The position numbers were made by a program, and so were the translations under genes. DNA of 64,000 bases from Natrinema marinum. Lineage in GTDB: Archaea; Halobacteriota; Halobacteria; Halobacteriales; Natrialbaceae. The notes beneath the pieces are model-generated. The model worked only from the letters and a program-made list of their open reading frames with translations, had not been told where the DNA came from and made no database searches. The stretch is taken from assembly GCF_024296685.1 (NCBI RefSeq), contig NZ_CP100763.1, positions 1,488,001-1,552,000 of the forward strand. Reading direction: 5' to 3'. Shown piece by piece: positions 1 through 64,000 of the stretch (the stretch's first letter is position 1; every line of letters begins with the position of its first letter).

Positions 1-1626
1 CATCCCGAGCTGTTCCAGCAGTTAGGGATCGAGCCGCCGAAGGGCGTCCTGCTGCACGGCCCGCCGGGCACCGGGAAGACCCTGATGGCCAAGGCCGTCG
101 CCAACGAGATCGACGCTCACTTCGAGACGATCTCCGGGCCGGAGATCATGTCGAAGTACTACGGCGAAAGCGAGGAACAACTCCGCGAGGTCTTCGAGGA
201 GGCCGAGGAGAACGCGCCCGCGATCGTCTTCATCGACGAACTCGACTCGATCGCTGCCAAGCGCGAGGAGGCCGGCGGTGACGTGGAACGGCGCGTCGTC
301 GCCCAACTGCTCAGCCTGATGGACGGCTTAGAGGAGCGCGGCCGCGTCACGGTCATCGCCGCGACCAACCGCGTCGACGCGATCGACCCCGCGCTCCGCC
401 GCGGCGGCCGGTTCGACCGCGAGATCGAGATCGGCGTCCCGGACAAAGAGGGCCGCAAGGAGATCCTCCAGGTCCACACCCGCGGGATGCCCCTCTCCGA
501 GTCGATCGACCTCGAGCAGTACGCCGAGAACACCCACGGCTTCGTCGGGGCCGACCTCGAGTCGCTGGCCCGCGAGAGCGCGATGAACGCGCTCCGGCGC
601 ATCCGCCCAGAACTCGACTTAGAGTCCGAGGAGATCGACGCCGACGTCCTCGAGTCGCTCGAGGTGAACGAGCGGGACGTCAAGGAGGCGCTCAAGGGCA
701 TCCAGCCCTCCGCGCTGCGCGAGGTCTTCGTCGAGGTCCCCGACGTCACCTGGAACGACGTGGGCGGCCTCGGAGACACCAAAGAGCGCCTGCGCGAGAC
801 GATCCAGTGGCCGCTGGACTACCCCGAGGTGTTCGAGGCCATGGACATGCAGGCCGCGAAGGGCGTCCTCATGTACGGCCCGCCGGGGACCGGGAAGACG
901 CTGCTCGCGAAGGCAGTCGCCAACGAGGCCCAGTCGAACTTCATCTCGATCAAGGGTCCCGAGCTGCTGAACAAGTACGTCGGGGAGTCCGAGAAGGGCG
1001 TCCGCGAGGTCTTCGAGAAGGCCCGCGAGAACGCCCCGACCGTGATCTTCTTCGACGAGATCGACTCGATCGCGGGCGAACGCGGCCAGCGCCAGAGCGA
1101 TTCCGGCGTCGGCGAACGGGTCGTCTCCCAGCTCCTGACCGAGCTGGACGGCTTAGAGGAGCTCGAGGATGTCGTCGTCATCGCGACGACTAACCGACCC
1201 GACCTGATCGACAACGCCTTGCTCCGTCCCGGTCGGCTCGACCGCCACGTCCACGTGCCGGTCCCCAACGAGGACGGTCGCAAGAAGATCTTCGAGGTCC
1301 ACACCCGCAACAAGCCCCTGGCCGACGCGGTCGACCTCGAGTGGCTCGCCGCAGAGACGGAGGGCTACGTCGGCGCCGACATCGAGGCGGTCTGCCGCGA
1401 GGCGTCGATGGCCGCCAGCCGCGAGTTCATCAACTCGGTCGATCCCGAGGAGATGGACGACACCATCGGCAACGTCCGCATCAGCCGCGAGCACTTCGAG
1501 CACGCGCTCGGGGAGGTCAACGCGAGCGTGACGCCCGAGACGCGGGAGCAATACGAGGAACTCGAAGAGGAGTTCCAGCAGGCCGAGCCCGGTGGGGAAG
1601 AACAGGTCGGACGGACCTTCCAGTAG
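1..1626 (+). CDS. cdc48: Cdc48/VCP-type AAA+ ATPase (5' partial)
   Basis: Hexameric ATP-driven unfoldase of the Cdc48/p97 (VAT) family, which extracts and unfolds proteins, probably feeding the archaeal proteasome. The reading frame is open from base 1, so the N domain and the start of D1 lie outside the window. About 541 residues are visible. D1 and D2 each show a Walker A GPPGTGKT and a Walker [12 protein letters not shown] in D1 and [11 protein letters not shown] in D2. Each is followed by the arginine-finger region (GGRFDRE and PGRLDRH). The acidic C-terminal tail ends at GRTFQ. The tandem arrangement separates it from single-AAA proteasome activators (PAN). Haloarchaea usually have several paralogues, so the exact one cannot be told from this part. 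Confidence 0.95.
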
Positions 1627-1650
1627 GGTCGCCGACCGCGGCGCAGTCTC

Positions 1651-2487
1651 CTATTCTTCGCACGTCTCGCACTCGCCAGTGACGTCGCCCGACCGCGGGT
1701 CGTCGCCGGTGACGAACTCGAGACGCGCCAGTCGTTGCTCGAGGACGTACCGGAACCAGCCGACGAGCCCGTGAGCCCGCTCGCTGGCCCAGATTCCGAC
1801 CTCGGTCCGTTCGTCCGGCACGAGGCCACTGGACAACGCGCTCAGCACGACTGTTTTCCGATCGACCAGTACCAGTCGGCCGATCGACCGTCCCGGTCGA
1901 ACGTGCGCGTCGAACGCGAACTCCGAGACAGCGACCGCGGCCGCCGGCATCTCATTGTGAACGCGTCGCCGGTCGACCGCCGAGGGGACTTCGACGAACA
2001 CCGCGACGTTTCGGTCGCGTGCCGACGCGAGCCTCTCGAGCAGCGACGGGCTTAGCACGCTGCCGTCGGCCGCGAGGAGGTAGAGTTCGCTCGTCGCTTC
2101 CTCGAGCGCCGTCCGCGTCCGGTTGTCGACGTCTCGCTGGCTGGCGACCTGCCAGACGCCGTCTTCATCGACCGTCCGCTGCTCGAGTTCCTGTAAGTGG
2201 GCCGCCGCCGTCTCGAGGTGGTCGCGGTACTCCTGTCGAAGCCGTTCTCGGGCGACGTCGACCGGGACGACGGCGTATCGGCGGGGATCGGACTCCTGTA
2301 CGTCCACGAGCCCGAGTCGGTGGAGTCGGTCGACGACGTCATAGACACGTGACTGGGGAACATCGGCAACCCGACTGATCTCGTTTGCCGTCCCCTCCGA
2401 CAGCTGCGTCAACGCGACGAAACACTGTGCCTCGTAGGTGCGAAGGCCCAGTTTTTCCAGCGCTTCGACGGCGTCCGCTTTAGACAT
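1651..2487 (-). CDS. TrmB-family transcriptional regulator
   Basis: A 278-residue DNA-binding protein of the TrmB family, which in archaea controls sugar and central carbon genes. Residues about 10-75 form a winged helix (LGLRTYEAQCFVALTQLSEG, then VPQSRVYDVVDRLHRLGLV). A coiled-coil-like stretch follows (LRQEYRDHLETAAAHLQELE), and the C-terminal half resembles the effector or PLD-like part of TrmB proteins. It converges on the Cdc48 gene and is not in an operon. An inverted repeat sits just before the start codon. The ligand and target genes cannot be deduced. The paired CxxC at the very C terminus (GECETCEE) is unusual and might bind metal. Confidence 0.85.
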   Translation of the reverse strand: MSKADAVEALEKLGLRTYEAQCFVALTQLSEGTANEISRVADVPQSRVYDVVDRLHRLGLVDVQESDPRRYAVVPVDVARERLRQEYRDHLETAAAHLQELEQRTVDEDGVWQVASQRDVDNRTRTALEEATSELYLLAADGSVLSPSLLERLASARDRNVAVFVEVPSAVDRRRVHNEMPAAAVAVSEFAFDAHVRPGRSIGRLVLVDRKTVVLSALSSGLVPDERTEVGIWASERAHGLVGWFRYVLEQRLARLEFVTGDDPRSGDVTGECETCEE

Positions 2488-2801
2488 GGTCGAACGTCCC
2501 GTTCGTCTGAAGAGTCATCTACAATGGGAACTATTTGCATGGATCGTAGAAAAGCTGATCCATCTCTTCAGCCCGATAGAATGGCGGTAGCGGGCCGATC
2601 GATCGCGACAATCGGAGTCGGTCGTCCGACCGCTCGTGGGACCACGATCGACGCACCAGCGTCGGTACGTCGATCGAACTCACCAATTCAAGCCGAAGTT
2701 TCGTAGGCCGGAGTCTAGAAGCATTCGGTAATGGACGGAACACCGATCGATCGGGGCCAGGGTGTCGCCGTACGAGCGTACGATAGAGGAGGGTGTCGTG
2801 G
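2488..2801. other. intergenic region, no convincing gene
   Basis: About 310 bases lie between the TrmB-type gene and the HalOD1 gene on the opposite strand. Short open frames here encode basic, serine- and arginine-rich peptides unlike haloarchaeal proteins. Apart from the inverted repeat at 2491-2505 I see only promoter-length sequence for the two divergent genes. Confidence 0.5.
2491..2505. promoter_or_regulatory. inverted repeat at the trmB-like start
   Basis: CGAACG-TCC-CGTTCG is a perfect 6-3-6 inverted repeat, and it ends 3 bases before the ATG of the TrmB-family gene. For a leaderless haloarchaeal transcript this overlaps the likely transcription start, a position suited to negative autoregulation. 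The symmetry is seen directly; the role is inferred. Confidence 0.4.
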
Positions 2802-3128
2802 ATGACGGGGTCCGATCGGGACCCCACGGAAGACCGGCCGATACTCGCCGAGCGGACGTACGACGAATCGACGCCGGCCAGTATAGCTGCTATCTATGCA
2901 CTCGCAACCGCACTCGAGACCGATCCGATCAGTTGTTCGACCGAGTTCGGATTCACGCTGTACGATTACGTCGATCCCGAAGCCCTCAATGCGATCGTCA
3001 CGCACGACCAGCCGGCGGGTACCGTCACCGTCGAACTCTCGCTCGAGGAGTATCTACTCCAGATCACGGACACGGGCCGCGTCCGCGTTCTGGGAGCGAG
3101 CGATTCGCTACCTGAACCGGACCGGTAG
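2802..3128 (+). CDS. stand-alone HalOD1 domain protein
   Basis: A 108-residue protein that is almost entirely a HalOD1 (halobacterial output domain 1). The recognisable core is SIAAIYALATALETDPISC followed by LYDYVDPEALNAIV. HalOD1 domains are found in haloarchaea, alone or as outputs of signalling proteins, and their biochemical role is not established. I start at the ATG at 2802; an in-frame GTG at 2793 would add three residues. A second small HalOD1 protein lies at 62024-62293 and shares the YDxVDPEAL core. No operon partner is evident. Confidence 0.75.
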   Translation: MTGSDRDPTEDRPILAERTYDESTPASIAAIYALATALETDPISCSTEFGFTLYDYVDPEALNAIVTHDQPAGTVTVELSLEEYLLQITDTGRVRVLGASDSLPEPDR

Positions 3129-3149
3129 GCCGCGTTCCGTGAGCCGGTG

Positions 3150-3623
3150 TCAGTGGGCGAGATCGACCGGCTCGAGGTCCGCGAGAACCTCGTCGGCGTG
3201 GCCGTCGGGCGAGACGCCCTCGTAGACCCCTTCGATTCGGCCGTCCGGTCCGACGACGTACGTGTTGCGGAAGACGCCGTCGAAGGTGTTGCCGAACATC
3301 TGCTTTTCGCCGTAGGATTCGTAGAGCGTCGCGACCTCGCCGAACTCGTCGGAGAGGAGATCGAACGCGAGGTCGTAGTCGGCCGCGAAGTCGGCGAGGT
3401 CGTCGACGGAATCGTCGCTGATACCGACGACCGCGGCGTCGCGGTCCGCGAGTTGGGGGAGCGCGTCGTTGAACCCGCAGGCTTCGGCCGTACAGCCGTC
3501 GGTGTTCGCGCGGGGATAGAAGTAGACGACCAGCCGCTGGCCATCGAAATCCGAGCGGCGGACCGTCTCGCCGTGCTGGTTGGGCAGTTCGAACTCTGGC
3601 GCTTCGTCGCCGACATCGAGCAT
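3150..3623 (-). CDS. bcp: Bcp/PrxQ-type peroxiredoxin
   Basis: Thiol peroxidase that reduces hydrogen peroxide and organic peroxides in the cytoplasm. At 157 residues it has the usual length. The peroxidatic cysteine is C44 in the TDGCT context, and C49, five residues later, fits the resolving cysteine of the atypical two-cysteine Bcp class (GCTAEACGF). The N-terminal DVGDEAPEFELPNQHGE is the family opening. It is a single-gene unit next to the GINS/primase operon on the same strand and separated from it by about 115 bases. The electron donor, probably a thioredoxin, is not encoded nearby. Confidence 0.93.
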   Translation of the reverse strand: MLDVGDEAPEFELPNQHGETVRRSDFDGQRLVVYFYPRANTDGCTAEACGFNDALPQLADRDAAVVGISDDSVDDLADFAADYDLAFDLLSDEFGEVATLYESYGEKQMFGNTFDGVFRNTYVVGPDGRIEGVYEGVSPDGHADEVLADLEPVDLAH

Positions 3624-3738
3624 GCTCGGGAGTTAGCGACAGTTATTGTATACGTTACGGTTTCACACGGGAATACATCTCAGTACAGAGGTCTCCAGAG
3701 CTGTCTCCAAGACGTGGGTCGGCCGGGCCACACAGCGG

Positions 3739-4710
3739 TCACTCGAGCCGTTCGGCCGCCTCTCGGTCGACGAGCGGGGCGGCGTTTTGCTCCGGTAGCG
3801 TGACCACGTCGTCGCTCGTGAGGGTGTACTCGCGATCGTCCACTCCGAGGATCGAGCCGATGTCGCTGGTGATCCGGACGGTCGTCCGGTCGACATCGGC
3901 TGGCCCTGTGTCGAGCGAGTCACCCGCACCGGCGTCGCCCGCCTCACCGCCGGAATCGGCGTTCGTGGCTCCGGTGTCGGTGTCGTGGCCGGCGTCGGGT
4001 TCGGTGGCAGTGTCCACGGATGCCCCCTCGCTGTCGTCCTCGTCGCGCGGTTCGGACGGCCGCGTCGGCGGCCCGTCACCGCCCATCACGTCCGCGGCCG
4101 TGACGCCACTCGAGTCGGCCCCATCCGAGCCCGGTCGCGGCTCGGCGCCGTGCTCGGTCTCTACTGGCGGGTCCTCCGGTGGAATCGGCGGCGTGTCTTC
4201 CGCAGTCGCGCGGCCGGACGGATCGGCCGAGGCCAACTGTGAGTCGGCCGGCTCCGCCGGGTGGACCGCGTCGGATTCGGCCGCCGAGTCGGCTGCAGAC
4301 GCCGAGTCGGTCGTTGCGGCGTCGACGCCCTCGAGTACGTCCAGCACGCGGGACTTGTTCGAGCCGATGCGGTCGACGAGGTCGTCGAACAGGTCGGCCT
4401 CCTCTGCGGTCAGCCCGTCGTCGTCGGCCGCCATGCCGGCCGCGGCGAGGCTGGCCTGCTTGACGAGTTTCCCCATCCGACGCTCGTAGATCGCCTCGAC
4501 GACGTCCTTGGCGGTCTCGATCTCGTCGGTCAGGCGGCCCACCTCGGGCGAGGAAAACGGGTCATCGGCCTGTTCGGCGACGCGGTCGCGTTCGTCCTCC
4601 AGGTCGGCGATGTAGTCGCCGACCTCCTGGTAGAACGAGGGGCGCAGATTCTGGAGGCTGTCCTTCTGGCGCTCCTTGCTCTGGACCGAACGCAACTCGT
4701 CTAAATTCAT
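3739..4710 (-). CDS. GINS complex protein (Gins51 type)
   Basis: Archaeal GINS subunit, part of the replicative helicase assembly that links MCM to primase and polymerase at the fork. At 323 residues it is long. The N-terminal 110 residues form the alpha-helical A domain (NLDELRSVQSKERQKDSL, then LRPSFYQEVGDYIADLEDE). The middle (about 125-260) is a low-complexity acidic linker rich in D, E, S, P and T. The last 60 residues form the small beta domain (TVRITSDIGSILGVDDREY). The reading frame overlaps the end of priS by four bases (ATGA), so the two are translated from one message. The long acidic linker is typical of haloarchaeal versions. Confidence 0.85.
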   Translation of the reverse strand: MNLDELRSVQSKERQKDSLQNLRPSFYQEVGDYIADLEDERDRVAEQADDPFSSPEVGRLTDEIETAKDVVEAIYERRMGKLVKQASLAAAGMAADDDGLTAEEADLFDDLVDRIGSNKSRVLDVLEGVDAATTDSASAADSAAESDAVHPAEPADSQLASADPSGRATAEDTPPIPPEDPPVETEHGAEPRPGSDGADSSGVTAADVMGGDGPPTRPSEPRDEDDSEGASVDTATEPDAGHDTDTGATNADSGGEAGDAGAGDSLDTGPADVDRTTVRITSDIGSILGVDDREYTLTSDDVVTLPEQNAAPLVDREAAERLE

Positions 4711-5882
4711 TCTTTCTCCTTCTCCGCCCGGCCGCGTGCCATCAGGAACACGGCGACGTACTCCGGTAGTGACTGGTCGCCTTCCTGGACCGTAAAGCTA
4801 TCTCCTCCAAGCTCGATCTCGCCGCCGTCGGTTACGTCGACGGCGATCTCGTGGCCCGTGAAGGTCTCGGGGACGGCGTCGACGAGCGGATCGAACTCCT
4901 CGAGTTCGTCTCGCTCTAAGCGCACCGTCTCGAGGCCGCTGCCGCCGTGGAGACTGCCCGGCAGGCGGATGAGCCGGTTCGTGTCCGTGGTGACGGGTTC
5001 GTCGATCGGCGCGTTGTCCCGCTCGACGGCGGTACTCGCGAACCGCTCTGCCAACTGGGCGACCGCGGTGTGGACGGTAACGTTGCCCGCCTCGAGCTGG
5101 TCTCGATTGTTGCGGGCCGCGTTCAGCGTGGCCTCGGCTTTGCCCTCGCCGATGCCGTCGAACGTCTGGAGTCGCTCGAGGGCCGCGTCGTCGTCCAGTT
5201 CGAGCAACTCGTCCACGAAGTCCATGAAGTGCGCGTGCGTTCTGGCACCCCAGCCACCCTCGATCTGGAGCGTGCGGCGCTCGGTCGGCGTCTTCCGTCC
5301 CAGCCCCGCGACGGTCTCGGTCTCGATCAGTTCGTCGTACTCGAGGCCGATACCGCGGACGTAGTCGACGATCTCGCGGCGGTGTTCCCGCTCGAGATGG
5401 AGGACGTTCTCGTCGCGGACGTGGACGTGATAGCCCCGGCCGCCCGAGAAGACGATCTCGAGGTCTTCGAAGGCGAAGTCGTCGGTGAGGAAGTCGAGCA
5501 GCCGAAAGAGGGCGTCCTTACACTTCGCGAGCATCTCGGCGTAGCTGTCCTCGCCGAGGGTGACACTCGGCAGGTGGTCGGCGTCGAGGTCGAAGACGAG
5601 ATCCGCGGACTGCCAGTCTTTGGCGTGCATCGAACTCGCACCGGGGTCTCGAAAGCGCCCCGCGGAGAAGTAGACGTGTCGGGGGCGCTTCCGAACGAGA
5701 AACTCGGAGAGATCGCCCAACTCGAGGAGCGATCGGTGACGGACCATCGTCGTATCCGGCCCCTCGGTCCAGGGGATAAAGCCCCACTCGCGTTCGTTCG
5801 CGGCGGGCGGCGGCGTGATCTCCGTGCGGCGGTAGTGATCACGGAATCGCCCTCGAAGATAGGCCCTCGTTCGCTCCTCCAT
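4707..5882 (-). CDS. priS: DNA primase small (catalytic) subunit PriS
   Basis: Catalytic subunit of the archaeal-eukaryal primase; it synthesises RNA or DNA primers in complex with PriL, which is not in this window. The protein has 391 residues. The metal-binding catalytic aspartates are in FDLDAD (residues 97-102), and the SGGRGYHVHVRD segment carries the nucleotide-binding loop of the Prim_Pol fold. A second acidic/arginine region (RLIRLPGSLHGGSGLE) is also conserved. The stop overlaps the start of the GINS gene, an arrangement well known in haloarchaea that couples primase and helicase components. Confidence 0.95.
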   Translation of the reverse strand: MEERTRAYLRGRFRDHYRRTEITPPPAANEREWGFIPWTEGPDTTMVRHRSLLELGDLSEFLVRKRPRHVYFSAGRFRDPGASSMHAKDWQSADLVFDLDADHLPSVTLGEDSYAEMLAKCKDALFRLLDFLTDDFAFEDLEIVFSGGRGYHVHVRDENVLHLEREHRREIVDYVRGIGLEYDELIETETVAGLGRKTPTERRTLQIEGGWGARTHAHFMDFVDELLELDDDAALERLQTFDGIGEGKAEATLNAARNNRDQLEAGNVTVHTAVAQLAERFASTAVERDNAPIDEPVTTDTNRLIRLPGSLHGGSGLETVRLERDELEEFDPLVDAVPETFTGHEIAVDVTDGGEIELGGDSFTVQEGDQSLPEYVAVFLMARGRAEKEKE

Positions 5883-5966
5883 ACGACTCGAGTAGTCGTG
5901 GATGGGGGCGTATAATCCTGCCGAATGGTTCGAACGCGGCGACCGTCGTAACGAGCGGGGAGAGGA

Positions 5967-6443
5967 CTACCGGCGAATCAGTTCCGAAATGCGGTCGGTA
6001 ATTCCCACGTCCGCCCCGAGTTTCAGGTAGTAGGCGTCGCCGCCGTCCTCGTAGTAGTTGTCGATCCGGCGCTTGATCTCGAAGCCGAGATGTTCGTAGA
6101 ACTGGAGGGCGTTCTCGTTGCTCGTGCGGGCGTGACACGTGATCGTGTCGTGGTCGTTGGCCACGTGGGCGACGAGTCGTTTCCCGATCCCCTCGCCGCG
6201 GAACTCGGACGAGACCGCCAGAAAGAGAATATAACCGTCGCGGCGAACGGCGGCGAAGCCGATCAGTTCCCCATCCTGGACGTAACAGTGTACCTTCGAT
6301 CGGCGATACGCGTCGGTGAAGAAATCGTATCGCTGTTTGAGCACACCTTCCTGACGATTGATCGCCTCTTTCAGCTGCCAGGCTTCGTCGACGAAATCGC
6401 CGCTCCCCGGGGCGACGACCCGACTGTCGATGTTGACGCTCAC
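5967..6443 (-). CDS. GNAT-family N-acetyltransferase
   Basis: A roughly 158-residue acetyl-CoA-dependent acyltransferase. Motif A is clear: ILFLAVSSEFRGEGIGKRLV carries the RGxGIGxxL acetyl-CoA pyrophosphate loop. Motif B follows (NENALQFYEHLGFEI), as in RimI/ribosomal-protein acetyltransferases. The substrate is not predictable. The N-terminal part (FVDEAWQLKEAINRQEGVL) is specific to a haloarchaeal group. Two GTG codons at 6449 and 6443 can start the frame; I prefer 6443, which gives MSVNID. It is divergent from the archease gene. Confidence 0.8.
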   Translation of the reverse strand: MSVNIDSRVVAPGSGDFVDEAWQLKEAINRQEGVLKQRYDFFTDAYRRSKVHCYVQDGELIGFAAVRRDGYILFLAVSSEFRGEGIGKRLVAHVANDHDTITCHARTSNENALQFYEHLGFEIKRRIDNYYEDGGDAYYLKLGADVGITDRISELIRR

Positions 6444-6603
6444 TACCACACACTACCAGCGTCGTCAATATAATTCCACCGGCAGTCGATCCTCTGGAAC
6501 GTCAGACGGCGGCGACATGTTTCGAGCGATTCGTGTTTCCCCGCGACGACCGCGGCCATCGAATCGACGAACATACGATCCCAGCCGCCGAACCGGCAAG
6601 CGA

Positions 6604-7035
6604 ATGGGGTTCGAACTGCGCGCCCACACGGCCGATATCGCGGTCTCGGCGACCGGCGCCTCGCTCGAGGCGACGTTCGCGGCGGTAGCCGACGGCCTCG
6701 CGGCCGCGTCGTGCGAGGAGATTCCGGTCGACACAGGGGAGCGCTTTTCGCTCGCCGTGACCGCCGAGAGCCGCGAGGCCCTGCTGTTCGACTACCTCGA
6801 CGAACTGATATACCTGCGGGACGTGCGGGCGGAGCTGCCCGTCGACCACCGCGTCGACTCGATCGACGTCGATCCAGCGACCGACGGGGCGGACGAGTGG
6901 CACCTCGAGGGAAGCACCCGCGGCGTCCCGCTCGCCGAAATCGACGCCCGCGAGGTGAAGGCGGTGACCTACTCGGAGATGCGACTCGAACGCGCCGACG
7001 ACGGCTGGGAGGCGTACGTCGTCTTCGACGTCTGA
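6604..7035 (+). CDS. archease (RtcB activator)
   Basis: Archease, a small protein that accelerates RtcB RNA ligase by promoting GTP-dependent guanylation and allowing multiple turnover. The 143-residue frame from the ATG at 6604 begins MGFELRAHTADIAV, matching the family opening ((E/R)xxxHTADxxI). It ends with VKAVTYSEMRLERADDGWEA, containing the conserved KAxTYH-like strand with Ser in place of His, then VVFDV. The frame extends upstream, but that part is basic and unlike haloarchaeal protein. It lies 80 bases upstream of rtcB on the same strand, the classic pairing, so both probably act in tRNA splicing and RNA repair. Confidence 0.92.
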   Translation: MGFELRAHTADIAVSATGASLEATFAAVADGLAAASCEEIPVDTGERFSLAVTAESREALLFDYLDELIYLRDVRAELPVDHRVDSIDVDPATDGADEWHLEGSTRGVPLAEIDAREVKAVTYSEMRLERADDGWEAYVVFDV

Positions 7036-7115
7036 GCGAGCCGAACGGGCTCGACCCCGGCGACGAGCGAACCGAGAGACGAACATCTTTCTTCGACGGC
7101 GTCCGACTCTCGCGT

Positions 7116-8621
7116 ATGACCACCTTCGACGCCGACGGCATCACGCTCGAGCGGGTGCGCGAATACGTCTGGGAGATTCCAGAGACGGGCGATATGCGCA
7201 CTCCCGCGCGCGTATTGGCCAGCGAAGCGCTGCTCGAGGAGATCGCGGACGACAAGACGCTCGAGCAGATCACGAACACGACCCATCTGCCGGGAATTAC
7301 CAAGTACGCGATCTGTATGCCCGACGGCCATCAGGGCTACGGCTTCCCGGTCGGTGGAGTCGGCGCACTCGACGCCGAAAACGGCTGTATTTCGCCGGGA
7401 GCGGTCGGCTACGACATCAATTGCGGCGTCAGGATGATGCGGACGAACCTAACCTACGACGAGTTACGGGGTCGGGAAGAGGAACTCGTCGACTCGCTAT
7501 TTGCCAACATCCCATCGGGTCTCGGCGGCGGCGGCATCGTCGAGGCCGGCGTCGACACCGTCGACGAGATCCTCGCCCGCGGCGTCGACTGGGCGCTCGA
7601 GAACGGCCACGCGGTCGAAGACGACCTGTTGCACTGCGAGGACGAGGGGATGCGCGAGGGGGCGGACCCCGACAAGGTCAGTCAGAAGGCCAAGGATCGC
7701 GGGAAGAACCAGATCGGTTCGCTGGGCTCGGGGAATCACTTCCTCGAGGTCCAGCGCGTGACCGATATCTTCGACGACGAGGTCGGTGAGGCCTACGGGC
7801 TCTCCGAGGATCAGATCGTCGTGCTGATCCACTGCGGTTCGCGCGGACTGGGCCACCAGACCTGCAACGACTACCTCCGGAAGATCGAGCAGCAACACCA
7901 GGGATTGCTGAACCAGTTGCCGGACAAAGAGTTGGCCGCGGCTCCGGCGGGATCCCAGCTCGCCGAGGACTACTACGGCGCGATGAACGCGGCGATCAAC
8001 TTCGCGTGGGTCAACCGCCAGCTGATCATGCACCGGACGCGGCAGGTCTTCGAGCGCGTGTTCGATCGGTCCTGGGAGGAAATGGAGATGGACCTGCTGT
8101 ACGACGTGGCTCACAACATCGCGAAAAAAGAGACGCACGAGGTAGGGGTCGGGCCGGAGGGTCGACCAGTGCGAGACGGCGACGCCGGAGAGCGCGAGGA
8201 GCGCGAACTCTACGTCCACCGCAAAGGCGCGACGCGGGCGTTCCCCGCCGGCCATCCCGAGGTGCCAGCGGCCTACCGCGATGTCGGACAGCCAGTCATC
8301 ATCCCCGGCAGCATGGGTGCGGGCAGCTACGTCCTCCGCGGCGGGGAGAACTCGATGGATCTCACCTTCGGCTCGACGGCACACGGCGCGGGTCGACTGA
8401 TGAGCCGCACGCAAGCGAAAAACGAGTACTGGGGCGGCGACGTGCAACAGCAGCTGCGGGAGCAGAATCAGATCTACGTCAAGGCCCAGTCGGGCGCGAC
8501 GGTGGCCGAGGAAGCGCCGGGCGTCTACAAGGACGTCGACGAGGTCGTCCGCGTCTCGGACGAACTCGGCATCGGCGACAAGGTGGCGCGGACGTTCCCC
8601 GTTTGCAACATCAAGGGCTGA
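7116..8621 (+). CDS. rtcB: RNA-splicing ligase RtcB
   Basis: GTP- and manganese-dependent RNA ligase that joins 2',3'-cyclic phosphate and 5'-hydroxyl ends, the ligation step of archaeal tRNA splicing. The protein has 501 residues. Visible signatures are CMPDGHQGYGFPVGG near residue 70, GYDINCGVR with the metal cysteine, GSLGSGNHFLE, IHCGSRGLGHQ and, near the C terminus, GSMGAGSYVLRG and FGSTAHGAGR. The last motif contains the histidine that becomes guanylated. Upstream in-frame sequence is antisense-like, so I use the ATG at 7116. It is next to the archease gene, which activates it. Confidence 0.96.
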   Translation: MTTFDADGITLERVREYVWEIPETGDMRTPARVLASEALLEEIADDKTLEQITNTTHLPGITKYAICMPDGHQGYGFPVGGVGALDAENGCISPGAVGYDINCGVRMMRTNLTYDELRGREEELVDSLFANIPSGLGGGGIVEAGVDTVDEILARGVDWALENGHAVEDDLLHCEDEGMREGADPDKVSQKAKDRGKNQIGSLGSGNHFLEVQRVTDIFDDEVGEAYGLSEDQIVVLIHCGSRGLGHQTCNDYLRKIEQQHQGLLNQLPDKELAAAPAGSQLAEDYYGAMNAAINFAWVNRQLIMHRTRQVFERVFDRSWEEMEMDLLYDVAHNIAKKETHEVGVGPEGRPVRDGDAGEREERELYVHRKGATRAFPAGHPEVPAAYRDVGQPVIIPGSMGAGSYVLRGGENSMDLTFGSTAHGAGRLMSRTQAKNEYWGGDVQQQLREQNQIYVKAQSGATVAEEAPGVYKDVDEVVRVSDELGIGDKVARTFPVCNIKG

Positions 8622-9106
8622 TCGCGGGGTCGGTGCCGTCGCTTTACGGTTCGCCCTCTCGGTCGGTATGTCCAGGTCATCGGGACGGAAACGGCCGACT
8701 CGATCACGGCCGATTCAGCGCGAACGAACCGACCGAACGAGCCTGTGGGGGTACTGGCAGACTCGCACGGTCGTTCGGTGACCAGCAGGTGTGGCGAACC
8801 GTCGACCCGCCGTGAACGGGTGACTGGCGATACGTTCGTCCGATCTGCCCCGCGATGGCAGACCGGGTGTGTGTTGTCGAGTGACACGGATGGAGATTAT
8901 CCCGGCGGTGGCAAGCGTTTTTCCCGACGGGCACCCCCGCCTGGGTCGGGACTCCTGAACCGCGACCGGACGGGCGACCCACACTCGAGGGTGTCTCGAA
9001 CGTGTGTACTCGGCGGCAGATCCGGTCGGGAGCGGAGTCAGCGAGTGGTACCACCGCGGACCGCTCACCACCCGCCGCGAGGAACAGCGCGGTCGCACGG
9101 CCCGCG
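8622..9106. other. 485-base region without a recognisable gene
   Basis: No reading frame here has the acidic composition of haloarchaeal proteins. Open frames on both strands are rich in Arg, Ser and Pro, as expected for non-coding GC-rich DNA. A tract TTTTT (about 8922-8926) is followed at once by TCCCGAC, then by its complement GTCGGGA about 16 bases later (roughly 8926-8955), giving a 7-bp hairpin. The stretch is too long for a simple promoter because the genes on both sides converge here. A small RNA or a decayed gene is possible. Confidence 0.4.
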
Positions 9107-9316
9107 CTACTGCACCCGGAACGGACTCTCGTCGTCGTCGTCGCCATCCTCGCTCTCGTAGGGCTTTCGGGCGGTGATCGTCACGGTCGCCTCGGGGTCG
9201 TCTTCGTCGGCCCACGGGCTGTCGTAGGCCGAGATCTCGAGGTCGGTCACGTCCCATCCTTCCTCTTCGATCAGTTCCACGAGGCGACGCTGGTCCGCGA
9301 GCATGTCCTCGTCCAT
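9107..9316 (-). CDS. small conserved-looking haloarchaeal protein
   Basis: A 69-residue, strongly acidic protein starting MDEDMLADQRRLVELIEEEG and ending in a D/E-rich tail before FRVQ. The order is helix, then two short strands (WDVTDLEISAYD, ATVTITARKP), a small alpha-beta fold. I do not recognise a named family. Composition and codon use match true haloarchaeal genes, unlike the longer upstream extension of the frame. It lies just downstream of the Bat-type regulator on the same strand, 58 bases apart, so the two may be cotranscribed. Confidence 0.6.
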   Translation of the reverse strand: MDEDMLADQRRLVELIEEEGWDVTDLEISAYDSPWADEDDPEATVTITARKPYESEDGDDDDESPFRVQ

Positions 9317-9374
9317 ACGCTCCCGTTCGATCGGGCCCGGGGTAGGTCTTCTGCCGCCCAGTGTGAGATCTCCG

Positions 9375-10043
9375 CTACCTGCCCTCGTCGGGCCCACCGA
9401 TATCGACGACCTCCTCGACGAGCGTCCGGTGGGCGCGCCGGAGGCGCTCGGACAGCGCCTGATGCGAGATGTCGAGTTCGTCCGAGAGTCCGTCCATGTC
9501 CATCCCGCGGGGAATCTCGTAGTAGTCGCGCTCGAGGGCCGCCACGAGCGTCTCGTACTGCGCGTCGGTGAGCCCGATCCGGCCCTGGCGGTTCTCCTCG
9601 AGTCGGTGGATCTTCTGGATCTCGATCTGGAGCCCCCGTTCGGTCGCGAATTCGTACGTTCGAGACAGCGCGTCCCGTTCGGGGAAGAGGACGCGGAACC
9701 GCCACCGTTCGTTCTCGCTTCGCGCTTCGAGGACCGTTGCCCGCTCCTCTGTCAACAGGTGGAGCATGACGGTGACGTCGTCGACCCAGTGCATCCGGTA
9801 GAGTCGCTCGCCGCCGAGGTCCGTGAGCCGTTCGGCCTCCTCGACGCTCGGATCGTCCCGGAGCGCGTCGGCGAGGCCGGCGAGCGCGGCCTCGTCGCCG
9901 GAAAACCACACGTACGGCATCACGTGGTCGGGGTCGTGTGCGACGACGCGTTCGATCTCCACGCCGAGGTCGTCGATGACCTCGAGCGTGTGCCGAAGCG
10001 CGAACTCCGCGGCGGGGACCGTCAGTTCCGCGATGGTACTCAT
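9375..10043 (-). CDS. Bat-type helix-turn-helix regulator
   Basis: A 222-residue member of the haloarchaeal bacterioopsin-activator-like regulators. The N-terminal 150 residues form a sensor-like domain with no metal or cofactor motif that I can name. The C-terminal 60 residues are the HTH_10 domain (GLTDAQYETLVAALERDYYE, then LSDELDISHQALSERLRRAH). I start at MSTIAELTVPA (10043); an upstream extension of nine residues is possible. Haloarchaea carry dozens of these regulators, and the target cannot be deduced from the neighbours (moaA divergent, a 69-residue protein downstream). Confidence 0.85.
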   Translation of the reverse strand: MSTIAELTVPAAEFALRHTLEVIDDLGVEIERVVAHDPDHVMPYVWFSGDEAALAGLADALRDDPSVEEAERLTDLGGERLYRMHWVDDVTVMLHLLTEERATVLEARSENERWRFRVLFPERDALSRTYEFATERGLQIEIQKIHRLEENRQGRIGLTDAQYETLVAALERDYYEIPRGMDMDGLSDELDISHQALSERLRRAHRTLVEEVVDIGGPDEGR

Positions 10044-10210
10044 GGGACCGTTCACCACGTCGACGACCAAGAGTCCCGGACCACCCCGGTCGGCGATCCC
10101 ACCGCCAGCGACAGTTATCGTTCATAGCTGACAGTAGATGAAACCGAAATCGGTTACGCAACGCGGAAATCCCCGGCGTGTTTAAGCGGGTTCGACTGCA
10201 ACCCGGTAGC

Positions 10211-11197
10211 ATGCTCACCGACGAGTTCGGGCGCGAGGTGACCGGGGTCCGCGTCTCGCTCACCGATCGGTGTAACTTCGATTGCGTCTACTGTCACAAC
10301 GAGGGGTTAGGCGACACCCGCGGGCCGATGGACCCGCAGGACGACGAGATGTCGACCGACGACGTCGTTCGCTTCCTCGAGGTCGCCGCCGAGTTCGACG
10401 TCGACGCGGTGAAGTTCACCGGCGGCGAGCCGATGCTCCGGGACGATCTCGAGGAGATCATCGCGCGCACGCCAGACGCGATGGAAGTCTCGCTGACGAC
10501 CAACGGGACGTTCCTCCCCGGCCGCGCCGAAGGGTTAGTCGATGCCGGCTTAGAGCGGGTCAACGTCTCCCAGGACGCGCTCGATCCGGCCGATTTCGCC
10601 GAGATTACCAAGAGCGGCGCCTACGAGAAGGTCATCGAAGGGGTCGACGCGGCGCTCGAGGCCGGCCTCGATCCGGTCAAGCTCAACATGGTCGTCTTCG
10701 AGCACACGGCAGGGTACGTGCCGAAGATGGTCGACCACGTCGCGGAAAACGACGGGCTCCAGCTCCAGCTGATCGAATACATGCCCGAGCTGACTGGGAA
10801 GCCGGAGTGGAACGTCAATATCCAGCGCGTCCACGATTGGCTCGCCGAACAGGCGACGGAGATCGAACACCGGGAGATGCACGACCGCAAGCGGTACTGG
10901 ATCGGGGGGACTGCGGACGAGGGGGGAATGGTCGAGATCGTCGACCCCGTCGAGAACCCCACGTTCTGTGCGAACTGCCACCGCGTTCGAGTCACCCACG
11001 AGGGGTACCTCAAAGGGTGTCTCAACCGTAACGACGACCTCAAACCGATGGGCGAGATGACCAAACCCGAAATCCGGGAGGCCTTCCGCGATGTCGTCGC
11101 GAACCGCGTCCCCTACTACGGCGAGTACATGGTCCGGAACGACGAGGGCGAGTGGGAGGTCAACGACGAGTACATCGAGGAGTACGTCGGCGCGTAG
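10211..11197 (+). CDS. moaA: GTP 3',8-cyclase MoaA
   Basis: Radical SAM enzyme of molybdenum cofactor synthesis; it converts GTP to 3',8-cyclo-7,8-dihydroguanosine triphosphate, which MoaC then turns into cyclic pyranopterin. The protein has 328 residues from the ATG at 10211. The radical SAM cysteines are C21, C25 and C28 ([13 protein letters not shown]), followed by [10 protein letters not shown]. The second iron-sulphur cluster is held by [14 protein letters not shown] plus the cysteine of LKGCL. The usual C-terminal GG of bacterial MoaA is replaced here by a longer acidic tail ending VGA. No other mo- gene is adjacent. Confidence 0.94.
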
Positions 11198-11405
11198 CGT
11201 CGGCTGCTCGCCCTCGAACTCGATCGGCGGTTTCGACTGGATGCGATCGTTACTCGCTTCGCCGGTGTGACTCGGTAACAGACCTGTTCTCGCCGAGTCG
11301 CCGCCACCTTTCGTTGCGCTTAAGTAGTCGACGGGGGTAGGTCCGGGTGCGATACGTGTAGGGGAGCGATCCCCGAGTCCGCGAGGGCGACGATAGACCG
11401 ACCGT

Positions 11406-11488
11406 GTTGTGGTAGCCAAGCGGCCCAAGGCGCATGGTTGCTAACCATGTGGCGTCAAGCCTCCGGGGTTCGAATCCCCGCCACAACG
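11406..11488 (+). tRNA. tRNA-Ser (GCT)
   Basis: The acceptor stem GTTGTGG pairs perfectly with CCACAAC (11481-11487), with discriminator G. The anticodon stem CATGG/CCATG holds the loop TTGCTAA, giving anticodon GCT (serine AGC/AGU codons). The T arm has the GGTTCGAATCC core, and a long variable arm is present, as in all tRNA-Ser. No intron and no encoded CCA. A TATA-like CTTAAG lies about 80 bases upstream. It precedes the rps13 operon, a conserved haloarchaeal arrangement. Confidence 0.97.
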
Positions 11489-11560
11489 TCGGATACTCAA
11501 CTGGCGTTTTCCCGCCAGTCGATTTGCAACGCACGCAGACCAGACACAGATACACGACAC

Positions 11561-12085
11561 ATGAGCGCGGAAGAACCTCAAGAACAACAGGACGACGAAG
11601 ATCTCCAGTACTTCGTCCGCATCGGTCAGACCGACCTCGATGGGACGAAGTCCGTCGAGCGCTCGCTCACGGAGATGAACGGGATCGGCCGCCGAACCGC
11701 CCGTCTCATCGCCGACGAAGCGGGCGTCGACCGAACGGCGACGTTCGGTCGACTCGACGACGACGTCATCGACGAGGTCGTCGAGGTCGTCGAGAACTAC
11801 GCCGACCGAGTCCCCGACTGGCTCAACAACCGCCAGGAGGACTTCTACACCGGCGAAACGACCCACGAGATCGGCAACGATCTCCAGTTGACCCGTCAGC
11901 ACGACATCAACCGGATGAAGATGATCGACTCCTACAAGGGCGTTCGCCACAAGCGCGGCCAGAAGGTCCGCGGCCAGCGAACCAAGTCCACCGGCCGAAC
12001 GGAGGGCACCATCGGGGTCAACGTCGAAGAGATCCGCGAAGAACAGGCCGAAGAGGCGGCCGCCGAAGAGGGTGAGGGCGAATAA
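11561..12085 (+). CDS. rps13: 30S ribosomal protein uS13
   Basis: Component of the head of the small subunit, contacting the P-site tRNA. It has 174 residues with an acidic N-terminal extension (SAEEPQEQQDDEDLQ) before the core YFVRIGQTDLDG. The RNA-binding basic part KGVRHKRGQKVRGQRTKST is characteristic. The start at 11561 is chosen because everything upstream overlaps tRNA-Ser. The stop TAATG overlaps the rps4 start by one base. First protein gene of the rps13-rps4-rps11-rpoD operon. Confidence 0.97.
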   Translation: MSAEEPQEQQDDEDLQYFVRIGQTDLDGTKSVERSLTEMNGIGRRTARLIADEAGVDRTATFGRLDDDVIDEVVEVVENYADRVPDWLNNRQEDFYTGETTHEIGNDLQLTRQHDINRMKMIDSYKGVRHKRGQKVRGQRTKSTGRTEGTIGVNVEEIREEQAEEAAAEEGEGE

Positions 12086-12606
12086 TGCCACTCGGTACCG
12101 ACACCAAACACTACGAGACGCCAAACCACCCCTACCAGGGTGAGCGCATCGCGTCCGAGCACTCCCTCGTCGACCGCTACGGACTCAAGAACAAAGAAGA
12201 GCTCTGGCGCGCCCAGTCCGAGCTTCGCTCCTACCGGCGCGAGGCCCGCGACCTGCTCGGCCAGGCACAGGGCGACGAGACCGTCGTCCGCCGCTCCGAG
12301 GAGTTCCTCGGCCGACTCAAGCGAGTCGGCATCCTCGACGAAACGGACGAACTCGGCGACATCCTGTCGCTCGAGATCGAGGACATCCTAGAGCGGCGAC
12401 TGCAGACGATCGTCTACCGCAACGGGCTCGCGAACACGACCCAGCAGGCCCGCCAGTTCATCACGCACGGCCACGTCGTGATCGGCGACCAGCGCCACCG
12501 CGTTCCCTCCTACGTCGTCGACATCGACGAAGAGGATCTGGTGGCCTTCGACGAGAACAGCCCGCTCGCGGACGAACTCCACCCCGAACGCGCGGAGGGC
12601 CAGTAA
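12085..12606 (+). CDS. rps4: 30S ribosomal protein uS4
   Basis: Primary 16S rRNA-binding protein that nucleates assembly of the small-subunit body. It has 173 residues. The S4 RNA-binding domain is at about 105-160 (RRLQTIVYRNGLANTTQQA, then HGHVVIGDQRHRVPSYVV). The N-terminal YETPNHPYQGERI and the basic segment LRSYRREARDLLGQ are archaeal-type. It overlaps rps13 by one base and is followed by rps11 after three bases, so it is translated as part of the operon. Confidence 0.97.
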   Translation: MPLGTDTKHYETPNHPYQGERIASEHSLVDRYGLKNKEELWRAQSELRSYRREARDLLGQAQGDETVVRRSEEFLGRLKRVGILDETDELGDILSLEIEDILERRLQTIVYRNGLANTTQQARQFITHGHVVIGDQRHRVPSYVVDIDEEDLVAFDENSPLADELHPERAEGQ

Positions 12607-12609
12607 ATC

Positions 12610-12999
12610 ATGAGCCAGGACGACGAAAAGTGGGGCATCGCCCACGTGCACGCATCGTTCAACAACACCGTCATGACCGTGACCGACCTCACGGGCGCGG
12701 AGACGATCGCCAAGTCCTCCGGCGGGACGGCGGTCAAGCAGAACCGCGACGAGGCGTCGCCGTACGCGGCCATGCAGATGGCCGAGTCCGTCGCCGAGGA
12801 GGTCAAAGCGGCCGGCATTACGGGCCTGCACGTCCGCGTGCGCGGCCCCGGCGGCAACCTCCAGAAGTCCCCCGGTCCCGGCGCGCAGGCGACGATCCGC
12901 GCGCTGGCCCGCTCGGGCATCGAGATCGGGCGCATCGAGGACGTCACGCCGATCCCCCACGACGGATCGCGCGCTCCGAAAGGCAAGGGCGGCTACTAG
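12610..12999 (+). CDS. rps11: 30S ribosomal protein uS11
   Basis: Platform protein of the small subunit near the mRNA exit. It has 129 residues, the archaeal length. Characteristic segments are [38 protein letters not shown], and the C-terminal [20 protein letters not shown], which carries the conserved arginine/glycine tail. The gaps to rps4 and rpoD are only three bases, confirming the operon. Confidence 0.97.
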
Positions 13000-13002
13000 A
13001 TC

Positions 13003-13752
13003 ATGTCTGCATCGTACGACGTCGAGTTCGTCGAACGCGAGGATCGCGAAGCCCGGTTCCTCGTTCGCGGCGTGACGCCCGCGTTCGCCAACGGCATCCG
13101 TCGCGCGATGGTCGCCGACGTGCCCACGATGGCGATCGACACCGTCAGGTTCGTCGAGAACTCGTCGGTCATGTTCGACGAGCAACTCGCCTTGCGGCTC
13201 GGGCTCGTCCCGCTGACGACGCCGCCGGTCGGCGAGTTCGGCGAGGACGACACCGTCACGCTCTCGATCGACGTCGAAGGGCCGGCCACCGCTTACTCCG
13301 GCGATCTGGTCTCCAGCGACGACCTCGTCCGCCCCGCGGACGAGAACGTCCCGATCATCGAACTCAAAGACGGCCAGCGCCTCGAGGCCGAGGCAGACGC
13401 CGTCCTCGACCGCGGCAAAGACCACGCCAAACATCAAGGCGGTGTCGCGGTCGGCTACCGACACCTCCAGCGCGTGGCGGTCGACGGTGATCTCCCCGAG
13501 TTCGAGGACCAGGAGACCCGGATCATCCGCGGCGTGATAGAAGACGACGGCGAACTCGTTTCCACGAGCGAGTTCGATCACGACCTCTCGAATCGCTATC
13601 CGGGCAAGCAGGTCCGGGTCGAGGACGTGCCCAACGCCTTCGTCTTCCACGTGGAGACGGACGGCTCCTTTACCGTCGAGGAACTGGTCACGCGAGCCGC
13701 GGAGACGATCGCGGCGCGTGCGACAGAACTCGAAGAAGCAGTACAGTTATAG
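13003..13752 (+). CDS. rpoD: RNA polymerase subunit D (Rpb3/alpha-like)
   Basis: Assembly platform subunit of archaeal RNA polymerase, which dimerises with subunit L and recruits N and P. It has 249 residues. The dimerisation domain is visible in [19 protein letters not shown] and the insert domain between about 55 and 170. The frame contains no cysteines, so it cannot bind the iron-sulphur cluster seen in D of some archaea such as Sulfolobus. It is the last gene before tRNA-Leu and lies in the ribosomal operon, as in other euryarchaea. Confidence 0.96.
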
Positions 13753-13881
13753 CAATGTACCGACGCCCCCAACCCGAACAGGACGCGCCGCTCGCCGACG
13801 CCGTGAGCGACGAGATCGGCGATCGCGCGGCCACCGGAATCGAAAGGGGTTTGAAGGGGCGACGGATAGACGGAAGTGCGA

Positions 13882-13966
13882 GCAGGGATAGCCAAGTCAG
13901 GCCAACGGCGCAGCGTTCAGGGCGCTGTCTCGTAGGAGTCCGCAGGTTCAAATCCTGCTCCCTGCA
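13882..13966 (+). tRNA. tRNA-Leu (CAG)
   Basis: Acceptor GCAGGGA pairs with TCCCTGC (13959-13965) and the discriminator is A. The anticodon stem CAGCG/CGCTG holds loop TTCAGGG, giving anticodon CAG (leucine CUG, a dominant codon at this GC content). The T arm has GGTTCAAATCC and a class II variable arm is present. No intron and no encoded CCA. It lies between rpoD and rpl18e. Confidence 0.97.
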
Positions 13967-14050
13967 TCACTTCTCACAGATCGATTCCGACCGCGCTCGC
14001 GGAGACGCCTCCTCGTCTCCGCGGGCGGTTGCAGTATTTGGAGGAAACCA

Positions 14051-14404
14051 ATGAGTAGCAAGACCAATCCGAGGCTCACCGATCTCATCGCCGAGCTGAA
14101 GTCGACGTCCCGAGAGACGGACGCCGATGTCTGGCGAGATGTCGCGGATCGACTCGAGAAGCCCCGGCGCACCCACGCAGAGGTGAACCTGGGCCGCATC
14201 GAGCGGTACGCACGCGAAGAAGAGACCGTCGTCGTTCCCGGCAAAGTGCTGGGCTCCGGCGCACTACAGAAAAACGTCACCGTCGCCGCCGTCAACTTCT
14301 CTTCGTCCGCAGAGACGAAGATCGAACAAGTCGGCGAACCGGTATCGCTCGAGCAGGCGCTCGAGGCGAATCCCGACGGCTCCAACGTCCGGGTGATTCG
14401 ATGA
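14051..14404 (+). CDS. rpl18e: 50S ribosomal protein eL18
   Basis: Large-subunit protein shared by archaea and eukaryotes. It has 117 residues, with the typical [20 protein letters not shown] opening and [20 protein letters not shown] core. The frame ends VRVIR, and the TGA overlaps the ATG of rpl13 by four bases. It starts the second ribosomal cluster downstream of tRNA-Leu. Confidence 0.96.
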
Positions 14405-14847
14405 GTCTCGCAGAGTTCGACGCAGATCTCGTCGTCGATGCCCAGGACTGTATCCTCGGTCGCGTCGCCAGCGAAGTCGCCCAGCGCGCGCTGGACGGCG
14501 AACGCGTCGCGATCGTCAACGCCGAGGACGCAGTCATCACCGGCGACAAAGAAGACATCTTCGAGACGTACCGCACGCGGCTGCAGATGGGTTCGGACAG
14601 CGGACCCTACTACCCCAAGCGACCGGACACGATCTTCAAGCGGTCCGTTCGTGGGATGCTGCCGTACAAGAAACCGCGCGGCCGCGAGGCGCTCGACAGC
14701 GTCCGCGTCTACGTCGGCAACCCCTACGAGAACGACGACACCGAGTCCGAAGTGCTCGAGGGGACGTCGCTGGATCGGCTGTCGAACATCCGCTTCGTCC
14801 ACCTGCACGAAGTGTCCGAACAGTTAGGTGCTAACGTCACATGGTAA
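14401..14847 (+). CDS. rpl13: 50S ribosomal protein uL13
   Basis: Large-subunit assembly protein binding 23S rRNA. It has 148 residues. Diagnostic segments are [39 protein letters not shown] and [10 protein letters not shown]. The start overlaps rpl18e by four bases and the end overlaps rps9 by seven bases, indicating tight translational coupling. Confidence 0.97.
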
Positions 14848-15239
14848 CCAACACGAGCGGCAAGAAGAAGACGGCCGTCGCCCGCGCCACGGTGCGCGAA
14901 GGCGAGGGTCGCGTTCGAATCAACTCCCAGCCCGTCGAGCTGGTCGAACCGGAGATGTCCCGGCTCAAGATGCTCGAGCCGTTCCGCATCGTCGGCGAGG
15001 ACCTGCGCGGCGAGATGGACATCGACGTCCGCGTCGAGGGCGGCGGTATCAGCGGTCAGGCAGACGCCGTCCGAACCGCCATCGCGCGCGGGATCGTCCA
15101 GCACACCAACGACGCCGAACTCCGCGACGCGTTCATGGAGTTCGACCGCTCGCTGCTGGTCAACGACGTTCGCCAGTCCGAACCGAAGAAGTGGGGCGGC
15201 CCGGGCGCTCGGGCGCGCTACCAGAAGTCCTACCGCTAA
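14841..15239 (+). CDS. rps9: 30S ribosomal protein uS9
   Basis: Small-subunit head protein whose C-terminal tail reaches the P-site tRNA. It has 132 residues. The opening [20 protein letters not shown] and the C-terminal [14 protein letters not shown], which ends in the conserved basic tail, are diagnostic. It overlaps rpl13 by seven bases. An alternative start inside the overlap is unlikely because [10 protein letters not shown] matches other haloarchaeal versions. Confidence 0.97.
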
Positions 15240-15251
15240 GGTGATCCACTC

Positions 15252-15446
15252 ATGATGGTACCGGTCCGGTGTTTCACCTGTGGCAACGTCGTCGCCGAAC
15301 ACTGGGAAGAGTTCGACGAGCGAGCCAACGAGGGCGACGAGGACCCCGAGAAGGTTCTCGACGAACTCGGCGTCGACCGCTACTGCTGCCGGCGGATGCT
15401 CGTCAGTCACACCGACCTCGTCGACATCGTCTCCCCGTACCAGTAA
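15252..15446 (+). CDS. rpoN: RNA polymerase subunit N (Rpb10)
   Basis: A 64-residue zinc-binding subunit that sits under the D/L platform of archaeal RNA polymerase. The zinc ligands are the CFTCG pair near residues 7-10 and the CC pair in YCCRRM near residue 45, the classic CX2C...CC pattern. The frame starts [11 protein letters not shown], and either of the two ATG codons could serve. It is three bases upstream of rpoK. Confidence 0.97.
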
Positions 15447-15449
15447 CCA

Positions 15450-15635
15450 ATGCAACAGCAACAACACAACCGCTACGAAAAGGCACGCATCCTCGGCGCG
15501 CGAGCGCTGCAGGTCTCCTACGGCGCACCGGTGCTGATCGAGACCGAGCAGACCCAACCGATCCTCATCGCCGCCGAGGAGTACGACGCGGGCGTGCTGC
15601 CGTTTACCGTCAAGCGGGGGTACGACCGCAAATGA
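15450..15635 (+). CDS. rpoK: RNA polymerase subunit K (Rpb6/omega-like)
   Basis: A 61-residue subunit equivalent to eukaryotic Rpb6 and bacterial omega; it clamps the largest subunit. The core [20 protein letters not shown] and the tail [12 protein letters not shown] are family signatures. The TGA overlaps the ATG of eno by four bases, so a core glycolytic gene is translated from the same message as polymerase subunits. Confidence 0.96.
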
Positions 15636-16837
15636 CGCTCGTCACCGACGTTCGACTGCGTCGGATCCTCGACTCGCGGGGCAACCCGACGGTCGAGGCC
15701 GACGTGGTCACCGAAAGCGGCGGCTTCGGCCGCGCCGCGGCACCCAGCGGTGCCAGCACCGGCGAGTACGAGGCCGTCGAGCGGCCGCCGTCCGAGGCGA
15801 TCGCCGCGGCTCGAGAGCGCGCCGTGCCCCGACTCGTCGGCGAGGTCTACGCGGGCAACCAGCGCGAGGTCGACGCCGCGCTTCACGCCGCCGACGGCAC
15901 CGACGACTTCTCGGAGATCGGTGCCAACAGCGCGGTCGCCATCTCGATGGCCGCCGCGAAGGCCGGTGCCGACGTGCTCGGCGCGCCGCTGTTCCAGCAC
16001 CTCGGCGGCACCTTCCGCGGCGAGAACTTCCCGATCCCGCTCGGGAACGTCGTCGGCGGCGGCGAACACGCCGCCGATGCGACCGACATTCAGGAGTTCC
16101 TCGCGGCACCTGTCGGCGCACCCAGCGTCGCGGATGCCGTCTTCGCCAACGCAGCCGTCCACGCCGCCGTCTCCGAGCTACTCTCCGAGCGGGGCGTTCC
16201 CTGCGGCAAGGGCGACGAGGGCGCGTGGGCACCGTCGATCGACGACGGCGAGGCCTTCGAGATCGTCGACGAGGCCGTCTCGCAGGTCGAAGACGAGGTC
16301 GGTTTCGAGATCAAATTCGGGCTCGACGTCGCCGGCGCGGAGCTGTACGACGCCGACTCGGAGACCTACGAGTACAGCGACCGGAGCCGCGATACGGACG
16401 AGCAGATCGCGTACATCGCGGAACTGGTCGACGAGTACGACCTCGTCTACGTCGAGGACCCACTCGACGAGGACGACTACGACGCCTTCGCCGACCTCAC
16501 CGATCGAGTCGGCGACCGGACGCTGATCTGCGGTGACGACCTGTTCGTCACCAACACCGATCGGCTCCGCGAGGGGATCGACCGCGACGCGGCCAACAGC
16601 ATCCTGATCAAGCCAAATCAGATCGGGACGCTCTCGGACGCGTTCGACGCGATCGAACTCGCGACCGAACACGGCTACGACTCGGTCGTCTCCCACCGGT
16701 CGGGCGAGACCGAAGACGCGACGATCGCACACCTCGCCGTCGCGACCGACGCGCCCTACATCAAGACGGGCGCCGTCGGCGGCGAGCGAACCGCAAAGCT
16801 CAACGAGCTCATTCGAATCGCAGACGACGCGACATGA
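15632..16837 (+). CDS. eno: enolase (phosphopyruvate hydratase)
   Basis: Magnesium-dependent interconversion of 2-phosphoglycerate and phosphoenolpyruvate in glycolysis and gluconeogenesis. It has 401 residues, slightly short for the family. Visible features are [18 protein letters not shown], the flexible loop [14 protein letters not shown], the metal ligands in [13 protein letters not shown] and [10 protein letters not shown], the catalytic lysine in [10 protein letters not shown], and [18 protein letters not shown]. The ATG at 15632 overlaps rpoK, and the stop overlaps rps2 by four bases. This eno position is conserved in haloarchaea. Confidence 0.97.
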
Positions 16838-17634
16838 CAGATAACGACGCAACCCAGGAAGGGCTCGACGCCGCCGAGGAAGACATCGACGAGGAGCCAG
16901 CCGAAGGGGCTGGCCCCGCCGCCGAGGAGGACGTCGAGCCTGCAGCCGAACAGCCCGCAGACGCCGAGGGAGCACCCGCGGCCGACGACGAACCAGCCGA
17001 CGACGCCGAGGACGCCGGACCGACCCTCGACGACGACGTGATGTCCGACGAGGAGGCGGACCTGCTGATCCCCGTCGAGGACTACCTCGGCGCTGGCGTC
17101 CACATCGGGACCCAGCAGAAGACCGCGGATATGGAGCGGTTCATCCACCGCGTCCGCACCGACGGTCTCTACGTGCTCGACGTCTCGAAGACCGACGGCC
17201 GCATCCGCACGGCCGCGGACTTCCTCGCGAACTACGACCCCGAGCAGATTCTGGTCACCTCGAGCCGCCAGTACGGTCGCTTCCCGGCCGAGAAGTTCGC
17301 CGAGGCCGTGGGCGCACGCGCCCGCACCGGCCGCTTCATCCCCGGCACCCTGACGAACCCGAAGTACGACGGCTACATCGAGCCGGACGTGCTGGTCGTC
17401 ACCGACCCGATCGGCGACGCCCAGGCCGTCAAGGAGGCCATCACGGTCGGCATCCCGGTCATCGCGATGTGCGACTCGAACAACCAGCTCAGTAACGTCG
17501 ACCTCGTCGTCCCGACGAACAACAAGGGTCGCAAGGCCCTCTCGGTCGTCTACTGGCTGCTCGCAAACGAGGTCCTCGACCGCCGCGGTGCCGAGCCGTC
17601 CTACTCGCTCGAGGACTTCGAGAGCACGGTCTAA
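16834..17634 (+). CDS. rps2: 30S ribosomal protein uS2
   Basis: Small-subunit protein binding at the head-body junction. It has 266 residues, with an unusually long acidic and alanine-rich N-terminal extension (about residues 1-80, nearly all D, E, A and P) before the core [20 protein letters not shown]. The rest ([42 protein letters not shown]) is typical. The extension is probably a halophilic adaptation of the surface. Last gene of the operon. Confidence 0.95.
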
Positions 17635-17653
17635 CGTTCGGTTTCGACGCTGT

Positions 17654-17683
17654 TCGTTTTCCAGCCACTCGTTTTCCAGCCAC
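17654..17683. repeat. perfect 15-bp tandem duplication after rps2
   Basis: TCGTTTTCCAGCCAC occurs twice head to tail (17654-17668 and 17669-17683), about 20 bases past the rps2 stop. The T runs resemble archaeal termination signals, so the duplication may double a terminator. It may equally be a replication-slippage scar. Confidence 0.6.
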
Positions 17684-17741
17684 AGCTACCCGAAATAAGG
17701 GCCGACGGCCGATCGCGGCCGGCCGCTGTCGAGCGGTCAGA

Positions 17742-18662
17742 TTATCCCGCGGCTTCGAGCAACTCCTCGACCAGTTCCGCAGCGTCGGCCGCCGTCGGAC
17801 CGAAGACGTACGTCGCGGGTTCGATCCCGAACGCCCCGCGATGGTAGGTGATCCGCGGAACGGTCCCGCGCTCTTCGAACCGCGTTCGGAGGTGGTCGGC
17901 GCGGTCCTCGTAGTCGGCGTCGAACTCGAGCGGATCGATCCCCATCGATTCGGCGGCCGCGAGCAGATCGTCGTCGGTGGCGATGTTCGTCGCACCGCGG
18001 ACGGCCGGGTCGACGCCGTTGGCGGCGAGCACCGCGGTCGCGACGTGTTTCGACGCGCCGAACTCGGGGTTGGCGGGAATCTCGATCCGACCGCCCATGG
18101 CGTATATCCGGCCGGGGACGGCCGCCACGTCGGTCTCGTCGTCGGGGTTTGGCAGGCACATTCCGACGTTGGTGCCGACGTTGGGGATAGCCTCGGCCAT
18201 GGCCGGAATCGCGGCGAGCGTCCGCGCGGCGGTGCGGACGTTCGCGAGCACGTCTCGCTCGGCACGGATATCGGGATCGAGGCCGCGCACGCAGAGATCA
18301 CAGCCCAATCCCCGAAGCTCGGGCATGACTTCCTCGTGAAGCTCGCAGATCGGACCGCGGTCCTCCAAGCTGCGGACGAGCGAGAGGAGTTCCGCGAGCG
18401 CGTCGTAGCCGTCCATCTCGCCGCTTGCGAGTCCGTCGGCGATGCGGTCGACGGTCGCGGCGGTCTCCGGGTCGTCGCGAAACCGGTCATCGCCGCCGCC
18501 CTCGCCGGCGACGTACTTGCTGACGGCGGCCTGCGTGACGCCGAGTTCCGCGGCGACCTCCTGTTGGGTCAGTCCGCGGTCGGCGAGGCGGGTCGCCAGC
18601 ATCGCCCGCACCGTCGGGAGGAACCGATCGACGACGAGCTCACTCGGTAAGACGAGCGACAT
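17742..18662 (-). CDS. ThiR-like regulator (HTH plus ThiN-like domain)
   Basis: A 306-residue transcription factor. The N-terminal HTH (LTQQEVAAELGVTQAAVSKY, about residues 31-50) is followed by a roughly 190-residue domain resembling ThiN, the archaeal thiamine-phosphate synthase domain (ANVRTAARTLAAIPAMAEAI, then IPNVGTNVGMCLPNP, then NPEFGASKHVATAVL). HTH-ThiN fusions are the ThiR thiamine regulators of archaea, which sense thiamine phosphates. CDLCVRGLDP holds a CxxC pair. The start at 18662 is supported by a TATA-like box 29 bases upstream. No thiamine gene is adjacent, so it probably acts in trans. Confidence 0.75.
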   Translation of the reverse strand: MSLVLPSELVVDRFLPTVRAMLATRLADRGLTQQEVAAELGVTQAAVSKYVAGEGGGDDRFRDDPETAATVDRIADGLASGEMDGYDALAELLSLVRSLEDRGPICELHEEVMPELRGLGCDLCVRGLDPDIRAERDVLANVRTAARTLAAIPAMAEAIPNVGTNVGMCLPNPDDETDVAAVPGRIYAMGGRIEIPANPEFGASKHVATAVLAANGVDPAVRGATNIATDDDLLAAAESMGIDPLEFDADYEDRADHLRTRFEERGTVPRITYHRGAFGIEPATYVFGPTAADAAELVEELLEAAG

Positions 18663-18686
18663 ACGACCGACCTTCGAGCGCAACGC

Positions 18687-18694
18687 CTTAAAAT
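18687..18694 (-). promoter_or_regulatory. TATA-like box for the ThiR-like gene
   Basis: On the minus strand the sequence reads ATTTTAAG, centred about 29 bases before the ATG at 18662. This is the spacing expected for a leaderless haloarchaeal transcript, and it supports that start over one further upstream. Confidence 0.5.
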
Positions 18695-18746
18695 CCGACT
18701 ACAGCGGCGGCCGCAACGGGACGAGGGTCAGCGGCGACACAGACAG

Positions 18747-18754
18747 CTATTAAT
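18747..18754 (+). promoter_or_regulatory. TATA-like box for mvk
   Basis: CTATTAAT is centred 27 bases upstream of the mvk ATG at 18778. This is the archaeal TATA-to-start distance and indicates a leaderless mvk-ipk message. Confidence 0.6.
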
Positions 18755-18777
18755 CGTCGTCGTTCGAACGGCCGGCC

Positions 18778-19764
18778 ATGACACTCTCGAGCGCTCCCGG
18801 CAAGGTGTACCTGTTCGGGGAGCACGCGGTGGTCTACGGCGAACCCGCCGTACCGTGTGCGATCGAGCGGCGCGCGCGGGTCGAGGTACAGCGACGCGAC
18901 GACGAGAAGCTCCGCGTCCACGCCGAAGACCTCAGTCTGGACGGCTTTACTGTCGAGTACGACGGTACGGCAGGGAACGGACCCGACGTGGACGTCTCGG
19001 AATCGCTGATCAGCGCCGCGATGGGCTACGTCGACGGCGCGATCGAGCAGGTCCGCGAAGTCACCGGCGAGGACGAGGTCGGCTTCGACGTGACGATCGA
19101 GAGCGACATCCCGCTGGGCGCGGGGCTGGGCTCGTCGGCGGCGGTCGTCGTCGCCGCCATCGACGCCGCGGCCCGCGAACTCGGTGTCACCCTCGAGACG
19201 GACGAACTCGCGGAGCGCGCCTACTGGACGGAACATCAGGTCCAAGACGGGCAAGCCTCGCGAGCGGACACGTTCTGCTCTGCGACCGGCGGCGCGGTCC
19301 GCGTCGAGGGCGACGACTGCCGCACGATAGAGGCTCCCGATCTGCCGATCGTGATCGGATTCGACGGCGGCGCGGGCGACACCGGCCAGTTGGTCGCGGG
19401 CGTTCGCGACCTGCGCGAGGAGTACGACTTCGCCGCGAGCACGGTCGAAGCGATCGGCAACATCGTTCGAAACGGGGAGGACGCGCTCGCGGCCGGCGAC
19501 ATCGAGGAACTCGGTCGGCTGATGGACTTCAATCACGGGCTGCTGTCCGCGCTGGGCGTCTCCTCGCGCTCGCTCGATACGATGGTCTGGGCGGCCCGCG
19601 ACGCGGGCGCACGCGGCGCGAAGCTGACCGGTGCCGGCGGGGGCGGTTGTATCGTCGCGCTGGACCCGACCGAGGAGACGGAGACCGCCCTGTCGTTCAC
19701 CCCCGGCTGTGAGGATACCTTCCGGGCGGAACTCGCCGACGAGGGGGTGTGCCGCCTCGAATGA
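18778..19764 (+). CDS. mvk: mevalonate kinase
   Basis: GHMP-family kinase that phosphorylates mevalonate to mevalonate 5-phosphate in the archaeal mevalonate pathway. It has 328 residues. Motif 1 is PGKVYLFGEHAVVYG (residues 7-21), motif 2 PLGAGLGSSAAV (112-123) is the ATP loop, and motif 3 KLTGAGGGGC is near residue 285. The catalytic aspartate region is EHQVQDGQASRADTF. The stop overlaps the ipk start by four bases. mvk followed by ipk is the archaeal alternative mevalonate pathway arrangement; its products feed idsA at 25604. Confidence 0.95.
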   Translation: MTLSSAPGKVYLFGEHAVVYGEPAVPCAIERRARVEVQRRDDEKLRVHAEDLSLDGFTVEYDGTAGNGPDVDVSESLISAAMGYVDGAIEQVREVTGEDEVGFDVTIESDIPLGAGLGSSAAVVVAAIDAAARELGVTLETDELAERAYWTEHQVQDGQASRADTFCSATGGAVRVEGDDCRTIEAPDLPIVIGFDGGAGDTGQLVAGVRDLREEYDFAASTVEAIGNIVRNGEDALAAGDIEELGRLMDFNHGLLSALGVSSRSLDTMVWAARDAGARGAKLTGAGGGGCIVALDPTEETETALSFTPGCEDTFRAELADEGVCRLE

Positions 19765-20501
19765 TCGTTCTCAAACTCGGCGGCAGCGTCATCACCGAGA
19801 AAGACCGCGCGGAGACGCTCGACGGCGACGCCCTGTCGCGGGCGGCCGACGCCATCGCGGCGGCGCTCGAAAACGACCGGGAAAACTTCGTGATCGTCCA
19901 CGGCGGCGGAAGCTTCGGCCACCACAACGCCAGCGAACACGGCGTCAGCACGACCGCGGGGACCCGCGACGCCAACGCGGTGCTCGACATCCACGGTGCG
20001 ATGACGACGTTGAACCGGTTCGTGCTAAGCCGGTTGCTCGAGCGCGGCGTAGGGGCGGTGCCGGTTCATCCGTTTTCGACGGCTCACCGCGACGGCGAGG
20101 GCCGGCTCGAACTGCCGACTGGGCAGGTCGAAACGATGCTCGCGGAGGGGTTCGTCCCCGTCCTCCACGGCGACGTGATCGCCCACGCGGGCGCGGGCGC
20201 GACCGTCGTCAGCGGCGACGAACTCGTGGCGACGCTCGCCCGCGACCTCGAGGCGGACCGAGTCGGCCTCTGTTCGACCGTTCCCGGCGTCCTGGACGAG
20301 GGTGACGCGGTGATCGACCGGATCGACGAGTTCGACGCCGTCGCCGACGTGCTAGGGGCCAGCGACGCCACCGACGTGACCGGCGGGATGGCCGGCAAGG
20401 TTCGAACGCTGCTCGAACTCGAGGCGAAAGCGTCGATCTTCGGGCTCGAGTCGCTCGAGTCGTTCCTCGAGGGCGCGGCTCCGGGGACGACGATCGACTG
20501 A
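19761..20501 (+). CDS. ipk: isopentenyl phosphate kinase
   Basis: Amino-acid-kinase-fold enzyme that converts isopentenyl phosphate to isopentenyl diphosphate, the last step of the archaeal mevalonate pathway. It has 246 residues. The glycine-rich loops are LKLGGSVITEK (residues 4-14) and HGGGSFGHH (47-55), the latter characteristic of IPK, with VTGGMAGKVRTLLELE near the C terminus. The ATG at 19761 overlaps the mvk stop. In many haloarchaea an isopentenyl diphosphate isomerase (fni) gene follows, but here the next gene is trkH on the other strand. Confidence 0.94.
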   Translation: MIVLKLGGSVITEKDRAETLDGDALSRAADAIAAALENDRENFVIVHGGGSFGHHNASEHGVSTTAGTRDANAVLDIHGAMTTLNRFVLSRLLERGVGAVPVHPFSTAHRDGEGRLELPTGQVETMLAEGFVPVLHGDVIAHAGAGATVVSGDELVATLARDLEADRVGLCSTVPGVLDEGDAVIDRIDEFDAVADVLGASDATDVTGGMAGKVRTLLELEAKASIFGLESLESFLEGAAPGTTID

Positions 20502-20531
20502 GCGTGGGGGAAGAGGCGACGCGACGCCCGC

Positions 20532-22061
20532 TTACCGCGTCCAGAATCCGCCGGTGAACATGACGAGGACGGGGATGATCTCGAGGCGGCCGATCCACAT
20601 GAGGAAGATCATCAGGAGCTTCGACGGGATCGGGAACTCCGTGTAACTGCCGAAGGGGCCGAGGAAGCCGAATCCGGGGCCGATGTTGCCGATCGTCGCC
20701 AGGCTCGCGCTGAACGCCTCGAGGGGTGTGTCGACGAGTCGATTGGCGTCGAGCGCGATAAGAAGGGTCGCAATCGCGAAGATGAACAGGTAGAGGAAGG
20801 TAAAGCCGAGCACCCCCCGGATGGCGTCTTCATCGACGACGTTGCCGCCGAGTCGAATCGGGCGAACGACTTCGGGATGGGAGGCCGTAAACAGTTCTCG
20901 CCGGAGAATCTTGAAGACGATCAGCCACCGGACGACCTTGACGCCACCGCCGGTCGAACCGGCACAGCCGCCGACGAGCATGGCGAACAGGAGGACGATC
21001 TTCCCCGTCGAACTCCAGTCGACGAAATCGCTGGTCGCGTAGCCGGTTGAGGTCAATAGCGACGCGATCTGGAAGGCGCTCTGCCGGAGGGAGTTCTCGA
21101 GGATCCCTTCGGTCGCGCCGCCGAGGTCCAGTGTCGGGGCGGCACCCGTATAGAGGATCGCCGCGAGAAGAGCGGTGAGGCCGCCGATCGCGGCGATATA
21201 CGCGCGAAATTCCGAGTTCCGGACGAAGCGGTGCCCTTCGCCGCTGAAGACGTGCCAGAACAGCGCGAAGTTCGTCCCAGCGACGATCATGAACGGCACG
21301 AACGTCCACTGGACGATCGCAGAGAACGCCGCGACGCTGTCGGCTTCCGGCGAAAATCCGCCCGTCGGCAGCGTCGTGAACCCGTGGGCGACGGCGTTGT
21401 ACAGCCCCATCTCGGGTGCCAACCCGACTAGGTGGAGACCGTAGAGGATCGCCATGAAAACGACGGTGAACGCGAAGTAGACGAGCCAGAGGATGCGCGC
21501 CGTCTCGGCGATCCGCGGCGTAAGCTTCTGCAGTTGGGGCCCTGGCGCTTCCGATTCGACCAGCTGTGCGCCGCTGACCGCCAGTTCCGGCAGGATCGCG
21601 ACCATCAACACGATGATCCCCATCCCGCCGAGCCACTGGGTGAGCTGTCGCCACATCATCACCGCGTGGGAGTGCTCCTCGAGCGAGATTTCGCCAAGAA
21701 CGGTCGCCCCCGTCGTCGTGAAGCCGGACATCGATTCGAACAGCGCGTTGACCGGATGGGCGAGCGTCGACTCGGTTCCCCAACCGGCGATGACGTACGG
21801 CACCGCGCCGACGACGGCGACCGCGAGCCACGAGATCGCGACGAACAGCATCGCCTCGCGAACTTGTAGCTCCGGATCGCGGTCCAGCCGCTCCAGACCG
21901 TAGCCGACGGCGATCGTGAGCACGATCGTCGCGACGAACGGGACGATAGACTCCGCGTAGACGAGCGCGACGACGACCGGAACCACGAGCGGCACGGCGA
22001 GATACTTCAGGAGGGTGCCGACCAGCGCCACGCTGGCGCGCCAATCGGTCCGGAGCCTCAT
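20532..22061 (-). CDS. trkH: TrkH-type potassium uptake channel subunit
   Basis: Pore subunit of a Trk/Ktr potassium transporter, with 509 residues and about ten membrane helices in four M1-P-M2 repeats. The selectivity-filter segments are visible: FTTTGATV, FTTLPTGGFS, LTSTGYAT and ATIGNIGPGFG. GGCAGSTGGGVKVVRW is the conserved intramembrane region before the last repeat. Halophiles accumulate molar potassium, so this is a core function. Its partner TrkA is at 22542-23873, separated by a small membrane-protein gene on the opposite strand. Confidence 0.94.
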   Translation of the reverse strand: MRLRTDWRASVALVGTLLKYLAVPLVVPVVVALVYAESIVPFVATIVLTIAVGYGLERLDRDPELQVREAMLFVAISWLAVAVVGAVPYVIAGWGTESTLAHPVNALFESMSGFTTTGATVLGEISLEEHSHAVMMWRQLTQWLGGMGIIVLMVAILPELAVSGAQLVESEAPGPQLQKLTPRIAETARILWLVYFAFTVVFMAILYGLHLVGLAPEMGLYNAVAHGFTTLPTGGFSPEADSVAAFSAIVQWTFVPFMIVAGTNFALFWHVFSGEGHRFVRNSEFRAYIAAIGGLTALLAAILYTGAAPTLDLGGATEGILENSLRQSAFQIASLLTSTGYATSDFVDWSSTGKIVLLFAMLVGGCAGSTGGGVKVVRWLIVFKILRRELFTASHPEVVRPIRLGGNVVDEDAIRGVLGFTFLYLFIFAIATLLIALDANRLVDTPLEAFSASLATIGNIGPGFGFLGPFGSYTEFPIPSKLLMIFLMWIGRLEIIPVLVMFTGGFWTR

Positions 22062-22206
22062 GGCGACACCTCGTCTCTGCGAGTGAGTCTGGACACTGTC
22101 TGTCTCGCCATTTCTGTCGGGTCGTATTAATCCATCGTGACTTCCCCTCGAGTGCGCCTCGAGTCCGAACCGACCGGTCGCGACCCCGCGAAACCAGGCG
22201 ACGTAT

Positions 22207-22214
22207 CTATATAC
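22207..22214 (+). promoter_or_regulatory. TATA-like box for the small membrane protein
   Basis: CTATATAC is centred about 25 bases before the ATG at 22236, the expected archaeal spacing. This indicates that the 77-residue gene is really transcribed. Confidence 0.6.
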
Positions 22215-22235
22215 TTTCCGTGTGTATTGGTACCA

Positions 22236-22469
22236 ATGAACATACGATCGCCCAGCGTCCGTCGCCCCAACTCGTTTTACGACGTGTTCAGCGTCGTCGC
22301 CGCCGCAGTCATCATCATGGGGATCGTACTCGCGGTTCGGTACGGAACGGGCATGCGAGAAGCGCTGGTCGTCTTCATGGTGGTCGTCTTCGGATGGGCC
22401 GTCTGGGCGATGGAACGGATTCTGGCCGATTCCGGGTCGCGGGCCGGACAGAGACGGCTCCGACCCTGA
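22236..22469 (+). CDS. small two-helix membrane protein between trkH and trkA
   Basis: A 77-residue protein with two predicted membrane helices (FSVVAAAVIIMGIVLAVRYG and ALVVFMVVVFGWAVWAMERI) separated by a short RxGTGMRE loop and followed by a basic C-terminal tail. I do not recognise a family. The start is supported by the TATA-like box at 22207. It is transcribed on the opposite strand to both flanking trk genes. A role as an accessory to the potassium transporter is suggested only by position. The upstream in-frame extension was rejected because it lies in the promoter. Confidence 0.65.
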   Translation: MNIRSPSVRRPNSFYDVFSVVAAAVIIMGIVLAVRYGTGMREALVVFMVVVFGWAVWAMERILADSGSRAGQRRLRP

Positions 22470-22541
22470 GTACAGCGGTTTCAGCCGGCCGTCGCGGCCG
22501 GCGCACCGACCCCGGCACGAATGGGATGGCCGAAGCAGAAC

Positions 22542-23873
22542 TCAGATCAGTTCGACGACCTCGTCGAGCACCGCCGCGTCGACGAAGACGATCACGTGAT
22601 CGCCGGGTTCGACGACGGTCGAGCCGCGGGGCGTGATGTGATCGCCGCTACGCGAGATCGCGCCGATGACGACGCCCGGCGGGAGGTCGTTCGTCGCGGC
22701 GGCGATGTTTCGACCGACGAGCACGCTGTCGGCGCCGACCTCGATCTCGATGACCTCCGCGCGGTCGTGCTCGAGCATCGCCACCTTCTCGGTGTGATCG
22801 GTCCGGGTAAAGCGGATGATCTCCTCGGCGGTCTCCTCGCGGGGGTTGACCGCCACGTCGATGCCGACGGTCTCGAAGAGGTCGGCGTACTCGGCGGTCT
22901 CGATGACGGCGACCGTGCGGTCGACGCCGAGGCGCTCGGCCAGCAGGGAGACCAGCAGGTTCTTCTCGTCGCTGTCGAGGGCGGCGATGACGACATCGGC
23001 CTCGTCGACGTGTTCGCGGGCCAGGAAGTCAGCGTCGGTCGCATCGCTTTCCATGACCATCGTGTTCGGGAGCGCCTCGGCGACCTCGCGGGCGCGCTCG
23101 TGGTCGCGCTCGATCAACCGCGGGCGAAAGCCGTGATCTTCGAACTCGCGGGCGGCCTGAAAACCGATCTCGCTGGCACCGACGATGACGACCTCTTCGG
23201 CGTCCTCCGGCGTCGTCGCGACCTCGTCTGCGAAGGCGTTGATCGAATCCGGGCTGCCGATGACGACGATCCGATCGCCGCCCCGGACGATCGTGTCACC
23301 GCGAGTTACGATCATCTCGTCGTCGCGGAAGATCGCCGCGAAGGTCAGCGAGTCGTAACGGTCGGCCTCTCTGACGGTCCGGTCCGCGATCGGGCTGCCC
23401 GCGGGGATGTCGAACTCGGCCATGCGGACGAGGCCGCCGGCGAACGTATCGACGTCGTGGGCGCTGGGCAGACCCGAAATACGGAAGATCGTCTGTGCGG
23501 TCAGCAGGTCGGTACAGACCATGAAGTCGACGCCGAAGGCGCCCTGCGAACTCCGCCAAGTCTCGAGCAGCGTCCGGCGTCGCACCCGTGCGATCGTGAA
23601 TACCTCGGTAACGGCCTTCGCCGCCCCGCAGACGACCGCGTTCGTCTCGTCGTTGTCCGTACAGGCGATAACGAGCCCCGCCTCCGCCAGCCCCGCCTCG
23701 CGCAGCACCTCGAGGTCGGTGCCGTCGCCCCGGATCGTCAGCACGTCCAGCGAGTAGGTAAGTTCCTCGACCACGGCGCCGTCGCGGTCGACGACGGCCA
23801 CGTCGTGGGTGTCTTCCAGATTGGCGGCAATCGACCGGCCGACCTCGCCGGCCCCGACGATGATTACGTACAC
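22542..23873 (-). CDS. trkA: TrkA potassium transporter regulatory subunit (double RCK)
   Basis: Cytoplasmic NAD(H)/ATP-sensing subunit that gates the TrkH channel. From a GTG start at 23873 it has 443 residues: TrkA-N (YVIIVGAGEVGRSIAANLED, a Rossmann GxGxxG), TrkA-C, a second TrkA-N (VVIVGASEIGFQAAREFED) and a second TrkA-C ending AVLDEVVELI. The duplication is typical of TrkA. The longer in-frame extension to 24026 is basic and unlikely. GTG is preferred because it places YVIIVGAGE directly at the N terminus. Functional partner of the trkH gene at 20532. Confidence 0.93.
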   Translation of the reverse strand: MYVIIVGAGEVGRSIAANLEDTHDVAVVDRDGAVVEELTYSLDVLTIRGDGTDLEVLREAGLAEAGLVIACTDNDETNAVVCGAAKAVTEVFTIARVRRRTLLETWRSSQGAFGVDFMVCTDLLTAQTIFRISGLPSAHDVDTFAGGLVRMAEFDIPAGSPIADRTVREADRYDSLTFAAIFRDDEMIVTRGDTIVRGGDRIVVIGSPDSINAFADEVATTPEDAEEVVIVGASEIGFQAAREFEDHGFRPRLIERDHERAREVAEALPNTMVMESDATDADFLAREHVDEADVVIAALDSDEKNLLVSLLAERLGVDRTVAVIETAEYADLFETVGIDVAVNPREETAEEIIRFTRTDHTEKVAMLEHDRAEVIEIEVGADSVLVGRNIAAATNDLPPGVVIGAISRSGDHITPRGSTVVEPGDHVIVFVDAAVLDEVVELI

Positions 23874-24035
23874 GACGATTCCTCCGAAATCATAGTTGCT
23901 GCACACCGTTTTCGAGGCGACCGGCAAATGGATTTCGATGCCGAAAGCGCTCGTCGTGCGCGCGGGTCTGTGCGCGAACGCGCGGCTGAGCGGCCGAGAG
24001 AGGGAATCGACGAGTCGACGACCCAACCCGCTGCG

Positions 24036-24042
24036 TTTTTAA
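24036..24042 (+). promoter_or_regulatory. TATA-like box upstream of the rnj leader
   Basis: TTTTTAA occurs in an otherwise GC-rich stretch. At 25-28 bases downstream this predicts a transcription start near 24062-24066, about 185 bases before the rnj ATG. No nearer TATA-like box for rnj is evident. Confidence 0.5.
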
Positions 24043-24061
24043 CACCCGGCCGTGTACGTTG

Positions 24062-24249
24062 AGGTAGCGAAACCCGCGGGCAAGTGCGTTCGGGACTCAC
24101 GATGTCGTGAGTCGCCGACGGCGGACCGGCCGCCGTCCCGGGCGCATAGCGGGATGGCCGACGCGCTGCAAGACGCCGGGGCCGCACAACCGGGAGTCCG
24201 CGGACCGTTTCGATGAGAGTCCACTACGCGGCTTTCAGTGCTACGAACC
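24062..24249 (+). ncRNA. candidate structured RNA or long 5' leader of rnj
   Basis: A GC-rich stretch of about 188 bases with strong local pairing. GACTCACGA/TCGTGAGTC (24094-24113) is a 9-bp stem with almost no loop, and GACGGCGG/CCGCCGTC (24117-24137) is an 8-bp stem with a 5-base loop. A short palindrome GTCCGCGGAC follows near 24200. The stretch has no acidic reading frame. Haloarchaeal messages usually lack a leader, so this could be a separate RNA, for example an H/ACA-type guide, or a regulatory leader of RNase J. I could not recognise conserved RNase P, SRP or C/D-box signatures. Confidence 0.4.
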
Positions 24250-25602
24250 ATGGAAATCGAAATTGCAACCATTGGCGGCTACGAAGAAGTCGGTCGGCAG
24301 ATGACTGCCGTCCGCGCCGGCGACGACGTCGTCATCTTCGACATGGGTCTGAACCTCTCGCAGGTCCTGATCCACGACAACGTCGAAACCGAACGAATGC
24401 ACAGCCTCGACCTGATCGACATGGGCGCGATCCCCGACGACCGGGTCATGAGCGACCTCGAGGGCGACGTGAAAGCGATCGTCCCAACCCACGGCCACTT
24501 GGACCACATCGGTGCCATCTCGAAGCTGGCTCACCGATACAACGCGCCGGTCGTCGCGACACCGTTTACGATCGAACTCGTCAAACAGCAGATCGAGGGC
24601 GAACAGAAGTTCGGCGTCGAGAACGACCTGATCAAGATGGAAGCCGGCGAGACGATGTCGCTTGGCGACTCCGGGAAGGTCGACCTCGAATTCGTCAACG
24701 TCACCCACTCGATCATCGACGCGATCAACCCCGTCCTCCACACGCCCGAGGGCGCGGTCGTCTACGGGCTGGACAAGCGCATGGACCACACGCCCGTCAT
24801 CGGCGACCCGATCGACATGGAGCGGTTCCGTGAGATCGGCCGCGAGGGCAACGGCGTCCTCTGTTACATCGAGGACTGTACCAACGCGAACAAGAAGGGA
24901 CGGACCCCCAGCGAGCGAGTCGCCCGCGAACACCTCCGCGACGTTCTCTACAGCCTCGAGGACTACGACGGCGGCATCGTCGCCACCACCTTCTCGAGTC
25001 ACATCGCCCGCGTGAAGTCGCTCGTCGAGTTCGCCGACGACATCGGCCGACAGCCCGTCCTGCTCGGCCGCTCGATGGAGAAGTACTCCGGCACCGCCGA
25101 ACGACTGGACTTCATCGACTTCCCCACCGACCTGGGGATGTTCGGCCACCGCAAGTCCGTCGACCGCACGTTCAAGCGGATCATGAACGAGGGCAAGGGC
25201 GACTACCTGCCCGTCGTCACCGGCCACCAGGGCGAGCCCCGCGCGATGCTCACCCGGATGGCCCGCGGCGAGACGCCCTACGAACTGGACGACGGCGACA
25301 AGGTCGTCTTCTCCGCCCGCGTCATTCCGGAGCCGACCAACGAAGGGCAGCGCTACCAGGCCGAGAAACTGCTCGGCATGCAGGGCGCACGCGTCTACGA
25401 CGACATCCACGTCTCCGGCCACCTCAATCAGGAAGGCCACTACGAGATGTTAGACGCCCTCCAGCCCCAACACGTCATTCCGGCCCACCAGGACATGAGC
25501 GGCTTCTCGAGCTACGTCAACCTCTGCGAGAGCGAGGGCTACAAGATGGGGCGCGACCTCCACGTCACGCGAAACGGGAACCTCATCCAACTCGTCGACT
25601 GA
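24250..25602 (+). CDS. rnj: ribonuclease J
   Basis: 5'-3' exoribonuclease/endoribonuclease of the metallo-beta-lactamase fold with a beta-CASP domain, involved in RNA decay and maturation. It has 450 residues from the ATG at 24250. The metal site HGHLDH is at residues 81-86, preceded by VPT, with further ligands in [14 protein letters not shown] and in the C-terminal [11 protein letters not shown]. The beta-CASP part contains [13 protein letters not shown] and [16 protein letters not shown]. It lies one base upstream of idsA, the usual haloarchaeal order, and downstream of the structured stretch at 24062. Confidence 0.94.
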
Positions 25603-25603
25603 T

Positions 25604-26656
25604 ATGACGAGCCCCGAGGCACGCGAAGAGGCGGTGCTCGAGGCGGTCCGGCAGCGCCGCGAGCAAGTCAACGAAGCGATCCCCGAGGAGTTGCCGATCC
25701 AGCGGCCCGAGCGACTCTACGAGGCCTCACGGTACCTCCTCGACGCGGGCGGCAAACGGCTGCGGCCCGCCGTCCTGTTGACGACCGCGGAGGCCCTGGC
25801 CGACGTCGACCCGCTCTCGGCGGACTACCGGTCGTTCACGCCGCTCGACGATGGGGATGCGGTCGACGTGATGGCCGCCGCCGTCAGCGTCGAGGTCATC
25901 CAGTCGTTTACCCTGATCCACGACGACATCATGGACGACGACGACCTCCGGCGCGGCGTCCCAGCCGTCCACAAGGAGTACGACCTCGAGACGGCCATTC
26001 TGGCCGGTGACACGCTCTACTCGAAAGCCTTCGAGATCATGCTCGAGACGGGGGCCGAGTCCGACCGCATCGTCGACGCGCTCGACGTGCTCGCGACGAC
26101 CTGTACGAAGATCTGCGAGGGCCAGTCGCTGGACGTCACCTTCGAGGAGCGCACCGACGTCTCGCCCGACGAGTACCTCGAGATGGTCGAACAGAAGACC
26201 GCCGTGCTGTACGCCGCCTCCGCGTGTCTCCCCGCGATCTTGCTGGGCGCCGACGACGACACGATCGACGCGCTCTACGGTTACGGTCTCGACATCGGCC
26301 GCGCGTTCCAGATCCAAGACGACGTGCTCGATCTAACGGTCCCCAGCGAACAACTCGGCAAGCAGCGCGGGAGCGACCTCGTGGAGAACAAACAGACGCT
26401 GATCACCGTCCACGCCCGTGAACAGGGCGTCGACGTCGATGACTTGGTCGATACCGACGACGTGGACGCGGTCACCGAGGCCGAGATCGACGACGCGGTC
26501 GCCGAACTCGAGGCGGCCGGCTCGATCTCCTACGCCAACGACACCGCCCGCGACCTCGTCGAACAGGGCAAGGAGCGACTCAAGGTCCTGCCGGACAACG
26601 AGGCCCGCGACCTCCTCTGTGAGATCGCTCACTACCTGATCGAGCGCGGTTACTGA
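25604..26656 (+). CDS. idsA: short-chain isoprenyl diphosphate synthase (FPP/GGPP)
   Basis: Trans-prenyltransferase that builds farnesyl and geranylgeranyl diphosphate, the precursors of archaeal ether lipids. It has 350 residues. The first aspartate-rich motif is DDIMD within SFTLIHDDIMDDDDLRRG, and the second is DD in GRAFQIQDDVLDL. A phenylalanine five residues before the first motif is the chain-length feature of archaeal GGPP synthases. The N-terminal LLDAGGKRLRP binds the allylic/IPP diphosphate. It probably shares a message with rnj (1-base gap). It receives substrate from the mvk-ipk pathway. Confidence 0.93.
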   Translation: MTSPEAREEAVLEAVRQRREQVNEAIPEELPIQRPERLYEASRYLLDAGGKRLRPAVLLTTAEALADVDPLSADYRSFTPLDDGDAVDVMAAAVSVEVIQSFTLIHDDIMDDDDLRRGVPAVHKEYDLETAILAGDTLYSKAFEIMLETGAESDRIVDALDVLATTCTKICEGQSLDVTFEERTDVSPDEYLEMVEQKTAVLYAASACLPAILLGADDDTIDALYGYGLDIGRAFQIQDDVLDLTVPSEQLGKQRGSDLVENKQTLITVHAREQGVDVDDLVDTDDVDAVTEAEIDDAVAELEAAGSISYANDTARDLVEQGKERLKVLPDNEARDLLCEIAHYLIERGY

Positions 26657-26767
26657 CGCGCTCGACGGCTACGGGCCGTTTTTCGAAGCGCTGTTCTCGA
26701 GCGGCGGCCGAACTCACCGCTCGATATCGTCCGGGTCTTTTTGCGGATACCGTTCCGAGCGACGGAC

Positions 26768-27415
26768 ATGACTGACGATTCCGCCAGCGGCCGGGAGCCA
26801 AGTTCGTCGCGCCGCCGGTTCCTCACCACGGCCGCCGCGGCCGGCTCGATCGCGACCGCCGGCTGCGTCGGCTCGCTGCTCGGAGCCTCGACATCGAACG
26901 AGATCGAACCCGAAGAGCCGAGCCAGCCGCGCAAAGGAACCCCTGGCGAGTTCTACGCGCTCGTCGAACGAAACGACATTCCCGTCGAGTCGCTCCGCTG
27001 GGACGACGCCGATCTGGTGTTGCGATATCGCTCGAGCGCGGAGACCGAGTCGGAGTCGACGACCGAGATCGAGATCATCACGACGGTCTACAACGAGAAT
27101 CTCGTGAAAAACGACGCCGAGGTCGGGATGCTCTACGCGGAGATCGCGAACCCCTTCGACGGGCAGGCTCGCGGCTGGGGCGTTAAGACGGAGTGGTGCG
27201 AGCGGTACAACGCGGCCGTTGCGGGCAGTTCGGACGAGAGCGATGACGAAACGACCGAGCCGAGTAGCGGCGACGGTACCGACAGTGGCAACGGCACCGA
27301 GAGCGACAACAGTACCGACGAATCCGCGGAGATGTCGGTGGCGGACTCGGCCGCGATGATCCTCATGAGTAACGTCCTCAACACGCGGGTTTACGAGGAG
27401 GACCTCGAGGGCTGA
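26768..27415 (+). CDS. Tat-exported haloarchaeal lipoprotein
   Basis: A 215-residue surface lipoprotein. The N terminus has a twin-arginine signal (SRRRFLTTAAAAGSIATAGC) ending in a lipobox AGCV, with the cysteine near residue 38. The body (about 55-160) is a small alpha-beta domain with no recognisable catalytic motif, followed by a D/E/S/G-rich low-complexity linker (about 160-195) and a helical tail. Substrate-binding or cell-envelope functions are possible, but nothing specific can be said. The ATG at 26768 is preferred because the preceding frame is basic and precedes the signal peptide. Confidence 0.75.
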   Translation: MTDDSASGREPSSSRRRFLTTAAAAGSIATAGCVGSLLGASTSNEIEPEEPSQPRKGTPGEFYALVERNDIPVESLRWDDADLVLRYRSSAETESESTTEIEIITTVYNENLVKNDAEVGMLYAEIANPFDGQARGWGVKTEWCERYNAAVAGSSDESDDETTEPSSGDGTDSGNGTESDNSTDESAEMSVADSAAMILMSNVLNTRVYEEDLEG

Positions 27416-27475
27416 CGCGACGGGAGAGGTGGCGAATCGCGAGGGTTTTGGGCCGGGCGCGAATACCGCTCGGTA

Positions 27476-29194
27476 ATGGACGACGAGTTACGCGAGCGCG
27501 TCGAGCGCGAGGCAGAAAAGCACGCGCTGTTGAACGCCGTGAAACACGAGAGCGACGCCGACGTGGGCGCGATCATGGGGCCGCTGATGGGCGACAACCC
27601 CGACTTCCGCGAGCACGGCGACGAGATTCCGGGCATCGCCGGCGGCGTCATCGGCCGGGTCAACGAGTTAGACTACGAAGAGAAACGCGAGCGCCTCGAG
27701 GAACTGGCCCCCGAGGAACTCGCCGAGATCGAAGCGGAGGAGGAGGAAGACGAACACGACCTCCCGGACCTGCCCAACGCTGACGAGTACGACGATATCA
27801 GGATGCGGTGCGCGCCGAACCCGAACGGCCCGTGGCACGTCGGCCACGCCCGGATGCCCGCCGTCATCGGCACCTACCGCGAGCGCTACGACGGCTGGTT
27901 CTGCGTCCGGTTCGACGATACCGACCCCGAGACCAAGCGACCGGATCTCGAGGCCTACGACGCGATCCTCGAGGATCTCGACTATCTCGGCTTCGAACCC
28001 GACGCGACCTACAAGGCCAGCGACCGCCTCGAGACCTACTACGACCACGCCCGCGACCTGATCGAACTGGGCGGGGCCTACACCTGCTCGTGTTCGGGCG
28101 AGGAATTCTCCGAGCTGAAGAATTCGGGCGAGGCCTGTCCCCACCGCGACAAGGACGTCGAGACCGTCCTCGAGGAGTTCGAGGCCATGATCGACGGCGA
28201 GTACGAAAGCGGCGAGCTGGTCCTCCGGGTCAAGACCGATATCGAACACAAGAACCCCGCGCTACGGGACTGGGTGGCCTTCCGGATGATCGATACGCCC
28301 CATCCCCGCGAGGAAGCGAGCGAGTACCGCTGCTGGCCCATGCTCGACTTCCAGTCGGGCGTCGACGACCACCTCCTCGAGATCACCCACATCATCCGCG
28401 GGATCGACCTGCAGGACTCGGCGAAGCGCCAGCAGTTCGTCTACGACTACTTCGCCTGGGAGTATCCCGAGGTGATCCACTGGGGCCACGTCCAACTCGA
28501 CGATTACGACGTGAAAGTGAGCACGTCGACGATTTCCGAACTGATCGAGGACGGCGAACTCGACGGCTGGGACGACCCTCGCGCGCCAACGTTGCAGAGC
28601 CTCCGACGGCGCGGCATCCGCGGCGAGGCCATCGTCGAGGCGATGACCGGCCTCGGCACCTCGACCACTGATGTCGACCTCGCGATGAGCTCGATCTACG
28701 CGAACAACCGCGACCTGATCGACGAGGAGACCGACCGACGCTTCCTCGTCCGCGAGGGCAACCAGATCCCCCTCGGCGGCAGCCCGCCGGACGAGGCGAA
28801 CCCGCCGCTCCATCCGAACCACGAAGAGCGCGGCGTCCGCGAGATCCCTGTCGGCGACTCCGTCTTGCTCGAGCCCGAGGACCTCCCCGGACGCGAGGAG
28901 CGAATCTGGCTCAAGGGTCTGGGCTGTTTCCAGTTCACACGCGACACTCTCCAGTACACGGGCGAGGACATCGATGTCGTCCGCGAGGGCGACGTGGACG
29001 TCGTCCACTGGGTGCCCGCGGGCGAGAGCGTTCCCGTCCGCATGCGGACGATGGACGGCGACGTGACGGGGCGAGCAGAGCCCGGCGTCGGCGACCTCGA
29101 GCCCGACGAGATGGTCCAGTTCGAACGCGTCGGATTCGCGAGGATTGACCGGCACGACGAGGAGGAGACGGTCGCGTACTACGCGCACCCCTGA
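27476..29194 (+). CDS. gltX: glutamyl-tRNA synthetase
   Basis: Class I aminoacyl-tRNA synthetase that loads glutamate; archaeal versions are usually non-discriminating and also charge tRNA-Gln for later amidation. It has 572 residues. An acidic helical N-terminal region (1-105) precedes the catalytic core RCAPNPNGPWHVGHARM, with the HIGH motif as HVGH (121-124). The KMSKS loop appears as VKVSTSTIS. The C-terminal anticodon-binding part is of the archaeal beta-barrel (GlnRS-like) type. Single gene with no obvious operon partner. Confidence 0.95.
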   Translation: MDDELRERVEREAEKHALLNAVKHESDADVGAIMGPLMGDNPDFREHGDEIPGIAGGVIGRVNELDYEEKRERLEELAPEELAEIEAEEEEDEHDLPDLPNADEYDDIRMRCAPNPNGPWHVGHARMPAVIGTYRERYDGWFCVRFDDTDPETKRPDLEAYDAILEDLDYLGFEPDATYKASDRLETYYDHARDLIELGGAYTCSCSGEEFSELKNSGEACPHRDKDVETVLEEFEAMIDGEYESGELVLRVKTDIEHKNPALRDWVAFRMIDTPHPREEASEYRCWPMLDFQSGVDDHLLEITHIIRGIDLQDSAKRQQFVYDYFAWEYPEVIHWGHVQLDDYDVKVSTSTISELIEDGELDGWDDPRAPTLQSLRRRGIRGEAIVEAMTGLGTSTTDVDLAMSSIYANNRDLIDEETDRRFLVREGNQIPLGGSPPDEANPPLHPNHEERGVREIPVGDSVLLEPEDLPGREERIWLKGLGCFQFTRDTLQYTGEDIDVVREGDVDVVHWVPAGESVPVRMRTMDGDVTGRAEPGVGDLEPDEMVQFERVGFARIDRHDEEETVAYYAHP

Positions 29195-29245
29195 CTCGAG
29201 CGCGAGACCGGACCCCTTCGAACCGATCGCTGTTCCTCCGAGACA

Positions 29246-29410
29246 TCACTCGAGCAACTCGTCACCCAGTTCCGGATCGGGGTCGGCGACGATGCCGTCC
29301 TGTCGCCCCAGTACGCGGGCGTGGGCGGCGCAGACGAGCCGGTTCTCGTCCCAGGGGATGTGTAGCTCGACCGCGGCGGGGCGCTCGCAGTCGGCTTCGG
29401 AACACTCCAT
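29246..29410 (-). CDS. 54-residue zinc-finger-like protein
   Basis: A small acidic protein, MECSEADCERPAAVELHI onwards, with cysteines at positions 3 and 8, then a histidine and a cysteine/histidine pair in RLVCAAHARVL. The spacing resembles the small zinc-binding proteins common in haloarchaea. The start at 29410 is chosen because it puts the first cysteine near the N terminus, and the upstream extension of six residues adds nothing. It lies downstream of the DUF456 gene on the same strand (38 bases). Function unknown. Confidence 0.6.
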   Translation of the reverse strand: MECSEADCERPAAVELHIPWDENRLVCAAHARVLGRQDGIVADPDPELGDELLE

Positions 29411-29448
29411 TACCCGTGCCAACGACACCCACGACTTCAGCGTTTCCC

Positions 29449-29934
29449 TCAGAGCAGGAAGACGCCGACGAGGAACCCGAAGAGGATCGACGCCGTCAGC
29501 AGCACTTGCACCACGGTTGACGCGAGGGTACCGACGGTCGTGTAGAGAGCTGACCGCGCGCTTCCCTCGAGTTCACCCTCTCGGACGAACTCGAGGGCGA
29601 AGACCGTCCCGAAGAGGCCGACGAGCAGCCCAACCGGGCCAGTCACTAGCATGAGGACGATACCGACGACGGCTGCGGCAGCGGCGGTCAGCCAGGACGC
29701 GCCGCCGGCTTTCGCGGCGATCGAGCCGCCGAAGAACTCGACGAGCGCCGTTATCAGCGCGATAGAAACGAGGACGGCGAAGGTGATGCTGCTCAATTCA
29801 GCGAACCCGGCCCCCCACCAGTAGAGACCGAGGCCGGCGAGCGAGAGCAGGCCGCTCGGGACCATCGGGACGGCCGCTCCGACGATCGCACCGAGGAGCA
29901 ACGCGATCGCGATGACGGTGATAACCTCGACCAT
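29449..29934 (-). CDS. DUF456 family membrane protein
   Basis: A 161-residue integral membrane protein with about four to five helices, including VEVITVIAIALLLGAIVGAA and LLSLAGLGLYWWGAGFAELS. The glycine-rich middle (VEFFGGSIAAKAGGASWLTA) and the GLLVGLFGTVFALEFVREGE region are typical of DUF456, a family of unknown role. I start at MVEVITV (29934); a longer start adds nine residues. It is divergent from the SDR gene. Confidence 0.8.
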   Translation of the reverse strand: MVEVITVIAIALLLGAIVGAAVPMVPSGLLSLAGLGLYWWGAGFAELSSITFAVLVSIALITALVEFFGGSIAAKAGGASWLTAAAAAVVGIVLMLVTGPVGLLVGLFGTVFALEFVREGELEGSARSALYTTVGTLASTVVQVLLTASILFGFLVGVFLL

Positions 29935-30011
29935 ACCCGTCCAAAGGGCCGACGACGGCAAAACCGTACTGCCTTCAGTACTGTTAGGTATCAGGCACCG
30001 AACGTGTGGGT

Positions 30012-30752
30012 ATGACCCAACAGCGCGGAGCGATCGTCGTCGGCGCGTCCTCGGGCATCGGCGAGGCGCTGGCCCGCCGGCTCGCCGCCGACGGCTACGA
30101 GATCGGCATGGCGGCCCGGCGGACGGAGCGAATGCGCCAGATCGGCTCGGAGCTACCGACCAAGGCCTACGTCGCGACGATGGATGTCACCGACACCGCG
30201 GACGCCCGCGAGGGGTTTTTCGAACTCGCGGCGGCTATGTCCTCGGTCGACGTCGTCGTCATCAGTTCCGGCGTCGCCCACGTTAACCGCGACCTCGAGT
30301 GGGGACCCGAACGCGAGACGATCGACGTCAACGTCCGGGGCTTTACGGCCGTCGCGACGGCGGCGATGGAGTACTTCGAGGGTACGCCCGACCACGCCAG
30401 CGCGGCCGACGGCCACCTCGTGGGCATCTCCTCGGTCGCGGCTCACTTCGGGACCGGCAACGTGCAGGCGTACAACGCCTCGAAGGCGTACGTCTCGACC
30501 TATCTCGAGGGGCTGCGCAGCCGTCAGGCCCAGCGGGACGCGGACGTGACGATCACGACCATCGAGCCGGGATTCGTCGACACGAAGCTCTCGCTGGGCG
30601 GCTTCTGGGAGTGTTCGCCGGAGACGGCCGCGGATCAGATCGCCCGCGCCATCCGCAAGAAGCGCAACCACGCCTACGTCACTCGACGCTGGCGGCTGGT
30701 CGCGGGGGTCCTCGATCTGGCTCCGGAGTGGCTGCTGCAGCGGCTGTTCTGA
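30012..30752 (+). CDS. short-chain dehydrogenase/reductase (SDR)
   Basis: NAD(P)-dependent oxidoreductase of 246 residues. The cofactor loop is GASSGIG (11-17). The catalytic serine lies in LVGISSVAAHFG (around 140), and the YNASK motif (Y154, K158) completes the triad. RR after AARRTE suggests NADP preference. The substrate cannot be predicted; the C-terminal IRKKRNHAYVTRRWRLVAGV resembles membrane-associated ketoreductases of lipid metabolism. The start at 30012 is chosen over a GTG at 30006. Monocistronic. Confidence 0.88.
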   Translation: MTQQRGAIVVGASSGIGEALARRLAADGYEIGMAARRTERMRQIGSELPTKAYVATMDVTDTADAREGFFELAAAMSSVDVVVISSGVAHVNRDLEWGPERETIDVNVRGFTAVATAAMEYFEGTPDHASAADGHLVGISSVAAHFGTGNVQAYNASKAYVSTYLEGLRSRQAQRDADVTITTIEPGFVDTKLSLGGFWECSPETAADQIARAIRKKRNHAYVTRRWRLVAGVLDLAPEWLLQRLF

Positions 30753-30777
30753 GTGGGGATCTCACCATCCGGCGCGA

Positions 30778-31434
30778 TTAGTGGGGCTGGTTTTCTGACT
30801 CGGTCAGCGACTCCTCGATGCTCGCGACGAGCCGTGACTCGAATACAGCGTTGATGGGTATCAGTGACGCCCACGAGAGGACGGCCAGCGTCGGGTCGAA
30901 CTGGGCGAGGGCGGCCGATCCGACGAGCACGATCGGCGAGATGAGAAACCGTGCCGCCTGAATCTCGACCGTTCGCGAGGTCAGTCCGGCTTCGAGGAGG
31001 CGTTTTCTGGAGACGTGCCCCCATAACAGCGCCAGCGAGAATCCCGTGAGCGCTAACACCCCCGCGTAGAACGCGATGCCGAAACCGTTCGGATAGGCGA
31101 CGAACACGCTCGTTGCGTACGGAACGAACGCGACCAGGAGCAAGAACAGGAGATTGAGCCAGAGCACGCCGCGGTCGTGGCGCTCGACGTGGGCGAACAC
31201 GCGCCGATGTAACGTCCAATAGAGGCCGATCACCAGAAAGCTCAGCGCGTACCCGACGAATTCGGGCCACTGCTCTGCGACGAGGTCGGGTACTACCGCG
31301 GCCGTAGTTCCGTCGGGAACCGTCGGAACACTGATCTCCAGCACCAGCAGCGTGATAGCGATCGCGATGACCCCGTCGCTGAGCGTGATCAGTCGGTCCG
31401 TTTCCTCGGATTCCGGGCGGAACGGAAGCGCCAT
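30778..31434 (-). CDS. TMEM175-family (DUF1211) membrane protein
   Basis: A 218-residue protein with about six helices. The first helix contains the family signature (LITLSDGVIAIAITLLVLEI, with FSD as LSD at 18-20). In bacteria and animals TMEM175 proteins form potassium-selective channels. Here the protein carries one six-helix unit, so a functional channel would need to be a tetramer. The start at 31434 removes a basic extension. Ion selectivity is not visible. Not in an operon with other genes. Confidence 0.8.
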   Translation of the reverse strand: MALPFRPESEETDRLITLSDGVIAIAITLLVLEISVPTVPDGTTAAVVPDLVAEQWPEFVGYALSFLVIGLYWTLHRRVFAHVERHDRGVLWLNLLFLLLVAFVPYATSVFVAYPNGFGIAFYAGVLALTGFSLALLWGHVSRKRLLEAGLTSRTVEIQAARFLISPIVLVGSAALAQFDPTLAVLSWASLIPINAVFESRLVASIEESLTESENQPH

Positions 31435-31612
31435 GCGTGCTGTAGACCGCCGATCATCAATCCGTTTTGGCACTCCAATCGGGTATTTCCGGCAGAGCTG
31501 AACATCACATCGATGAACGACTGCCGCCGGTTTCACTCGATGAACGGGACATACGTCCCGTCCTTCTCGAGCCAACCACACCACGGATCGAATCGGCACC
31601 GGATACGCGCGT

Positions 31613-33880
31613 TCACTCGCCGACGAACCGATCGCGAACCGCGAGCGCCGCGTCTCCCCCGTAGCGATCGACCAGCGGGCAGACCGCGTCGCCGAGTGCC
31701 CGCATACACTGCCCCGTCGAGTGATACTCGAGGCGGTCGGCGACGGTGTCCCAGTCTCGCGCCTGCAACGCTCGCAGAACGAGTAATCGCTCCTCGCGGG
31801 CGGTCAGGTCGACGCTGTCGGGGTCGTCAATCAAGTATCGCACGACGACCTTGCGGAACGGACCGGGATCGGCGTCGAACAATCCGGGGCCGTAGGCGGC
31901 CCCCGCGACGACGCGCCACTCGTGATCCGAGAGTTCGAGCGACGGCCCCGCCCCGTCGCCGACGCTTCGAAGCACCGCGCGGGCGACATCTGGCTCGAGA
32001 TCCGCGAGCGCGTCCGAACAGAGGGCGTCGAACCGGCGTGCGAACCAGTCCGCATGACGGTCGTGCAGCGCCCGCCCCGCCTCGCTCGTCGGCGCGAGCA
32101 TGAGCGCGGAGTACTCCCCGCTGGCGTCGTTGCGGGTCGTCGAGACGTGGACCGCCCGGTAGCCGTTCGCCCGCCAGAACTCGAGGAGACCGGGCGTCGC
32201 GCCGAAGCCGGTGCCGAGCCAGTCGATCGAGTCCGAGAACTCCTCGCGGACGCGCTCGAGCAGGCGCGAGCCCAACCCCCGTGACCGGGCGGCGTGGTGG
32301 GTCGCGATGCGGACGACGCGGACGCCGGCCGGCTCGCCCGCGGCCTCGTCGCGCACCTGGCTCGTTAGCACGTCCGGGAGCATGTTCCCGCGGACGCGGC
32401 CACCCTCGTACATCATCGCCCGCGTTTCCGGCGAGAGGGCACCCTCGCGGGCGAGCAGCGCGACGCTGACGACGTGGCCGTCGTGGACCAGGGCGCGCGC
32501 CTCGAGGTTCGGGGCGTCAAGCAGGCGCGCGAGATCGTTGGGCTCGGTCCGGTAATGGGCGAGGACGAGCAGGCCGAATGCCTCGCGGAGCAGGCGTTCG
32601 TCCGCGAGGAGGGCGTCGGGCTCGAGTCGCCGATACTCGACGGCTTCGGGTTCGGCGTCCGCCACGAGCGGCTCCACCGGCGGCCGGGCGTCGAGCAACA
32701 GCGCGCGGAACGCCCATACCTCGACGGGATCGCCGGCCGCGTACCTGATCGGCTCCACGAGCGTGCGCTCGGTCACCTCGTGATCGCTCTCGGCGAGTCG
32801 GTCCCGGAAGCGGACGGAAAAGCCGCGCCCGGCCCCTTCGTAGCCGTGGATCGTCGTCGCGAAGGCGACGCGATCGGCGGAAAGCAGCGCCTCGAGGGTT
32901 GCGACCGGGAGCGCGGCGGCCTCGTCGACGACGACGATATCGGCCGACTCGCAGGCGTCGACGGCGGCGGCGGGCTCGAGGAATCGGACCGTCCCGCCGG
33001 CAGCGGTTTCGATCCGGCCGGACTCGATCGTCGGCACACGGTCGTCGCCGTCGCCCGCAAGCGTCCGACAGAGTTCGCCCGCGCGGTCGAACAGTTCGCT
33101 CGCGTTCCGTTCGTCGGGGGCAGTCACGAGGACATCCTCTCCCGCGGCGGCGAACGCACCCGCTGCCAGCCCCGCCGCGCTGGACTTGCCCCGGCCCCGG
33201 TCGGCCTCGAGCACGACCGTCCGATTCGTCTCGAACAGCGATTCGAAGGCGGCGACGGCATCGGCCTGATCTGTCGTCAGGCAGGCCTCGTAGGTTGCAG
33301 CCGGAAACCGGGGATCGGGGGGCGGCGTCGGCGACTCCGGCGCCGCCCGCGGAGCCGGGTCAGTGAGCCCGTCAGCCTCGAGCCAACCGGCTTCGAGGTC
33401 GACGATCGCGATCCCGCGGTGGGCACGCATCGTGTCGACGAGGCGACGGCGAAAGCGGCCGGTCACGTCCGCGAGTTCGAACGGCGGGACGGCCAGCGAG
33501 GCGTCGAACCCGTCGCGGCGATCCGGCCAGGCCTCGAGCGAGGGCGTCAGCAGGACCAACAGGCCGCCACCGTCGACCGCCCCGACGAGTTTCCCGATCG
33601 CGTTCGGCCTGAGTTCGTCGTGAGCGTCGATCGCGACCACGTCCCGCGTCGTGCCGAGAAGGTCCCCCGCGTTGGCCTGGGGAAGCTGTTCGCAGCGAAG
33701 TCGGTCGTCCGGGCCGACGAGCGTGGTCCCGGTAATGGGGACGGGAAGGGCGTCGAGGATCGACTCGAGGGCGTCATAGCCGCGTTCTCGGGGGCCGGCC
33801 AGCACCAGCAGGCGGCGCTCGTTCGCTCGCCGCGCTTCCTCGCGAAGCCCTTCGGCGAGGCCGACGACGTCCACGTCCAT
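31613..33880 (-). CDS. tmcA: tRNA(Met) cytidine acetyltransferase TmcA
   Basis: ATP/GTP-dependent RNA N4-cytidine acetyltransferase (TmcA/Kre33 family), modifying the tRNA wobble position and in archaea possibly other RNAs. It has 755 residues. Walker A is DRGRGKSS (227-234), and a DEAA box (VVDEAAALPVATLE, near 313) makes up the helicase-like module. The GNAT acetyltransferase domain is around 430-560 (TSQVRDEAAGEPAGVRVVRI with ATHHAARSRGLGSRLLERV as the acetyl-CoA loop). The C-terminal tRNA-binding part ends AVRDRFVGE. Monocistronic. Confidence 0.93.
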   Translation of the reverse strand: MDVDVVGLAEGLREEARRANERRLLVLAGPRERGYDALESILDALPVPITGTTLVGPDDRLRCEQLPQANAGDLLGTTRDVVAIDAHDELRPNAIGKLVGAVDGGGLLVLLTPSLEAWPDRRDGFDASLAVPPFELADVTGRFRRRLVDTMRAHRGIAIVDLEAGWLEADGLTDPAPRAAPESPTPPPDPRFPAATYEACLTTDQADAVAAFESLFETNRTVVLEADRGRGKSSAAGLAAGAFAAAGEDVLVTAPDERNASELFDRAGELCRTLAGDGDDRVPTIESGRIETAAGGTVRFLEPAAAVDACESADIVVVDEAAALPVATLEALLSADRVAFATTIHGYEGAGRGFSVRFRDRLAESDHEVTERTLVEPIRYAAGDPVEVWAFRALLLDARPPVEPLVADAEPEAVEYRRLEPDALLADERLLREAFGLLVLAHYRTEPNDLARLLDAPNLEARALVHDGHVVSVALLAREGALSPETRAMMYEGGRVRGNMLPDVLTSQVRDEAAGEPAGVRVVRIATHHAARSRGLGSRLLERVREEFSDSIDWLGTGFGATPGLLEFWRANGYRAVHVSTTRNDASGEYSALMLAPTSEAGRALHDRHADWFARRFDALCSDALADLEPDVARAVLRSVGDGAGPSLELSDHEWRVVAGAAYGPGLFDADPGPFRKVVVRYLIDDPDSVDLTAREERLLVLRALQARDWDTVADRLEYHSTGQCMRALGDAVCPLVDRYGGDAALAVRDRFVGE

Positions 33881-34012
33881 GCGTCCGGATTGGGGCCACG
33901 AGGGTAATAGCCACCGGACCGCGACGGAGGAGCCGCGAAGTAAGAGTCGACGCCCGTTCGATTCGGTGGCGCAGTCGCTGGCCGATCGAGCGGACGACGG
34001 AGAAGACGGGGC

Positions 34013-36220
34013 TTACGCGAGCGTCTCGCCGAGTGCCTCGAGCGCGGCTTCGCGAACCGCATCGCGTTCGCCGGGCAGGAACTCGACGTGTCCGTCCCGG
34101 CCGCCGACGACGCTGACGCCGCCGTTGGGCACGGCCTCGGCGATCGCGTCGCCGAGATCGCGGACGTTCACGGGTTCGGTCGCGCGGACGTGGAGTTCGT
34201 CGTCGCCGACGCCGAGCGTGACGTACGGCGAGTCCGTCCGATCCCGCTCACTGCGATGAAGCGCATCCAGCAGCAGGATCGTCGTCGGGAAGTTGTACCG
34301 GTGGGTGAAGGCGTCCGTATCGAGCACGGAGACCGTGACGCCGTTGATGCCGCGAACGGAGAGGTTCTCGCGGGCCGTCTCGAGTTCGGTCTCGAGCTTG
34401 TCGCGGAACTGCTCGGAGACGTGGGCGGCCAGATCGCCGTCTCGCGGCCGCTCGGATTCGTCGTCGTCGCCGAACAGCAGGTCGATGACGAGTTCGCGCT
34501 TGTCCTTGTAGGACTGGTAGTAGGCCTCGAGCGCGACGGCTTCGCGGCGCTCGGAGATGCCGGTCTCGTCGTAGCCGGCCTCGCGAGCGAGCTCGAGGTA
34601 CGCCTCGGGGGTGTCCTCCCAGTAGCTGACCGCGGGGAGGTGCTCCAAGTCGGCGCGGACCTCGTCGTTGACGTGCGCGGCGACGTTCGCCGCGAGTGCA
34701 GCCGAGGTCACGTCCGAGACATCGACGCCGGCCAGCGACGGCGCGACGGCGGTGTCGACGGCGTCGGTGATCTGCTCGTCGGCGCGGCTGTCGTCGATGA
34801 CGAGCGCGTCGGCGTCGTACAGCGAGAGCAGTTCGTAGCCGTCGACGGACTCGACGGTCGAGCCGGCGTCGACCAGCACGACGAGCGGGAGTTGCTCGCC
34901 GTGGCGGTCGCGGGCCTCGAGCATCGAGGTCACGTCGCTGGTGGCGGCGTCCATGTCGTAGACGCGGCCGTCGAGCGGGCGACGCTCGAAGTAGTGGTAC
35001 TCCGCATCGTCGCGAGTGTGTTTCTCGCGGATCAGCGGGAGGACGGCTCGTTCGATGGCGGCCCCGGCGACGTAGCCGTCGGCGGTCGCACCGTGGCGGA
35101 CGACGATCGGGCGGGCCTCCATGACGGCTCGGCGGATCGCGGTCGCCGCGTCGGCAATACCGTCTTCGACGGCCGCGACGGCCTCGTGGTCGGCCAGCGG
35201 TGCGACGTCTGCGGGTCGGGCCTCCTCTTCGATCGCGGTCTCGAGGCGGTCGACGACCGTCTCGCGGTCCTCGTCCGCGAGGATGTCGAGGGTCTCGGTC
35301 TCGACCTGCAGGTCGCCGTGGTGGTGTTCGACCTCGCCTTCCAGAGCGACGACGTCGTCGATCTCGACGGCCGGATAGGCGCGAACGCCAGCCTCCTCGA
35401 AGGCCGCACACTCGACGGTGCCGGTCTCGTCGCTGAGTTCGAAGACCGTCGGGCCGCTGGTCTGGCGGACGCCGGTGATCTCGCCCTCGAGGCGGACGAC
35501 GCTGCCGACCTGGTTCTCGATGGCGTCGACGGTCGTCCGGTTGAGCGCGGGTTCGGGTTCGGACTCGGTATCGGCGTCGGACGCGTCCTCGGCCGTCGGC
35601 GTCGAGGCGGCGGCGGACTCGGTCGCGACCGAGCCGCTGCCCGCGACGGCGCCGGCGGTTTCGGCGGCTGCGGGTTGGCCCTCGTCGACGGAGTCGGCGT
35701 TCGGCTCCGGTTGGGGATCGGTCTCCGATCCGTCGGCGGCCGCCTGCAACTCGCCGGCCGGCGAGTCGCTGTCGTCGGCCGAACCGGGGTTGCTCTCGGT
35801 AGTCGTCTCAGTCACCGACTCCTCGGTGTCGTCTTCTCGCTCCTCGGGCTGGAACTCGTCGTCGGCCGTCTCGACCAGCTTGCCGCGGAACTCGCGTTCG
35901 CGCTGGCGGATCGACCAGCCGAGGTCGACGTTGCCGTTGTCTCGGACGTCGAGGACCTGGACGAAGACGTCGTCGCCGGGTTCCCAGTCGAGACTCTCGA
36001 GTCGTCGGTCGAGTTCGCTTCTGTGCAACAGACCGGTGACGTGATCTCCGATGTCGACGAAGACACCGAAGTCGGCGTAGCCGTCGACGGTTCCCCGGTA
36101 GTAGCGACCGGGCGTGAGCTGCGAGGCGGCGGTGCCGCGGAATTCGAACACGGCATCCTCCTCGTGGCTCTGACAGATCTCGCCGTCAACGGGAGTGCCG
36201 CAGATGATACAGTTACCCAT
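34013..36220 (-). CDS. multidomain RecJ-like protein (zinc finger-S1-OB-DHH)
   Basis: A 735-residue protein. Residues 1-20 form a zinc-finger-like CxxC...C..H (C4, C7, C16, H19), 37-105 an S1 domain (GRYYRGTVDGYADFGVFVDI), and 110-225 a disordered acidic/S/T/P linker. An OB-fold follows at 228-320 (VVRLEGEITGVRQTSGPTVF), then a DHH/RecJ-type phosphoesterase region at 370-735. RecJ-like proteins are single-strand nucleases or, as in Cdc45, inactive replication factors. Here motif I reads HGATADG (376-382) and the DHH position reads DDS (476-478), so several metal ligands appear lost. This fits a non-catalytic, Cdc45-like or RNA-binding role; neighbours give no hint. Confidence 0.75.
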   Translation of the reverse strand: MGNCIICGTPVDGEICQSHEEDAVFEFRGTAASQLTPGRYYRGTVDGYADFGVFVDIGDHVTGLLHRSELDRRLESLDWEPGDDVFVQVLDVRDNGNVDLGWSIRQREREFRGKLVETADDEFQPEEREDDTEESVTETTTESNPGSADDSDSPAGELQAAADGSETDPQPEPNADSVDEGQPAAAETAGAVAGSGSVATESAAASTPTAEDASDADTESEPEPALNRTTVDAIENQVGSVVRLEGEITGVRQTSGPTVFELSDETGTVECAAFEEAGVRAYPAVEIDDVVALEGEVEHHHGDLQVETETLDILADEDRETVVDRLETAIEEEARPADVAPLADHEAVAAVEDGIADAATAIRRAVMEARPIVVRHGATADGYVAGAAIERAVLPLIREKHTRDDAEYHYFERRPLDGRVYDMDAATSDVTSMLEARDRHGEQLPLVVLVDAGSTVESVDGYELLSLYDADALVIDDSRADEQITDAVDTAVAPSLAGVDVSDVTSAALAANVAAHVNDEVRADLEHLPAVSYWEDTPEAYLELAREAGYDETGISERREAVALEAYYQSYKDKRELVIDLLFGDDDESERPRDGDLAAHVSEQFRDKLETELETARENLSVRGINGVTVSVLDTDAFTHRYNFPTTILLLDALHRSERDRTDSPYVTLGVGDDELHVRATEPVNVRDLGDAIAEAVPNGGVSVVGGRDGHVEFLPGERDAVREAALEALGETLA

Positions 36221-36310
36221 CTACTCGGACCAAGCAGTTTCGCCCTAAAACGGTTGTCGAAATGCGTTCGTGCTGTGAGCGACGATGACGACCGCGCCAC
36301 CGCGTCGCAG

Positions 36311-36574
36311 TCAGTCGAAAACGGCCGACTCCTCCTCGAGCGCTTCGATATCGTCGGCGAGCGCCCGAACGTCCTCCGGGAACAAGGAGACCTGGATCTC
36401 GTTGTCGTCCTCGTCCTCGAAGACGAGTTTGACGCGCTTGTCGCCGAACTCCCGCGCTTCGGTCGACTCGACGTCGAACAACTTGACCGTGGCCGCCTTG
36501 TTGTTGGGACCGACGTTCTTGATCGCTCCGTCGTTTAACTCTACCATGAACTCCTCGAGCGTCAGCGCGAGCAT
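36311..36574 (-). CDS. small haloarchaeal acidic protein (unknown function)
   Basis: An 87-residue acidic protein, MLALTLEEFMVELNDGAIKN onwards, with a compact alpha-beta pattern ending in an acidic helix (DDIEALEEESAVFD). A strand segment (VKLVFEDEDDNEIQVSLFPE) suggests a beta-sheet core. I do not recognise a named family. The ATG at 36574 is supported by a TATA-like box about 25 bases upstream, giving a leaderless start. It lies 90 bases downstream of the S1-DHH gene on the same strand. Confidence 0.65.
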   Translation of the reverse strand: MLALTLEEFMVELNDGAIKNVGPNNKAATVKLFDVESTEAREFGDKRVKLVFEDEDDNEIQVSLFPEDVRALADDIEALEEESAVFD

Positions 36575-36592
36575 GGTCGCCGTAGGGCCCCC

Positions 36593-36603
36593 GGATAAAA
36601 AAC
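36593..36603 (-). promoter_or_regulatory. TATA-like box for the 87-residue gene
   Basis: The minus strand reads GGTTTTTTATC across 36593-36604, centred about 25 bases upstream of the ATG at 36574. This fits a leaderless start. Confidence 0.5.
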
Positions 36604-36860
36604 CGCTTGGCATCGCCGCTCGGCGCGAAGCGCGAGACGACTGCCAGGATGCTAATCCCAAACCGCACGCGTGGTGTGTCAGTTCGCCTGCGGCTTTCTC
36701 TCATCGAACGAGGTTACAGATAAACGGTGGTGATCGTTCAGGCGAGTCTCGAACCGGCATCGACCGCCGAAACGGCTGACTGGGTCGAGCAGCGCGGTCG
36801 ATTCCGTAAATCACCGCTCGCCGACGGGAAACGCGGCGTCCACGTTGCCGGCCCCGCCCC

Positions 36861-36868
36861 TTTTAAGT
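36861..36868 (+). promoter_or_regulatory. TATA-like box for the UPF0173 hydrolase
   Basis: TTTTAAGT is centred about 31 bases before the ATG at 36896, in an otherwise GC-rich stretch. Confidence 0.5.
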
Positions 36869-36895
36869 TTGTTTCGCCCGAATCGTTTGACCGCT

Positions 36896-37624
36896 ATGGA
36901 GCTCACCTGGCACGGCCACTCGACGTGGCACGTCACCGTAGGCGAAACGTCGCTGTTGATGGATCCGTTCTTCGACAATCCGAAGACCGACCTCGAGCCC
37001 GACGACCTCGAGACGCCCGACTACGTGTTGCTGACTCACGGTCATGCCGACCACATCGCCCACGCGGGAGCGTTCTCGGACGCGACGCTGGTCGCGACGC
37101 CGGAACTCACGTCGTACTGCCAGGAGGAGTTCGGCTTCGAGGACGCCGTCGGCGGGATGGGGATGAACCTCGGCGGTACCGTCGAGTGTGGCGACGCCTA
37201 CGTCACGATGGTCCGGGCCGACCACACGAACGGGATCATGACCGAAAACGACGCGAGCGGCGGCATGCCGGCCGGGTTCGTCGTCTCGGATACGAAGCCG
37301 ACGCAGGTCAGCGACGAGGAGTCGACGACCTTCTACAACGCCGGCGACACCAGCCTCATGAGCGAAATGCGCGATGTCATCGGCCCGTATCTCGAGCCCG
37401 ACGCCGCGACGGTCCCGATCGGCGATCACTTCACGATGGGGCCATGGCAGGCCGCCGTCGCCATCGACTGGCTCGACGTCGACCACGTCTTCCCGGAACA
37501 CTACGACACCTTCCCGCCGATCGAACAGGACCCCGAAGACTTCGAGAGCGAAGTCAAAGCGACGGGAAGCGACGCCGAGGTCCACGCGCTCGAGGCCGAC
37601 GAACCGTTCGAACTCGAGCCCTGA
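36896..37624 (+). CDS. UPF0173-type metal-dependent hydrolase (MBL fold)
   Basis: A 242-residue metallo-beta-lactamase-fold hydrolase of the UPF0173/YtkL group. The metal site is [10 protein letters not shown] (H48, H50, D52, H53), with further ligands in RADHTNG, YNAGDT and IGDHFTMGP, and a C-terminal PEHYDTF. The group lacks a settled substrate. The ATG at 36896 is supported by the upstream TATA-like box. Probably cytoplasmic, with no signal peptide. Not linked to neighbouring genes. Confidence 0.9.
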
Positions 37625-37705
37625 TCGCCGGGAGCACAGCGTTTCGATCAACCCTTTTTGCGCCTCGAGCGGCCGTGGGACGGGCGTTCGGTTGCGAGAG
37701 TTCAG

Positions 37706-38311
37706 TTACTCGAACCGGTCGCTTGCCGCCGGGCGCGCACCAGCGCCGTCGCCGCTCTGGTCACCGATCCGATAGCGCGTGTCGAGCGGGTAGCTCCTGT
37801 ACCGGGCGAGTACCAGATGGAGGCCGATGGCGGCGGCGATCAGGCCGAAGTTCCAGATCGGCGAATCGTAGTAGATGACGTCGACGATGATCGGCTCGCG
37901 ATAGAACGGCCAGAGCGGCTCGAGCGGCGGTGCGATGTCCGGCGCGGAGAGGATGTCCGCGAACAGGTGACTCATGCCGCCGAGGATCAGGCCCGCGGTC
38001 GCGAAGACGAACACGGTGAGGCTCGCGATCTCCGTGCTTCGGATCCATCGATGCGCGTTGAACCAGTCGGTGAGCCATCGGGCGGCGAACACGCCGGCGA
38101 GGATGCTCGCCAGCACGACGAATATCACGGTGTGAGTCACGCCGTGATGGGTCACCGGAAGGAACCCCTGGAGGACCAAGTCGGTATCGGGGAGCATCGC
38201 CGTCAAGAGGGCGAATCCCGTGAACCCGAGCGCCGCTCGTCGGCCCCAGATGATCCACGCCGGCGCGGCGAACAGTAGGGCCATCCCGAGATGGCCGGTC
38301 ACGTCGACCAT
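37706..38311 (-). CDS. DUF457/YdjM-type membrane-bound putative hydrolase
   Basis: A 201-residue membrane protein with about five helices. It starts MVDVTGHLGMALLFAAPAWI and has the conserved acidic/histidine pattern LPDTDLVLQGFLPVTHHGVT and GGMSHLFADILSA, which marks the YdjM family of putative metal-dependent hydrolases. A second member is at 62353-62838. Role unknown. The upstream in-frame sequence is basic, so the start is placed at 38311. A 64-residue protein is encoded just upstream on the same strand. Confidence 0.8.
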   Translation of the reverse strand: MVDVTGHLGMALLFAAPAWIIWGRRAALGFTGFALLTAMLPDTDLVLQGFLPVTHHGVTHTVIFVVLASILAGVFAARWLTDWFNAHRWIRSTEIASLTVFVFATAGLILGGMSHLFADILSAPDIAPPLEPLWPFYREPIIVDVIYYDSPIWNFGLIAAAIGLHLVLARYRSYPLDTRYRIGDQSGDGAGARPAASDRFE

Positions 38312-38324
38312 GCGATCACTCGAG

Positions 38325-38519
38325 TCACCGGAGCCGCCGAGCGAGTCGGAGAAACAGGGACGTGATCGTGCCGATTCCGGGCACTCGAGACGAGAGCGCG
38401 GCCGCACCGAGAAGCAGGAGGCCGCTCTTCGGCCGCCCGCGTCGGAACGCCAGCGCGCTGTCTATCAGCGTCGAGACGATGCTGAGCTTGTTCGCCGACC
38501 GCGCGTTGATGCCAGTCAT
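38325..38519 (-). CDS. 64-residue basic membrane-associated protein
   Basis: MTGINARSANKLSIVSTLID at the N terminus, then a hydrophobic stretch (SGLLLLGAAALSSRVPGIGT) and a basic tail LRLARRLR. It has one possible membrane helix. I do not recognise a family. It lies 13 bases upstream of the YdjM-type gene on the same strand and may be cotranscribed with it. The start at 38519 is chosen because the longer frame begins in non-haloarchaeal-looking sequence. Confidence 0.5.
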   Translation of the reverse strand: MTGINARSANKLSIVSTLIDSALAFRRGRPKSGLLLLGAAALSSRVPGIGTITSLFLRLARRLR

Positions 38520-38685
38520 ACTCTGATTCCCACGTTCGGCAGCCGCGGACAAACCGAGCACCGCTGCAAACGCAAGCCCACGGGGCGGCTACGCGACGGG
38601 CTTACGACGCCGCGCTCCGATCGCGAAGCGGACAGTGCTGTGCCACCAAACGTTTACAGCACCGCTCGTGGACCGCACGACTGCG

Positions 38686-39081
38686 ATGACGAAACAGGTC
38701 ACCACCGTCTCCGACGAGGGGTACAGCGCGACCAACGAGATCCGCGACTTCGAGACGACGATCGACGCCAACGGCGAGGACGCGCCCGACACGCTCGAGT
38801 CGCTGCTGGCGGCCTACGGCTCCTGTTACGTGCCGGCGCTTCGGGTCGGCGGCCAGCAGCGCGGGGCCGACGACCTCGGGCGGATCGAGATCGAGACGAC
38901 CGGCGAACTCAACGACGACGACAAACTCGAGTCGGTTCGGTTCGATATCGGCGTCGAAGCCGACGTGGACGACGACACCGGCGAGGAGATCATCGAGCGC
39001 GCGTTCGAACTCTGCAAGGTTCACGACGCGCTCAAAGAGAGCCTCCACGCGGAGACGAGCTTCGAGGGGGACGCCTTCTGA
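38686..39081 (+). CDS. OsmC-family thiol peroxidase
   Basis: A 131-residue member of the OsmC/Ohr family, which reduces organic hydroperoxides. The two family cysteines are C47 (YGSCYVPAL) and C110 (RAFELCKVHD), forming the redox pair. The N-terminal strand-rich portion (VTTVSDEGYSATNEIRDF) differs from Ohr, so it is closer to the general OsmC group. I start at MTKQ (38686); the upstream extension is basic. Monocistronic. Confidence 0.88.
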   Translation: MTKQVTTVSDEGYSATNEIRDFETTIDANGEDAPDTLESLLAAYGSCYVPALRVGGQQRGADDLGRIEIETTGELNDDDKLESVRFDIGVEADVDDDTGEEIIERAFELCKVHDALKESLHAETSFEGDAF

Positions 39082-39217
39082 GAACGCGGCGCAGCTGCCG
39101 ATCGTTTTCGGCGGCCGAAGGTCAGACAGCGGGAACGAAAGGGGGGATGCCGAACCGAAGTGGTTCGGGGGGATGACACGGCGACACGCTGCGATCCGTG
39201 CGGACTGCACCCTGCCG

Positions 39218-39227
39218 CCATATATGG
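39218..39227. promoter_or_regulatory. palindromic TATA-like element upstream of the gamma-CA gene
   Basis: CCATATATGG (39218-39227) is a perfect 10-bp palindrome containing a TATA core. It is about 135 bases before the favoured ATG and about 96 bases before the alternative ATG at 39324, so the message probably has a leader. Confidence 0.4.
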
Positions 39228-39362
39228 GGTTTCACGTTCCGCGCATTAATCCTAGTGCCGAAGTGTATTGGTGTTGGAAATGGATGTATTCCAACGAACA
39301 CCACTGCCGCGGGATCGGTTCCGATGGTCAGTTTCAAGACCGCGCTCGAGACAGAAGCGAGC

Positions 39363-39863
39363 ATGCTCCGATCATTCGACGGAACGGAACCGCAGGTCGC
39401 CGACTCCGCCTACGTCGACGACGCCGCGGTCGTCATCGGCGATGTCGTCATCGAAGACGAAGCTAGCGTCTGGCCCAACACCACGCTCCGTGGCGATCAC
39501 GGCACGATCGTCGTCGGCGAGGGCGCGAACGTCCAGGACAACGCCGTCCTCCACGAGGAGGCGACACTCGAGCCCTACTCGACGGTCGGTCACAGCGCCA
39601 TCGTCCACGACGCGACCGTCGCGGAGCGCGCGCTGGTTGGGATGAACGCGGTCGTCCTCGACGGCGCTCACGTCGGCGAGGGAGCGGTCGTCGCCGCCGG
39701 CAGCGTCGTCACCGAGGGGACCGAGATCCCCGAATCGACGCTCGTCGCGGGAGCGCCCGCGGAACCGAAAACGGAGATCGACGATCCGCACCTCGGGGCG
39801 ACGGCCGACCGGTACGTCGAACTCTCGAGGGAACACGCGGAAACGTCCGAGCGTCTCGACTGA
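39363..39863 (+). CDS. gamma-type carbonic anhydrase-like protein
   Basis: A 166-residue left-handed beta-helix protein of the gamma carbonic anhydrase family. Hexapeptide repeats are visible (VIGDVVIEDEASVWPN, IVVGEGANVQDN, TVAERALVGMNAVVLD). The zinc histidines match H64, H77 and H82 (H, then HxxxxH spacing). Many such proteins act as carbonic anhydrases or as acyltransferase-like scaffolds, and activity cannot be confirmed here. The start at 39363 (MLRSFDG) matches family N termini; MVSFKTALETEAS from 39324 is an alternative. Confidence 0.85.
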   Translation: MLRSFDGTEPQVADSAYVDDAAVVIGDVVIEDEASVWPNTTLRGDHGTIVVGEGANVQDNAVLHEEATLEPYSTVGHSAIVHDATVAERALVGMNAVVLDGAHVGEGAVVAAGSVVTEGTEIPESTLVAGAPAEPKTEIDDPHLGATADRYVELSREHAETSERLD

Positions 39864-39866
39864 GCG

Positions 39867-40904
39867 TCAGTCGGCGCGCTCGCCGTCGCCGTAGACGACC
39901 TCCCGCACGTCGTCGACGCCGGCGCGGCGAACCACTGCTCGGACCGGATCGCGCGCGCCCGCGAGATTGTCCGAATCGCCGTCGAGCACCAGCAGCTGCG
40001 CCTCCCGATCGGGCTCGAGCAGGCCGTACTCGAGGTCGGCGATCTCGGCCCCGTGTACGGTCGCCATCCGGAGGATCTCGTCGGCCGGCAGCTCGGACAG
40101 TTTCGCGAGGAACTCCATCTCGCGGAACATCGACGGCGAGTTGAGGAACACGTTGTCGGTACCCAGCGCGAGCGTCGTCCGCTCTGCGAGGTCCGAGTAG
40201 GGGGAGAGCCCCACGTCGGTCACCAGATTCGAGCGCGGACAGACGACGATCGGTACCTCCTGGTCGGCGACCCGCTCGAGATGAGCCGGTTCGGGGTGGA
40301 CCATGTGGACCAGAAAGTCGGGCTCGAGGTCTAACGCCGGATCGATGTCACTGGCGTCGACTTCGCCCGCGTGAATGCCGAAGGGTTTGCCCGCCTCGCG
40401 GGTCGCCTGGCGTTCGTCGCCGAACTCGGTGTCGTTGGCCCCGCTCGCGCCGAAGCCGTCGCCCGCACGCATCGCGTCGACGGAACCTCGCGCGAACGAG
40501 AGCGCGTCGATCTCGAGGCCGTCGGCGGCGTCCTCGAGCATCCGAACGCCCGCCACGTCGCCCTCGCGGAAGTCCAGACAGGCCGCGGTCCCGGCTCGTT
40601 CCATGAACTGTAGCGAGCGCGCCATTGCGCTCACGAGGTCGTCGCGATCGGCCGCTCGAAGCAGCCGGTGTTTTAGCCCGTCCGGCGGCGCGACCAGTTC
40701 CTCGAGCGAGAGGCCACCGCCGGCTTCCTTGGCGATCGAGTCGCCGATGTGGGTGTGGGCGTTGACGAACGCCGGCAGAATGATATCGTCGCTCTCGACC
40801 GATTCCTCCTCGATGGCCGCGATGCGTCCCTCGTCGTCGACGACGATGCGTCCCTCGACGGGCTCGAGTGCGCGCCCGCGGAGGATCGTTCCCGTCCGTT
40901 CCAT
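39867..40904 (-). CDS. amidohydrolase (chlorohydrolase/cytosine deaminase-like)
   Basis: A 345-residue metal-dependent amidohydrolase of the aminohydrolase subgroup. The metal ligands are HxH in NAHTHIGDS (H50, H52), then GIHAGE (histidine ligand/catalytic acid region) and GTDNV (aspartate). Probable substrates are aminated nucleobases or related heterocycles, but this cannot be pinned down. It starts MERTGTILRG, and the upstream frame is basic. It lies 74 bases downstream of the HD-domain gene on the same strand. Confidence 0.85.
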   Translation of the reverse strand: MERTGTILRGRALEPVEGRIVVDDEGRIAAIEEESVESDDIILPAFVNAHTHIGDSIAKEAGGGLSLEELVAPPDGLKHRLLRAADRDDLVSAMARSLQFMERAGTAACLDFREGDVAGVRMLEDAADGLEIDALSFARGSVDAMRAGDGFGASGANDTEFGDERQATREAGKPFGIHAGEVDASDIDPALDLEPDFLVHMVHPEPAHLERVADQEVPIVVCPRSNLVTDVGLSPYSDLAERTTLALGTDNVFLNSPSMFREMEFLAKLSELPADEILRMATVHGAEIADLEYGLLEPDREAQLLVLDGDSDNLAGARDPVRAVVRRAGVDDVREVVYGDGERAD

Positions 40905-40978
40905 ACGGGTGGGTTCGCGGTCAGTCCCTTCAAGGATTCGGCGCGGGTCGGCCTCGAGGTAGCCGGGGTCGTCGGTCC

Positions 40979-42211
40979 TCAGTCGACGAACTGGTCCAGC
41001 GTCGTATCGAGTCCGTCGCGAACCTCGCTGACCAGCGCGCCGTCGATGTCGAGGCCGAGCACATCGACCGCGGCCCGGCCGACCCGGTCGCGCAGCGCCG
41101 GCGGCGAGTAGACGCCGAGTCGCCACTGAGAGTACTGGGCGGCCCGCAGCGCCTCGACCAGCGGCGACTGCTGGCCGAGCCGGCGAACGTCGCCATTGAC
41201 CATCACGCGCGTCGTCGATTCGGTCATCGAGGGCCTGCTCGGCACGTCGAGGATGACGTGTGCCGGAGCGACGTTCGCCCGGTCGGCGATCTCGGCCTCG
41301 AACTCGCGGATGGTTCCGTGATCAGCCTCGATGATCCCGCCGGGTACGTCGTCGATCTCGGCCCACACCGCCCGCTTGAACAGGTCGCGCTGGTCGAGTC
41401 GCCGGGAGAACTCGCCGGTTGCCTCGCACGAGCGGAGAGCCGCGATTAGATCGTGGTCGTCCATCCGCTGGAGGGTCTCGGCGTCGACATCCGCATCGGT
41501 CGAATCGAGCAGCCGTTCGCCGGCCCGACGGAGCATCGCCTTGCTGATCCGGGCGACGCCGTGGCTGTAAACGGTCGGATTCATCAGCGCGCGGGCGACC
41601 AACAGGCTCTCGGCGGTCTGGACGTTCCCCTCGTCCAAGACGAGTTCGCCGTCGACGAAGGTCAACTCCCGGACGAGCCGGCCGTGATCGATCGTCCCGT
41701 ACGGCACCCCCGTGTGGTGGGCGTCCCGAACGAGATAGTCCATCCGATCGACGTCGAGTTCCCCCGAAACCAACTGGCCGAACCGGCCCTCACCGGCGAC
41801 CAAGTCCGCCACTCGATCCGGCTCGAGGTCGTGCTCGCGCAGCACGTCCCCGACCACGCCATCCGCGAGCAGCCCGTGGACGTCGTCGTGGTACCGGCCC
41901 GTTCGCCGGTGGGTGAGCGACTCGAGGTTGTGGCTGAACGGCCCGTGACCCACGTCGTGGAGGATGGCCGCGGCGCGGACCCGTTCGGCTCGCAGCCCGT
42001 CGACCGCGAGGTGCTCGAGTGCCTCACAGGCGAGATGGTAGACGCCGAGGCTGTGTTCGAAACGGGTGTGGTTGGCGGAGGGATAGACCAGGGAGACGGT
42101 GCCGAGCTGGCTGATCGATCGGAGGCGCTGTAGCGCCGGCGCGTCCAGCAGGTCGCGGGCGACGCCGTCGACCTGAATGTGGTCGTGGACGCTGTCCTTG
42201 ATCGTCTTCAT
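40979..42211 (-). CDS. HD-domain phosphohydrolase (dNTPase-like)
   Basis: A 410-residue HD protein. The HD motif is RFEHSLGVYHL (H53) and ILHDVGHGPFSH (H85, D86), with the family opening DSVHDHIQVDGVARDLLD. The middle, MDYLVRDAHHTGVPYGTID, resembles the tail of SAMHD1/dGTPase-type enzymes. It could be a deoxynucleoside triphosphate phosphohydrolase; substrate not proven. Upstream of the amidohydrolase gene on the same strand. N-terminal MKTIKDS has no signal peptide. Confidence 0.85.
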   Translation of the reverse strand: MKTIKDSVHDHIQVDGVARDLLDAPALQRLRSISQLGTVSLVYPSANHTRFEHSLGVYHLACEALEHLAVDGLRAERVRAAAILHDVGHGPFSHNLESLTHRRTGRYHDDVHGLLADGVVGDVLREHDLEPDRVADLVAGEGRFGQLVSGELDVDRMDYLVRDAHHTGVPYGTIDHGRLVRELTFVDGELVLDEGNVQTAESLLVARALMNPTVYSHGVARISKAMLRRAGERLLDSTDADVDAETLQRMDDHDLIAALRSCEATGEFSRRLDQRDLFKRAVWAEIDDVPGGIIEADHGTIREFEAEIADRANVAPAHVILDVPSRPSMTESTTRVMVNGDVRRLGQQSPLVEALRAAQYSQWRLGVYSPPALRDRVGRAAVDVLGLDIDGALVSEVRDGLDTTLDQFVD

Positions 42212-42318
42212 CGGTCGTCTTTGGGCCGGTTCCTACAAAAACGGTCGTCCGAGTGACGCCTCGAGTTGCGATGTCCGGCTGAAAAGCTACCCGGGTCGGC
42301 GCGTTACCGACGCTTGCC

Positions 42319-42564
42319 ATGACCGACCTGACCATCCCACCGGACGTCGATGAGCGGCGAGCCGCGGAGTTAGTACAGAGCCACGTCGAACTCGGCGACA
42401 CCGTCGAGATTCGCAACGAGGAACGGACCGAGGACCACCAGCTCGATGTCACGGGCGAGGTGACGGGTTTCGAGGCCGACTACGTCGAACTCGACGGCCA
42501 GTCGCCCGAGAACAAAGGCGTCCGCTACGACGAGATCCACACGGTCAGTCGGATCGAATCCTGA
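42319..42564 (+). CDS. 81-residue acidic conserved-type protein
   Basis: A strongly acidic protein, MTDLTIPPDVDERRAAELVQ onwards, then strands around VEIRNEERTEDHQLDVTGEV and a final basic patch (VRYDEIHTVSRIES). The composition is haloarchaeal. The beta-rich pattern could fit a small RNA- or nucleotide-binding barrel, but I recognise no named family. Convergent with the thioesterase gene downstream, with a short intergenic gap. Confidence 0.6.
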   Translation: MTDLTIPPDVDERRAAELVQSHVELGDTVEIRNEERTEDHQLDVTGEVTGFEADYVELDGQSPENKGVRYDEIHTVSRIES

Positions 42565-42589
42565 GCGGCCGGCCGCGCGGTCGTCAGCG

Positions 42590-42997
42590 CTATGCGGATC
42601 GACCGGCGGCCTCGCGGTCCGCTCCCAGCCCCTCCCGAAGCGACTCGGGAAGCGCCGTCGACTCGTTTTCGTCGTCGAGAACGACGGCGACGGTAGTGAG
42701 CGTCGCGGCGACGCGGTCGCCGTCGCGGACCTCGTAGGTCAGCGTAAAGCTCGTCTCGCCGATGTCAGCGACATCGACGCCGACCGTAATCGGCGAAAGC
42801 GATCGAAGCTGGCCCTCGTAGTCGATCTCGAGGTGGACGACTGCGTGCGACAGGTCCGCGAGCCCGACACCGTGGCGCTCGGCGAGATACCGGTCGCGAG
42901 CGAGGTCGGTGTACGCGACGAACTTGGCGTTGTTGACGTGGCCGCTCCGCCCGAGGTCGTCGGTGCGGACGTCGATCGTCGTCTCGTAGACTGCCAT
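42590..42997 (-). CDS. acyl-CoA thioesterase (hotdog fold)
   Basis: A 135-residue thioesterase of the 4HBT/hotdog superfamily. The N-terminal TTIDVRTDDLGRSGHVNNAK, with GHVNNAKFVAYTDLARDRYL, is the catalytic region (the usual aspartate appears as N in GHVNNA). The C-terminal half is a mixed sheet. Likely role: cleavage of acyl-CoA or acyl-ACP thioesters; chain specificity unknown. Start at 42997 is chosen because the upstream in-frame region is strongly basic. 65 bases downstream of the Gfo/Idh gene on the same strand. Confidence 0.82.
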   Translation of the reverse strand: MAVYETTIDVRTDDLGRSGHVNNAKFVAYTDLARDRYLAERHGVGLADLSHAVVHLEIDYEGQLRSLSPITVGVDVADIGETSFTLTYEVRDGDRVAATLTTVAVVLDDENESTALPESLREGLGADREAAGRSA

Positions 42998-43062
42998 GAC
43001 CGCGTGCAGGCCCAGCGGCGTCGAATACGTTACGGAGTTGCCCCGATCACTGCCAGCCCGGC

Positions 43063-44199
43063 TCAGAGGGCGACCCACTCGCCCCGATCGTCGCTCTCCT
43101 CGATGGCAGCGAGGACCCGCTGGGCAGCGAGGCCGTCCGCGAAACTCGGCGCGAACGACGTGCCGGTCTCGACCGCGCACAGGAACTCGTAGTTCTCGTG
43201 GACGAAGGTGTGCTCCCAGCCAAGGACGTGGCCCGGCGGCCACCAGTGGTCGACGTACGGGTCGTCCGCGTCGGTGACCAAAACCGTCTCGTAGCCCCGA
43301 TTCCCGTCGCGGAGCACCTCGAGTTCGTTCAGCCGCTCGAGGGAAAACCGCAGACTTCCCTCGGAGCCGTGGACCTCGACGGTGTGGTCGTTCTTGTGGC
43401 CCGTGGCGAACCGTGATCCCTCGAGGGTGCCCATCGCGCCGTTTTCGAACTCGAGTTGAGCGGTGTAGGCGTCGTCGACGGTGACCGGCCGGGTCTCGGG
43501 CTCGTCATCGGCCGCCGTCTCCTCGATCGGCCGCTCGTCGACGAACGTTTGCAAGTGACCGCTGACACGCTCGATCTCGCCGGCGAGGTCGTCCGAACCG
43601 ACCAGAAATCGGAGGAGATCGACCGAGTGCGAGCCGAGATCACCGAGCGCGCCCGATCCCGCCAGTTCCGCGTCGTTGCGCCACGACCACGGAGCCTCGG
43701 GATCGACCAGCCAGTCCTGCAGGTACCGCCCGCGGACGTGGTGGATCTCGCCCAGTTCGCCCGCCTCGAGCAGTTCCTTCGCGTAGCAGATTGCGGGTAC
43801 GAACCGGTAGTTGAAGGCACAGCCCGCGGGCACGTCGTCGCCGGCGTCGCGCACCGCCTCGGCCATTGCAGTCGCCTCCTCGAGCGTCGGCGCGAGCGGT
43901 TTCTCGCAGAAGACTGGCGTACCGGCCTCGAGCGCGGCGATCGACGGCTCGGGATGGACGTGGTTCGGGCCGAGATTGTAGAAGGCGTCGACCTCGCCGA
44001 CGACCGCTTCCCAGTCAGTCGCGATCGATTCGAAGCCGAGTCTGTCGGCCGCGTCTTCCAGCGCCGCCTCGTCGCGGCCGACCAGAACGCTGCGTTCGAC
44101 CGCGGGCGCGTCCGGGAAGAACATCGGAAGCCGCGCCAAAGCGTTCGCGTGCGCTTTGCCCATGAACCGATAGCCGAGCACGCCGACCTCGAGCGTCAT
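43063..44199 (-). CDS. Gfo/Idh/MocA-family oxidoreductase
   Basis: A 378-residue NAD(P)-dependent dehydrogenase. The N-terminal Rossmann fold starts TLEVGVLGYRFMGKAHANAL, and the catalytic-lysine motif is VFCEKPLAPT. The C-terminal alpha-beta domain (QLEFENGAMGTLEGSRFATG) binds sugar-like substrates. Myo-inositol or sugar dehydrogenation is possible but unproven. The start at 44199 follows the usual family opening. Separated from the next gene by about 150 bases. Confidence 0.85.
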   Translation of the reverse strand: MTLEVGVLGYRFMGKAHANALARLPMFFPDAPAVERSVLVGRDEAALEDAADRLGFESIATDWEAVVGEVDAFYNLGPNHVHPEPSIAALEAGTPVFCEKPLAPTLEEATAMAEAVRDAGDDVPAGCAFNYRFVPAICYAKELLEAGELGEIHHVRGRYLQDWLVDPEAPWSWRNDAELAGSGALGDLGSHSVDLLRFLVGSDDLAGEIERVSGHLQTFVDERPIEETAADDEPETRPVTVDDAYTAQLEFENGAMGTLEGSRFATGHKNDHTVEVHGSEGSLRFSLERLNELEVLRDGNRGYETVLVTDADDPYVDHWWPPGHVLGWEHTFVHENYEFLCAVETGTSFAPSFADGLAAQRVLAAIEESDDRGEWVAL

Positions 44200-44352
44200 G
44201 GGCGGGGATTCACCGGCCCGATAGTTAGCGCTTTGCCGTGTGCTGAAAGCCCGCTGGCTGATCGCCTTCGACACGCGCGAGCGATGGGCTGTGGCGGCGC
44301 TCGGCGGAACGTAGCGAAACGGAGAACCAACGGATCGTCCGGACCGAAGCCG

Positions 44353-45429
44353 TTAGTCGTCGGCCGGCGTCGGCGCACCGCGCTCGATGTCGATGTTACC
44401 GGCGTCGAGGTCCGCCTCGACGTTGCGGGCCGCTTGCACCATGTTTTCCATCTTGCCGTAAGCGACCTCGCGGGGCAGCAGCTTCACGCCGCAGTCGGGC
44501 GAGACGACAAGCTGTTCCGGCGGGACGACCTCGAGGCCCTTCTTGATGTTCGCCTCGATCTGTTCGACGGACTCGACCTCGGCGACGTGGGCGTCGCAGA
44601 CGCCGAGCGCGAGGTCCTTCGTGAACTCGGGGTCTTTGAAGACGTCGAGCTGTTCGTAGTCGCCGTTCGCCAGTTCGAGGTCGAACTCGTCGACCGGGAA
44701 CTCGAGGATCTCGGGGTAAATCCGGGAGTAGTCGCCGTAACAGACGTGAAGGCCGATGCGAACCTCCTCGGGGATGTCGGCGACGATGTGCTCGAGCGCT
44801 TCGCCGACGATGGCGTGATCGTCGGGGGTCGTCGCGAGCGCGGGCTCGTCGATCTGGATGTAGCGCGCGCCGGCGTCGACGAGCTTCTCGATCTCCTCGT
44901 TGACGAGGTCCGCGAGCTCTAAGGTGAGTTCGTCGTCGTCATCGTAGGCCTCGTTAAAGGACCAGTTCGCGAGGGTGTAGGGTCCGGTGATCGGGACCTT
45001 GACCGGGCGGTCGCTGGCGGCCGCGGTGAACTCGTACTCGTCGACGAGCCAGCTGTCTTCGTATTCGACTTCGCTGACGACCGAGGGCTTGTCGAAGTAG
45101 TTGTGCCCCCAGACCTTGACGGGGCCGTTGAACTCGTAGCCCTCGATGCGGTGGGCGAAGAACTCGACCATCTCGGTGCGCCGCATCTCGCCGTCGACGA
45201 CGACATCCAGGCCGGCTCGTTCGTGTTCGTCCGTGATGACGCGCGCGGCGTCGTCTTTCGCTTCCTGCCAGTTCTCCTCGTCGAAGTCGGCCTCGTCGTC
45301 TTCGTAGAGCTCCTTCGCGCGGTTGAGCCACTTGGGCTTGGGGTAGGAGCCGACGACGGTCGTCAGCAGGAAGTGGTCGTGTTCGTGGTCGGGCTGTCGG
45401 AACTGATCTTTGTTCTCGTTCGTGCTCAT
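44353..45429 (-). CDS. metE2: methionine synthase core MetE2 (zinc-site subunit)
   Basis: A 358-residue short MetE-type methyltransferase that transfers a methyl group to homocysteine to form methionine. The zinc-binding pattern is H-x-C in LHVCYGD (near 230) and the distal cysteine in VVSPDCGVKLLP. The barrel core contains PITGPYTLANWS and IQIDEPALATTPDDHAIV. Archaeal short MetE proteins may use a corrinoid or pterin carrier as methyl donor; the donor here is not known. The ATG overlaps the stop of metE1 by four bases, so the pair is one translational unit. Confidence 0.9.
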   Translation of the reverse strand: MSTNENKDQFRQPDHEHDHFLLTTVVGSYPKPKWLNRAKELYEDDEADFDEENWQEAKDDAARVITDEHERAGLDVVVDGEMRRTEMVEFFAHRIEGYEFNGPVKVWGHNYFDKPSVVSEVEYEDSWLVDEYEFTAAASDRPVKVPITGPYTLANWSFNEAYDDDDELTLELADLVNEEIEKLVDAGARYIQIDEPALATTPDDHAIVGEALEHIVADIPEEVRIGLHVCYGDYSRIYPEILEFPVDEFDLELANGDYEQLDVFKDPEFTKDLALGVCDAHVAEVESVEQIEANIKKGLEVVPPEQLVVSPDCGVKLLPREVAYGKMENMVQAARNVEADLDAGNIDIERGAPTPADD

Positions 45430-46430
45430 GCTGTTTGCACCTCCGCGAGGTCCGCGGCTTCCGCAAGGACCTCGAGTTTCTCCACGTACTTGCCGTAGGG
45501 CAGGTAGAACGTCTCGGTGTTGGTCGTCAGGTAGATCGTCTCGAACTCGGTGACGCCCAGTTGACCGTCGACCCACTCGACGCGGTCGCGGATCGCCTCG
45601 GGATCCTCGACGAGCGTGTTCTGGCCGTCGGCGAGGCCGAGCGCGACGTCGTCGGTCGCGCCGTACTCCTGAATGTTGTAGAGGTTGTCGTCCTGATTCG
45701 CGACGAAGTCGAAGCCGACTGCGTCGATGTCGGCGTCGAGCAGGTGCGCGTAGACCTTCTCCTCTAACGCGCCCCAGTAAGGCTGGACGACGACATCGGC
45801 GTCGGTCGCGCTCGCGACTCGGTCGATCGCCTCGCTCGCGCGCTCGTCTTCGCCGTCATCGGGCGCCGACTCGACCAGCGAGGGCTCGAGCAGGAACAGC
45901 GTCTCGTGGGCCGGGAAGGCGTCGACCTCGCCCGCGAGGAACTCCGCGATCGCGTCGAGGAACTCCGCCTCGTCGCCGTAGTGTTCGTCGGTCGCGAGGT
46001 CGGCCAGCGAGTACGGACCGGGGAGGACGGCCTGCAGGTCGGCGTCCTCGGCGAGGTCCGCGGCCGCCTCGAGCTCCGAGGCGACATCGCCCGAAAAGTC
46101 GAGGTCGCCGCTGACGACGGGCTCGCGGTAGAAGTTGTTGTTGTCGTAGTAGCGGACGATCCCCTGGGTCTCGACGGCGTCGTGGACCGCCAGCGGGTGA
46201 GCGAGCATGTCGTCCCAGCGCAGCTGTCCTTCGACGATGCGGTCCAGACCCGCGTCCTGCTGTACCTCGATCACGTCCTCGCGGGCCTTTTCGTAGGCCG
46301 CGGTGATCGCCTCGCCTTCGTCGCCGCTGACGAGGTCGTGTTTCTGGTGTCCCTTGAGGTCCGAGAGGTCGTCTTTCGCCCAGTCCGGGAGCGGATACAG
46401 CCCCGGCGTGGTCGACACGTACTCAGTCAT
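45426..46430 (-). CDS. metE1: MetE-like partner subunit (MetE1), cysteine-free
   Basis: A 334-residue MetE/UROD-fold protein (LPGPYSLADLATDEH, YIQIDEP-like region replaced by LEPSLVESAP). It has no cysteine at all, so it cannot supply the thiolate zinc ligands of MetE. Its zinc HxC pattern is absent. It is translationally coupled to MetE2 (four-base overlap) and precedes it. The likely role is a methyl-donor-binding or structural partner of MetE2. The start at 46430 is chosen because the upstream frame includes the likely promoter. Confidence 0.82.
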   Translation of the reverse strand: MTEYVSTTPGLYPLPDWAKDDLSDLKGHQKHDLVSGDEGEAITAAYEKAREDVIEVQQDAGLDRIVEGQLRWDDMLAHPLAVHDAVETQGIVRYYDNNNFYREPVVSGDLDFSGDVASELEAAADLAEDADLQAVLPGPYSLADLATDEHYGDEAEFLDAIAEFLAGEVDAFPAHETLFLLEPSLVESAPDDGEDERASEAIDRVASATDADVVVQPYWGALEEKVYAHLLDADIDAVGFDFVANQDDNLYNIQEYGATDDVALGLADGQNTLVEDPEAIRDRVEWVDGQLGVTEFETIYLTTNTETFYLPYGKYVEKLEVLAEAADLAEVQTA

Positions 46431-46457
46431 CGTGGTCCCGGCTAGGCTATACCGACG

Positions 46458-46468
46458 CTTAATATTTT
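46458..46468 (-). promoter_or_regulatory. TATA-like box for metE1-metE2
   Basis: On the minus strand the region 46458-46468 reads AAAATATTAAG, about 34 bases before the metE1 ATG. It is the only clearly AT-rich element in the gap upstream. Confidence 0.5.
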
Positions 46469-46573
46469 CCATCCTATCTAATACGTGGTAGTAATTGTCG
46501 CGGCGCGAAACCGCCGACGCGGGCGACTCGAGAACGGGAGACGACGTGAGCCGCCGAAACGAACGAGGGCGGC

Positions 46574-47326
46574 TTAGCCGAGCACGAGGAAATAGAGGCT
46601 GGCGATCGCCAGCACGAGCGTCACCCCGAGCAACAGCCGCTTTTTCGTCTCGAGGTCCGAGACGAGGTCCGCGGGGCTCATATCGGAGAGGAGGAACCGA
46701 TCGGGACCGTCGCCGACGACGCCGTCACCGTTCTCCCGGCGGAGAGTCCCCAGAACGGTCACCTCGTCGCCGGGCCCAAGTATCTCGTGTTCGAAGGTGT
46801 GATGGTCGTACCGATCGAACCGATTCGGCGAGACGACGCCGTCGGCACGGACGGAGACGCCGTCGCGCTCGGTACCGCTCTGGTCGCCCTCGACCTCGTC
46901 GGCGAACCGACGGAGCCGCTCGAACGATCCCGCCGTCGTTCGCACCCGGTCTCTGACCATGTTCGAACCGGAGACGATGAGATCACTTCCCGTCGGGTCG
47001 ACGCGGACCGCGCCACCCTCGTCGACGAGGTGGAAATCGGCGGCTCGACGGCCGCTCGCGACGCGCTCGTCCGGTCCTTCTTCGTCGTCGGACTCGGCCG
47101 AAAGTTCCCAGTCGACGACGACCGCCTCCTCGTCCGTGACTGGGGAGCCGACCGTCTCGAGGGGCTCGACCGTTCCGGTAAGCAGGGCCTGCCCCTCGAC
47201 GGCCGTATCGGTTCGCGCGCGGTCGGTCGACGCCAGCGTCTGCTGTCGTCTCGACTGGTCGAAAAACCCGTAGCCGGTGGCCGCAGCCCCCAACGCGAGG
47301 AGGACCGCTGGTGCGAACGCCGTCAT
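46574..47326 (-). CDS. GIDE-domain membrane protein
   Basis: A 250-residue protein anchored by an N-terminal helix (AFAPAVLLALGAAATGYGFF) and a C-terminal helix (LLLGVTLVLAIASLYFLVLG). The extracytoplasmic-type middle resembles the GIDE domain of MUL1-like proteins (EAVVVDWELSAESDDEEGPD, and later FERLRRFADEVEGDQ and HTFEHEILGPGDEVTVLG). Function in archaea is unknown; no RING finger is present. Start at 47326 is chosen because everything upstream in the frame is basic. Confidence 0.78.
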   Translation of the reverse strand: MTAFAPAVLLALGAAATGYGFFDQSRRQQTLASTDRARTDTAVEGQALLTGTVEPLETVGSPVTDEEAVVVDWELSAESDDEEGPDERVASGRRAADFHLVDEGGAVRVDPTGSDLIVSGSNMVRDRVRTTAGSFERLRRFADEVEGDQSGTERDGVSVRADGVVSPNRFDRYDHHTFEHEILGPGDEVTVLGTLRRENGDGVVGDGPDRFLLSDMSPADLVSDLETKKRLLLGVTLVLAIASLYFLVLG

Positions 47327-47460
47327 CGTCGTCCTCCGCGTCGCCGCTCGTCGTTGCTCGCTCGACCGTGTTTGGAAACCCGCACCATCTGTACGCAGCG
47401 ATACAGATCTCCTCGAGATAAAGACGCTGGCCGTTCGCACTCGGGATTGATCTGACGACG

Positions 47461-48672
47461 TTACTCGAGTGCCAGCAACGCGTACGTCTCCGACTCGACC
47501 TGTGCGACCACGTAGATCGTGCCGTCGTCGAGGACCGGGCCCGGACCGACGCGGCCCGCGAATTCCCGTTCGAATCTGAGCGCCGGGCCGCCGCTCGGAC
47601 TGTCGCCGGGCGTCGGATCTAGCGCCCGGAGGCGGTCGCCACCGACGAAGACGGTGTCGCGACCGTACGCCGGCGCGGTGTGTCGCCAGTCCCCGATGCC
47701 GTGGGTCCAGTGTCGCTTGCCGGATTCGGCGTCGACGGCGGAGAGTTCCCGCCCGTTCGCGGTGAGAACGAGCCCGTCGGCGACGGCGATCCCGCGTTCG
47801 GCCCAGCCGGTATCGACCGTCCAGTTGATCCGTTGCCCAGACATCCCGTCGTCCAGCAGCGCGTACGTCGTTCCGTTCTCGCAGTTCACGTAAATCGAGT
47901 CCGTGTCGGCGCTTGGCGGACACATCGGCCGTGCCGGTAGTTGCCACCGCTGCCAGCCGATCCCGTCATCGCGGAGCAGGTAGACCAGTCCGGCCTCGGT
48001 GGCGACGACGATCCCGTATCCCATGTAAAACGCGGCGTGGTCGAGCACCTGTCCGTAAACGTCCCGTCGCCAGCGGACGGACCCGTCGTCGGGCTCGAGC
48101 GCGACGACCTCCTCGCCGGCCCCGCAGACCAGTTGTCGTCCCGCGTACGTCGCCGGCGTCGTCACGTGCCCCCGCGAGTCGAACTCGCGGTTCCACAGTT
48201 CGTCGCCCGTTTCGGCCTCGAGCGCAGAAACCGCAGTTCCCGTCGACACGTAGACGACGCCGTCCCGGACCAGCGGCGGCGTCCCGACTTCTGGGTTCGT
48301 CCACAACTCCGCGCCGTCGGCGGCGTCGAACACTCGAAGCTTCCGGCCGTCGATCTGGTACACTCGATCGCCCGCAACGACGGGTGCCTGATAGGAGAGC
48401 TGTGCGACGTCGACCCGCCAGCGTTCCGTGACGCCGTCGACGGGGGCCTTTCCGTCGGCGACCTCGCGGGTGTTGGCGGCGTTACAGCCGAACGACGACC
48501 AGTCGCCGGTCGCGCCGGCGACGTGTCGATCCGTCTCGATCGGTCCGTCGGTTCCGGGCGGGGGCGGCTCGTCGGACGTCGGCGATCGAACGCTCGAGAA
48601 CATCGAGCAGCCGGCGAGCGCGGCGCTCGCGGCGCCGACACCCGCCAAGAGGGCTCTTCGCGTGGGGGCCAT
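47461..48672 (-). CDS. PQQ-like beta-propeller lipoprotein
   Basis: A 403-residue exported protein with a twin-arginine-like lipoprotein signal (MAPTRRALLAGVGAASAALA then GC; the cysteine is near residue 22). The body is an eight-bladed PQQ-like beta propeller: repeated strand units such as DAADGAELWTNPEVGTPPLV, EAETGDELWNREFDSRG and DAESGKRHWTHGIGDWR. This fold often acts as a scaffold or as an outer-membrane assembly factor; in haloarchaea it may bind proteins at the cell surface. No catalytic residues are visible. Confidence 0.82.
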   Translation of the reverse strand: MAPTRRALLAGVGAASAALAGCSMFSSVRSPTSDEPPPPGTDGPIETDRHVAGATGDWSSFGCNAANTREVADGKAPVDGVTERWRVDVAQLSYQAPVVAGDRVYQIDGRKLRVFDAADGAELWTNPEVGTPPLVRDGVVYVSTGTAVSALEAETGDELWNREFDSRGHVTTPATYAGRQLVCGAGEEVVALEPDDGSVRWRRDVYGQVLDHAAFYMGYGIVVATEAGLVYLLRDDGIGWQRWQLPARPMCPPSADTDSIYVNCENGTTYALLDDGMSGQRINWTVDTGWAERGIAVADGLVLTANGRELSAVDAESGKRHWTHGIGDWRHTAPAYGRDTVFVGGDRLRALDPTPGDSPSGGPALRFEREFAGRVGPGPVLDDGTIYVVAQVESETYALLALE

Positions 48673-48724
48673 CGACCGCTACTTCATAGACGACCGAAAA
48701 GTATCTTCGGATGACGTGTCTTCG

Positions 48725-49297
48725 CTATCGGAGCAACTCGAGCACCGTCAGCGTCTCGAAGGGAAACGACTCGTCGGCGACGGCTACGGCGCTGAAACCC
48801 TCCTCGCCGGCCCGTTCGACGACCGCGTCGACGCCGGTGAGGCTGCTGACCAGCAGGTAGACGACGCCGCCGGGCGCGAGGACGCGCCCGACCGTCTCGA
48901 GGAAGGGATCGATGACCGCCCGGCCGTCCTCGCCGCCCGATAACGCGTGCTCCATCCAATCGTCCCACTCGTTTTCGGGGTCGGTCGGCAGGTACGGCGG
49001 GTTGAAGACGACGGCGTCGAACGCGCCGTCGCGAAACGGCGCGACGAGATCGGCTCGCACCGTCTCGACGCCCTCGGCGCGGGCCTGACGAACGGCGTGG
49101 GGGTTCAGATCCGACGCGATCACGCGAGCCGCCGTCTCGTCGGCGATCCGGCCAGCGACGTAGCCCGACCCCGTGCCGACCTCGAGGACGCATTCGTCGC
49201 CCGCGAGTCGCTCGCAGGCGGCCTCGGCCAGCAGGTGCGAGTCCTCGGCGGGCTGGTACACGTCCGGTCCCTCGTCGCGGCGGTCCTCGAGTCCCAT
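48725..49297 (-). CDS. HemK2-type archaeal methyltransferase
   Basis: A 190-residue SAM-dependent methyltransferase. The SAM-binding motif is VLEVGTGSGYVAG (37-49), and the catalytic NPPY is at 99-102 (FDAVVFNPPYLPT). In archaea and eukaryotes this family (HemK2/N6AMT1) methylates release factor glutamine with a Trm112-like partner. It overlaps the MscS stop by one base (TGATG), so the two are coupled. Confidence 0.87.
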   Translation of the reverse strand: MGLEDRRDEGPDVYQPAEDSHLLAEAACERLAGDECVLEVGTGSGYVAGRIADETAARVIASDLNPHAVRQARAEGVETVRADLVAPFRDGAFDAVVFNPPYLPTDPENEWDDWMEHALSGGEDGRAVIDPFLETVGRVLAPGGVVYLLVSSLTGVDAVVERAGEEGFSAVAVADESFPFETLTVLELLR

Positions 49298-50469
49298 CAG
49301 TTCTCCTCCGGCGTGCTCATTCGGTGTTCCCGCGCCGTTCCGTCGCCGTCGCCGGTCTGCGACATCGGTTCGGTCGGTTGCTCGTCGGCGATTCGAAAGC
49401 CGCCGGTCTCGGCCCGTCCGGAGAGTTCCCGCTGCGGGAACGGGATCTTGACGCCCTCGTCCTCGAAGGCCGCTTTGATCGCGGTGATCGCGGCCGTGCG
49501 CGCCCGCCAGTAGCGTCTGGCGCTCGGGTTGTCGATCCAGAACCGAACGGCGAGGACGACCGCCGAATCGCTGAACGATCTGGCGACGACCTGCGGCGAC
49601 GGCGCTGACAGCGTCTCGTCGATGTCGGCAACCGCCTCCCTCGAGAGGTCGATCGCGCGGTCCACGTCGGTCGCGTAATCGACGCCGACATCGACCTCGA
49701 GGCGCAGCCGGCCCCGCTTCGAGCGATTGGTCACGGTGCTCGAGGCGATGACGTCGTTGGGGATCATGATGTACTCGCCGTCGAACGACCGGACCTGCGT
49801 GTTGACGATCGAGATGTCGGTGACGATCCCCTCATCGCCTTCGACCTCGATCCAGTCGCCGATCTCGAACGGCCGGGCGAACATCAGGACGAAGCCCGCG
49901 AGCATCGTCCCGAGCGTCTGGCGGGCGGCCATCCCGACGATGATCCCGAGGAAGCCGGCCCCGACGAGGAGGCTCCCCAGATCGTCGATCCAGACGCCGA
50001 GGACGACGACCAGCGAAACGGCCCAGATGACCACCTGCGAGAGCCGGTGCGTGACCTTGCGCTGGTGGGCCGTCACCGCCGAGGACGAGCCGAAGACCTC
50101 CTCGATCACCCGGCTGACAAAGCGGGTGACGATGACCGTCACGACCAGCAGGAGGAAAGAGAAGATGGCCTTGGCGACGGCGTCACCGCCCAGCCCGAGG
50201 TTCGTGTGCAGCTTTCGGACCTCGTCCGCCCGGCCCCAAACGCCCGTCATGACGGCGAGACTCGTCAAACAGGCCGCGATGAGCAGCGACGTGGACGCGA
50301 TATCGGCGTACAGCGGCCGCGCCCGCTCGGCGATCCGCTCGTGGAGCCGTCGATAGGAGAGGAGGACGGCGACGACGAGCCCGACCGCCGCGAACGAGAC
50401 CGCGAGTTTGAGCTCGGTCGTCGGAACAGCCTCCGACAGCCAGTCGAGGCCCGTCAGTAGTCCGGACAT
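49297..50469 (-). CDS. mscS: MscS-type mechanosensitive channel
   Basis: A 390-residue small-conductance mechanosensitive channel. N-terminal helices precede the pore (residues 1-160), and the conserved MscS domain contains VVLGVWIDDLGSLLVGAGFL, GIIVGMAARQTLGTMLAGFV and the cytoplasmic beta domain (FEIGDWIEVEGDEGIVTDIS). It releases solutes on hypo-osmotic shock, an important role in a halophile. Downstream of it, by a one-base overlap, is the HemK2-like gene. Confidence 0.93.
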   Translation of the reverse strand: MSGLLTGLDWLSEAVPTTELKLAVSFAAVGLVVAVLLSYRRLHERIAERARPLYADIASTSLLIAACLTSLAVMTGVWGRADEVRKLHTNLGLGGDAVAKAIFSFLLLVVTVIVTRFVSRVIEEVFGSSSAVTAHQRKVTHRLSQVVIWAVSLVVVLGVWIDDLGSLLVGAGFLGIIVGMAARQTLGTMLAGFVLMFARPFEIGDWIEVEGDEGIVTDISIVNTQVRSFDGEYIMIPNDVIASSTVTNRSKRGRLRLEVDVGVDYATDVDRAIDLSREAVADIDETLSAPSPQVVARSFSDSAVVLAVRFWIDNPSARRYWRARTAAITAIKAAFEDEGVKIPFPQRELSGRAETGGFRIADEQPTEPMSQTGDGDGTAREHRMSTPEEN

Positions 50470-50575
50470 GCGTTCGTCTCTCCGATCTGTCGACCGCGCA
50501 GCTTTGAGTATCCGTTGGTTACCCTCCCTCCCGCGTGACGCAAGCCGCCGGTCCGGCTCGAGGCACGAGTCGGAG

Positions 50576-51412
50576 TCAGCGCTCGGGCTCGCCCACGTCT
50601 ATCGCGAGCCGCGCCAGCGCGGCGAACTCCGCCGGTGCCATCGCCCCCGCTCGCTTCCGAAGCACGTCCTCGTCGGCCGCCTCGACGACCGCCTCGGGTT
50701 CCGCGAGCTCGGAGATATGGGCCGTGTTCCGGATCGCGTTGCGGATCGTCTTCCGGCGTTGCGTGAACAGCGCCTTGACGAACCGCAGGAAGAAGTCCTC
50801 GTCGTCGATCTCGTAATCGGGCTCGCGCGGCACCGCCCGTATCACCGCACTCTGGACCGCCGGTGGCGGCGAAAACGCTTCTTTCGGGATCGACTCGACG
50901 AGTTCCACGTCGGCGAAGTGCTGGCTCGAGACCGAGAGCCGACCGTACTCGCTCGTTCCGGGCTCGGCGACCATCCGCTCGGCGAACTCCTGCTGGAACA
51001 TCAACACGAGCGGCTTCCCCTCGGGAAAGAGCCGGAAGGCGATCTCGCTCGAGACGCCGTAGGGGAGGTTCGACACCGATGCCGTAAAATCCGGGAGGTC
51101 GACCTCGAGGGCGTCACCCTCGACGACGGTCAACTCGCCGGCCGCGATCTCGTCGGCGAACTCCTCGCGCAGGAATTCGGCGAGTACGCGGTCGCGCTCG
51201 ACGACCGTGACTTCCTCGCCGACCGCGAGTAGCCGATCGGTCAGCGCGCCCGTCCCGCCGCCGATCTCGAGTAAGTGGCTCGTGTCCGCGTCGATCGCCT
51301 CCAAATAGGTCGGCAACCGGTCCAGCACGCGGTCGTCGACGAGAAAATGCTGGTCGCGGTCCGGATCGCCGCGGACGCCCGCCCGCGCGATCAATCCGTC
51401 TGGATCCCTCAT
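50576..51412 (-). CDS. rsmA: 16S rRNA A1518/A1519 dimethyltransferase RsmA (KsgA)
   Basis: A 278-residue KsgA/Dim1 methyltransferase that dimethylates two adjacent adenines at the 3' end of 16S rRNA during ribosome assembly. The SAM motif is LEIGGGTGAL (48-57), and the NLPYGVSS motif follows the catalytic NLPY signature. The C-terminal helical domain (IRNAIRNTAHISELAEPEAV) completes the fold. It lies at the end of the rpl21e-rpoF-DUF655-rsmA group, the usual haloarchaeal order. Confidence 0.95.
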   Translation of the reverse strand: MRDPDGLIARAGVRGDPDRDQHFLVDDRVLDRLPTYLEAIDADTSHLLEIGGGTGALTDRLLAVGEEVTVVERDRVLAEFLREEFADEIAAGELTVVEGDALEVDLPDFTASVSNLPYGVSSEIAFRLFPEGKPLVLMFQQEFAERMVAEPGTSEYGRLSVSSQHFADVELVESIPKEAFSPPPAVQSAVIRAVPREPDYEIDDEDFFLRFVKALFTQRRKTIRNAIRNTAHISELAEPEAVVEAADEDVLRKRAGAMAPAEFAALARLAIDVGEPER

Positions 51413-51507
51413 TGCCGGCGCTACGGCTGGGGGTGGTGTAAACGCACCGTCTCGAGTTCGATCAGCGACCGAGCGCCCGCAGCCTTCGCGGCCTCCTGCG
51501 AGAAGCG

Positions 51508-52107
51508 TTAGTCCGAATTCTGTTCCTGTTCCCGGCGACCGACGAACGTCTGGTACTTCAGGTCGTCGTCGCGTAGCTCCTCTAGGATACGTTCGACGAG
51601 AATTTCATCGGGGTCGTGGAGACCCGAGACCCGCTCGGAGAGCTCCTCGAAGCTCTCGAAGGGCTTTCGCTTTCGCTCGTCCAAGATGCTGTTCCGGAGC
51701 TTCTTCCCGATCCCCGGCAGGAGATTCAACTGGTGAAGCCGCAGGGTGATCGGCTGGGCGTCGTTGTAGAAGTCGACGAACCGCGACTCGTTCTCCTCGA
51801 CGAGGTCGGCGACGACGTACTCGAGTTCCGACTGCGCGCCCGAGGAGAGGTCCTCATACTCGACGCGGTGGGCCTCAGTCACGACATCGCGCTCGGCGGG
51901 CGGTTCGACGGTGACTTCGCTACCGATCGTGAGCCGTTCGTCCTCGTCGAAGGCGACCTGATAGAGCTGAAAATCCTCGATCCCGACGGCGTAGCCTGCC
52001 GGTGACTTGGCGTACTGCGGTCGGCCATCGTCCGACAGCCCGTGTGCGAGGTAGTCCAACACGACCGCGCGACGAACGTCCATCTCATCGCCATCAGCTT
52101 CGCTCAT
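51508..52107 (-). CDS. DUF655 family protein (helix-hairpin-helix)
   Basis: A 199-residue protein of the archaeal DUF655 family. The N-terminal half is an OB-like segment, and the C-terminal half has two helix-hairpin-helix motifs (LLPGIGKKLRNSILDERKRK, then FESFEELSERVSGLHDPDEI), suggesting nucleic acid binding. DUF655 is conserved next to rpoF and rsmA in archaea, indicating a link to ribosome biogenesis. A 95-base gap separates it from rsmA; here an extra gap of about 275 bases separates it from rpoF. Confidence 0.88.
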   Translation of the reverse strand: MSEADGDEMDVRRAVVLDYLAHGLSDDGRPQYAKSPAGYAVGIEDFQLYQVAFDEDERLTIGSEVTVEPPAERDVVTEAHRVEYEDLSSGAQSELEYVVADLVEENESRFVDFYNDAQPITLRLHQLNLLPGIGKKLRNSILDERKRKPFESFEELSERVSGLHDPDEILVERILEELRDDDLKYQTFVGRREQEQNSD

Positions 52108-52207
52108 TGGTTTACGGTACGGCGACGCCGTACTTAAAGAGTGGCCCGCGTCTACGGCGCCGCTCGAGGAACGCGAACGGACGAGGCACCGCTACCGCGT
52201 CGCTCGA

Positions 52208-52312
52208 TCACGGCGCCCAGCGCCAGACTGGCAGTTCGACGCTCGCCAGCAACCCGAAAAACGTGACGAACACGAGCGCCGAGGTCAGCGCGATGTCTTC
52301 GAACTGCGCCAC
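52208..52312 (-). CDS. candidate 34-residue membrane microprotein
   Basis: A short reading frame with a GTG start (52310-52312) encodes 34 residues: AQFEDIALTSALVFVTFFGL, then LASVELPVWRWAP. It would be a short polar N terminus, one hydrophobic helix (LTSALVFVTFFGLLAS) and a short tail. It has clean haloarchaeal codon use and fills the unusual gap between rpoF and DUF655. No ribosome-binding or TATA support is obvious, so it may be a decayed segment instead. Too short for confident homology. Confidence 0.3.
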   Translation of the reverse strand: MAQFEDIALTSALVFVTFFGLLASVELPVWRWAP

Positions 52313-52381
52313 GTGGGCCTCGAGCGCTCACCGCAGACACGTCGTTCCGCGAGTTCGCCGACGGTCAAAACGACACCGCAC

Positions 52382-52738
52382 TCAGGCGTACTGGGCGACG
52401 ACGTTGAGAATCTCGTCGAGTTCGTCTCCCGACAGCGAGTAGCGCTGCTGTGCGTAGACCGACCGGAGCTCGTCTCGGTCACGCGGCAGGAGGTTCGCGA
52501 TCTTGTAGGCCGTCGGCTCGTCGACTTTCTCTATGTCCTGTAGGTCGTCGACGAGCGCTTGGGCCTCTTCGGGCTCCAGGACGGCGAACCGATTCGCGTG
52601 TTCGATCGCTCGCGCGAGCTCGTAGCGCAGCTCGCGATCCTCGTCCATCGCGCGTTCGGCTTCGATGTCGGCGAGCAGCTCCTTCGTCTCCGAGACCGTC
52701 AGGAACTCCTCGTCGACGATCTCTTTGAAGATCGTCAT
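52382..52738 (-). CDS. rpoF: RNA polymerase subunit F (Rpb4)
   Basis: A 118-residue subunit that forms the stalk of archaeal RNA polymerase with subunit E (Rpb7). It starts MTIFKEIVDEEFLTVSETKE; the C-terminal HRDC-like bundle (LPRDRDELRSVYAQQRYSLS) is typical. Six bases separate the rpl21e stop from its start, so it is cotranscribed with rpl21e, as in other haloarchaea. Confidence 0.94.
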   Translation of the reverse strand: MTIFKEIVDEEFLTVSETKELLADIEAERAMDEDRELRYELARAIEHANRFAVLEPEEAQALVDDLQDIEKVDEPTAYKIANLLPRDRDELRSVYAQQRYSLSGDELDEILNVVAQYA

Positions 52739-52744
52739 CCCTGA

Positions 52745-53053
52745 TTAGATCCGGCTCTTCTCCTGATTCTGTGCGCGCAGGTGGGCCGCGGTGACGAGCA
52801 GCGTCTTGTCCTTGCCGCCGTCGTTGATCTGGACCTTGAACGCGCTGCCCTGTTTCCCGACGACCTCACCGGTGCGACCGTCGAACCGTGGGTGGAAGCG
52901 ACCGTCCGAGACGCTGGGGTCGATCTTCAGGTGGACCTTCTCACCTGCTTCGTACTCTTGGATCGCGCGCTGTGGCGGCGAGGTGCCGCGATCTCGAGGG
53001 TCGTTCGCGAGCTTTCTCCGCGTTCCCTGACGAGGGCCATTGGACTTCGGCAT
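52745..53053 (-). CDS. rpl21e: 50S ribosomal protein eL21
   Basis: A 102-residue large-subunit protein. The start at 53053 gives [20 protein letters not shown], matching the archaeal family; the upstream frame is discarded. The rest ([40 protein letters not shown]) is diagnostic. First gene of the rpl21e-rpoF-DUF655-rsmA group. TATA-like sequence lies about 33 bases upstream. Confidence 0.96.
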
Positions 53054-53082
53054 AGTCGTACGACCGGATTGTCCGGTGACGG

Positions 53083-53090
53083 TTATAAAA
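53083..53090 (-). promoter_or_regulatory. TATA-like box for rpl21e-rpoF
   Basis: On the minus strand the sequence TTTTATAA is centred about 33 bases before the rpl21e ATG at 53053. This leaves room for a leader of only a few bases. Confidence 0.55.
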
Positions 53091-53185
53091 CACACGTATT
53101 ACGCCCACCTTTTTGGACCTCGGGATTCCTCGCTGCGCGAGGAACCGCTCGGGGCAAAAACTTAGAGCAGAAAACCCGCGCTCGC

Positions 53186-54190
53186 TTATTTGAACCCTTC
53201 GCTAGCGAGGTGATAGCGCAGGAGCCGTTCGAATCCCTCGAGATAGGCTTCGAGGTCGACGCTGTCGATCTCGGGCACGAACTCGGAGGCGTGCTCGTAT
53301 TCGGCGTTCCAACGCTCCAGAAAATGGTCTTCGACGCCGGACTCGTCGATCGTGTCGACGACCGAGGCGACCGCCTCTTCGGTCGGCTCGCGTCGTATCT
53401 CCCGAATCCGATCCGGCGAGACGATCCCGTTCTCGAGGGCGTGGACGACGACGCCGGAACTGCAGTCGCCTTCGGCGAGTTCCCGCTTCCACGTCGAGAC
53501 CCAGTTGCCGATGCGGGCCATCCGCTGGGTTCGATCGCAGATCCGACGCAGCAGCGAGAGTTCGCGGGCATCGAACGACGGCGCGTTTGCGAGGTCGATG
53601 TCCGCGTACACGAATAGCATCATGTTGTGCACGTCGTGTGCCCAGAGCTCCCGTTCCGAGACGAGGGCGGGGTTGTCATTTACGAGATACGAGTATTCGA
53701 CCGCCCGAAAGACCCGCCGGAGATCGAACCGAAAGAGCTCCGCGAACTCCGCTGATCGAGGCCCGGATTCGTACAGGGCCTCGAACTCGTCCCAGACGGC
53801 CGTCAGGAACCGAACGGTTTCACCGTCGACATCGCGACGCGACGGGTCGGAGCGTCGGTCGTCGAACGGTATCTTCGTCAGTTCGTCGAACGTCGCCCGA
53901 TCGCCGTGTTGCTCGGCGACATCGTCCGCGACGACGGCGAAAATCGTAGCGACCAGTTTCGCGTTGCGGACCGCGCGTGCGCGACCGTCGTCGACACACG
54001 AGAGTCGGACGCTCGGAAAGAGGTGATAGAGCCAGCGCCAGAGAAAGCGGTCCCTGTCGGCAGCGGTCTCGTCGTACGAATCGATCAGCGGGAGGACGGT
54101 GTCAGGGAGTTCCTGTCGTCGAACGGCCTGAACCGGATCTCCGTCGTCTTCGAAGGAAAGGGGTCGAAACTCGTTCAGCATTACGAACAT
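53186..54190 (-). CDS. class I terpene synthase-like protein (candidate cyclase)
   Basis: A 334-residue alpha-helical protein with the class I terpene cyclase signature. The aspartate-rich motif is DDVAE (D89, D90, E93). The NSE-type motif is NWVSTWKRE (N229, T233, E237), and the C terminus has R325-Y326, about 88 residues later, as in bacterial terpene cyclases. Motif spacing fits sesquiterpene synthases. A trans-prenyltransferase is unlikely, because it would need two DDxxD motifs. The start at 54190 is set by a TATA box 27 bases upstream. Possible substrates are farnesyl or geranylgeranyl diphosphate. The gene is alone on its strand; the MBL-fold gene is divergent. Confidence 0.6.
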   Translation of the reverse strand: MFVMLNEFRPLSFEDDGDPVQAVRRQELPDTVLPLIDSYDETAADRDRFLWRWLYHLFPSVRLSCVDDGRARAVRNAKLVATIFAVVADDVAEQHGDRATFDELTKIPFDDRRSDPSRRDVDGETVRFLTAVWDEFEALYESGPRSAEFAELFRFDLRRVFRAVEYSYLVNDNPALVSERELWAHDVHNMMLFVYADIDLANAPSFDARELSLLRRICDRTQRMARIGNWVSTWKRELAEGDCSSGVVVHALENGIVSPDRIREIRREPTEEAVASVVDTIDESGVEDHFLERWNAEYEHASEFVPEIDSVDLEAYLEGFERLLRYHLASEGFK

Positions 54191-54213
54191 GATGTTATTC
54201 GGATGTAATAAAG

Positions 54214-54220
54214 TTATATA
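54214..54220 (-). promoter_or_regulatory. strong TATA box for the terpene synthase-like gene
   Basis: Minus strand TATATAA, in an AT-rich stretch unlike the surrounding DNA, centred 27 bases before the ATG at 54190. It defines a leaderless start and rules out the longer frame to 54229, whose first codons overlap the TATA box. Confidence 0.7.
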
Positions 54221-54248
54221 TTCATACATTTACAATAGTGAATAGTCC

Positions 54249-54260
54249 GACCGATCGGTC
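54249..54260. repeat. 12-bp palindrome between divergent promoters
   Basis: GACCGATCGGTC is a perfect palindrome at 54249-54260. It lies about 30 bases beyond the TATA box of the terpene synthase-like gene and about 75 bases before the MBL gene start. Candidate operator or structural element. Confidence 0.5.
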
Positions 54261-54283
54261 CGATCGTGACCGTCGCCGAAGAC

Positions 54284-54301
54284 AGCTATAGCTATAGCTA
54301 T
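54284..54301 (+). repeat. three tandem AGCTAT copies in the MBL promoter
   Basis: AGCTAT is repeated three times without gaps (54284-54301), ending 25 bases before the MBL ATG at 54327. It contains the sequence TATAGCTAT, so it may serve as the TATA element, or it is a slippage-prone repeat that could vary promoter spacing. Confidence 0.6.
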
Positions 54302-54326
54302 CCCACTGGCTCCGAATGTGGGTGGT

Positions 54327-55022
54327 ATGACGGAAACCGCTGGTATCCACGCGCTACCGGTCACGGTCGAGTACGGCGGCCGAGCGATCACGATCACCCC
54401 CGCAGTCGTCGAGACCGACCGCGGGCTCGTTCTCATCGATGCCGGTCCCGAGGGGACCGTCGGCTCCCTCGAGACACACCTGACGAGTCTGGGATACGAA
54501 CTCACCGACATCTGGCTGGTGGTCCTCACGCACCACGACGGAGATCACGTCGGCGGTCTGGCGGAACTGCTCGAGCGCGTCGATGCGGTCGTCGCGACCC
54601 ACCGCGAGGAAGCGCCGTACGTCTCGGGCGAGCGCGATCCGATCAAGGGCGACGGGGATCGCTATCCGCCGGTCGGCGTCGACCTCGAGCTGGTCGACGG
54701 GGTTCGGATCCCGACCCTCGGTGGCCCGATGGAGGTCGTCGCGACGCCCGGCCACGCGCCGGGTCACGTCTCGTTGTACTTCCCGGAAGGGAACCTCCTG
54801 ATCGCCGGCGACGCGCTCGTTGCGGACGTCGGTGAGGGAACCGACGGTGACGGACCGCTCGATGGACCGAAACCGCACTTCACGCCCGACATGGACCGTG
54901 CCACAGAGTCGGTCGGCTCGCTGGCCGCACTCGAGGTCGATCACACGCTGTGTTATCACGGTGGATACGTCGACCAGGGGTCCGAACGGATTCGAGAGAT
55001 CTACGAACGGCTTCGGGAGTGA
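54327..55022 (+). CDS. MBL-fold metallo-hydrolase
   Basis: A 231-residue metallo-beta-lactamase-fold hydrolase, distinct from the UPF0173 type. The metal site HHDGDH (69-74, in LVVLTHHDGDHVGG), GHAPGHVSLYFPE and IAGDALVADV are visible. The C terminus has CYHGG. It resembles glyoxalase II-like and other MBL hydrolases without a fixed substrate. The ATG at 54327 is taken with the upstream AGCTAT repeat. It faces the terpene synthase-like gene across about 135 bases, so they may be coregulated, but a functional link is not shown. Confidence 0.85.
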   Translation: MTETAGIHALPVTVEYGGRAITITPAVVETDRGLVLIDAGPEGTVGSLETHLTSLGYELTDIWLVVLTHHDGDHVGGLAELLERVDAVVATHREEAPYVSGERDPIKGDGDRYPPVGVDLELVDGVRIPTLGGPMEVVATPGHAPGHVSLYFPEGNLLIAGDALVADVGEGTDGDGPLDGPKPHFTPDMDRATESVGSLAALEVDHTLCYHGGYVDQGSERIREIYERLRE

Positions 55023-55079
55023 GCCGCGAAGGGGACCGAAGCGGAATTCTCATCGGTCTCGAATCCCAATCGCCGATCA

Positions 55080-55517
55080 ATGCGTCTCGAACTCCGCGTC
55101 TGTCAGCACTGTCTCGATGGCGATCACGGCAACGAACAGCGGACGGCGCTTCTCAACGATATGGTCAACTGCGCCGAGCAGATCAAGAAACACAAGGAAG
55201 TCATCGATCTCGACGAGGTGCACATCCGCCGTGTCCGGGACGACGAGCCTGGGAAACCGGCAGCGCTACCGGTCGTTTCGGCGACGATCCAGAACGACCA
55301 GATCGTGCTGAACGACACGCAACTCGTCGCCGAAGGACAGGACGGGAACATGCTGCTCTACGCCAACCCCGACGACGTGCTGACGGTGCTCGCGGGGAAC
55401 TTAGACGAGATCAGTAAGGCCGTCACCGAAGACGTGACCGTCGATCTCTCGCCGATCGGTGCCGAGATCGTCTCCGAGGCCGATCTGGGAGCGAACCGGG
55501 ACGACGAGCCGCGCTAA
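55080..55517 (+). CDS. 145-residue acidic protein of unknown function
   Basis: Starts MRLELRVCQHCLDGDHGNEQ; the paired cysteines (CQHC) and a nearby histidine could form a metal site. The middle is helical (DMVNCAEQIKKHKEVIDLDE), then strand-rich (LPVVSATIQNDQIVLNDTQL), and the end is acidic. I do not recognise a family. It is 57 bases downstream of the MBL gene on the same strand and could be cotranscribed. Confidence 0.6.
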   Translation: MRLELRVCQHCLDGDHGNEQRTALLNDMVNCAEQIKKHKEVIDLDEVHIRRVRDDEPGKPAALPVVSATIQNDQIVLNDTQLVAEGQDGNMLLYANPDDVLTVLAGNLDEISKAVTEDVTVDLSPIGAEIVSEADLGANRDDEPR

Positions 55518-55537
55518 CGGCGTCGGTCGGCCGTCGA

Positions 55538-55933
55538 TTACGTCGCCGGTCGCTTGATCACGCCGTACTGGTCACCGAGTACCTCGATCGCCGTCAGCGC
55601 GAATCCGATGAGCAGCGGGCCGACGGACAGGCCGATCGGACCGAGGAGGGAAGAGCCGCCCAGAATACCGACGAAGATGACCGCCGAGTGGAGGTCCGAG
55701 CCGCGATCGATCACCATCGCTCGCAGATAGTCGTCGGTCACGGCGACGGACGTGAGCTCCCAGATGATGAACGCTAGGGCCATCATCGCTCCCGTCAGCA
55801 GGGCAATCTCGGGCACGCCGGTCACGAAAAGGGCGACGCCCGCGAGGTCCCCCTGCACGAACGCGACGAGGACGTGAGCCGTGAGAATCGCCCACGCCAT
55901 GTCGTTCGTCGCGGTCACCAGTTCGTCGTTCAC
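55538..55933 (-). pseudogene. truncated AI-2E transporter remnant
   Basis: The 131-residue frame matches the C-terminal third of the AI-2E family permease (compare 58119-59201): AILTAHVLVAFVQGDLAGVA corresponds to AVLRSHVFVAVVQGVLGGVG, and DDYLRAMVIDRGSDLHSAVI to DNYLRALLVDRGSGLHPAVA. About two thirds of the protein is missing, and the segment between GVP and DDYL is shorter than in the intact gene by about 29 residues. It is therefore degenerate, probably a relic of a duplicated copy. The frame itself is still open from GTG at 55931-55933; a short stable peptide cannot be excluded. Confidence 0.7.
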
Positions 55934-56062
55934 GCCCGGCGGGAGCGGCGTGCTCTGCCGTATCCAGTCGAACTCCCGCGGCGAAAGGCGTTCGGGATGG
56001 TAATGCCGGAGTCGCGACTAGGGGCTCGTGAGGGGGTCGAATCGGCGAAAAACGGGTCGCCG

Positions 56063-56329
56063 TTAGATCCGGCCGACGTTCTCGACGCCGACGCTTTCGA
56101 CACCGTCGACATCAGCGAAGTTCTCCTCGACGGTCTCCGTCCCGCCCGCGCCGTCGGGGACGATCACGGTCGGGTAGAGGGCGACGAGCCCGAACGCGAC
56201 CTCGTCGCGTTCGACGCCGTTGATCTTCGCGCCCTCGGGGAGGGCGCTCTCGAGGCGCTCTTGGAGCGCGTCGAGGTCGATATCGGGGCTGTCCGGCATG
56301 ACCTTGATTTTGGCAGCGACTTTTCCCAT
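56063..56329 (-). CDS. aef1b: archaeal translation elongation factor 1 beta (aEF1B)
   Basis: An 88-residue guanine-nucleotide exchange factor for elongation factor 1A, recycling the GTP form. It starts [20 protein letters not shown] and ends VGVENVGRI; the conserved core [17 protein letters not shown] is visible. It lies 8 bases downstream of the small HVO_2753-type zinc finger gene on the same strand, a common haloarchaeal arrangement. Confidence 0.93.
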
Positions 56330-56337
56330 AGTGGACC

Positions 56338-56517
56338 TTATGGACCGGTGAATCCGCAGTCGGGACACTCGTAGAGGTTGCTCTGCTTGCGGCATTTGGC
56401 ACAGCGGTAGATCTGCTGGCCGCAGTCGGGACACTTGAACGCCGCGGCGTTCGTACCCGCGATGTTGAGCCCACAGGAGACGCAGGAGCGCGTCTCTCGG
56501 TCGTCGGTCGTACTCAT
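56338..56517 (-). CDS. HVO_2753-type small zinc finger protein
   Basis: A 59-residue protein whose reading frame is short. Four CxxC pairs are visible: CVSC, CPDC, CAKC and CPDC, in the order of the haloarchaeal HVO_2753 family, which binds two zinc ions. Its role is unknown in detail; it sits with aEF1B, suggesting a link to translation. The start at 56517 gives [16 protein letters not shown]; it is 8 bases upstream of aEF1B. Confidence 0.85.
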
Positions 56518-56787
56518 ACACCCTCCTTCCCGCCCGCCGTTTTTAACGGTTGTCTTTCGACCGCTCCCGATCGATCGCCCGTCGGCGGGAAACGATGGCA
56601 GACCCCTTCGGCGTCGATCGGCTCCGACTAGCGCGTTTTCAGAGCCGGAAAACGCGCTGCCGGATACTTATTACTCGGGACCGACGGTGAAAACGAGGTT
56701 CGGTGGTCGACGCCCGCTCGAACCTCTGCCTCTGACATCCTTCGCGGAACTCAACATTCAACACCGTGCCGTCCCTACCTCGAGTGA

Positions 56788-58089
56788 ATGCGCCTCGACG
56801 ACTACATCGAGGAGTTAGAGCCCGACGAGGAGGCCGAACGGCGCCGCCTCGCTAAGGAGAAGTCCTACGCGATCACGGACCACTTAGCGGAGTTCGAACA
56901 ACGGTTCGACGACGCGCTGAGCGGCGACACCCTCGTCGGCTCGACCTCGCCGTCGATCTTCGTCGGGCGGTCGAACTATCCGGATATCCCCGTCGGACTG
57001 CTCTCGCCCGTCGGCGACGAGGACGCCGCCGAGGAGTACGTCACCGACGGCGACTGGTACCGGCAGGGGTACGCCATCGACGACGTGCTCCAGCGCCGGA
57101 CGGGCCTGCTGAACTCGAGCAAGCGCGCCAACGTCGACTCGCCCTCGATTGCGAGCCGACTGACGCCGAACGTCCACGACGCCTGGGACGGCTTCGTCGG
57201 CGTCCAGCGCGAGGTCGCCATCGCAGACCGGCCGGTCGATCTCGAGATCGGACTGGACGACACGCCGGATCTCGGCCTCGATACCGGCACCGACGTGGCG
57301 ACGCCGCGGGGACCCCGCGCGAACGCTCGGAACGCGGACCTCACTGAGAACCCCCACGTCCCCCGACCGGTCAAGAAGACCTTAGAAGATGACGACTGGC
57401 AGGCCGAGGGGGCGATGACCTACCTCTACCGGCGCGGCTTCGACGTCTACGAGATCAACTCGATCCTCTCGGCGGGGGCGCTCGGGCAGACGAAACAGCG
57501 CCGACTCGTCCCGACGCGGTGGTCGATTACCGCGGTCGACGATACGGTCGGCAAGTACCTGCGCGGGCGCATCCGAAACGCGCCCAGCATCGACGAGGTG
57601 CAGGTGTGGGCCAACGAGTACGTGGGCAACCGCTACTGGATCGTCCTCGCGCCCGGCAACTGGGAGTTCGAACTCGTCGAGATGAAAGCGCCCGGCAGCA
57701 TCTGGAACCCCGACCCCGAGGACAACGTCTGGATGGCCAGCGCCTCGGAGGGGTACGAGGGGCGCTCGAGCTACGTCGAAGAGACCGCGGGCGCTTACTA
57801 CGCAGCGCGACTGGGCGTCCTGGAGCATCTCGAGTCGATCGGTCGACAGGCGAAGTGTCTTGTCCTGCGGGAAGTCTCCGACGACTACTGGGCCCCTGTC
57901 GGCGTCTGGCAGGTCCGCGAGAGCGTCCGCAACGCCTTCGACGGCGAGTACGGCGAAGCGGAGACCTTCCACGAGGCGGTCGCGGAGGTGGTGACGCAGT
58001 TGCCGGTCTCCCACGCGCGGCTCCGGCGGAAGTCGGAGCTCGCGGCCGGCCTCCAATCGAATCTCAGCGCGTTTTTGCGATCGAACTGA
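56788..58089 (+). CDS. nreA: DNA repair protein NreA
   Basis: A 433-residue archaeal NreA protein, implicated in DNA damage repair, with a PCNA-interacting tail. It starts MRLDDYIEELEPDEEAERRR. The middle contains VGSTSPSIFVGRSNYPDIPV and the C terminus ends AGLQSNLSAFLRSN, where QxxLxxF is a PIP-box-like PCNA-binding motif. No nuclease motif is evident. It is followed immediately by the convergent AI-2E gene. Confidence 0.92.
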   Translation: MRLDDYIEELEPDEEAERRRLAKEKSYAITDHLAEFEQRFDDALSGDTLVGSTSPSIFVGRSNYPDIPVGLLSPVGDEDAAEEYVTDGDWYRQGYAIDDVLQRRTGLLNSSKRANVDSPSIASRLTPNVHDAWDGFVGVQREVAIADRPVDLEIGLDDTPDLGLDTGTDVATPRGPRANARNADLTENPHVPRPVKKTLEDDDWQAEGAMTYLYRRGFDVYEINSILSAGALGQTKQRRLVPTRWSITAVDDTVGKYLRGRIRNAPSIDEVQVWANEYVGNRYWIVLAPGNWEFELVEMKAPGSIWNPDPEDNVWMASASEGYEGRSSYVEETAGAYYAARLGVLEHLESIGRQAKCLVLREVSDDYWAPVGVWQVRESVRNAFDGEYGEAETFHEAVAEVVTQLPVSHARLRRKSELAAGLQSNLSAFLRSN

Positions 58090-58118
58090 GACCGGCGGCC
58101 GGCGCGACGAGCGTCGCC

Positions 58119-59201
58119 CTATCGCTCCGTTTCGACGAGCGTCGCCTCCCGATCGACTGCAGCCGGGTCCGGGTCGTTCTCCGGTGGGGCCCCCTTGAGG
58201 TCGTTCGCGACCGTCAGCACGGCTTTGAAACTCGCGAAGACGACGGGGCCGACGAACAGGCCGAGCACGCCGAACAGGTAGATGCCGCCGATGACGCCGA
58301 CCAGGGCGACCGCCGGATGGAGACCGGAGCCTCGATCGACGAGGAGCGCCCGTAGGTAGTTGTCGACGACCGCGAGAACGACGATCCCGTACCCCAATAG
58401 GAGCGAGCCGCGAACGAGTCCGCTCGCGGTCGCGTGTGCGACCGTGACCGGTCCCCAGACGAGCCAGACGCCGACCGTGGGGAGAAACGAGACGAGGACG
58501 AGGATCACCGCCAGCGTGGTCGCGTACGGAACGCCCAGCAGCGCCAGCCCGACGCCGCCGAGGACGCCCTGTACGACCGCAACGAAGACGTGGCTGCGGA
58601 GGACCGCCCAGGTGACGGTGTGAATCTCGTCGAGCAACCCGTCGAGCACGCGACGCTCGAGCGGCGCGACCGTTCGGAGCCAGTCGACGACGGCCGGCCC
58701 GTCGACGAGCAGGTAGTACAGCAAGAAGACGAAGACGATCGCGCCGATCGCCGCGTCGATACCCGCCGACACGATGCCGACGGTCCGAGCGAACGTCAGT
58801 TCGGCGGCGCTCGAGAACGCGCCCTCGATTTCCGACCGCACGACGGTCTCGAGGACGGCGACGGAGTCCTCGCCCAGCCCGAGTTCGGTCCGCGCGAGTT
58901 CGCGGCCGTACGCGGTGATCCGCTCGCCGTCGAACGACGCGACGGTCGAGGCCGTCGTCCGGAGCACGACCAGCGACACGAGCAACAGCGGAACAACGCC
59001 AGCGACGAGCGCGACCCCGACCAGCGCGAGGCCGGCGACCCGCGAGCCGAGTTGGGGGACCAGGCGCTCGTAGGCCGGTCGGAGGACGACCGCGAGCAGG
59101 CACGCCGCCAGGGCGTACTCGAGCACCGGCAGGACGACCAGTCCGGCGAGCACGCCGAGTACGCAGACGAGGAGGGCGAAAACCGCCGTCCGCGCGTCCA
59201 T
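58119..59201 (-). CDS. AI-2E family transporter
   Basis: A 360-residue integral membrane protein with about eight helices in the AI-2E/PerM family, originally named for autoinducer-2 export but with wider roles in transport of small hydrophilic or ionic solutes. The N-terminal MDARTAVFALLVCVLGVLAG and the C-terminal signature DNYLRALLVDRGSGLHPAVA and GLFVGPVVFASFKAVLTVAN are family features. Compare the degenerate copy at 55538-55933. Substrate not deducible. Confidence 0.85.
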   Translation of the reverse strand: MDARTAVFALLVCVLGVLAGLVVLPVLEYALAACLLAVVLRPAYERLVPQLGSRVAGLALVGVALVAGVVPLLLVSLVVLRTTASTVASFDGERITAYGRELARTELGLGEDSVAVLETVVRSEIEGAFSSAAELTFARTVGIVSAGIDAAIGAIVFVFLLYYLLVDGPAVVDWLRTVAPLERRVLDGLLDEIHTVTWAVLRSHVFVAVVQGVLGGVGLALLGVPYATTLAVILVLVSFLPTVGVWLVWGPVTVAHATASGLVRGSLLLGYGIVVLAVVDNYLRALLVDRGSGLHPAVALVGVIGGIYLFGVLGLFVGPVVFASFKAVLTVANDLKGAPPENDPDPAAVDREATLVETER

Positions 59202-59300
59202 ATGTCATCCACTCTATTCGAACGTATAAGTGTTGATATACGTGACTGTATCCGGGGCCGAAAGGACGACGGGCGTCGCGCGTGGAACAGCGCGATACGA

Positions 59301-59738
59301 TTAGAGGTTCTCGTATGCCTCAGTGACCAACGCGCCCGTCTCGTCGACGATCTCCTGCCAGTTCTCGTCGTCGGGCGCGATGCCGAGCAGCCGCGCGATC
59401 TTCATGATCGAGACGTGGTAGACGACCTGTCGGCCGGGTGCTTCCTCCCAGATGACGACGTTGCAGGGGAACAGCGCCCCCATCTCGTCGGTCACGTCGA
59501 GCACTCGATCCGCGATCGCCGGATTGCAGGCGCCCAGGACGTAGTAGGGGTCGCGGTCGGCGTCGACCTTCTCGTTGAGCAACTCAGACGGTGAGAACTC
59601 GGCCGGGACGCCGAAGCCGACCTCGGTGAACACCTCGCGCGTGTGCTCGATGGCGTCCTCGTGGTCCATCTCGAGAACCGCGCGGTGTTCCCCGTAGTCT
59701 TCCGGATCGATCTGCGTCGGGTCGATGGGCAGCGTCAT
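59301..59738 (-). CDS. DUF302 family protein
   Basis: A 145-residue cytoplasmic protein of the DUF302 family. The core is HEDAIEHTREVFTEVGFGVP, then GACNPAIADRVLDVTDEMGA and FPCNVVIWEEAPGRQVVYHV. A conserved cysteine in CNPA and CNVV is typical. The role is unknown; DUF302 domains occur with heavy metal and redox proteins. Start at 59738 chosen; upstream in-frame region is basic. Confidence 0.85.
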   Translation of the reverse strand: MTLPIDPTQIDPEDYGEHRAVLEMDHEDAIEHTREVFTEVGFGVPAEFSPSELLNEKVDADRDPYYVLGACNPAIADRVLDVTDEMGALFPCNVVIWEEAPGRQVVYHVSIMKIARLLGIAPDDENWQEIVDETGALVTEAYENL

Positions 59739-59827
59739 GCACGACGGTTGGTCGTCCGGTCCCTTATATCTCGCTGGCGGCGTCGCGATGCGGTCACTCC
59801 CCGGCGCACGATAGCGGTAGTAGGGGG

Positions 59828-60523
59828 CTATAACGGTATTGGGAGCCACTCCAGATATCGCAGCAGTCGCGTCGGATCGAACAGCGGCTCGTGTAACACC
59901 AGCCAGTCGAGGAGGACGAGGCCGCCGCCGTGGGCCAGCACCGACGGCAGAATGGAATCCGATTTGTAGTCGACGGCGCCGAAGAGGACATCCGTCGGTC
60001 CCGACAGCAGGAACTCGACCGGCGGCTTCCCGGAGTGGTGGAGCATGTAGACGACTGGGCTGATGAAGACCGCGCCGAAGCCGATCTCTCGGACGCCGAC
60101 GCAGAGCAGCCCGCGGTAGTAGGTCTCCGCGGCCAGTGCGAGCACCATGAGTTTGATCGCGTGCGGAACGAACGCGCTCGGCGCAGCGGAAGTCTCCCAA
60201 ATCGGATAGAACGCGCGGATCGTCGGGAACGTCGAGCCGACGAGATAGAACGGGAGCACGAACAGCGCGAGCAAGACCGTATTCCGAAGCGCGAGCCGAT
60301 CGACGCGCCAGCCGATGCGCCGGCCGTGGGAGAGTCCCAGCGCGAGCGGGCCGGCGATCAACAGCACGATATCGATGACGACTCGCCGGTTGAACTCGGT
60401 CGGGACGAGCTGGGTCCAGACCAGCGCGATGACGGCCCCGACGAGTAACGACTTCTGTACCCAGGTCAGTCCCGGCAGGCGTCGATACCAGCTGCTGTCG
60501 CGGTGATCCGACTCGGAGGCCAC
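59828..60523 (-). CDS. CPBP-family intramembrane protease-like protein
   Basis: A 231-residue membrane protein of the CPBP (CAAX/ABI) intramembrane metalloprotease family, with about six to seven helices. The catalytic EExxxR motif appears as ETYYRG (E, then Y-x-R), the second histidine as SPVVYMLHHSGKPP, and the third as HGGGLVLLDW. The first motif has a single glutamate, so activity is uncertain. Function in haloarchaea is unknown. Confidence 0.7.
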   Translation of the reverse strand: MASESDHRDSSWYRRLPGLTWVQKSLLVGAVIALVWTQLVPTEFNRRVVIDIVLLIAGPLALGLSHGRRIGWRVDRLALRNTVLLALFVLPFYLVGSTFPTIRAFYPIWETSAAPSAFVPHAIKLMVLALAAETYYRGLLCVGVREIGFGAVFISPVVYMLHHSGKPPVEFLLSGPTDVLFGAVDYKSDSILPSVLAHGGGLVLLDWLVLHEPLFDPTRLLRYLEWLPIPL

Positions 60524-60527
60524 AGTG

Positions 60528-60815
60528 TTACTCGTCGGCCGTCGGAACCGGCCCGGTACCGATCACGTCACGAACGTGGCGTTCGAACTCCTGATGGCGT
60601 TGGAAGTACGTCTCGTCGACCGACTCGAGAACGTCGGACAGTTCGCGGGGGCCATCAGGCGTCCGGATGATCGCGTCGCCCTCGAGGCGGTCGACTTCGC
60701 TCTTCTCTTTCGGCCAGGTCAGTCGCGAACTCACGCGGGCGAGCGGCGCGCCTTCGACGCGAGTTCGCTCGCCGAGTGCGACCGCCGGCTCTGCCTCGTC
60801 GTCCTCGTCGCTCAT
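60528..60815 (-). CDS. DUF5789 family protein
   Basis: A 95-residue acidic haloarchaeal protein. The pattern VEGAPLARVSSRLTWPKEKS followed by DRLEGDAIIRTPDGPRELSD matches DUF5789, a small family specific to haloarchaea with no known function. It precedes the CPBP gene by four bases on the same strand. Start at 60815 gives MSDEDDEAEPA; upstream extension is basic. Confidence 0.75.
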   Translation of the reverse strand: MSDEDDEAEPAVALGERTRVEGAPLARVSSRLTWPKEKSEVDRLEGDAIIRTPDGPRELSDVLESVDETYFQRHQEFERHVRDVIGTGPVPTADE

Positions 60816-60975
60816 GAGCGTTCGTTTGCGAGGGCGGCGATTCAACCTTTCGTTTCGGGTGATCGATCCGCGATCCGCCCTCGAGCCCGTCGCCGAACGG
60901 CAGCTACCAATAAGTATTTGTTGTCCTACACGTGTCTGACGTATCGTTTTGTGGTGGGGTACCGAACATTCCCGT

Positions 60976-61920
60976 ATGACAAGCCTGACGGAGGTCTACG
61001 ACGGGACCGCTCGGGGGGTGACGAGTCGTCGACTGTACGCGGGAACGACGCTCGTCCTGTTCGGGGCGCTCCTGGCCGTCGTGGCCGTCCTCATCGCGAC
61101 GACCGACCTCTTCGGCGGCTACGCGGTCGATCTCTCAGGAGATCTGGCCGCCCAGTTCGCGACCGTCCGTGCCGCGGGGGTTTTGGCCGGACTCAGCGTC
61201 CCGACCATTCTCGTCGGGGTTTTCGTCGTCCTTCCAGCCGGCCGTCGGGTCCGGGCCGCCGCGGTTATCAGTGCGAGTCTCTGCCTGTTCGGGGTCGCCC
61301 TCTTCTGGCACGCTTACCCCCACCAGTGGCGGTACGGCAGCGATCAACTGACCCTCGAGGTCTCCGCGGTCTACCTGCTCGGACTGCTGGCCGCGGTCTG
61401 GTGTCTGTTCGCCGCCGTCGCGACGTTCAAGCGGCGCAACGACCCCGGTGGGAACCTCGAGATGAACGTCACTCGCCACAACCAGACCGTCCTTGAGGTC
61501 GAGGACTCGAACGACTCGTACGGTCTCGGCGGCATCGGGTTCTTCGGCGGGACCCCCGACGGAGATGTCGACACGCAGACCAACGCGGACTCGAGCGATC
61601 ACCGCTCCACGCCGTCGGCCGGCGGTCGAACCGCGGGCTCTGCTCCCGGCCGGCGCATCGGCACCGCGACCAGCGACGGCGGTTCCGCCACGACGGACAT
61701 CTCCTCGCCGCTCGATGCCGGCGACGGTCGCGACGCCGAAATCGTCGAGTCGCCGACCGAGCGACCGGACGCACCCACGGATCGCTACTGTGGCAACTGC
61801 GCTCACTTCGAGTACGTCCGCTCCTCGGACGGCATGGTGCCCTACTGTGCCCGTCACGAGACGGCGATGGACGACATGGACGCCTGCGAGGAGTGGACGC
61901 CGAACCGTCGACACCGATAA
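60976..61920 (+). CDS. haloarchaeal membrane protein with C-terminal cysteine motif
   Basis: A 314-residue protein with four to five membrane helices in the first half (LYAGTTLVLFGALLAVVAVL, VLAGLSVPTILVGVFVVLPA, AAVISASLCLFGVALFWHAY). A disordered S/T/D-rich linker (about 190-270) follows. The C-terminal domain is RYCGNCAHFEYVRSSDGMVP, then CARHETAMDDMDACEEW, with cysteines spaced CxxC...C...C as in a zinc or iron-sulphur site. It resembles the haloarchaeal DUF7139 group. Start at 60976 is chosen; it is divergent from the DUF5789 gene. Confidence 0.7.
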   Translation: MTSLTEVYDGTARGVTSRRLYAGTTLVLFGALLAVVAVLIATTDLFGGYAVDLSGDLAAQFATVRAAGVLAGLSVPTILVGVFVVLPAGRRVRAAAVISASLCLFGVALFWHAYPHQWRYGSDQLTLEVSAVYLLGLLAAVWCLFAAVATFKRRNDPGGNLEMNVTRHNQTVLEVEDSNDSYGLGGIGFFGGTPDGDVDTQTNADSSDHRSTPSAGGRTAGSAPGRRIGTATSDGGSATTDISSPLDAGDGRDAEIVESPTERPDAPTDRYCGNCAHFEYVRSSDGMVPYCARHETAMDDMDACEEWTPNRRHR

Positions 61921-62023
61921 CGGTCATCTCGCGGGTGCCACCGGTTCTAACCGACGCTTGGAACCGAGATAATCACTGCATACCTAAGTGGATTCTCGGT
62001 GCTGGCTAGCACGGGACCGAGAG

Positions 62024-62293
62024 ATGGGGAAGGAACTATTCCGTGGCCGATACGTCTGGTCGAGTACGACGCCGACGGTCGCCATCGTCAACGCGATCGC
62101 CGGCATCGAAAACGTCGAATCGACCGAGCTCCCGGCAACACTCGACACGCACCTGTACGATCACGTGGATCCGGAAGCGCTCGATACACTCGTCACGACC
62201 AGTTCGGATCCCGAACTGTCCTTCGTCGTCGACGACTACCGCGTCGAAATCGACGGGAATCAGCTCTCGATCACGCCCGACGCGGATCGATAA
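62024..62293 (+). CDS. stand-alone HalOD1 domain protein
   Basis: An 89-residue second copy of the HalOD1-only type (TPTVAIVNAIAGIENVESTE, then LYDHVDPEALDTLV). The start at 62024 is taken because it is the first ATG before the domain; a GTG at 61988 would add twelve residues. It shares YDxVDPEAL with the protein at 2802-3128. Function unknown. Confidence 0.7.
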   Translation: MGKELFRGRYVWSSTTPTVAIVNAIAGIENVESTELPATLDTHLYDHVDPEALDTLVTTSSDPELSFVVDDYRVEIDGNQLSITPDADR

Positions 62294-62352
62294 TCGAGAT
62301 CCCGTCGCTCCGGCCTGGCCGTCGTTTACGGCCCAGTTACGGGCGGTGACGA

Positions 62353-62838
62353 TCAGATGCCGAGTAATTGCCGGCCGAGCTCGAAGCCCCGCTGTGGAAA
62401 CTCGAGTGCGATCATGCCGGCGAGCAGCAACTCCCCGCCCGTGACGACCACCATCATGAGGTCGGCGCGTTTACTGCTGACCGCGACCCCGATCGGCAGC
62501 CCGAACTCCTTCTTCCAGACCGGATAGAAGAGCGCGATCCCGCGCTTGCTCCCCGCGACATCGAGGATGTAGTGGGTCAACACGCCGATCCAGACGTACT
62601 CGAGGTTTCCGAAGACGTACGGGAACGCGACGAAGCCGACCAGAATCGGGAGGTTGTGCAGCGTCTTCCGGTGTCTTCCGAACGCCGTGTCGACGTCGGG
62701 AAAGAGCGCACCCAGCGTGACGGGCACGCCGATCATGACGATCGTCCTGAACGTCTCGAGATCTCCCGCCGGCTCGAGCAGATAGCCAAGCCCGATGCTC
62801 AACAGAACGGCATTCAGCACGTGTCCCTTCTTGTTCAT
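62353..62838 (-). CDS. second DUF457/YdjM-type membrane protein
   Basis: A 161-residue membrane protein with about four helices. It starts MNKKGHVLNAVLLSIGLGYL, and the signature histidine/aspartate pattern is GHVLNA and LGALFPDVDTAFGRHRKTLH and THYILDVAG. YdjM-family membrane-bound putative hydrolase; compare 37706-38311. Single gene, with no obvious partner. Confidence 0.82.
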   Translation of the reverse strand: MNKKGHVLNAVLLSIGLGYLLEPAGDLETFRTIVMIGVPVTLGALFPDVDTAFGRHRKTLHNLPILVGFVAFPYVFGNLEYVWIGVLTHYILDVAGSKRGIALFYPVWKKEFGLPIGVAVSSKRADLMMVVVTGGELLLAGMIALEFPQRGFELGRQLLGI

Positions 62839-62963
62839 CTACCCGACCCTGAGGCACCGATCCGGGAATAGTTTTCTCTCGCGAAAGTCAGTGTTCGGCG
62901 AGTGTAACGGGGCCGAACAGTAATGGGGTGCGGGCGGCATGGCTTCGCGGTTTGCGGACGATA

Positions 62964-63482
62964 TCAGCGCGAGTCGAGTTCGGCGAGCAGATCCTCGAGG
63001 GCCTGATCGACCGTCTTGGCGCGAACGGCCGCGCGGTCGCCGTCGAACTCGTAACGGGAGACGGTCGCGTACGACTCCTCGCTCCCCCAAGGAGCGGCGT
63101 ACGCGACGCCGATATAGACGGTCCCGACGGGCGTCTCTTCGTCCCCGCCGGTGGGGCCGGCGACCCCAGTCGTCGAGACCCCCCACGTCACATCCGCGAC
63201 ATCGCGGACTCCCCGGGCCATCTCGCGGGCGACCGGTTCGGAGACCGCGCCGTGTTCGTCCAGCGCCTCGCGGCTGACCCCGAGGTGGCGGCGCTTCGCG
63301 TCGTAGGCGTACGTCGCGAGCCCGGCGTCGAAGAAGTCGCTCGCGCCGGGTATCGCGGTGATCGCCGCGCCGATCAGCCCACCGGTACAGGATTCGGCGA
63401 CGGCAAGCGTCTCCTCGGCGTCTCGGAGGGCGTCGCCGACGTCCATCGGCAGATCGCGGTCGATGTCGTCGTTCTGTCGCAT
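62964..63482 (-). CDS. cinA: CinA-family nicotinamide-nucleotide amidase
   Basis: A 172-residue CinA C-terminal-type protein (PncC), which deamidates nicotinamide mononucleotide in NAD recycling. The family motifs AESCTGGLIGAAIT (SCTGG at 31-35) and TTGVAGPTGGDEETPVG (GVAGPTGG at 106-113) are visible. The N-terminal domain of full-length CinA is absent, as in archaea. Start at 63482 chosen over an extended frame. Confidence 0.9.
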   Translation of the reverse strand: MRQNDDIDRDLPMDVGDALRDAEETLAVAESCTGGLIGAAITAIPGASDFFDAGLATYAYDAKRRHLGVSREALDEHGAVSEPVAREMARGVRDVADVTWGVSTTGVAGPTGGDEETPVGTVYIGVAYAAPWGSEESYATVSRYEFDGDRAAVRAKTVDQALEDLLAELDSR

Positions 63483-63553
63483 GGCTCGAGAAACGATCCG
63501 GTGGGTTGTCAAATCGTCGGGAGGCACGGTTCGCTGTAATTCTGATGTAGAGT

Positions 63554-63590
63554 TATTAAATATATCTAATTATAGTAATTGTTTTATTTA
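63554..63590 (+). promoter_or_regulatory. AT-rich promoter region of the protease gene
   Basis: ATTAAATATAT (63554-63564) and TTTATTTA (63583-63590) lie in a 70-base AT-rich patch unlike the surrounding GC-rich DNA. The second box is about 32 bases before the ATG at 63619 and is the likely TATA element. Confidence 0.5.
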
Positions 63591-63618
63591 TTCAACCAAG
63601 GGTTTAGCAAGGACATCA

Positions 63619-64000
63619 ATGGAAGGAATCGGAAGAGTCTCGAGACGGTCGGTGATCAAAGGAATCGCCAGCGGCAGTGCCATCGGTGGAAGTATCGGGA
63701 CCGTCAGTGCGAGCGATCGTACGGTACCGGATGACAACGAGGTTTATATCGTCCTCGGCGGTGGTCCCGGACTCCGTTCGCGACTCGCGAGCGTCGGGTT
63801 CGAAGTACTCCACGAACTGGCAGACGGGGCGGTCTTCATCGTTCGAGGACCGAAAGCGAAGCGCGACGAACTTCGATCGATGGCGACCGTTACGGACGCC
63901 GTCGCGAACGAAACGTACGTCTTCGATGACATCGAACAGAGCGAAGGCCAGGAGGTACGGGGAGACGACCCGCTAGCCGAGAAACAGTGGAACCAGCAAC
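63619..64000 (+). CDS. Tat-exported subtilisin-like (S8) protease, 3' partial
   Basis: The first 127 residues of an exported protease of the halolysin/subtilisin type. The twin-arginine signal is SRRSVIKGIASGSAI, followed by a propeptide that resembles the inhibitor I9 fold (EVYIVLGGGPGLRSRLASVG, then VLHELADGAVFIVRG). The frame ends at DPLAEKQWNQQ, which in S8 proteases marks the junction between the propeptide and the mature enzyme (AxDPLxxxQW). Catalytic residues lie beyond the window. Extracellular; folded before export. Confidence 0.75.
   Translation, partial: MEGIGRVSRRSVIKGIASGSAIGGSIGTVSASDRTVPDDNEVYIVLGGGPGLRSRLASVGFEVLHELADGAVFIVRGPKAKRDELRSMATVTDAVANETYVFDDIEQSEGQEVRGDDPLAEKQWNQQ

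Follow-up and report, generated by a model that had tools for sequence, protein, structure and literature searches.

Organization of the locus

The window, by which we mean the whole 64-kb stretch of DNA analysed, is part of one 3.77-Mb contig whose closest named relatives are Natrinema species. It contains a reading frame of 334 codons on the minus strand, an orientation that the initial annotation had not given, and this frame encodes the terpene synthase-fold protein P0001 (Table 1). The sequence elements first noted in the 334-residue frame, namely DDVAE at residues 89-93, NWVSTWKRE at residues 229-237 and an RY pair at residues 325-326, all read as described. An alignment with 23 relatives places the conserved start of the protein at the column of Met4 of the 334-residue version, and a TATA-like, AT-rich stretch lies just upstream of position 54190. 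Because of these two features we consider that the protein probably has 331 residues and starts at position 54181. A further upstream ATG at position 54229 would lead to a version of 347 residues, within whose extension the TATA-like stretch would fall, and this longer version is unlikely.

Table 1. Coordinates of the features discussed, numbered from the first nucleotide of the window
Feature	Position	Strand	Basis or remark
Terpene synthase-fold protein P0001, 334 aa	53186..54190	minus	ORF reading
Probable CDS from Met4, 331 aa	53186-54181	minus	start kept in relatives
Asp-rich motif D89-D90-V-A-E93	53912..53926	minus	C-terminal end of predicted helix 68-93
Putative helix G break region, residues 179-201	53588..53656	minus	AlphaFold2 model and alignment
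NSE triad variant N229-W-V-S-T233-W-K-R236-E237	53480..53506	minus	inside predicted helix 208-239
R325-Y326	53213..53218	minus	sequence
Ribosomal protein L21e	52745..53095	minus	next gene downstream; housekeeping, unrelated to function
Metallo-beta-lactamase-fold hydrolase	54318..55022	plus	divergent neighbour
idsA-type polyprenyl diphosphate synthase	25604..26656	plus	likely substrate supplier
Mevalonate kinase mvk (GHMP kinase)	18778-19764	plus	name from family and gene order
Isopentenyl phosphate kinase ipk (amino acid kinase family)	19749-20501	plus	name from family and gene order

The gene sits between the divergent metallo-beta-lactamase-fold gene and a group of genes for L21e, Rpb4, DUF655 and KsgA. 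The metallo-beta-lactamase-fold gene also adjoins the family gene in related Natrinema and Natrialba loci, and several of the window neighbours recur at loci of Natrinema, Natrialba and Haloterrigena. The window also encodes mvk, ipk and idsA, which had been put forward as suppliers of substrate. All three are indeed present, but they lie 27-35 kb away among housekeeping genes, and we reject the idea that they form a biosynthetic cluster with the terpene synthase-fold gene: they provide the entire cell with isoprenoid precursors and are no cluster marker. The P450 of the genome is ~155 kb from the gene, outside the window.

A predicted class I terpene synthase fold

We modelled the protein with AlphaFold2 from a 66-row alignment, obtaining a mean pLDDT of 94.3 and a pTM of 0.91. 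The predicted fold, as judged from the model and its structural matches, is the all-alpha fold of class I terpene synthases. In a VIA-align search the best 50 matches are all terpene synthases, aligned over 252-294 residues with Z scores of 20.0-21.7, well above the value of about 13 given for chance matches between helical proteins. They include bornyl diphosphate synthase (Z 21.7 over 286 residues), 10-epi-cubebol synthase (21.3), selinadiene synthase (20.4) and epi-isozizaene synthase (20.1). Foldseek returned matches with E-values down to 1.9e-4, headed by hydropyrene synthase and followed by VenA and T-muurolol synthase, with GGPP and FPP synthases mixed in at similar E-values. The Asp-rich and NSE motifs occupy the positions that we take to correspond to helices D and H in the class I terpene synthase fold.

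Sequence profiles lead to the same family. The window protein scores 20.8 bits against PF19086 (Terpene_syn_C_2), just under the curated cut-off of 23.7, and the profile matches 22 of the 23 close homologs at E-values up to 0.1 (best 5.7e-8) and 45 of the 66 broader homologs at E-values up to 0.01 (best 2.3e-8). Terpene_syn_C_2 and Terpene_synth_C are the sole Pfam families that recur in the homologs, and an unrelated family was not returned. PDB sequences yielded no convincing match to the protein alone or to two profiles (nothing, or E >= 0.4), and a search of the window protein against NCBIfam gave none. Polyprenyl diphosphate synthases are distinguished by PF00348, which the protein does not match, and by two DDxxD motifs, in place of which it has one Asp-rich motif. 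The Pfam squalene/phytoene synthase family (SQS_PSY) is likewise unmatched in the window protein and its homologs. Another gene of the genome also matches PF19086 weakly, but its sequence identifies it as a phytoene synthase, and it was set aside.

Conserved and missing motif residues

The protein combines a DDxx(E/D) Asp-rich motif with N, S/T and E at positions N, N+4 and N+8 near residue 230. Among 66 aligned relatives D89 and D90 are invariant and position 93 is Glu in 59 and Asp in 7, whilst N229, R236 and E237 are present in every sequence and position 233 is Thr in 65 and Ser in one. Conservation on this scale implies that the two metal motifs are not a matter of chance. The variant Asp-rich motif has a precedent in the DDRAE form of DDxxE, which occurs in an active enzyme (PMC5082573). 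Methanogen-like members also keep the metal motifs. The most distant member read (L129) has NTVNTWKRE as its NSE motif, so that all three ligands are kept but the Trp after the Asn is not. In at least one diverged member (L134, with NDLSD) the first Asp of the Asp-rich motif is changed.

The residues around these motifs are less orthodox. In class I terpene synthases a sensor Arg and an NSE Asp normally act as a pair that couples diphosphate binding to ionisation. The Arg is expected 46 residues upstream of the NSE triad (PMC8450962), which corresponds to residue 183 of the window protein, but a conserved Arg is absent from this position in the 66 relatives (Glu in 18, Arg in 13, Trp in 11, Thr in 8, and others). 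The second NSE position, where Asp is expected, is Trp (W230) in all 66, bearing out the initial description of the motif as a variant. Since both members of the pair are absent throughout the family, they have been lost together. Positions 245-246 are Ser or Ala followed by Gly in nearly all 66 sequences, and the Asn expected 8-9 residues after the triad is missing. The C-terminal RY pair is also not kept in the family (Arg in 19 of 66, Tyr in 36 of 66). The description of the window protein as having the full motif set therefore goes too far: the two metal motifs are present, but RY is no family feature, and neither the sensor Arg nor the Asp of the NSE motif is found in the family.

Other positions are strictly maintained. 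The region where the helix G break would lie is predicted to form helices at residues 179-184, 186-190 and 192-201, interrupted at 185 and 191, and contains the invariant N189 and D199. E240 and D242, which come after the NSE triad, are likewise invariant, as are four arginines, R46, R215, R226 and R236.

Occurrence of the family and its genomic settings

Halobacteria commonly carry the family, which also occurs in some methanogens. Matches were obtained in 27 of the 61 related genomes sampled and, across the phylum, in 26 of 295 genomes. In the GTDB contig collection 103 relatives were confirmed by a pattern scan tuned to this family, which could miss distant bacterial relatives. Nearly all of the 80 listed are from Halobacteria, and the matches listed from outside that class include one MAG of Methanohalobium and another of an unclassified archaeon. 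Several genomes of other families within the phylum also have members. The initial view that such proteins are uncommon in archaea is thus wrong for this lineage. Pairwise dN/dS among close pairs is roughly 0.05-0.4, and the family is therefore under purifying selection.

Six large haloarchaeal plasmids carry members (CP031304.1, NZ_CP100001.1, NZ_CP044524.1, NZ_CP031312.1, NZ_CP100462.1 and NZ_CP126159.1), which public records annotate as 'hypothetical protein'; a search of phage records found no relative. Some genomes have two or three diverged copies, as in Halobacteriales archaeon QS_5_70_17 (L048, L051 and L056) and Natrinema ejinorense (L031 and L093), and at locus L043 a second copy lies directly upstream of the first. 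Two genomes of the same phylum from outside the order (G156 and G199) have degenerate copies with internal stops (L130 and L132), suggesting, from the sequences, repeated loss. One further member (L108), on a 6.3-kb contig labelled Lysobacteraceae (JAACEG010000083.1), adjoins genes for a methyltransferase and a 7TM histidine kinase. The GC content of this contig, 30%, is unlike that of the high-GC Lysobacteraceae; we set it aside as a bacterial member and regard it as probably a mis-binned archaeal contig.

Across the 80 loci no shared tailoring enzyme was found. Most frequent among the neighbours is a BAT/HTH_10 regulator carrying PAS and GAF domains, which is immediately adjacent in 24 loci (including L049, L053, L055, L057, L062, L066-L069, L072, L107 and L109) and within the examined flanks in 32; at least three arrangements occur (divergent, upstream and downstream). 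Given 12-30 BAT genes per genome, about one adjacent case is expected by chance; the neighbourhoods are related by descent, and so the 24 cases are not 24 independent events. Light or redox control is a possible explanation of the adjacency. No BAT-type regulator lies beside the gene in the window.

Discussion

From the modelled fold and the conserved motifs we consider it very likely that the window gene encodes a Mg2+-dependent class I terpene synthase with variant diphosphate recognition, belonging to a family widespread in haloarchaea. The original assignment to class I terpene synthases is in this respect supported by the predicted fold together with the metal motifs, and metal binding, catalysis, substrate, product and role are what we infer for the window protein. 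D89, D90 and E93 on one helix and N229, T233 and E237 on a facing helix would bind three Mg2+ ions, which would anchor the diphosphate group of a linear prenyl substrate (FPP, GGPP or GFPP, supplied by the archaeal mevalonate pathway). The enzyme would ionise this substrate to an allyl cation, and cyclisation or quenching of the cation would give a small terpene hydrocarbon or alcohol. Recognition of the diphosphate may have been taken over by R236, the K/R of the NSE motif, perhaps together with R226, R215 and R46; as judged from their invariance, these four residues could be substitutes for the missing sensor Arg.

The alternative that survives best, though we think it improbable, is a class I prenyltransferase or diphosphate hydrolase of the same fold, which would ionise a prenyl diphosphate and then join it to another acceptor or free the alcohol, for example in lipid or quinone metabolism. 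Such an enzyme would share the Mg2+ motifs, which point to ionisation chemistry only, and would be in keeping with the GGPP and FPP synthases in the Foldseek list and with the several diphosphate-recognition residues that are unlike those of cyclases. It is difficult to reconcile with the exclusive presence of terpene synthases among the best 50 VIA-align matches, with the lack of a second DDxxD motif and of any polyprenyl synthetase or SQS_PSY match, and with a genome that has its own idsA and phytoene synthase. Still less probable is a non-catalytic descendant of a terpene synthase, such as a ligand-binding sensor paired with BAT/PAS regulators. The excess of BAT/HTH_10 neighbours over chance and the loss of some accessory diphosphate-binding residues would fit this proposal, but the BAT loci share descent, no such regulator adjoins the gene in the window, and both metal motifs, for which a pure sensor would have no use, are retained with essentially no exceptions. 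A last reading, that an unrelated helical protein matches the motifs by chance, is favoured by the Pfam score of the window protein alone but is refuted, as far as computation can do so, by the fold match, the family-wide invariance of both motifs and the family-wide Pfam matches.

Going beyond the assignment as a class I terpene synthase, we tentatively suggest, as a proposal that could well be wrong, that the family is a distinct archaeal subclass in which the pair of sensor Arg and NSE Asp has been replaced family-wide by W230 with R226, R215 and R46, and which makes a terpenoid, perhaps from a C20-C25 substrate and under BAT-type control in many haloarchaea.

Archaea make isoprenoids for every membrane lipid, and dedicated terpene cyclases have, to our knowledge, hardly been described in them. 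A conserved and unannotated family in haloarchaea and some methanogens would give these organisms small-molecule terpenoids. It would also be a source of enzymes that tolerate salt, and a natural test of how class I synthases trigger ionisation when the customary Arg sensor and NSE Asp are lacking.

No description of this archaeal family, with its variant set of recognition residues, was found in the literature searched, and it appears to be undescribed there. The kind of enzyme is known, since the MARTS-DB article (PMC12797696) speaks of archaeal terpene synthases as rare and refers to a preprint by Samusevich et al. (bioRxiv 10.1101/2024.01.29.577750), the title of which claims terpenoid biosynthesis in archaea; archaeal examples may have been published already.

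Within the same genome, haloarchaeal phytoene synthase (SQS_PSY) and IdsA (polyprenyl synthetase) belong to the same superfamily and use prenyl diphosphate substrates, but they have other motifs and are encoded by separate genes elsewhere. The bacterial class I terpene synthases of PF19086, such as selinadiene, epi-isozizaene, 10-epi-cubebol and T-muurolol synthases, share with the archaeal family a common fold (Z 20-21), a similar length, the same order and spacing of motifs (Asp-rich at ~90, NSE at ~230) and a K/R before the NSE Glu. Identity over the structural alignments is only 8-12%, and the archaeal family differs in having Trp for Asp at the second NSE position and Ser/Ala-Gly for the Asn 8-9 residues past the triad, in lacking the sensor Arg 46 residues upstream and in not keeping the RY pair.

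A parallel for these substitutions is the sestermobaraene synthase SmTS1, an active sesterterpene synthase with Gly for the sensor Arg, Gln for the NSE Asp and Arg in place of the Asn 8-9 residues after the triad (PMC8450962). As SmTS1 is active with Gln at the second NSE position, we treat the NSE Asp as accessory. The RY pair and the Asn after the triad are likewise taken as accessory features of class I terpene synthases and not as defining ones. The two systems differ in that the Asp-rich motif of SmTS1 is NDLTV whereas that of the archaeal family is intact, and in that the NSE Asp is replaced by Gln in SmTS1 and by an invariant Trp across the 66 archaeal sequences. They have in common the paired loss of the sensor Arg and the NSE Asp, and since SmTS1 is active in spite of it, this loss is no argument against activity in the archaeal family.
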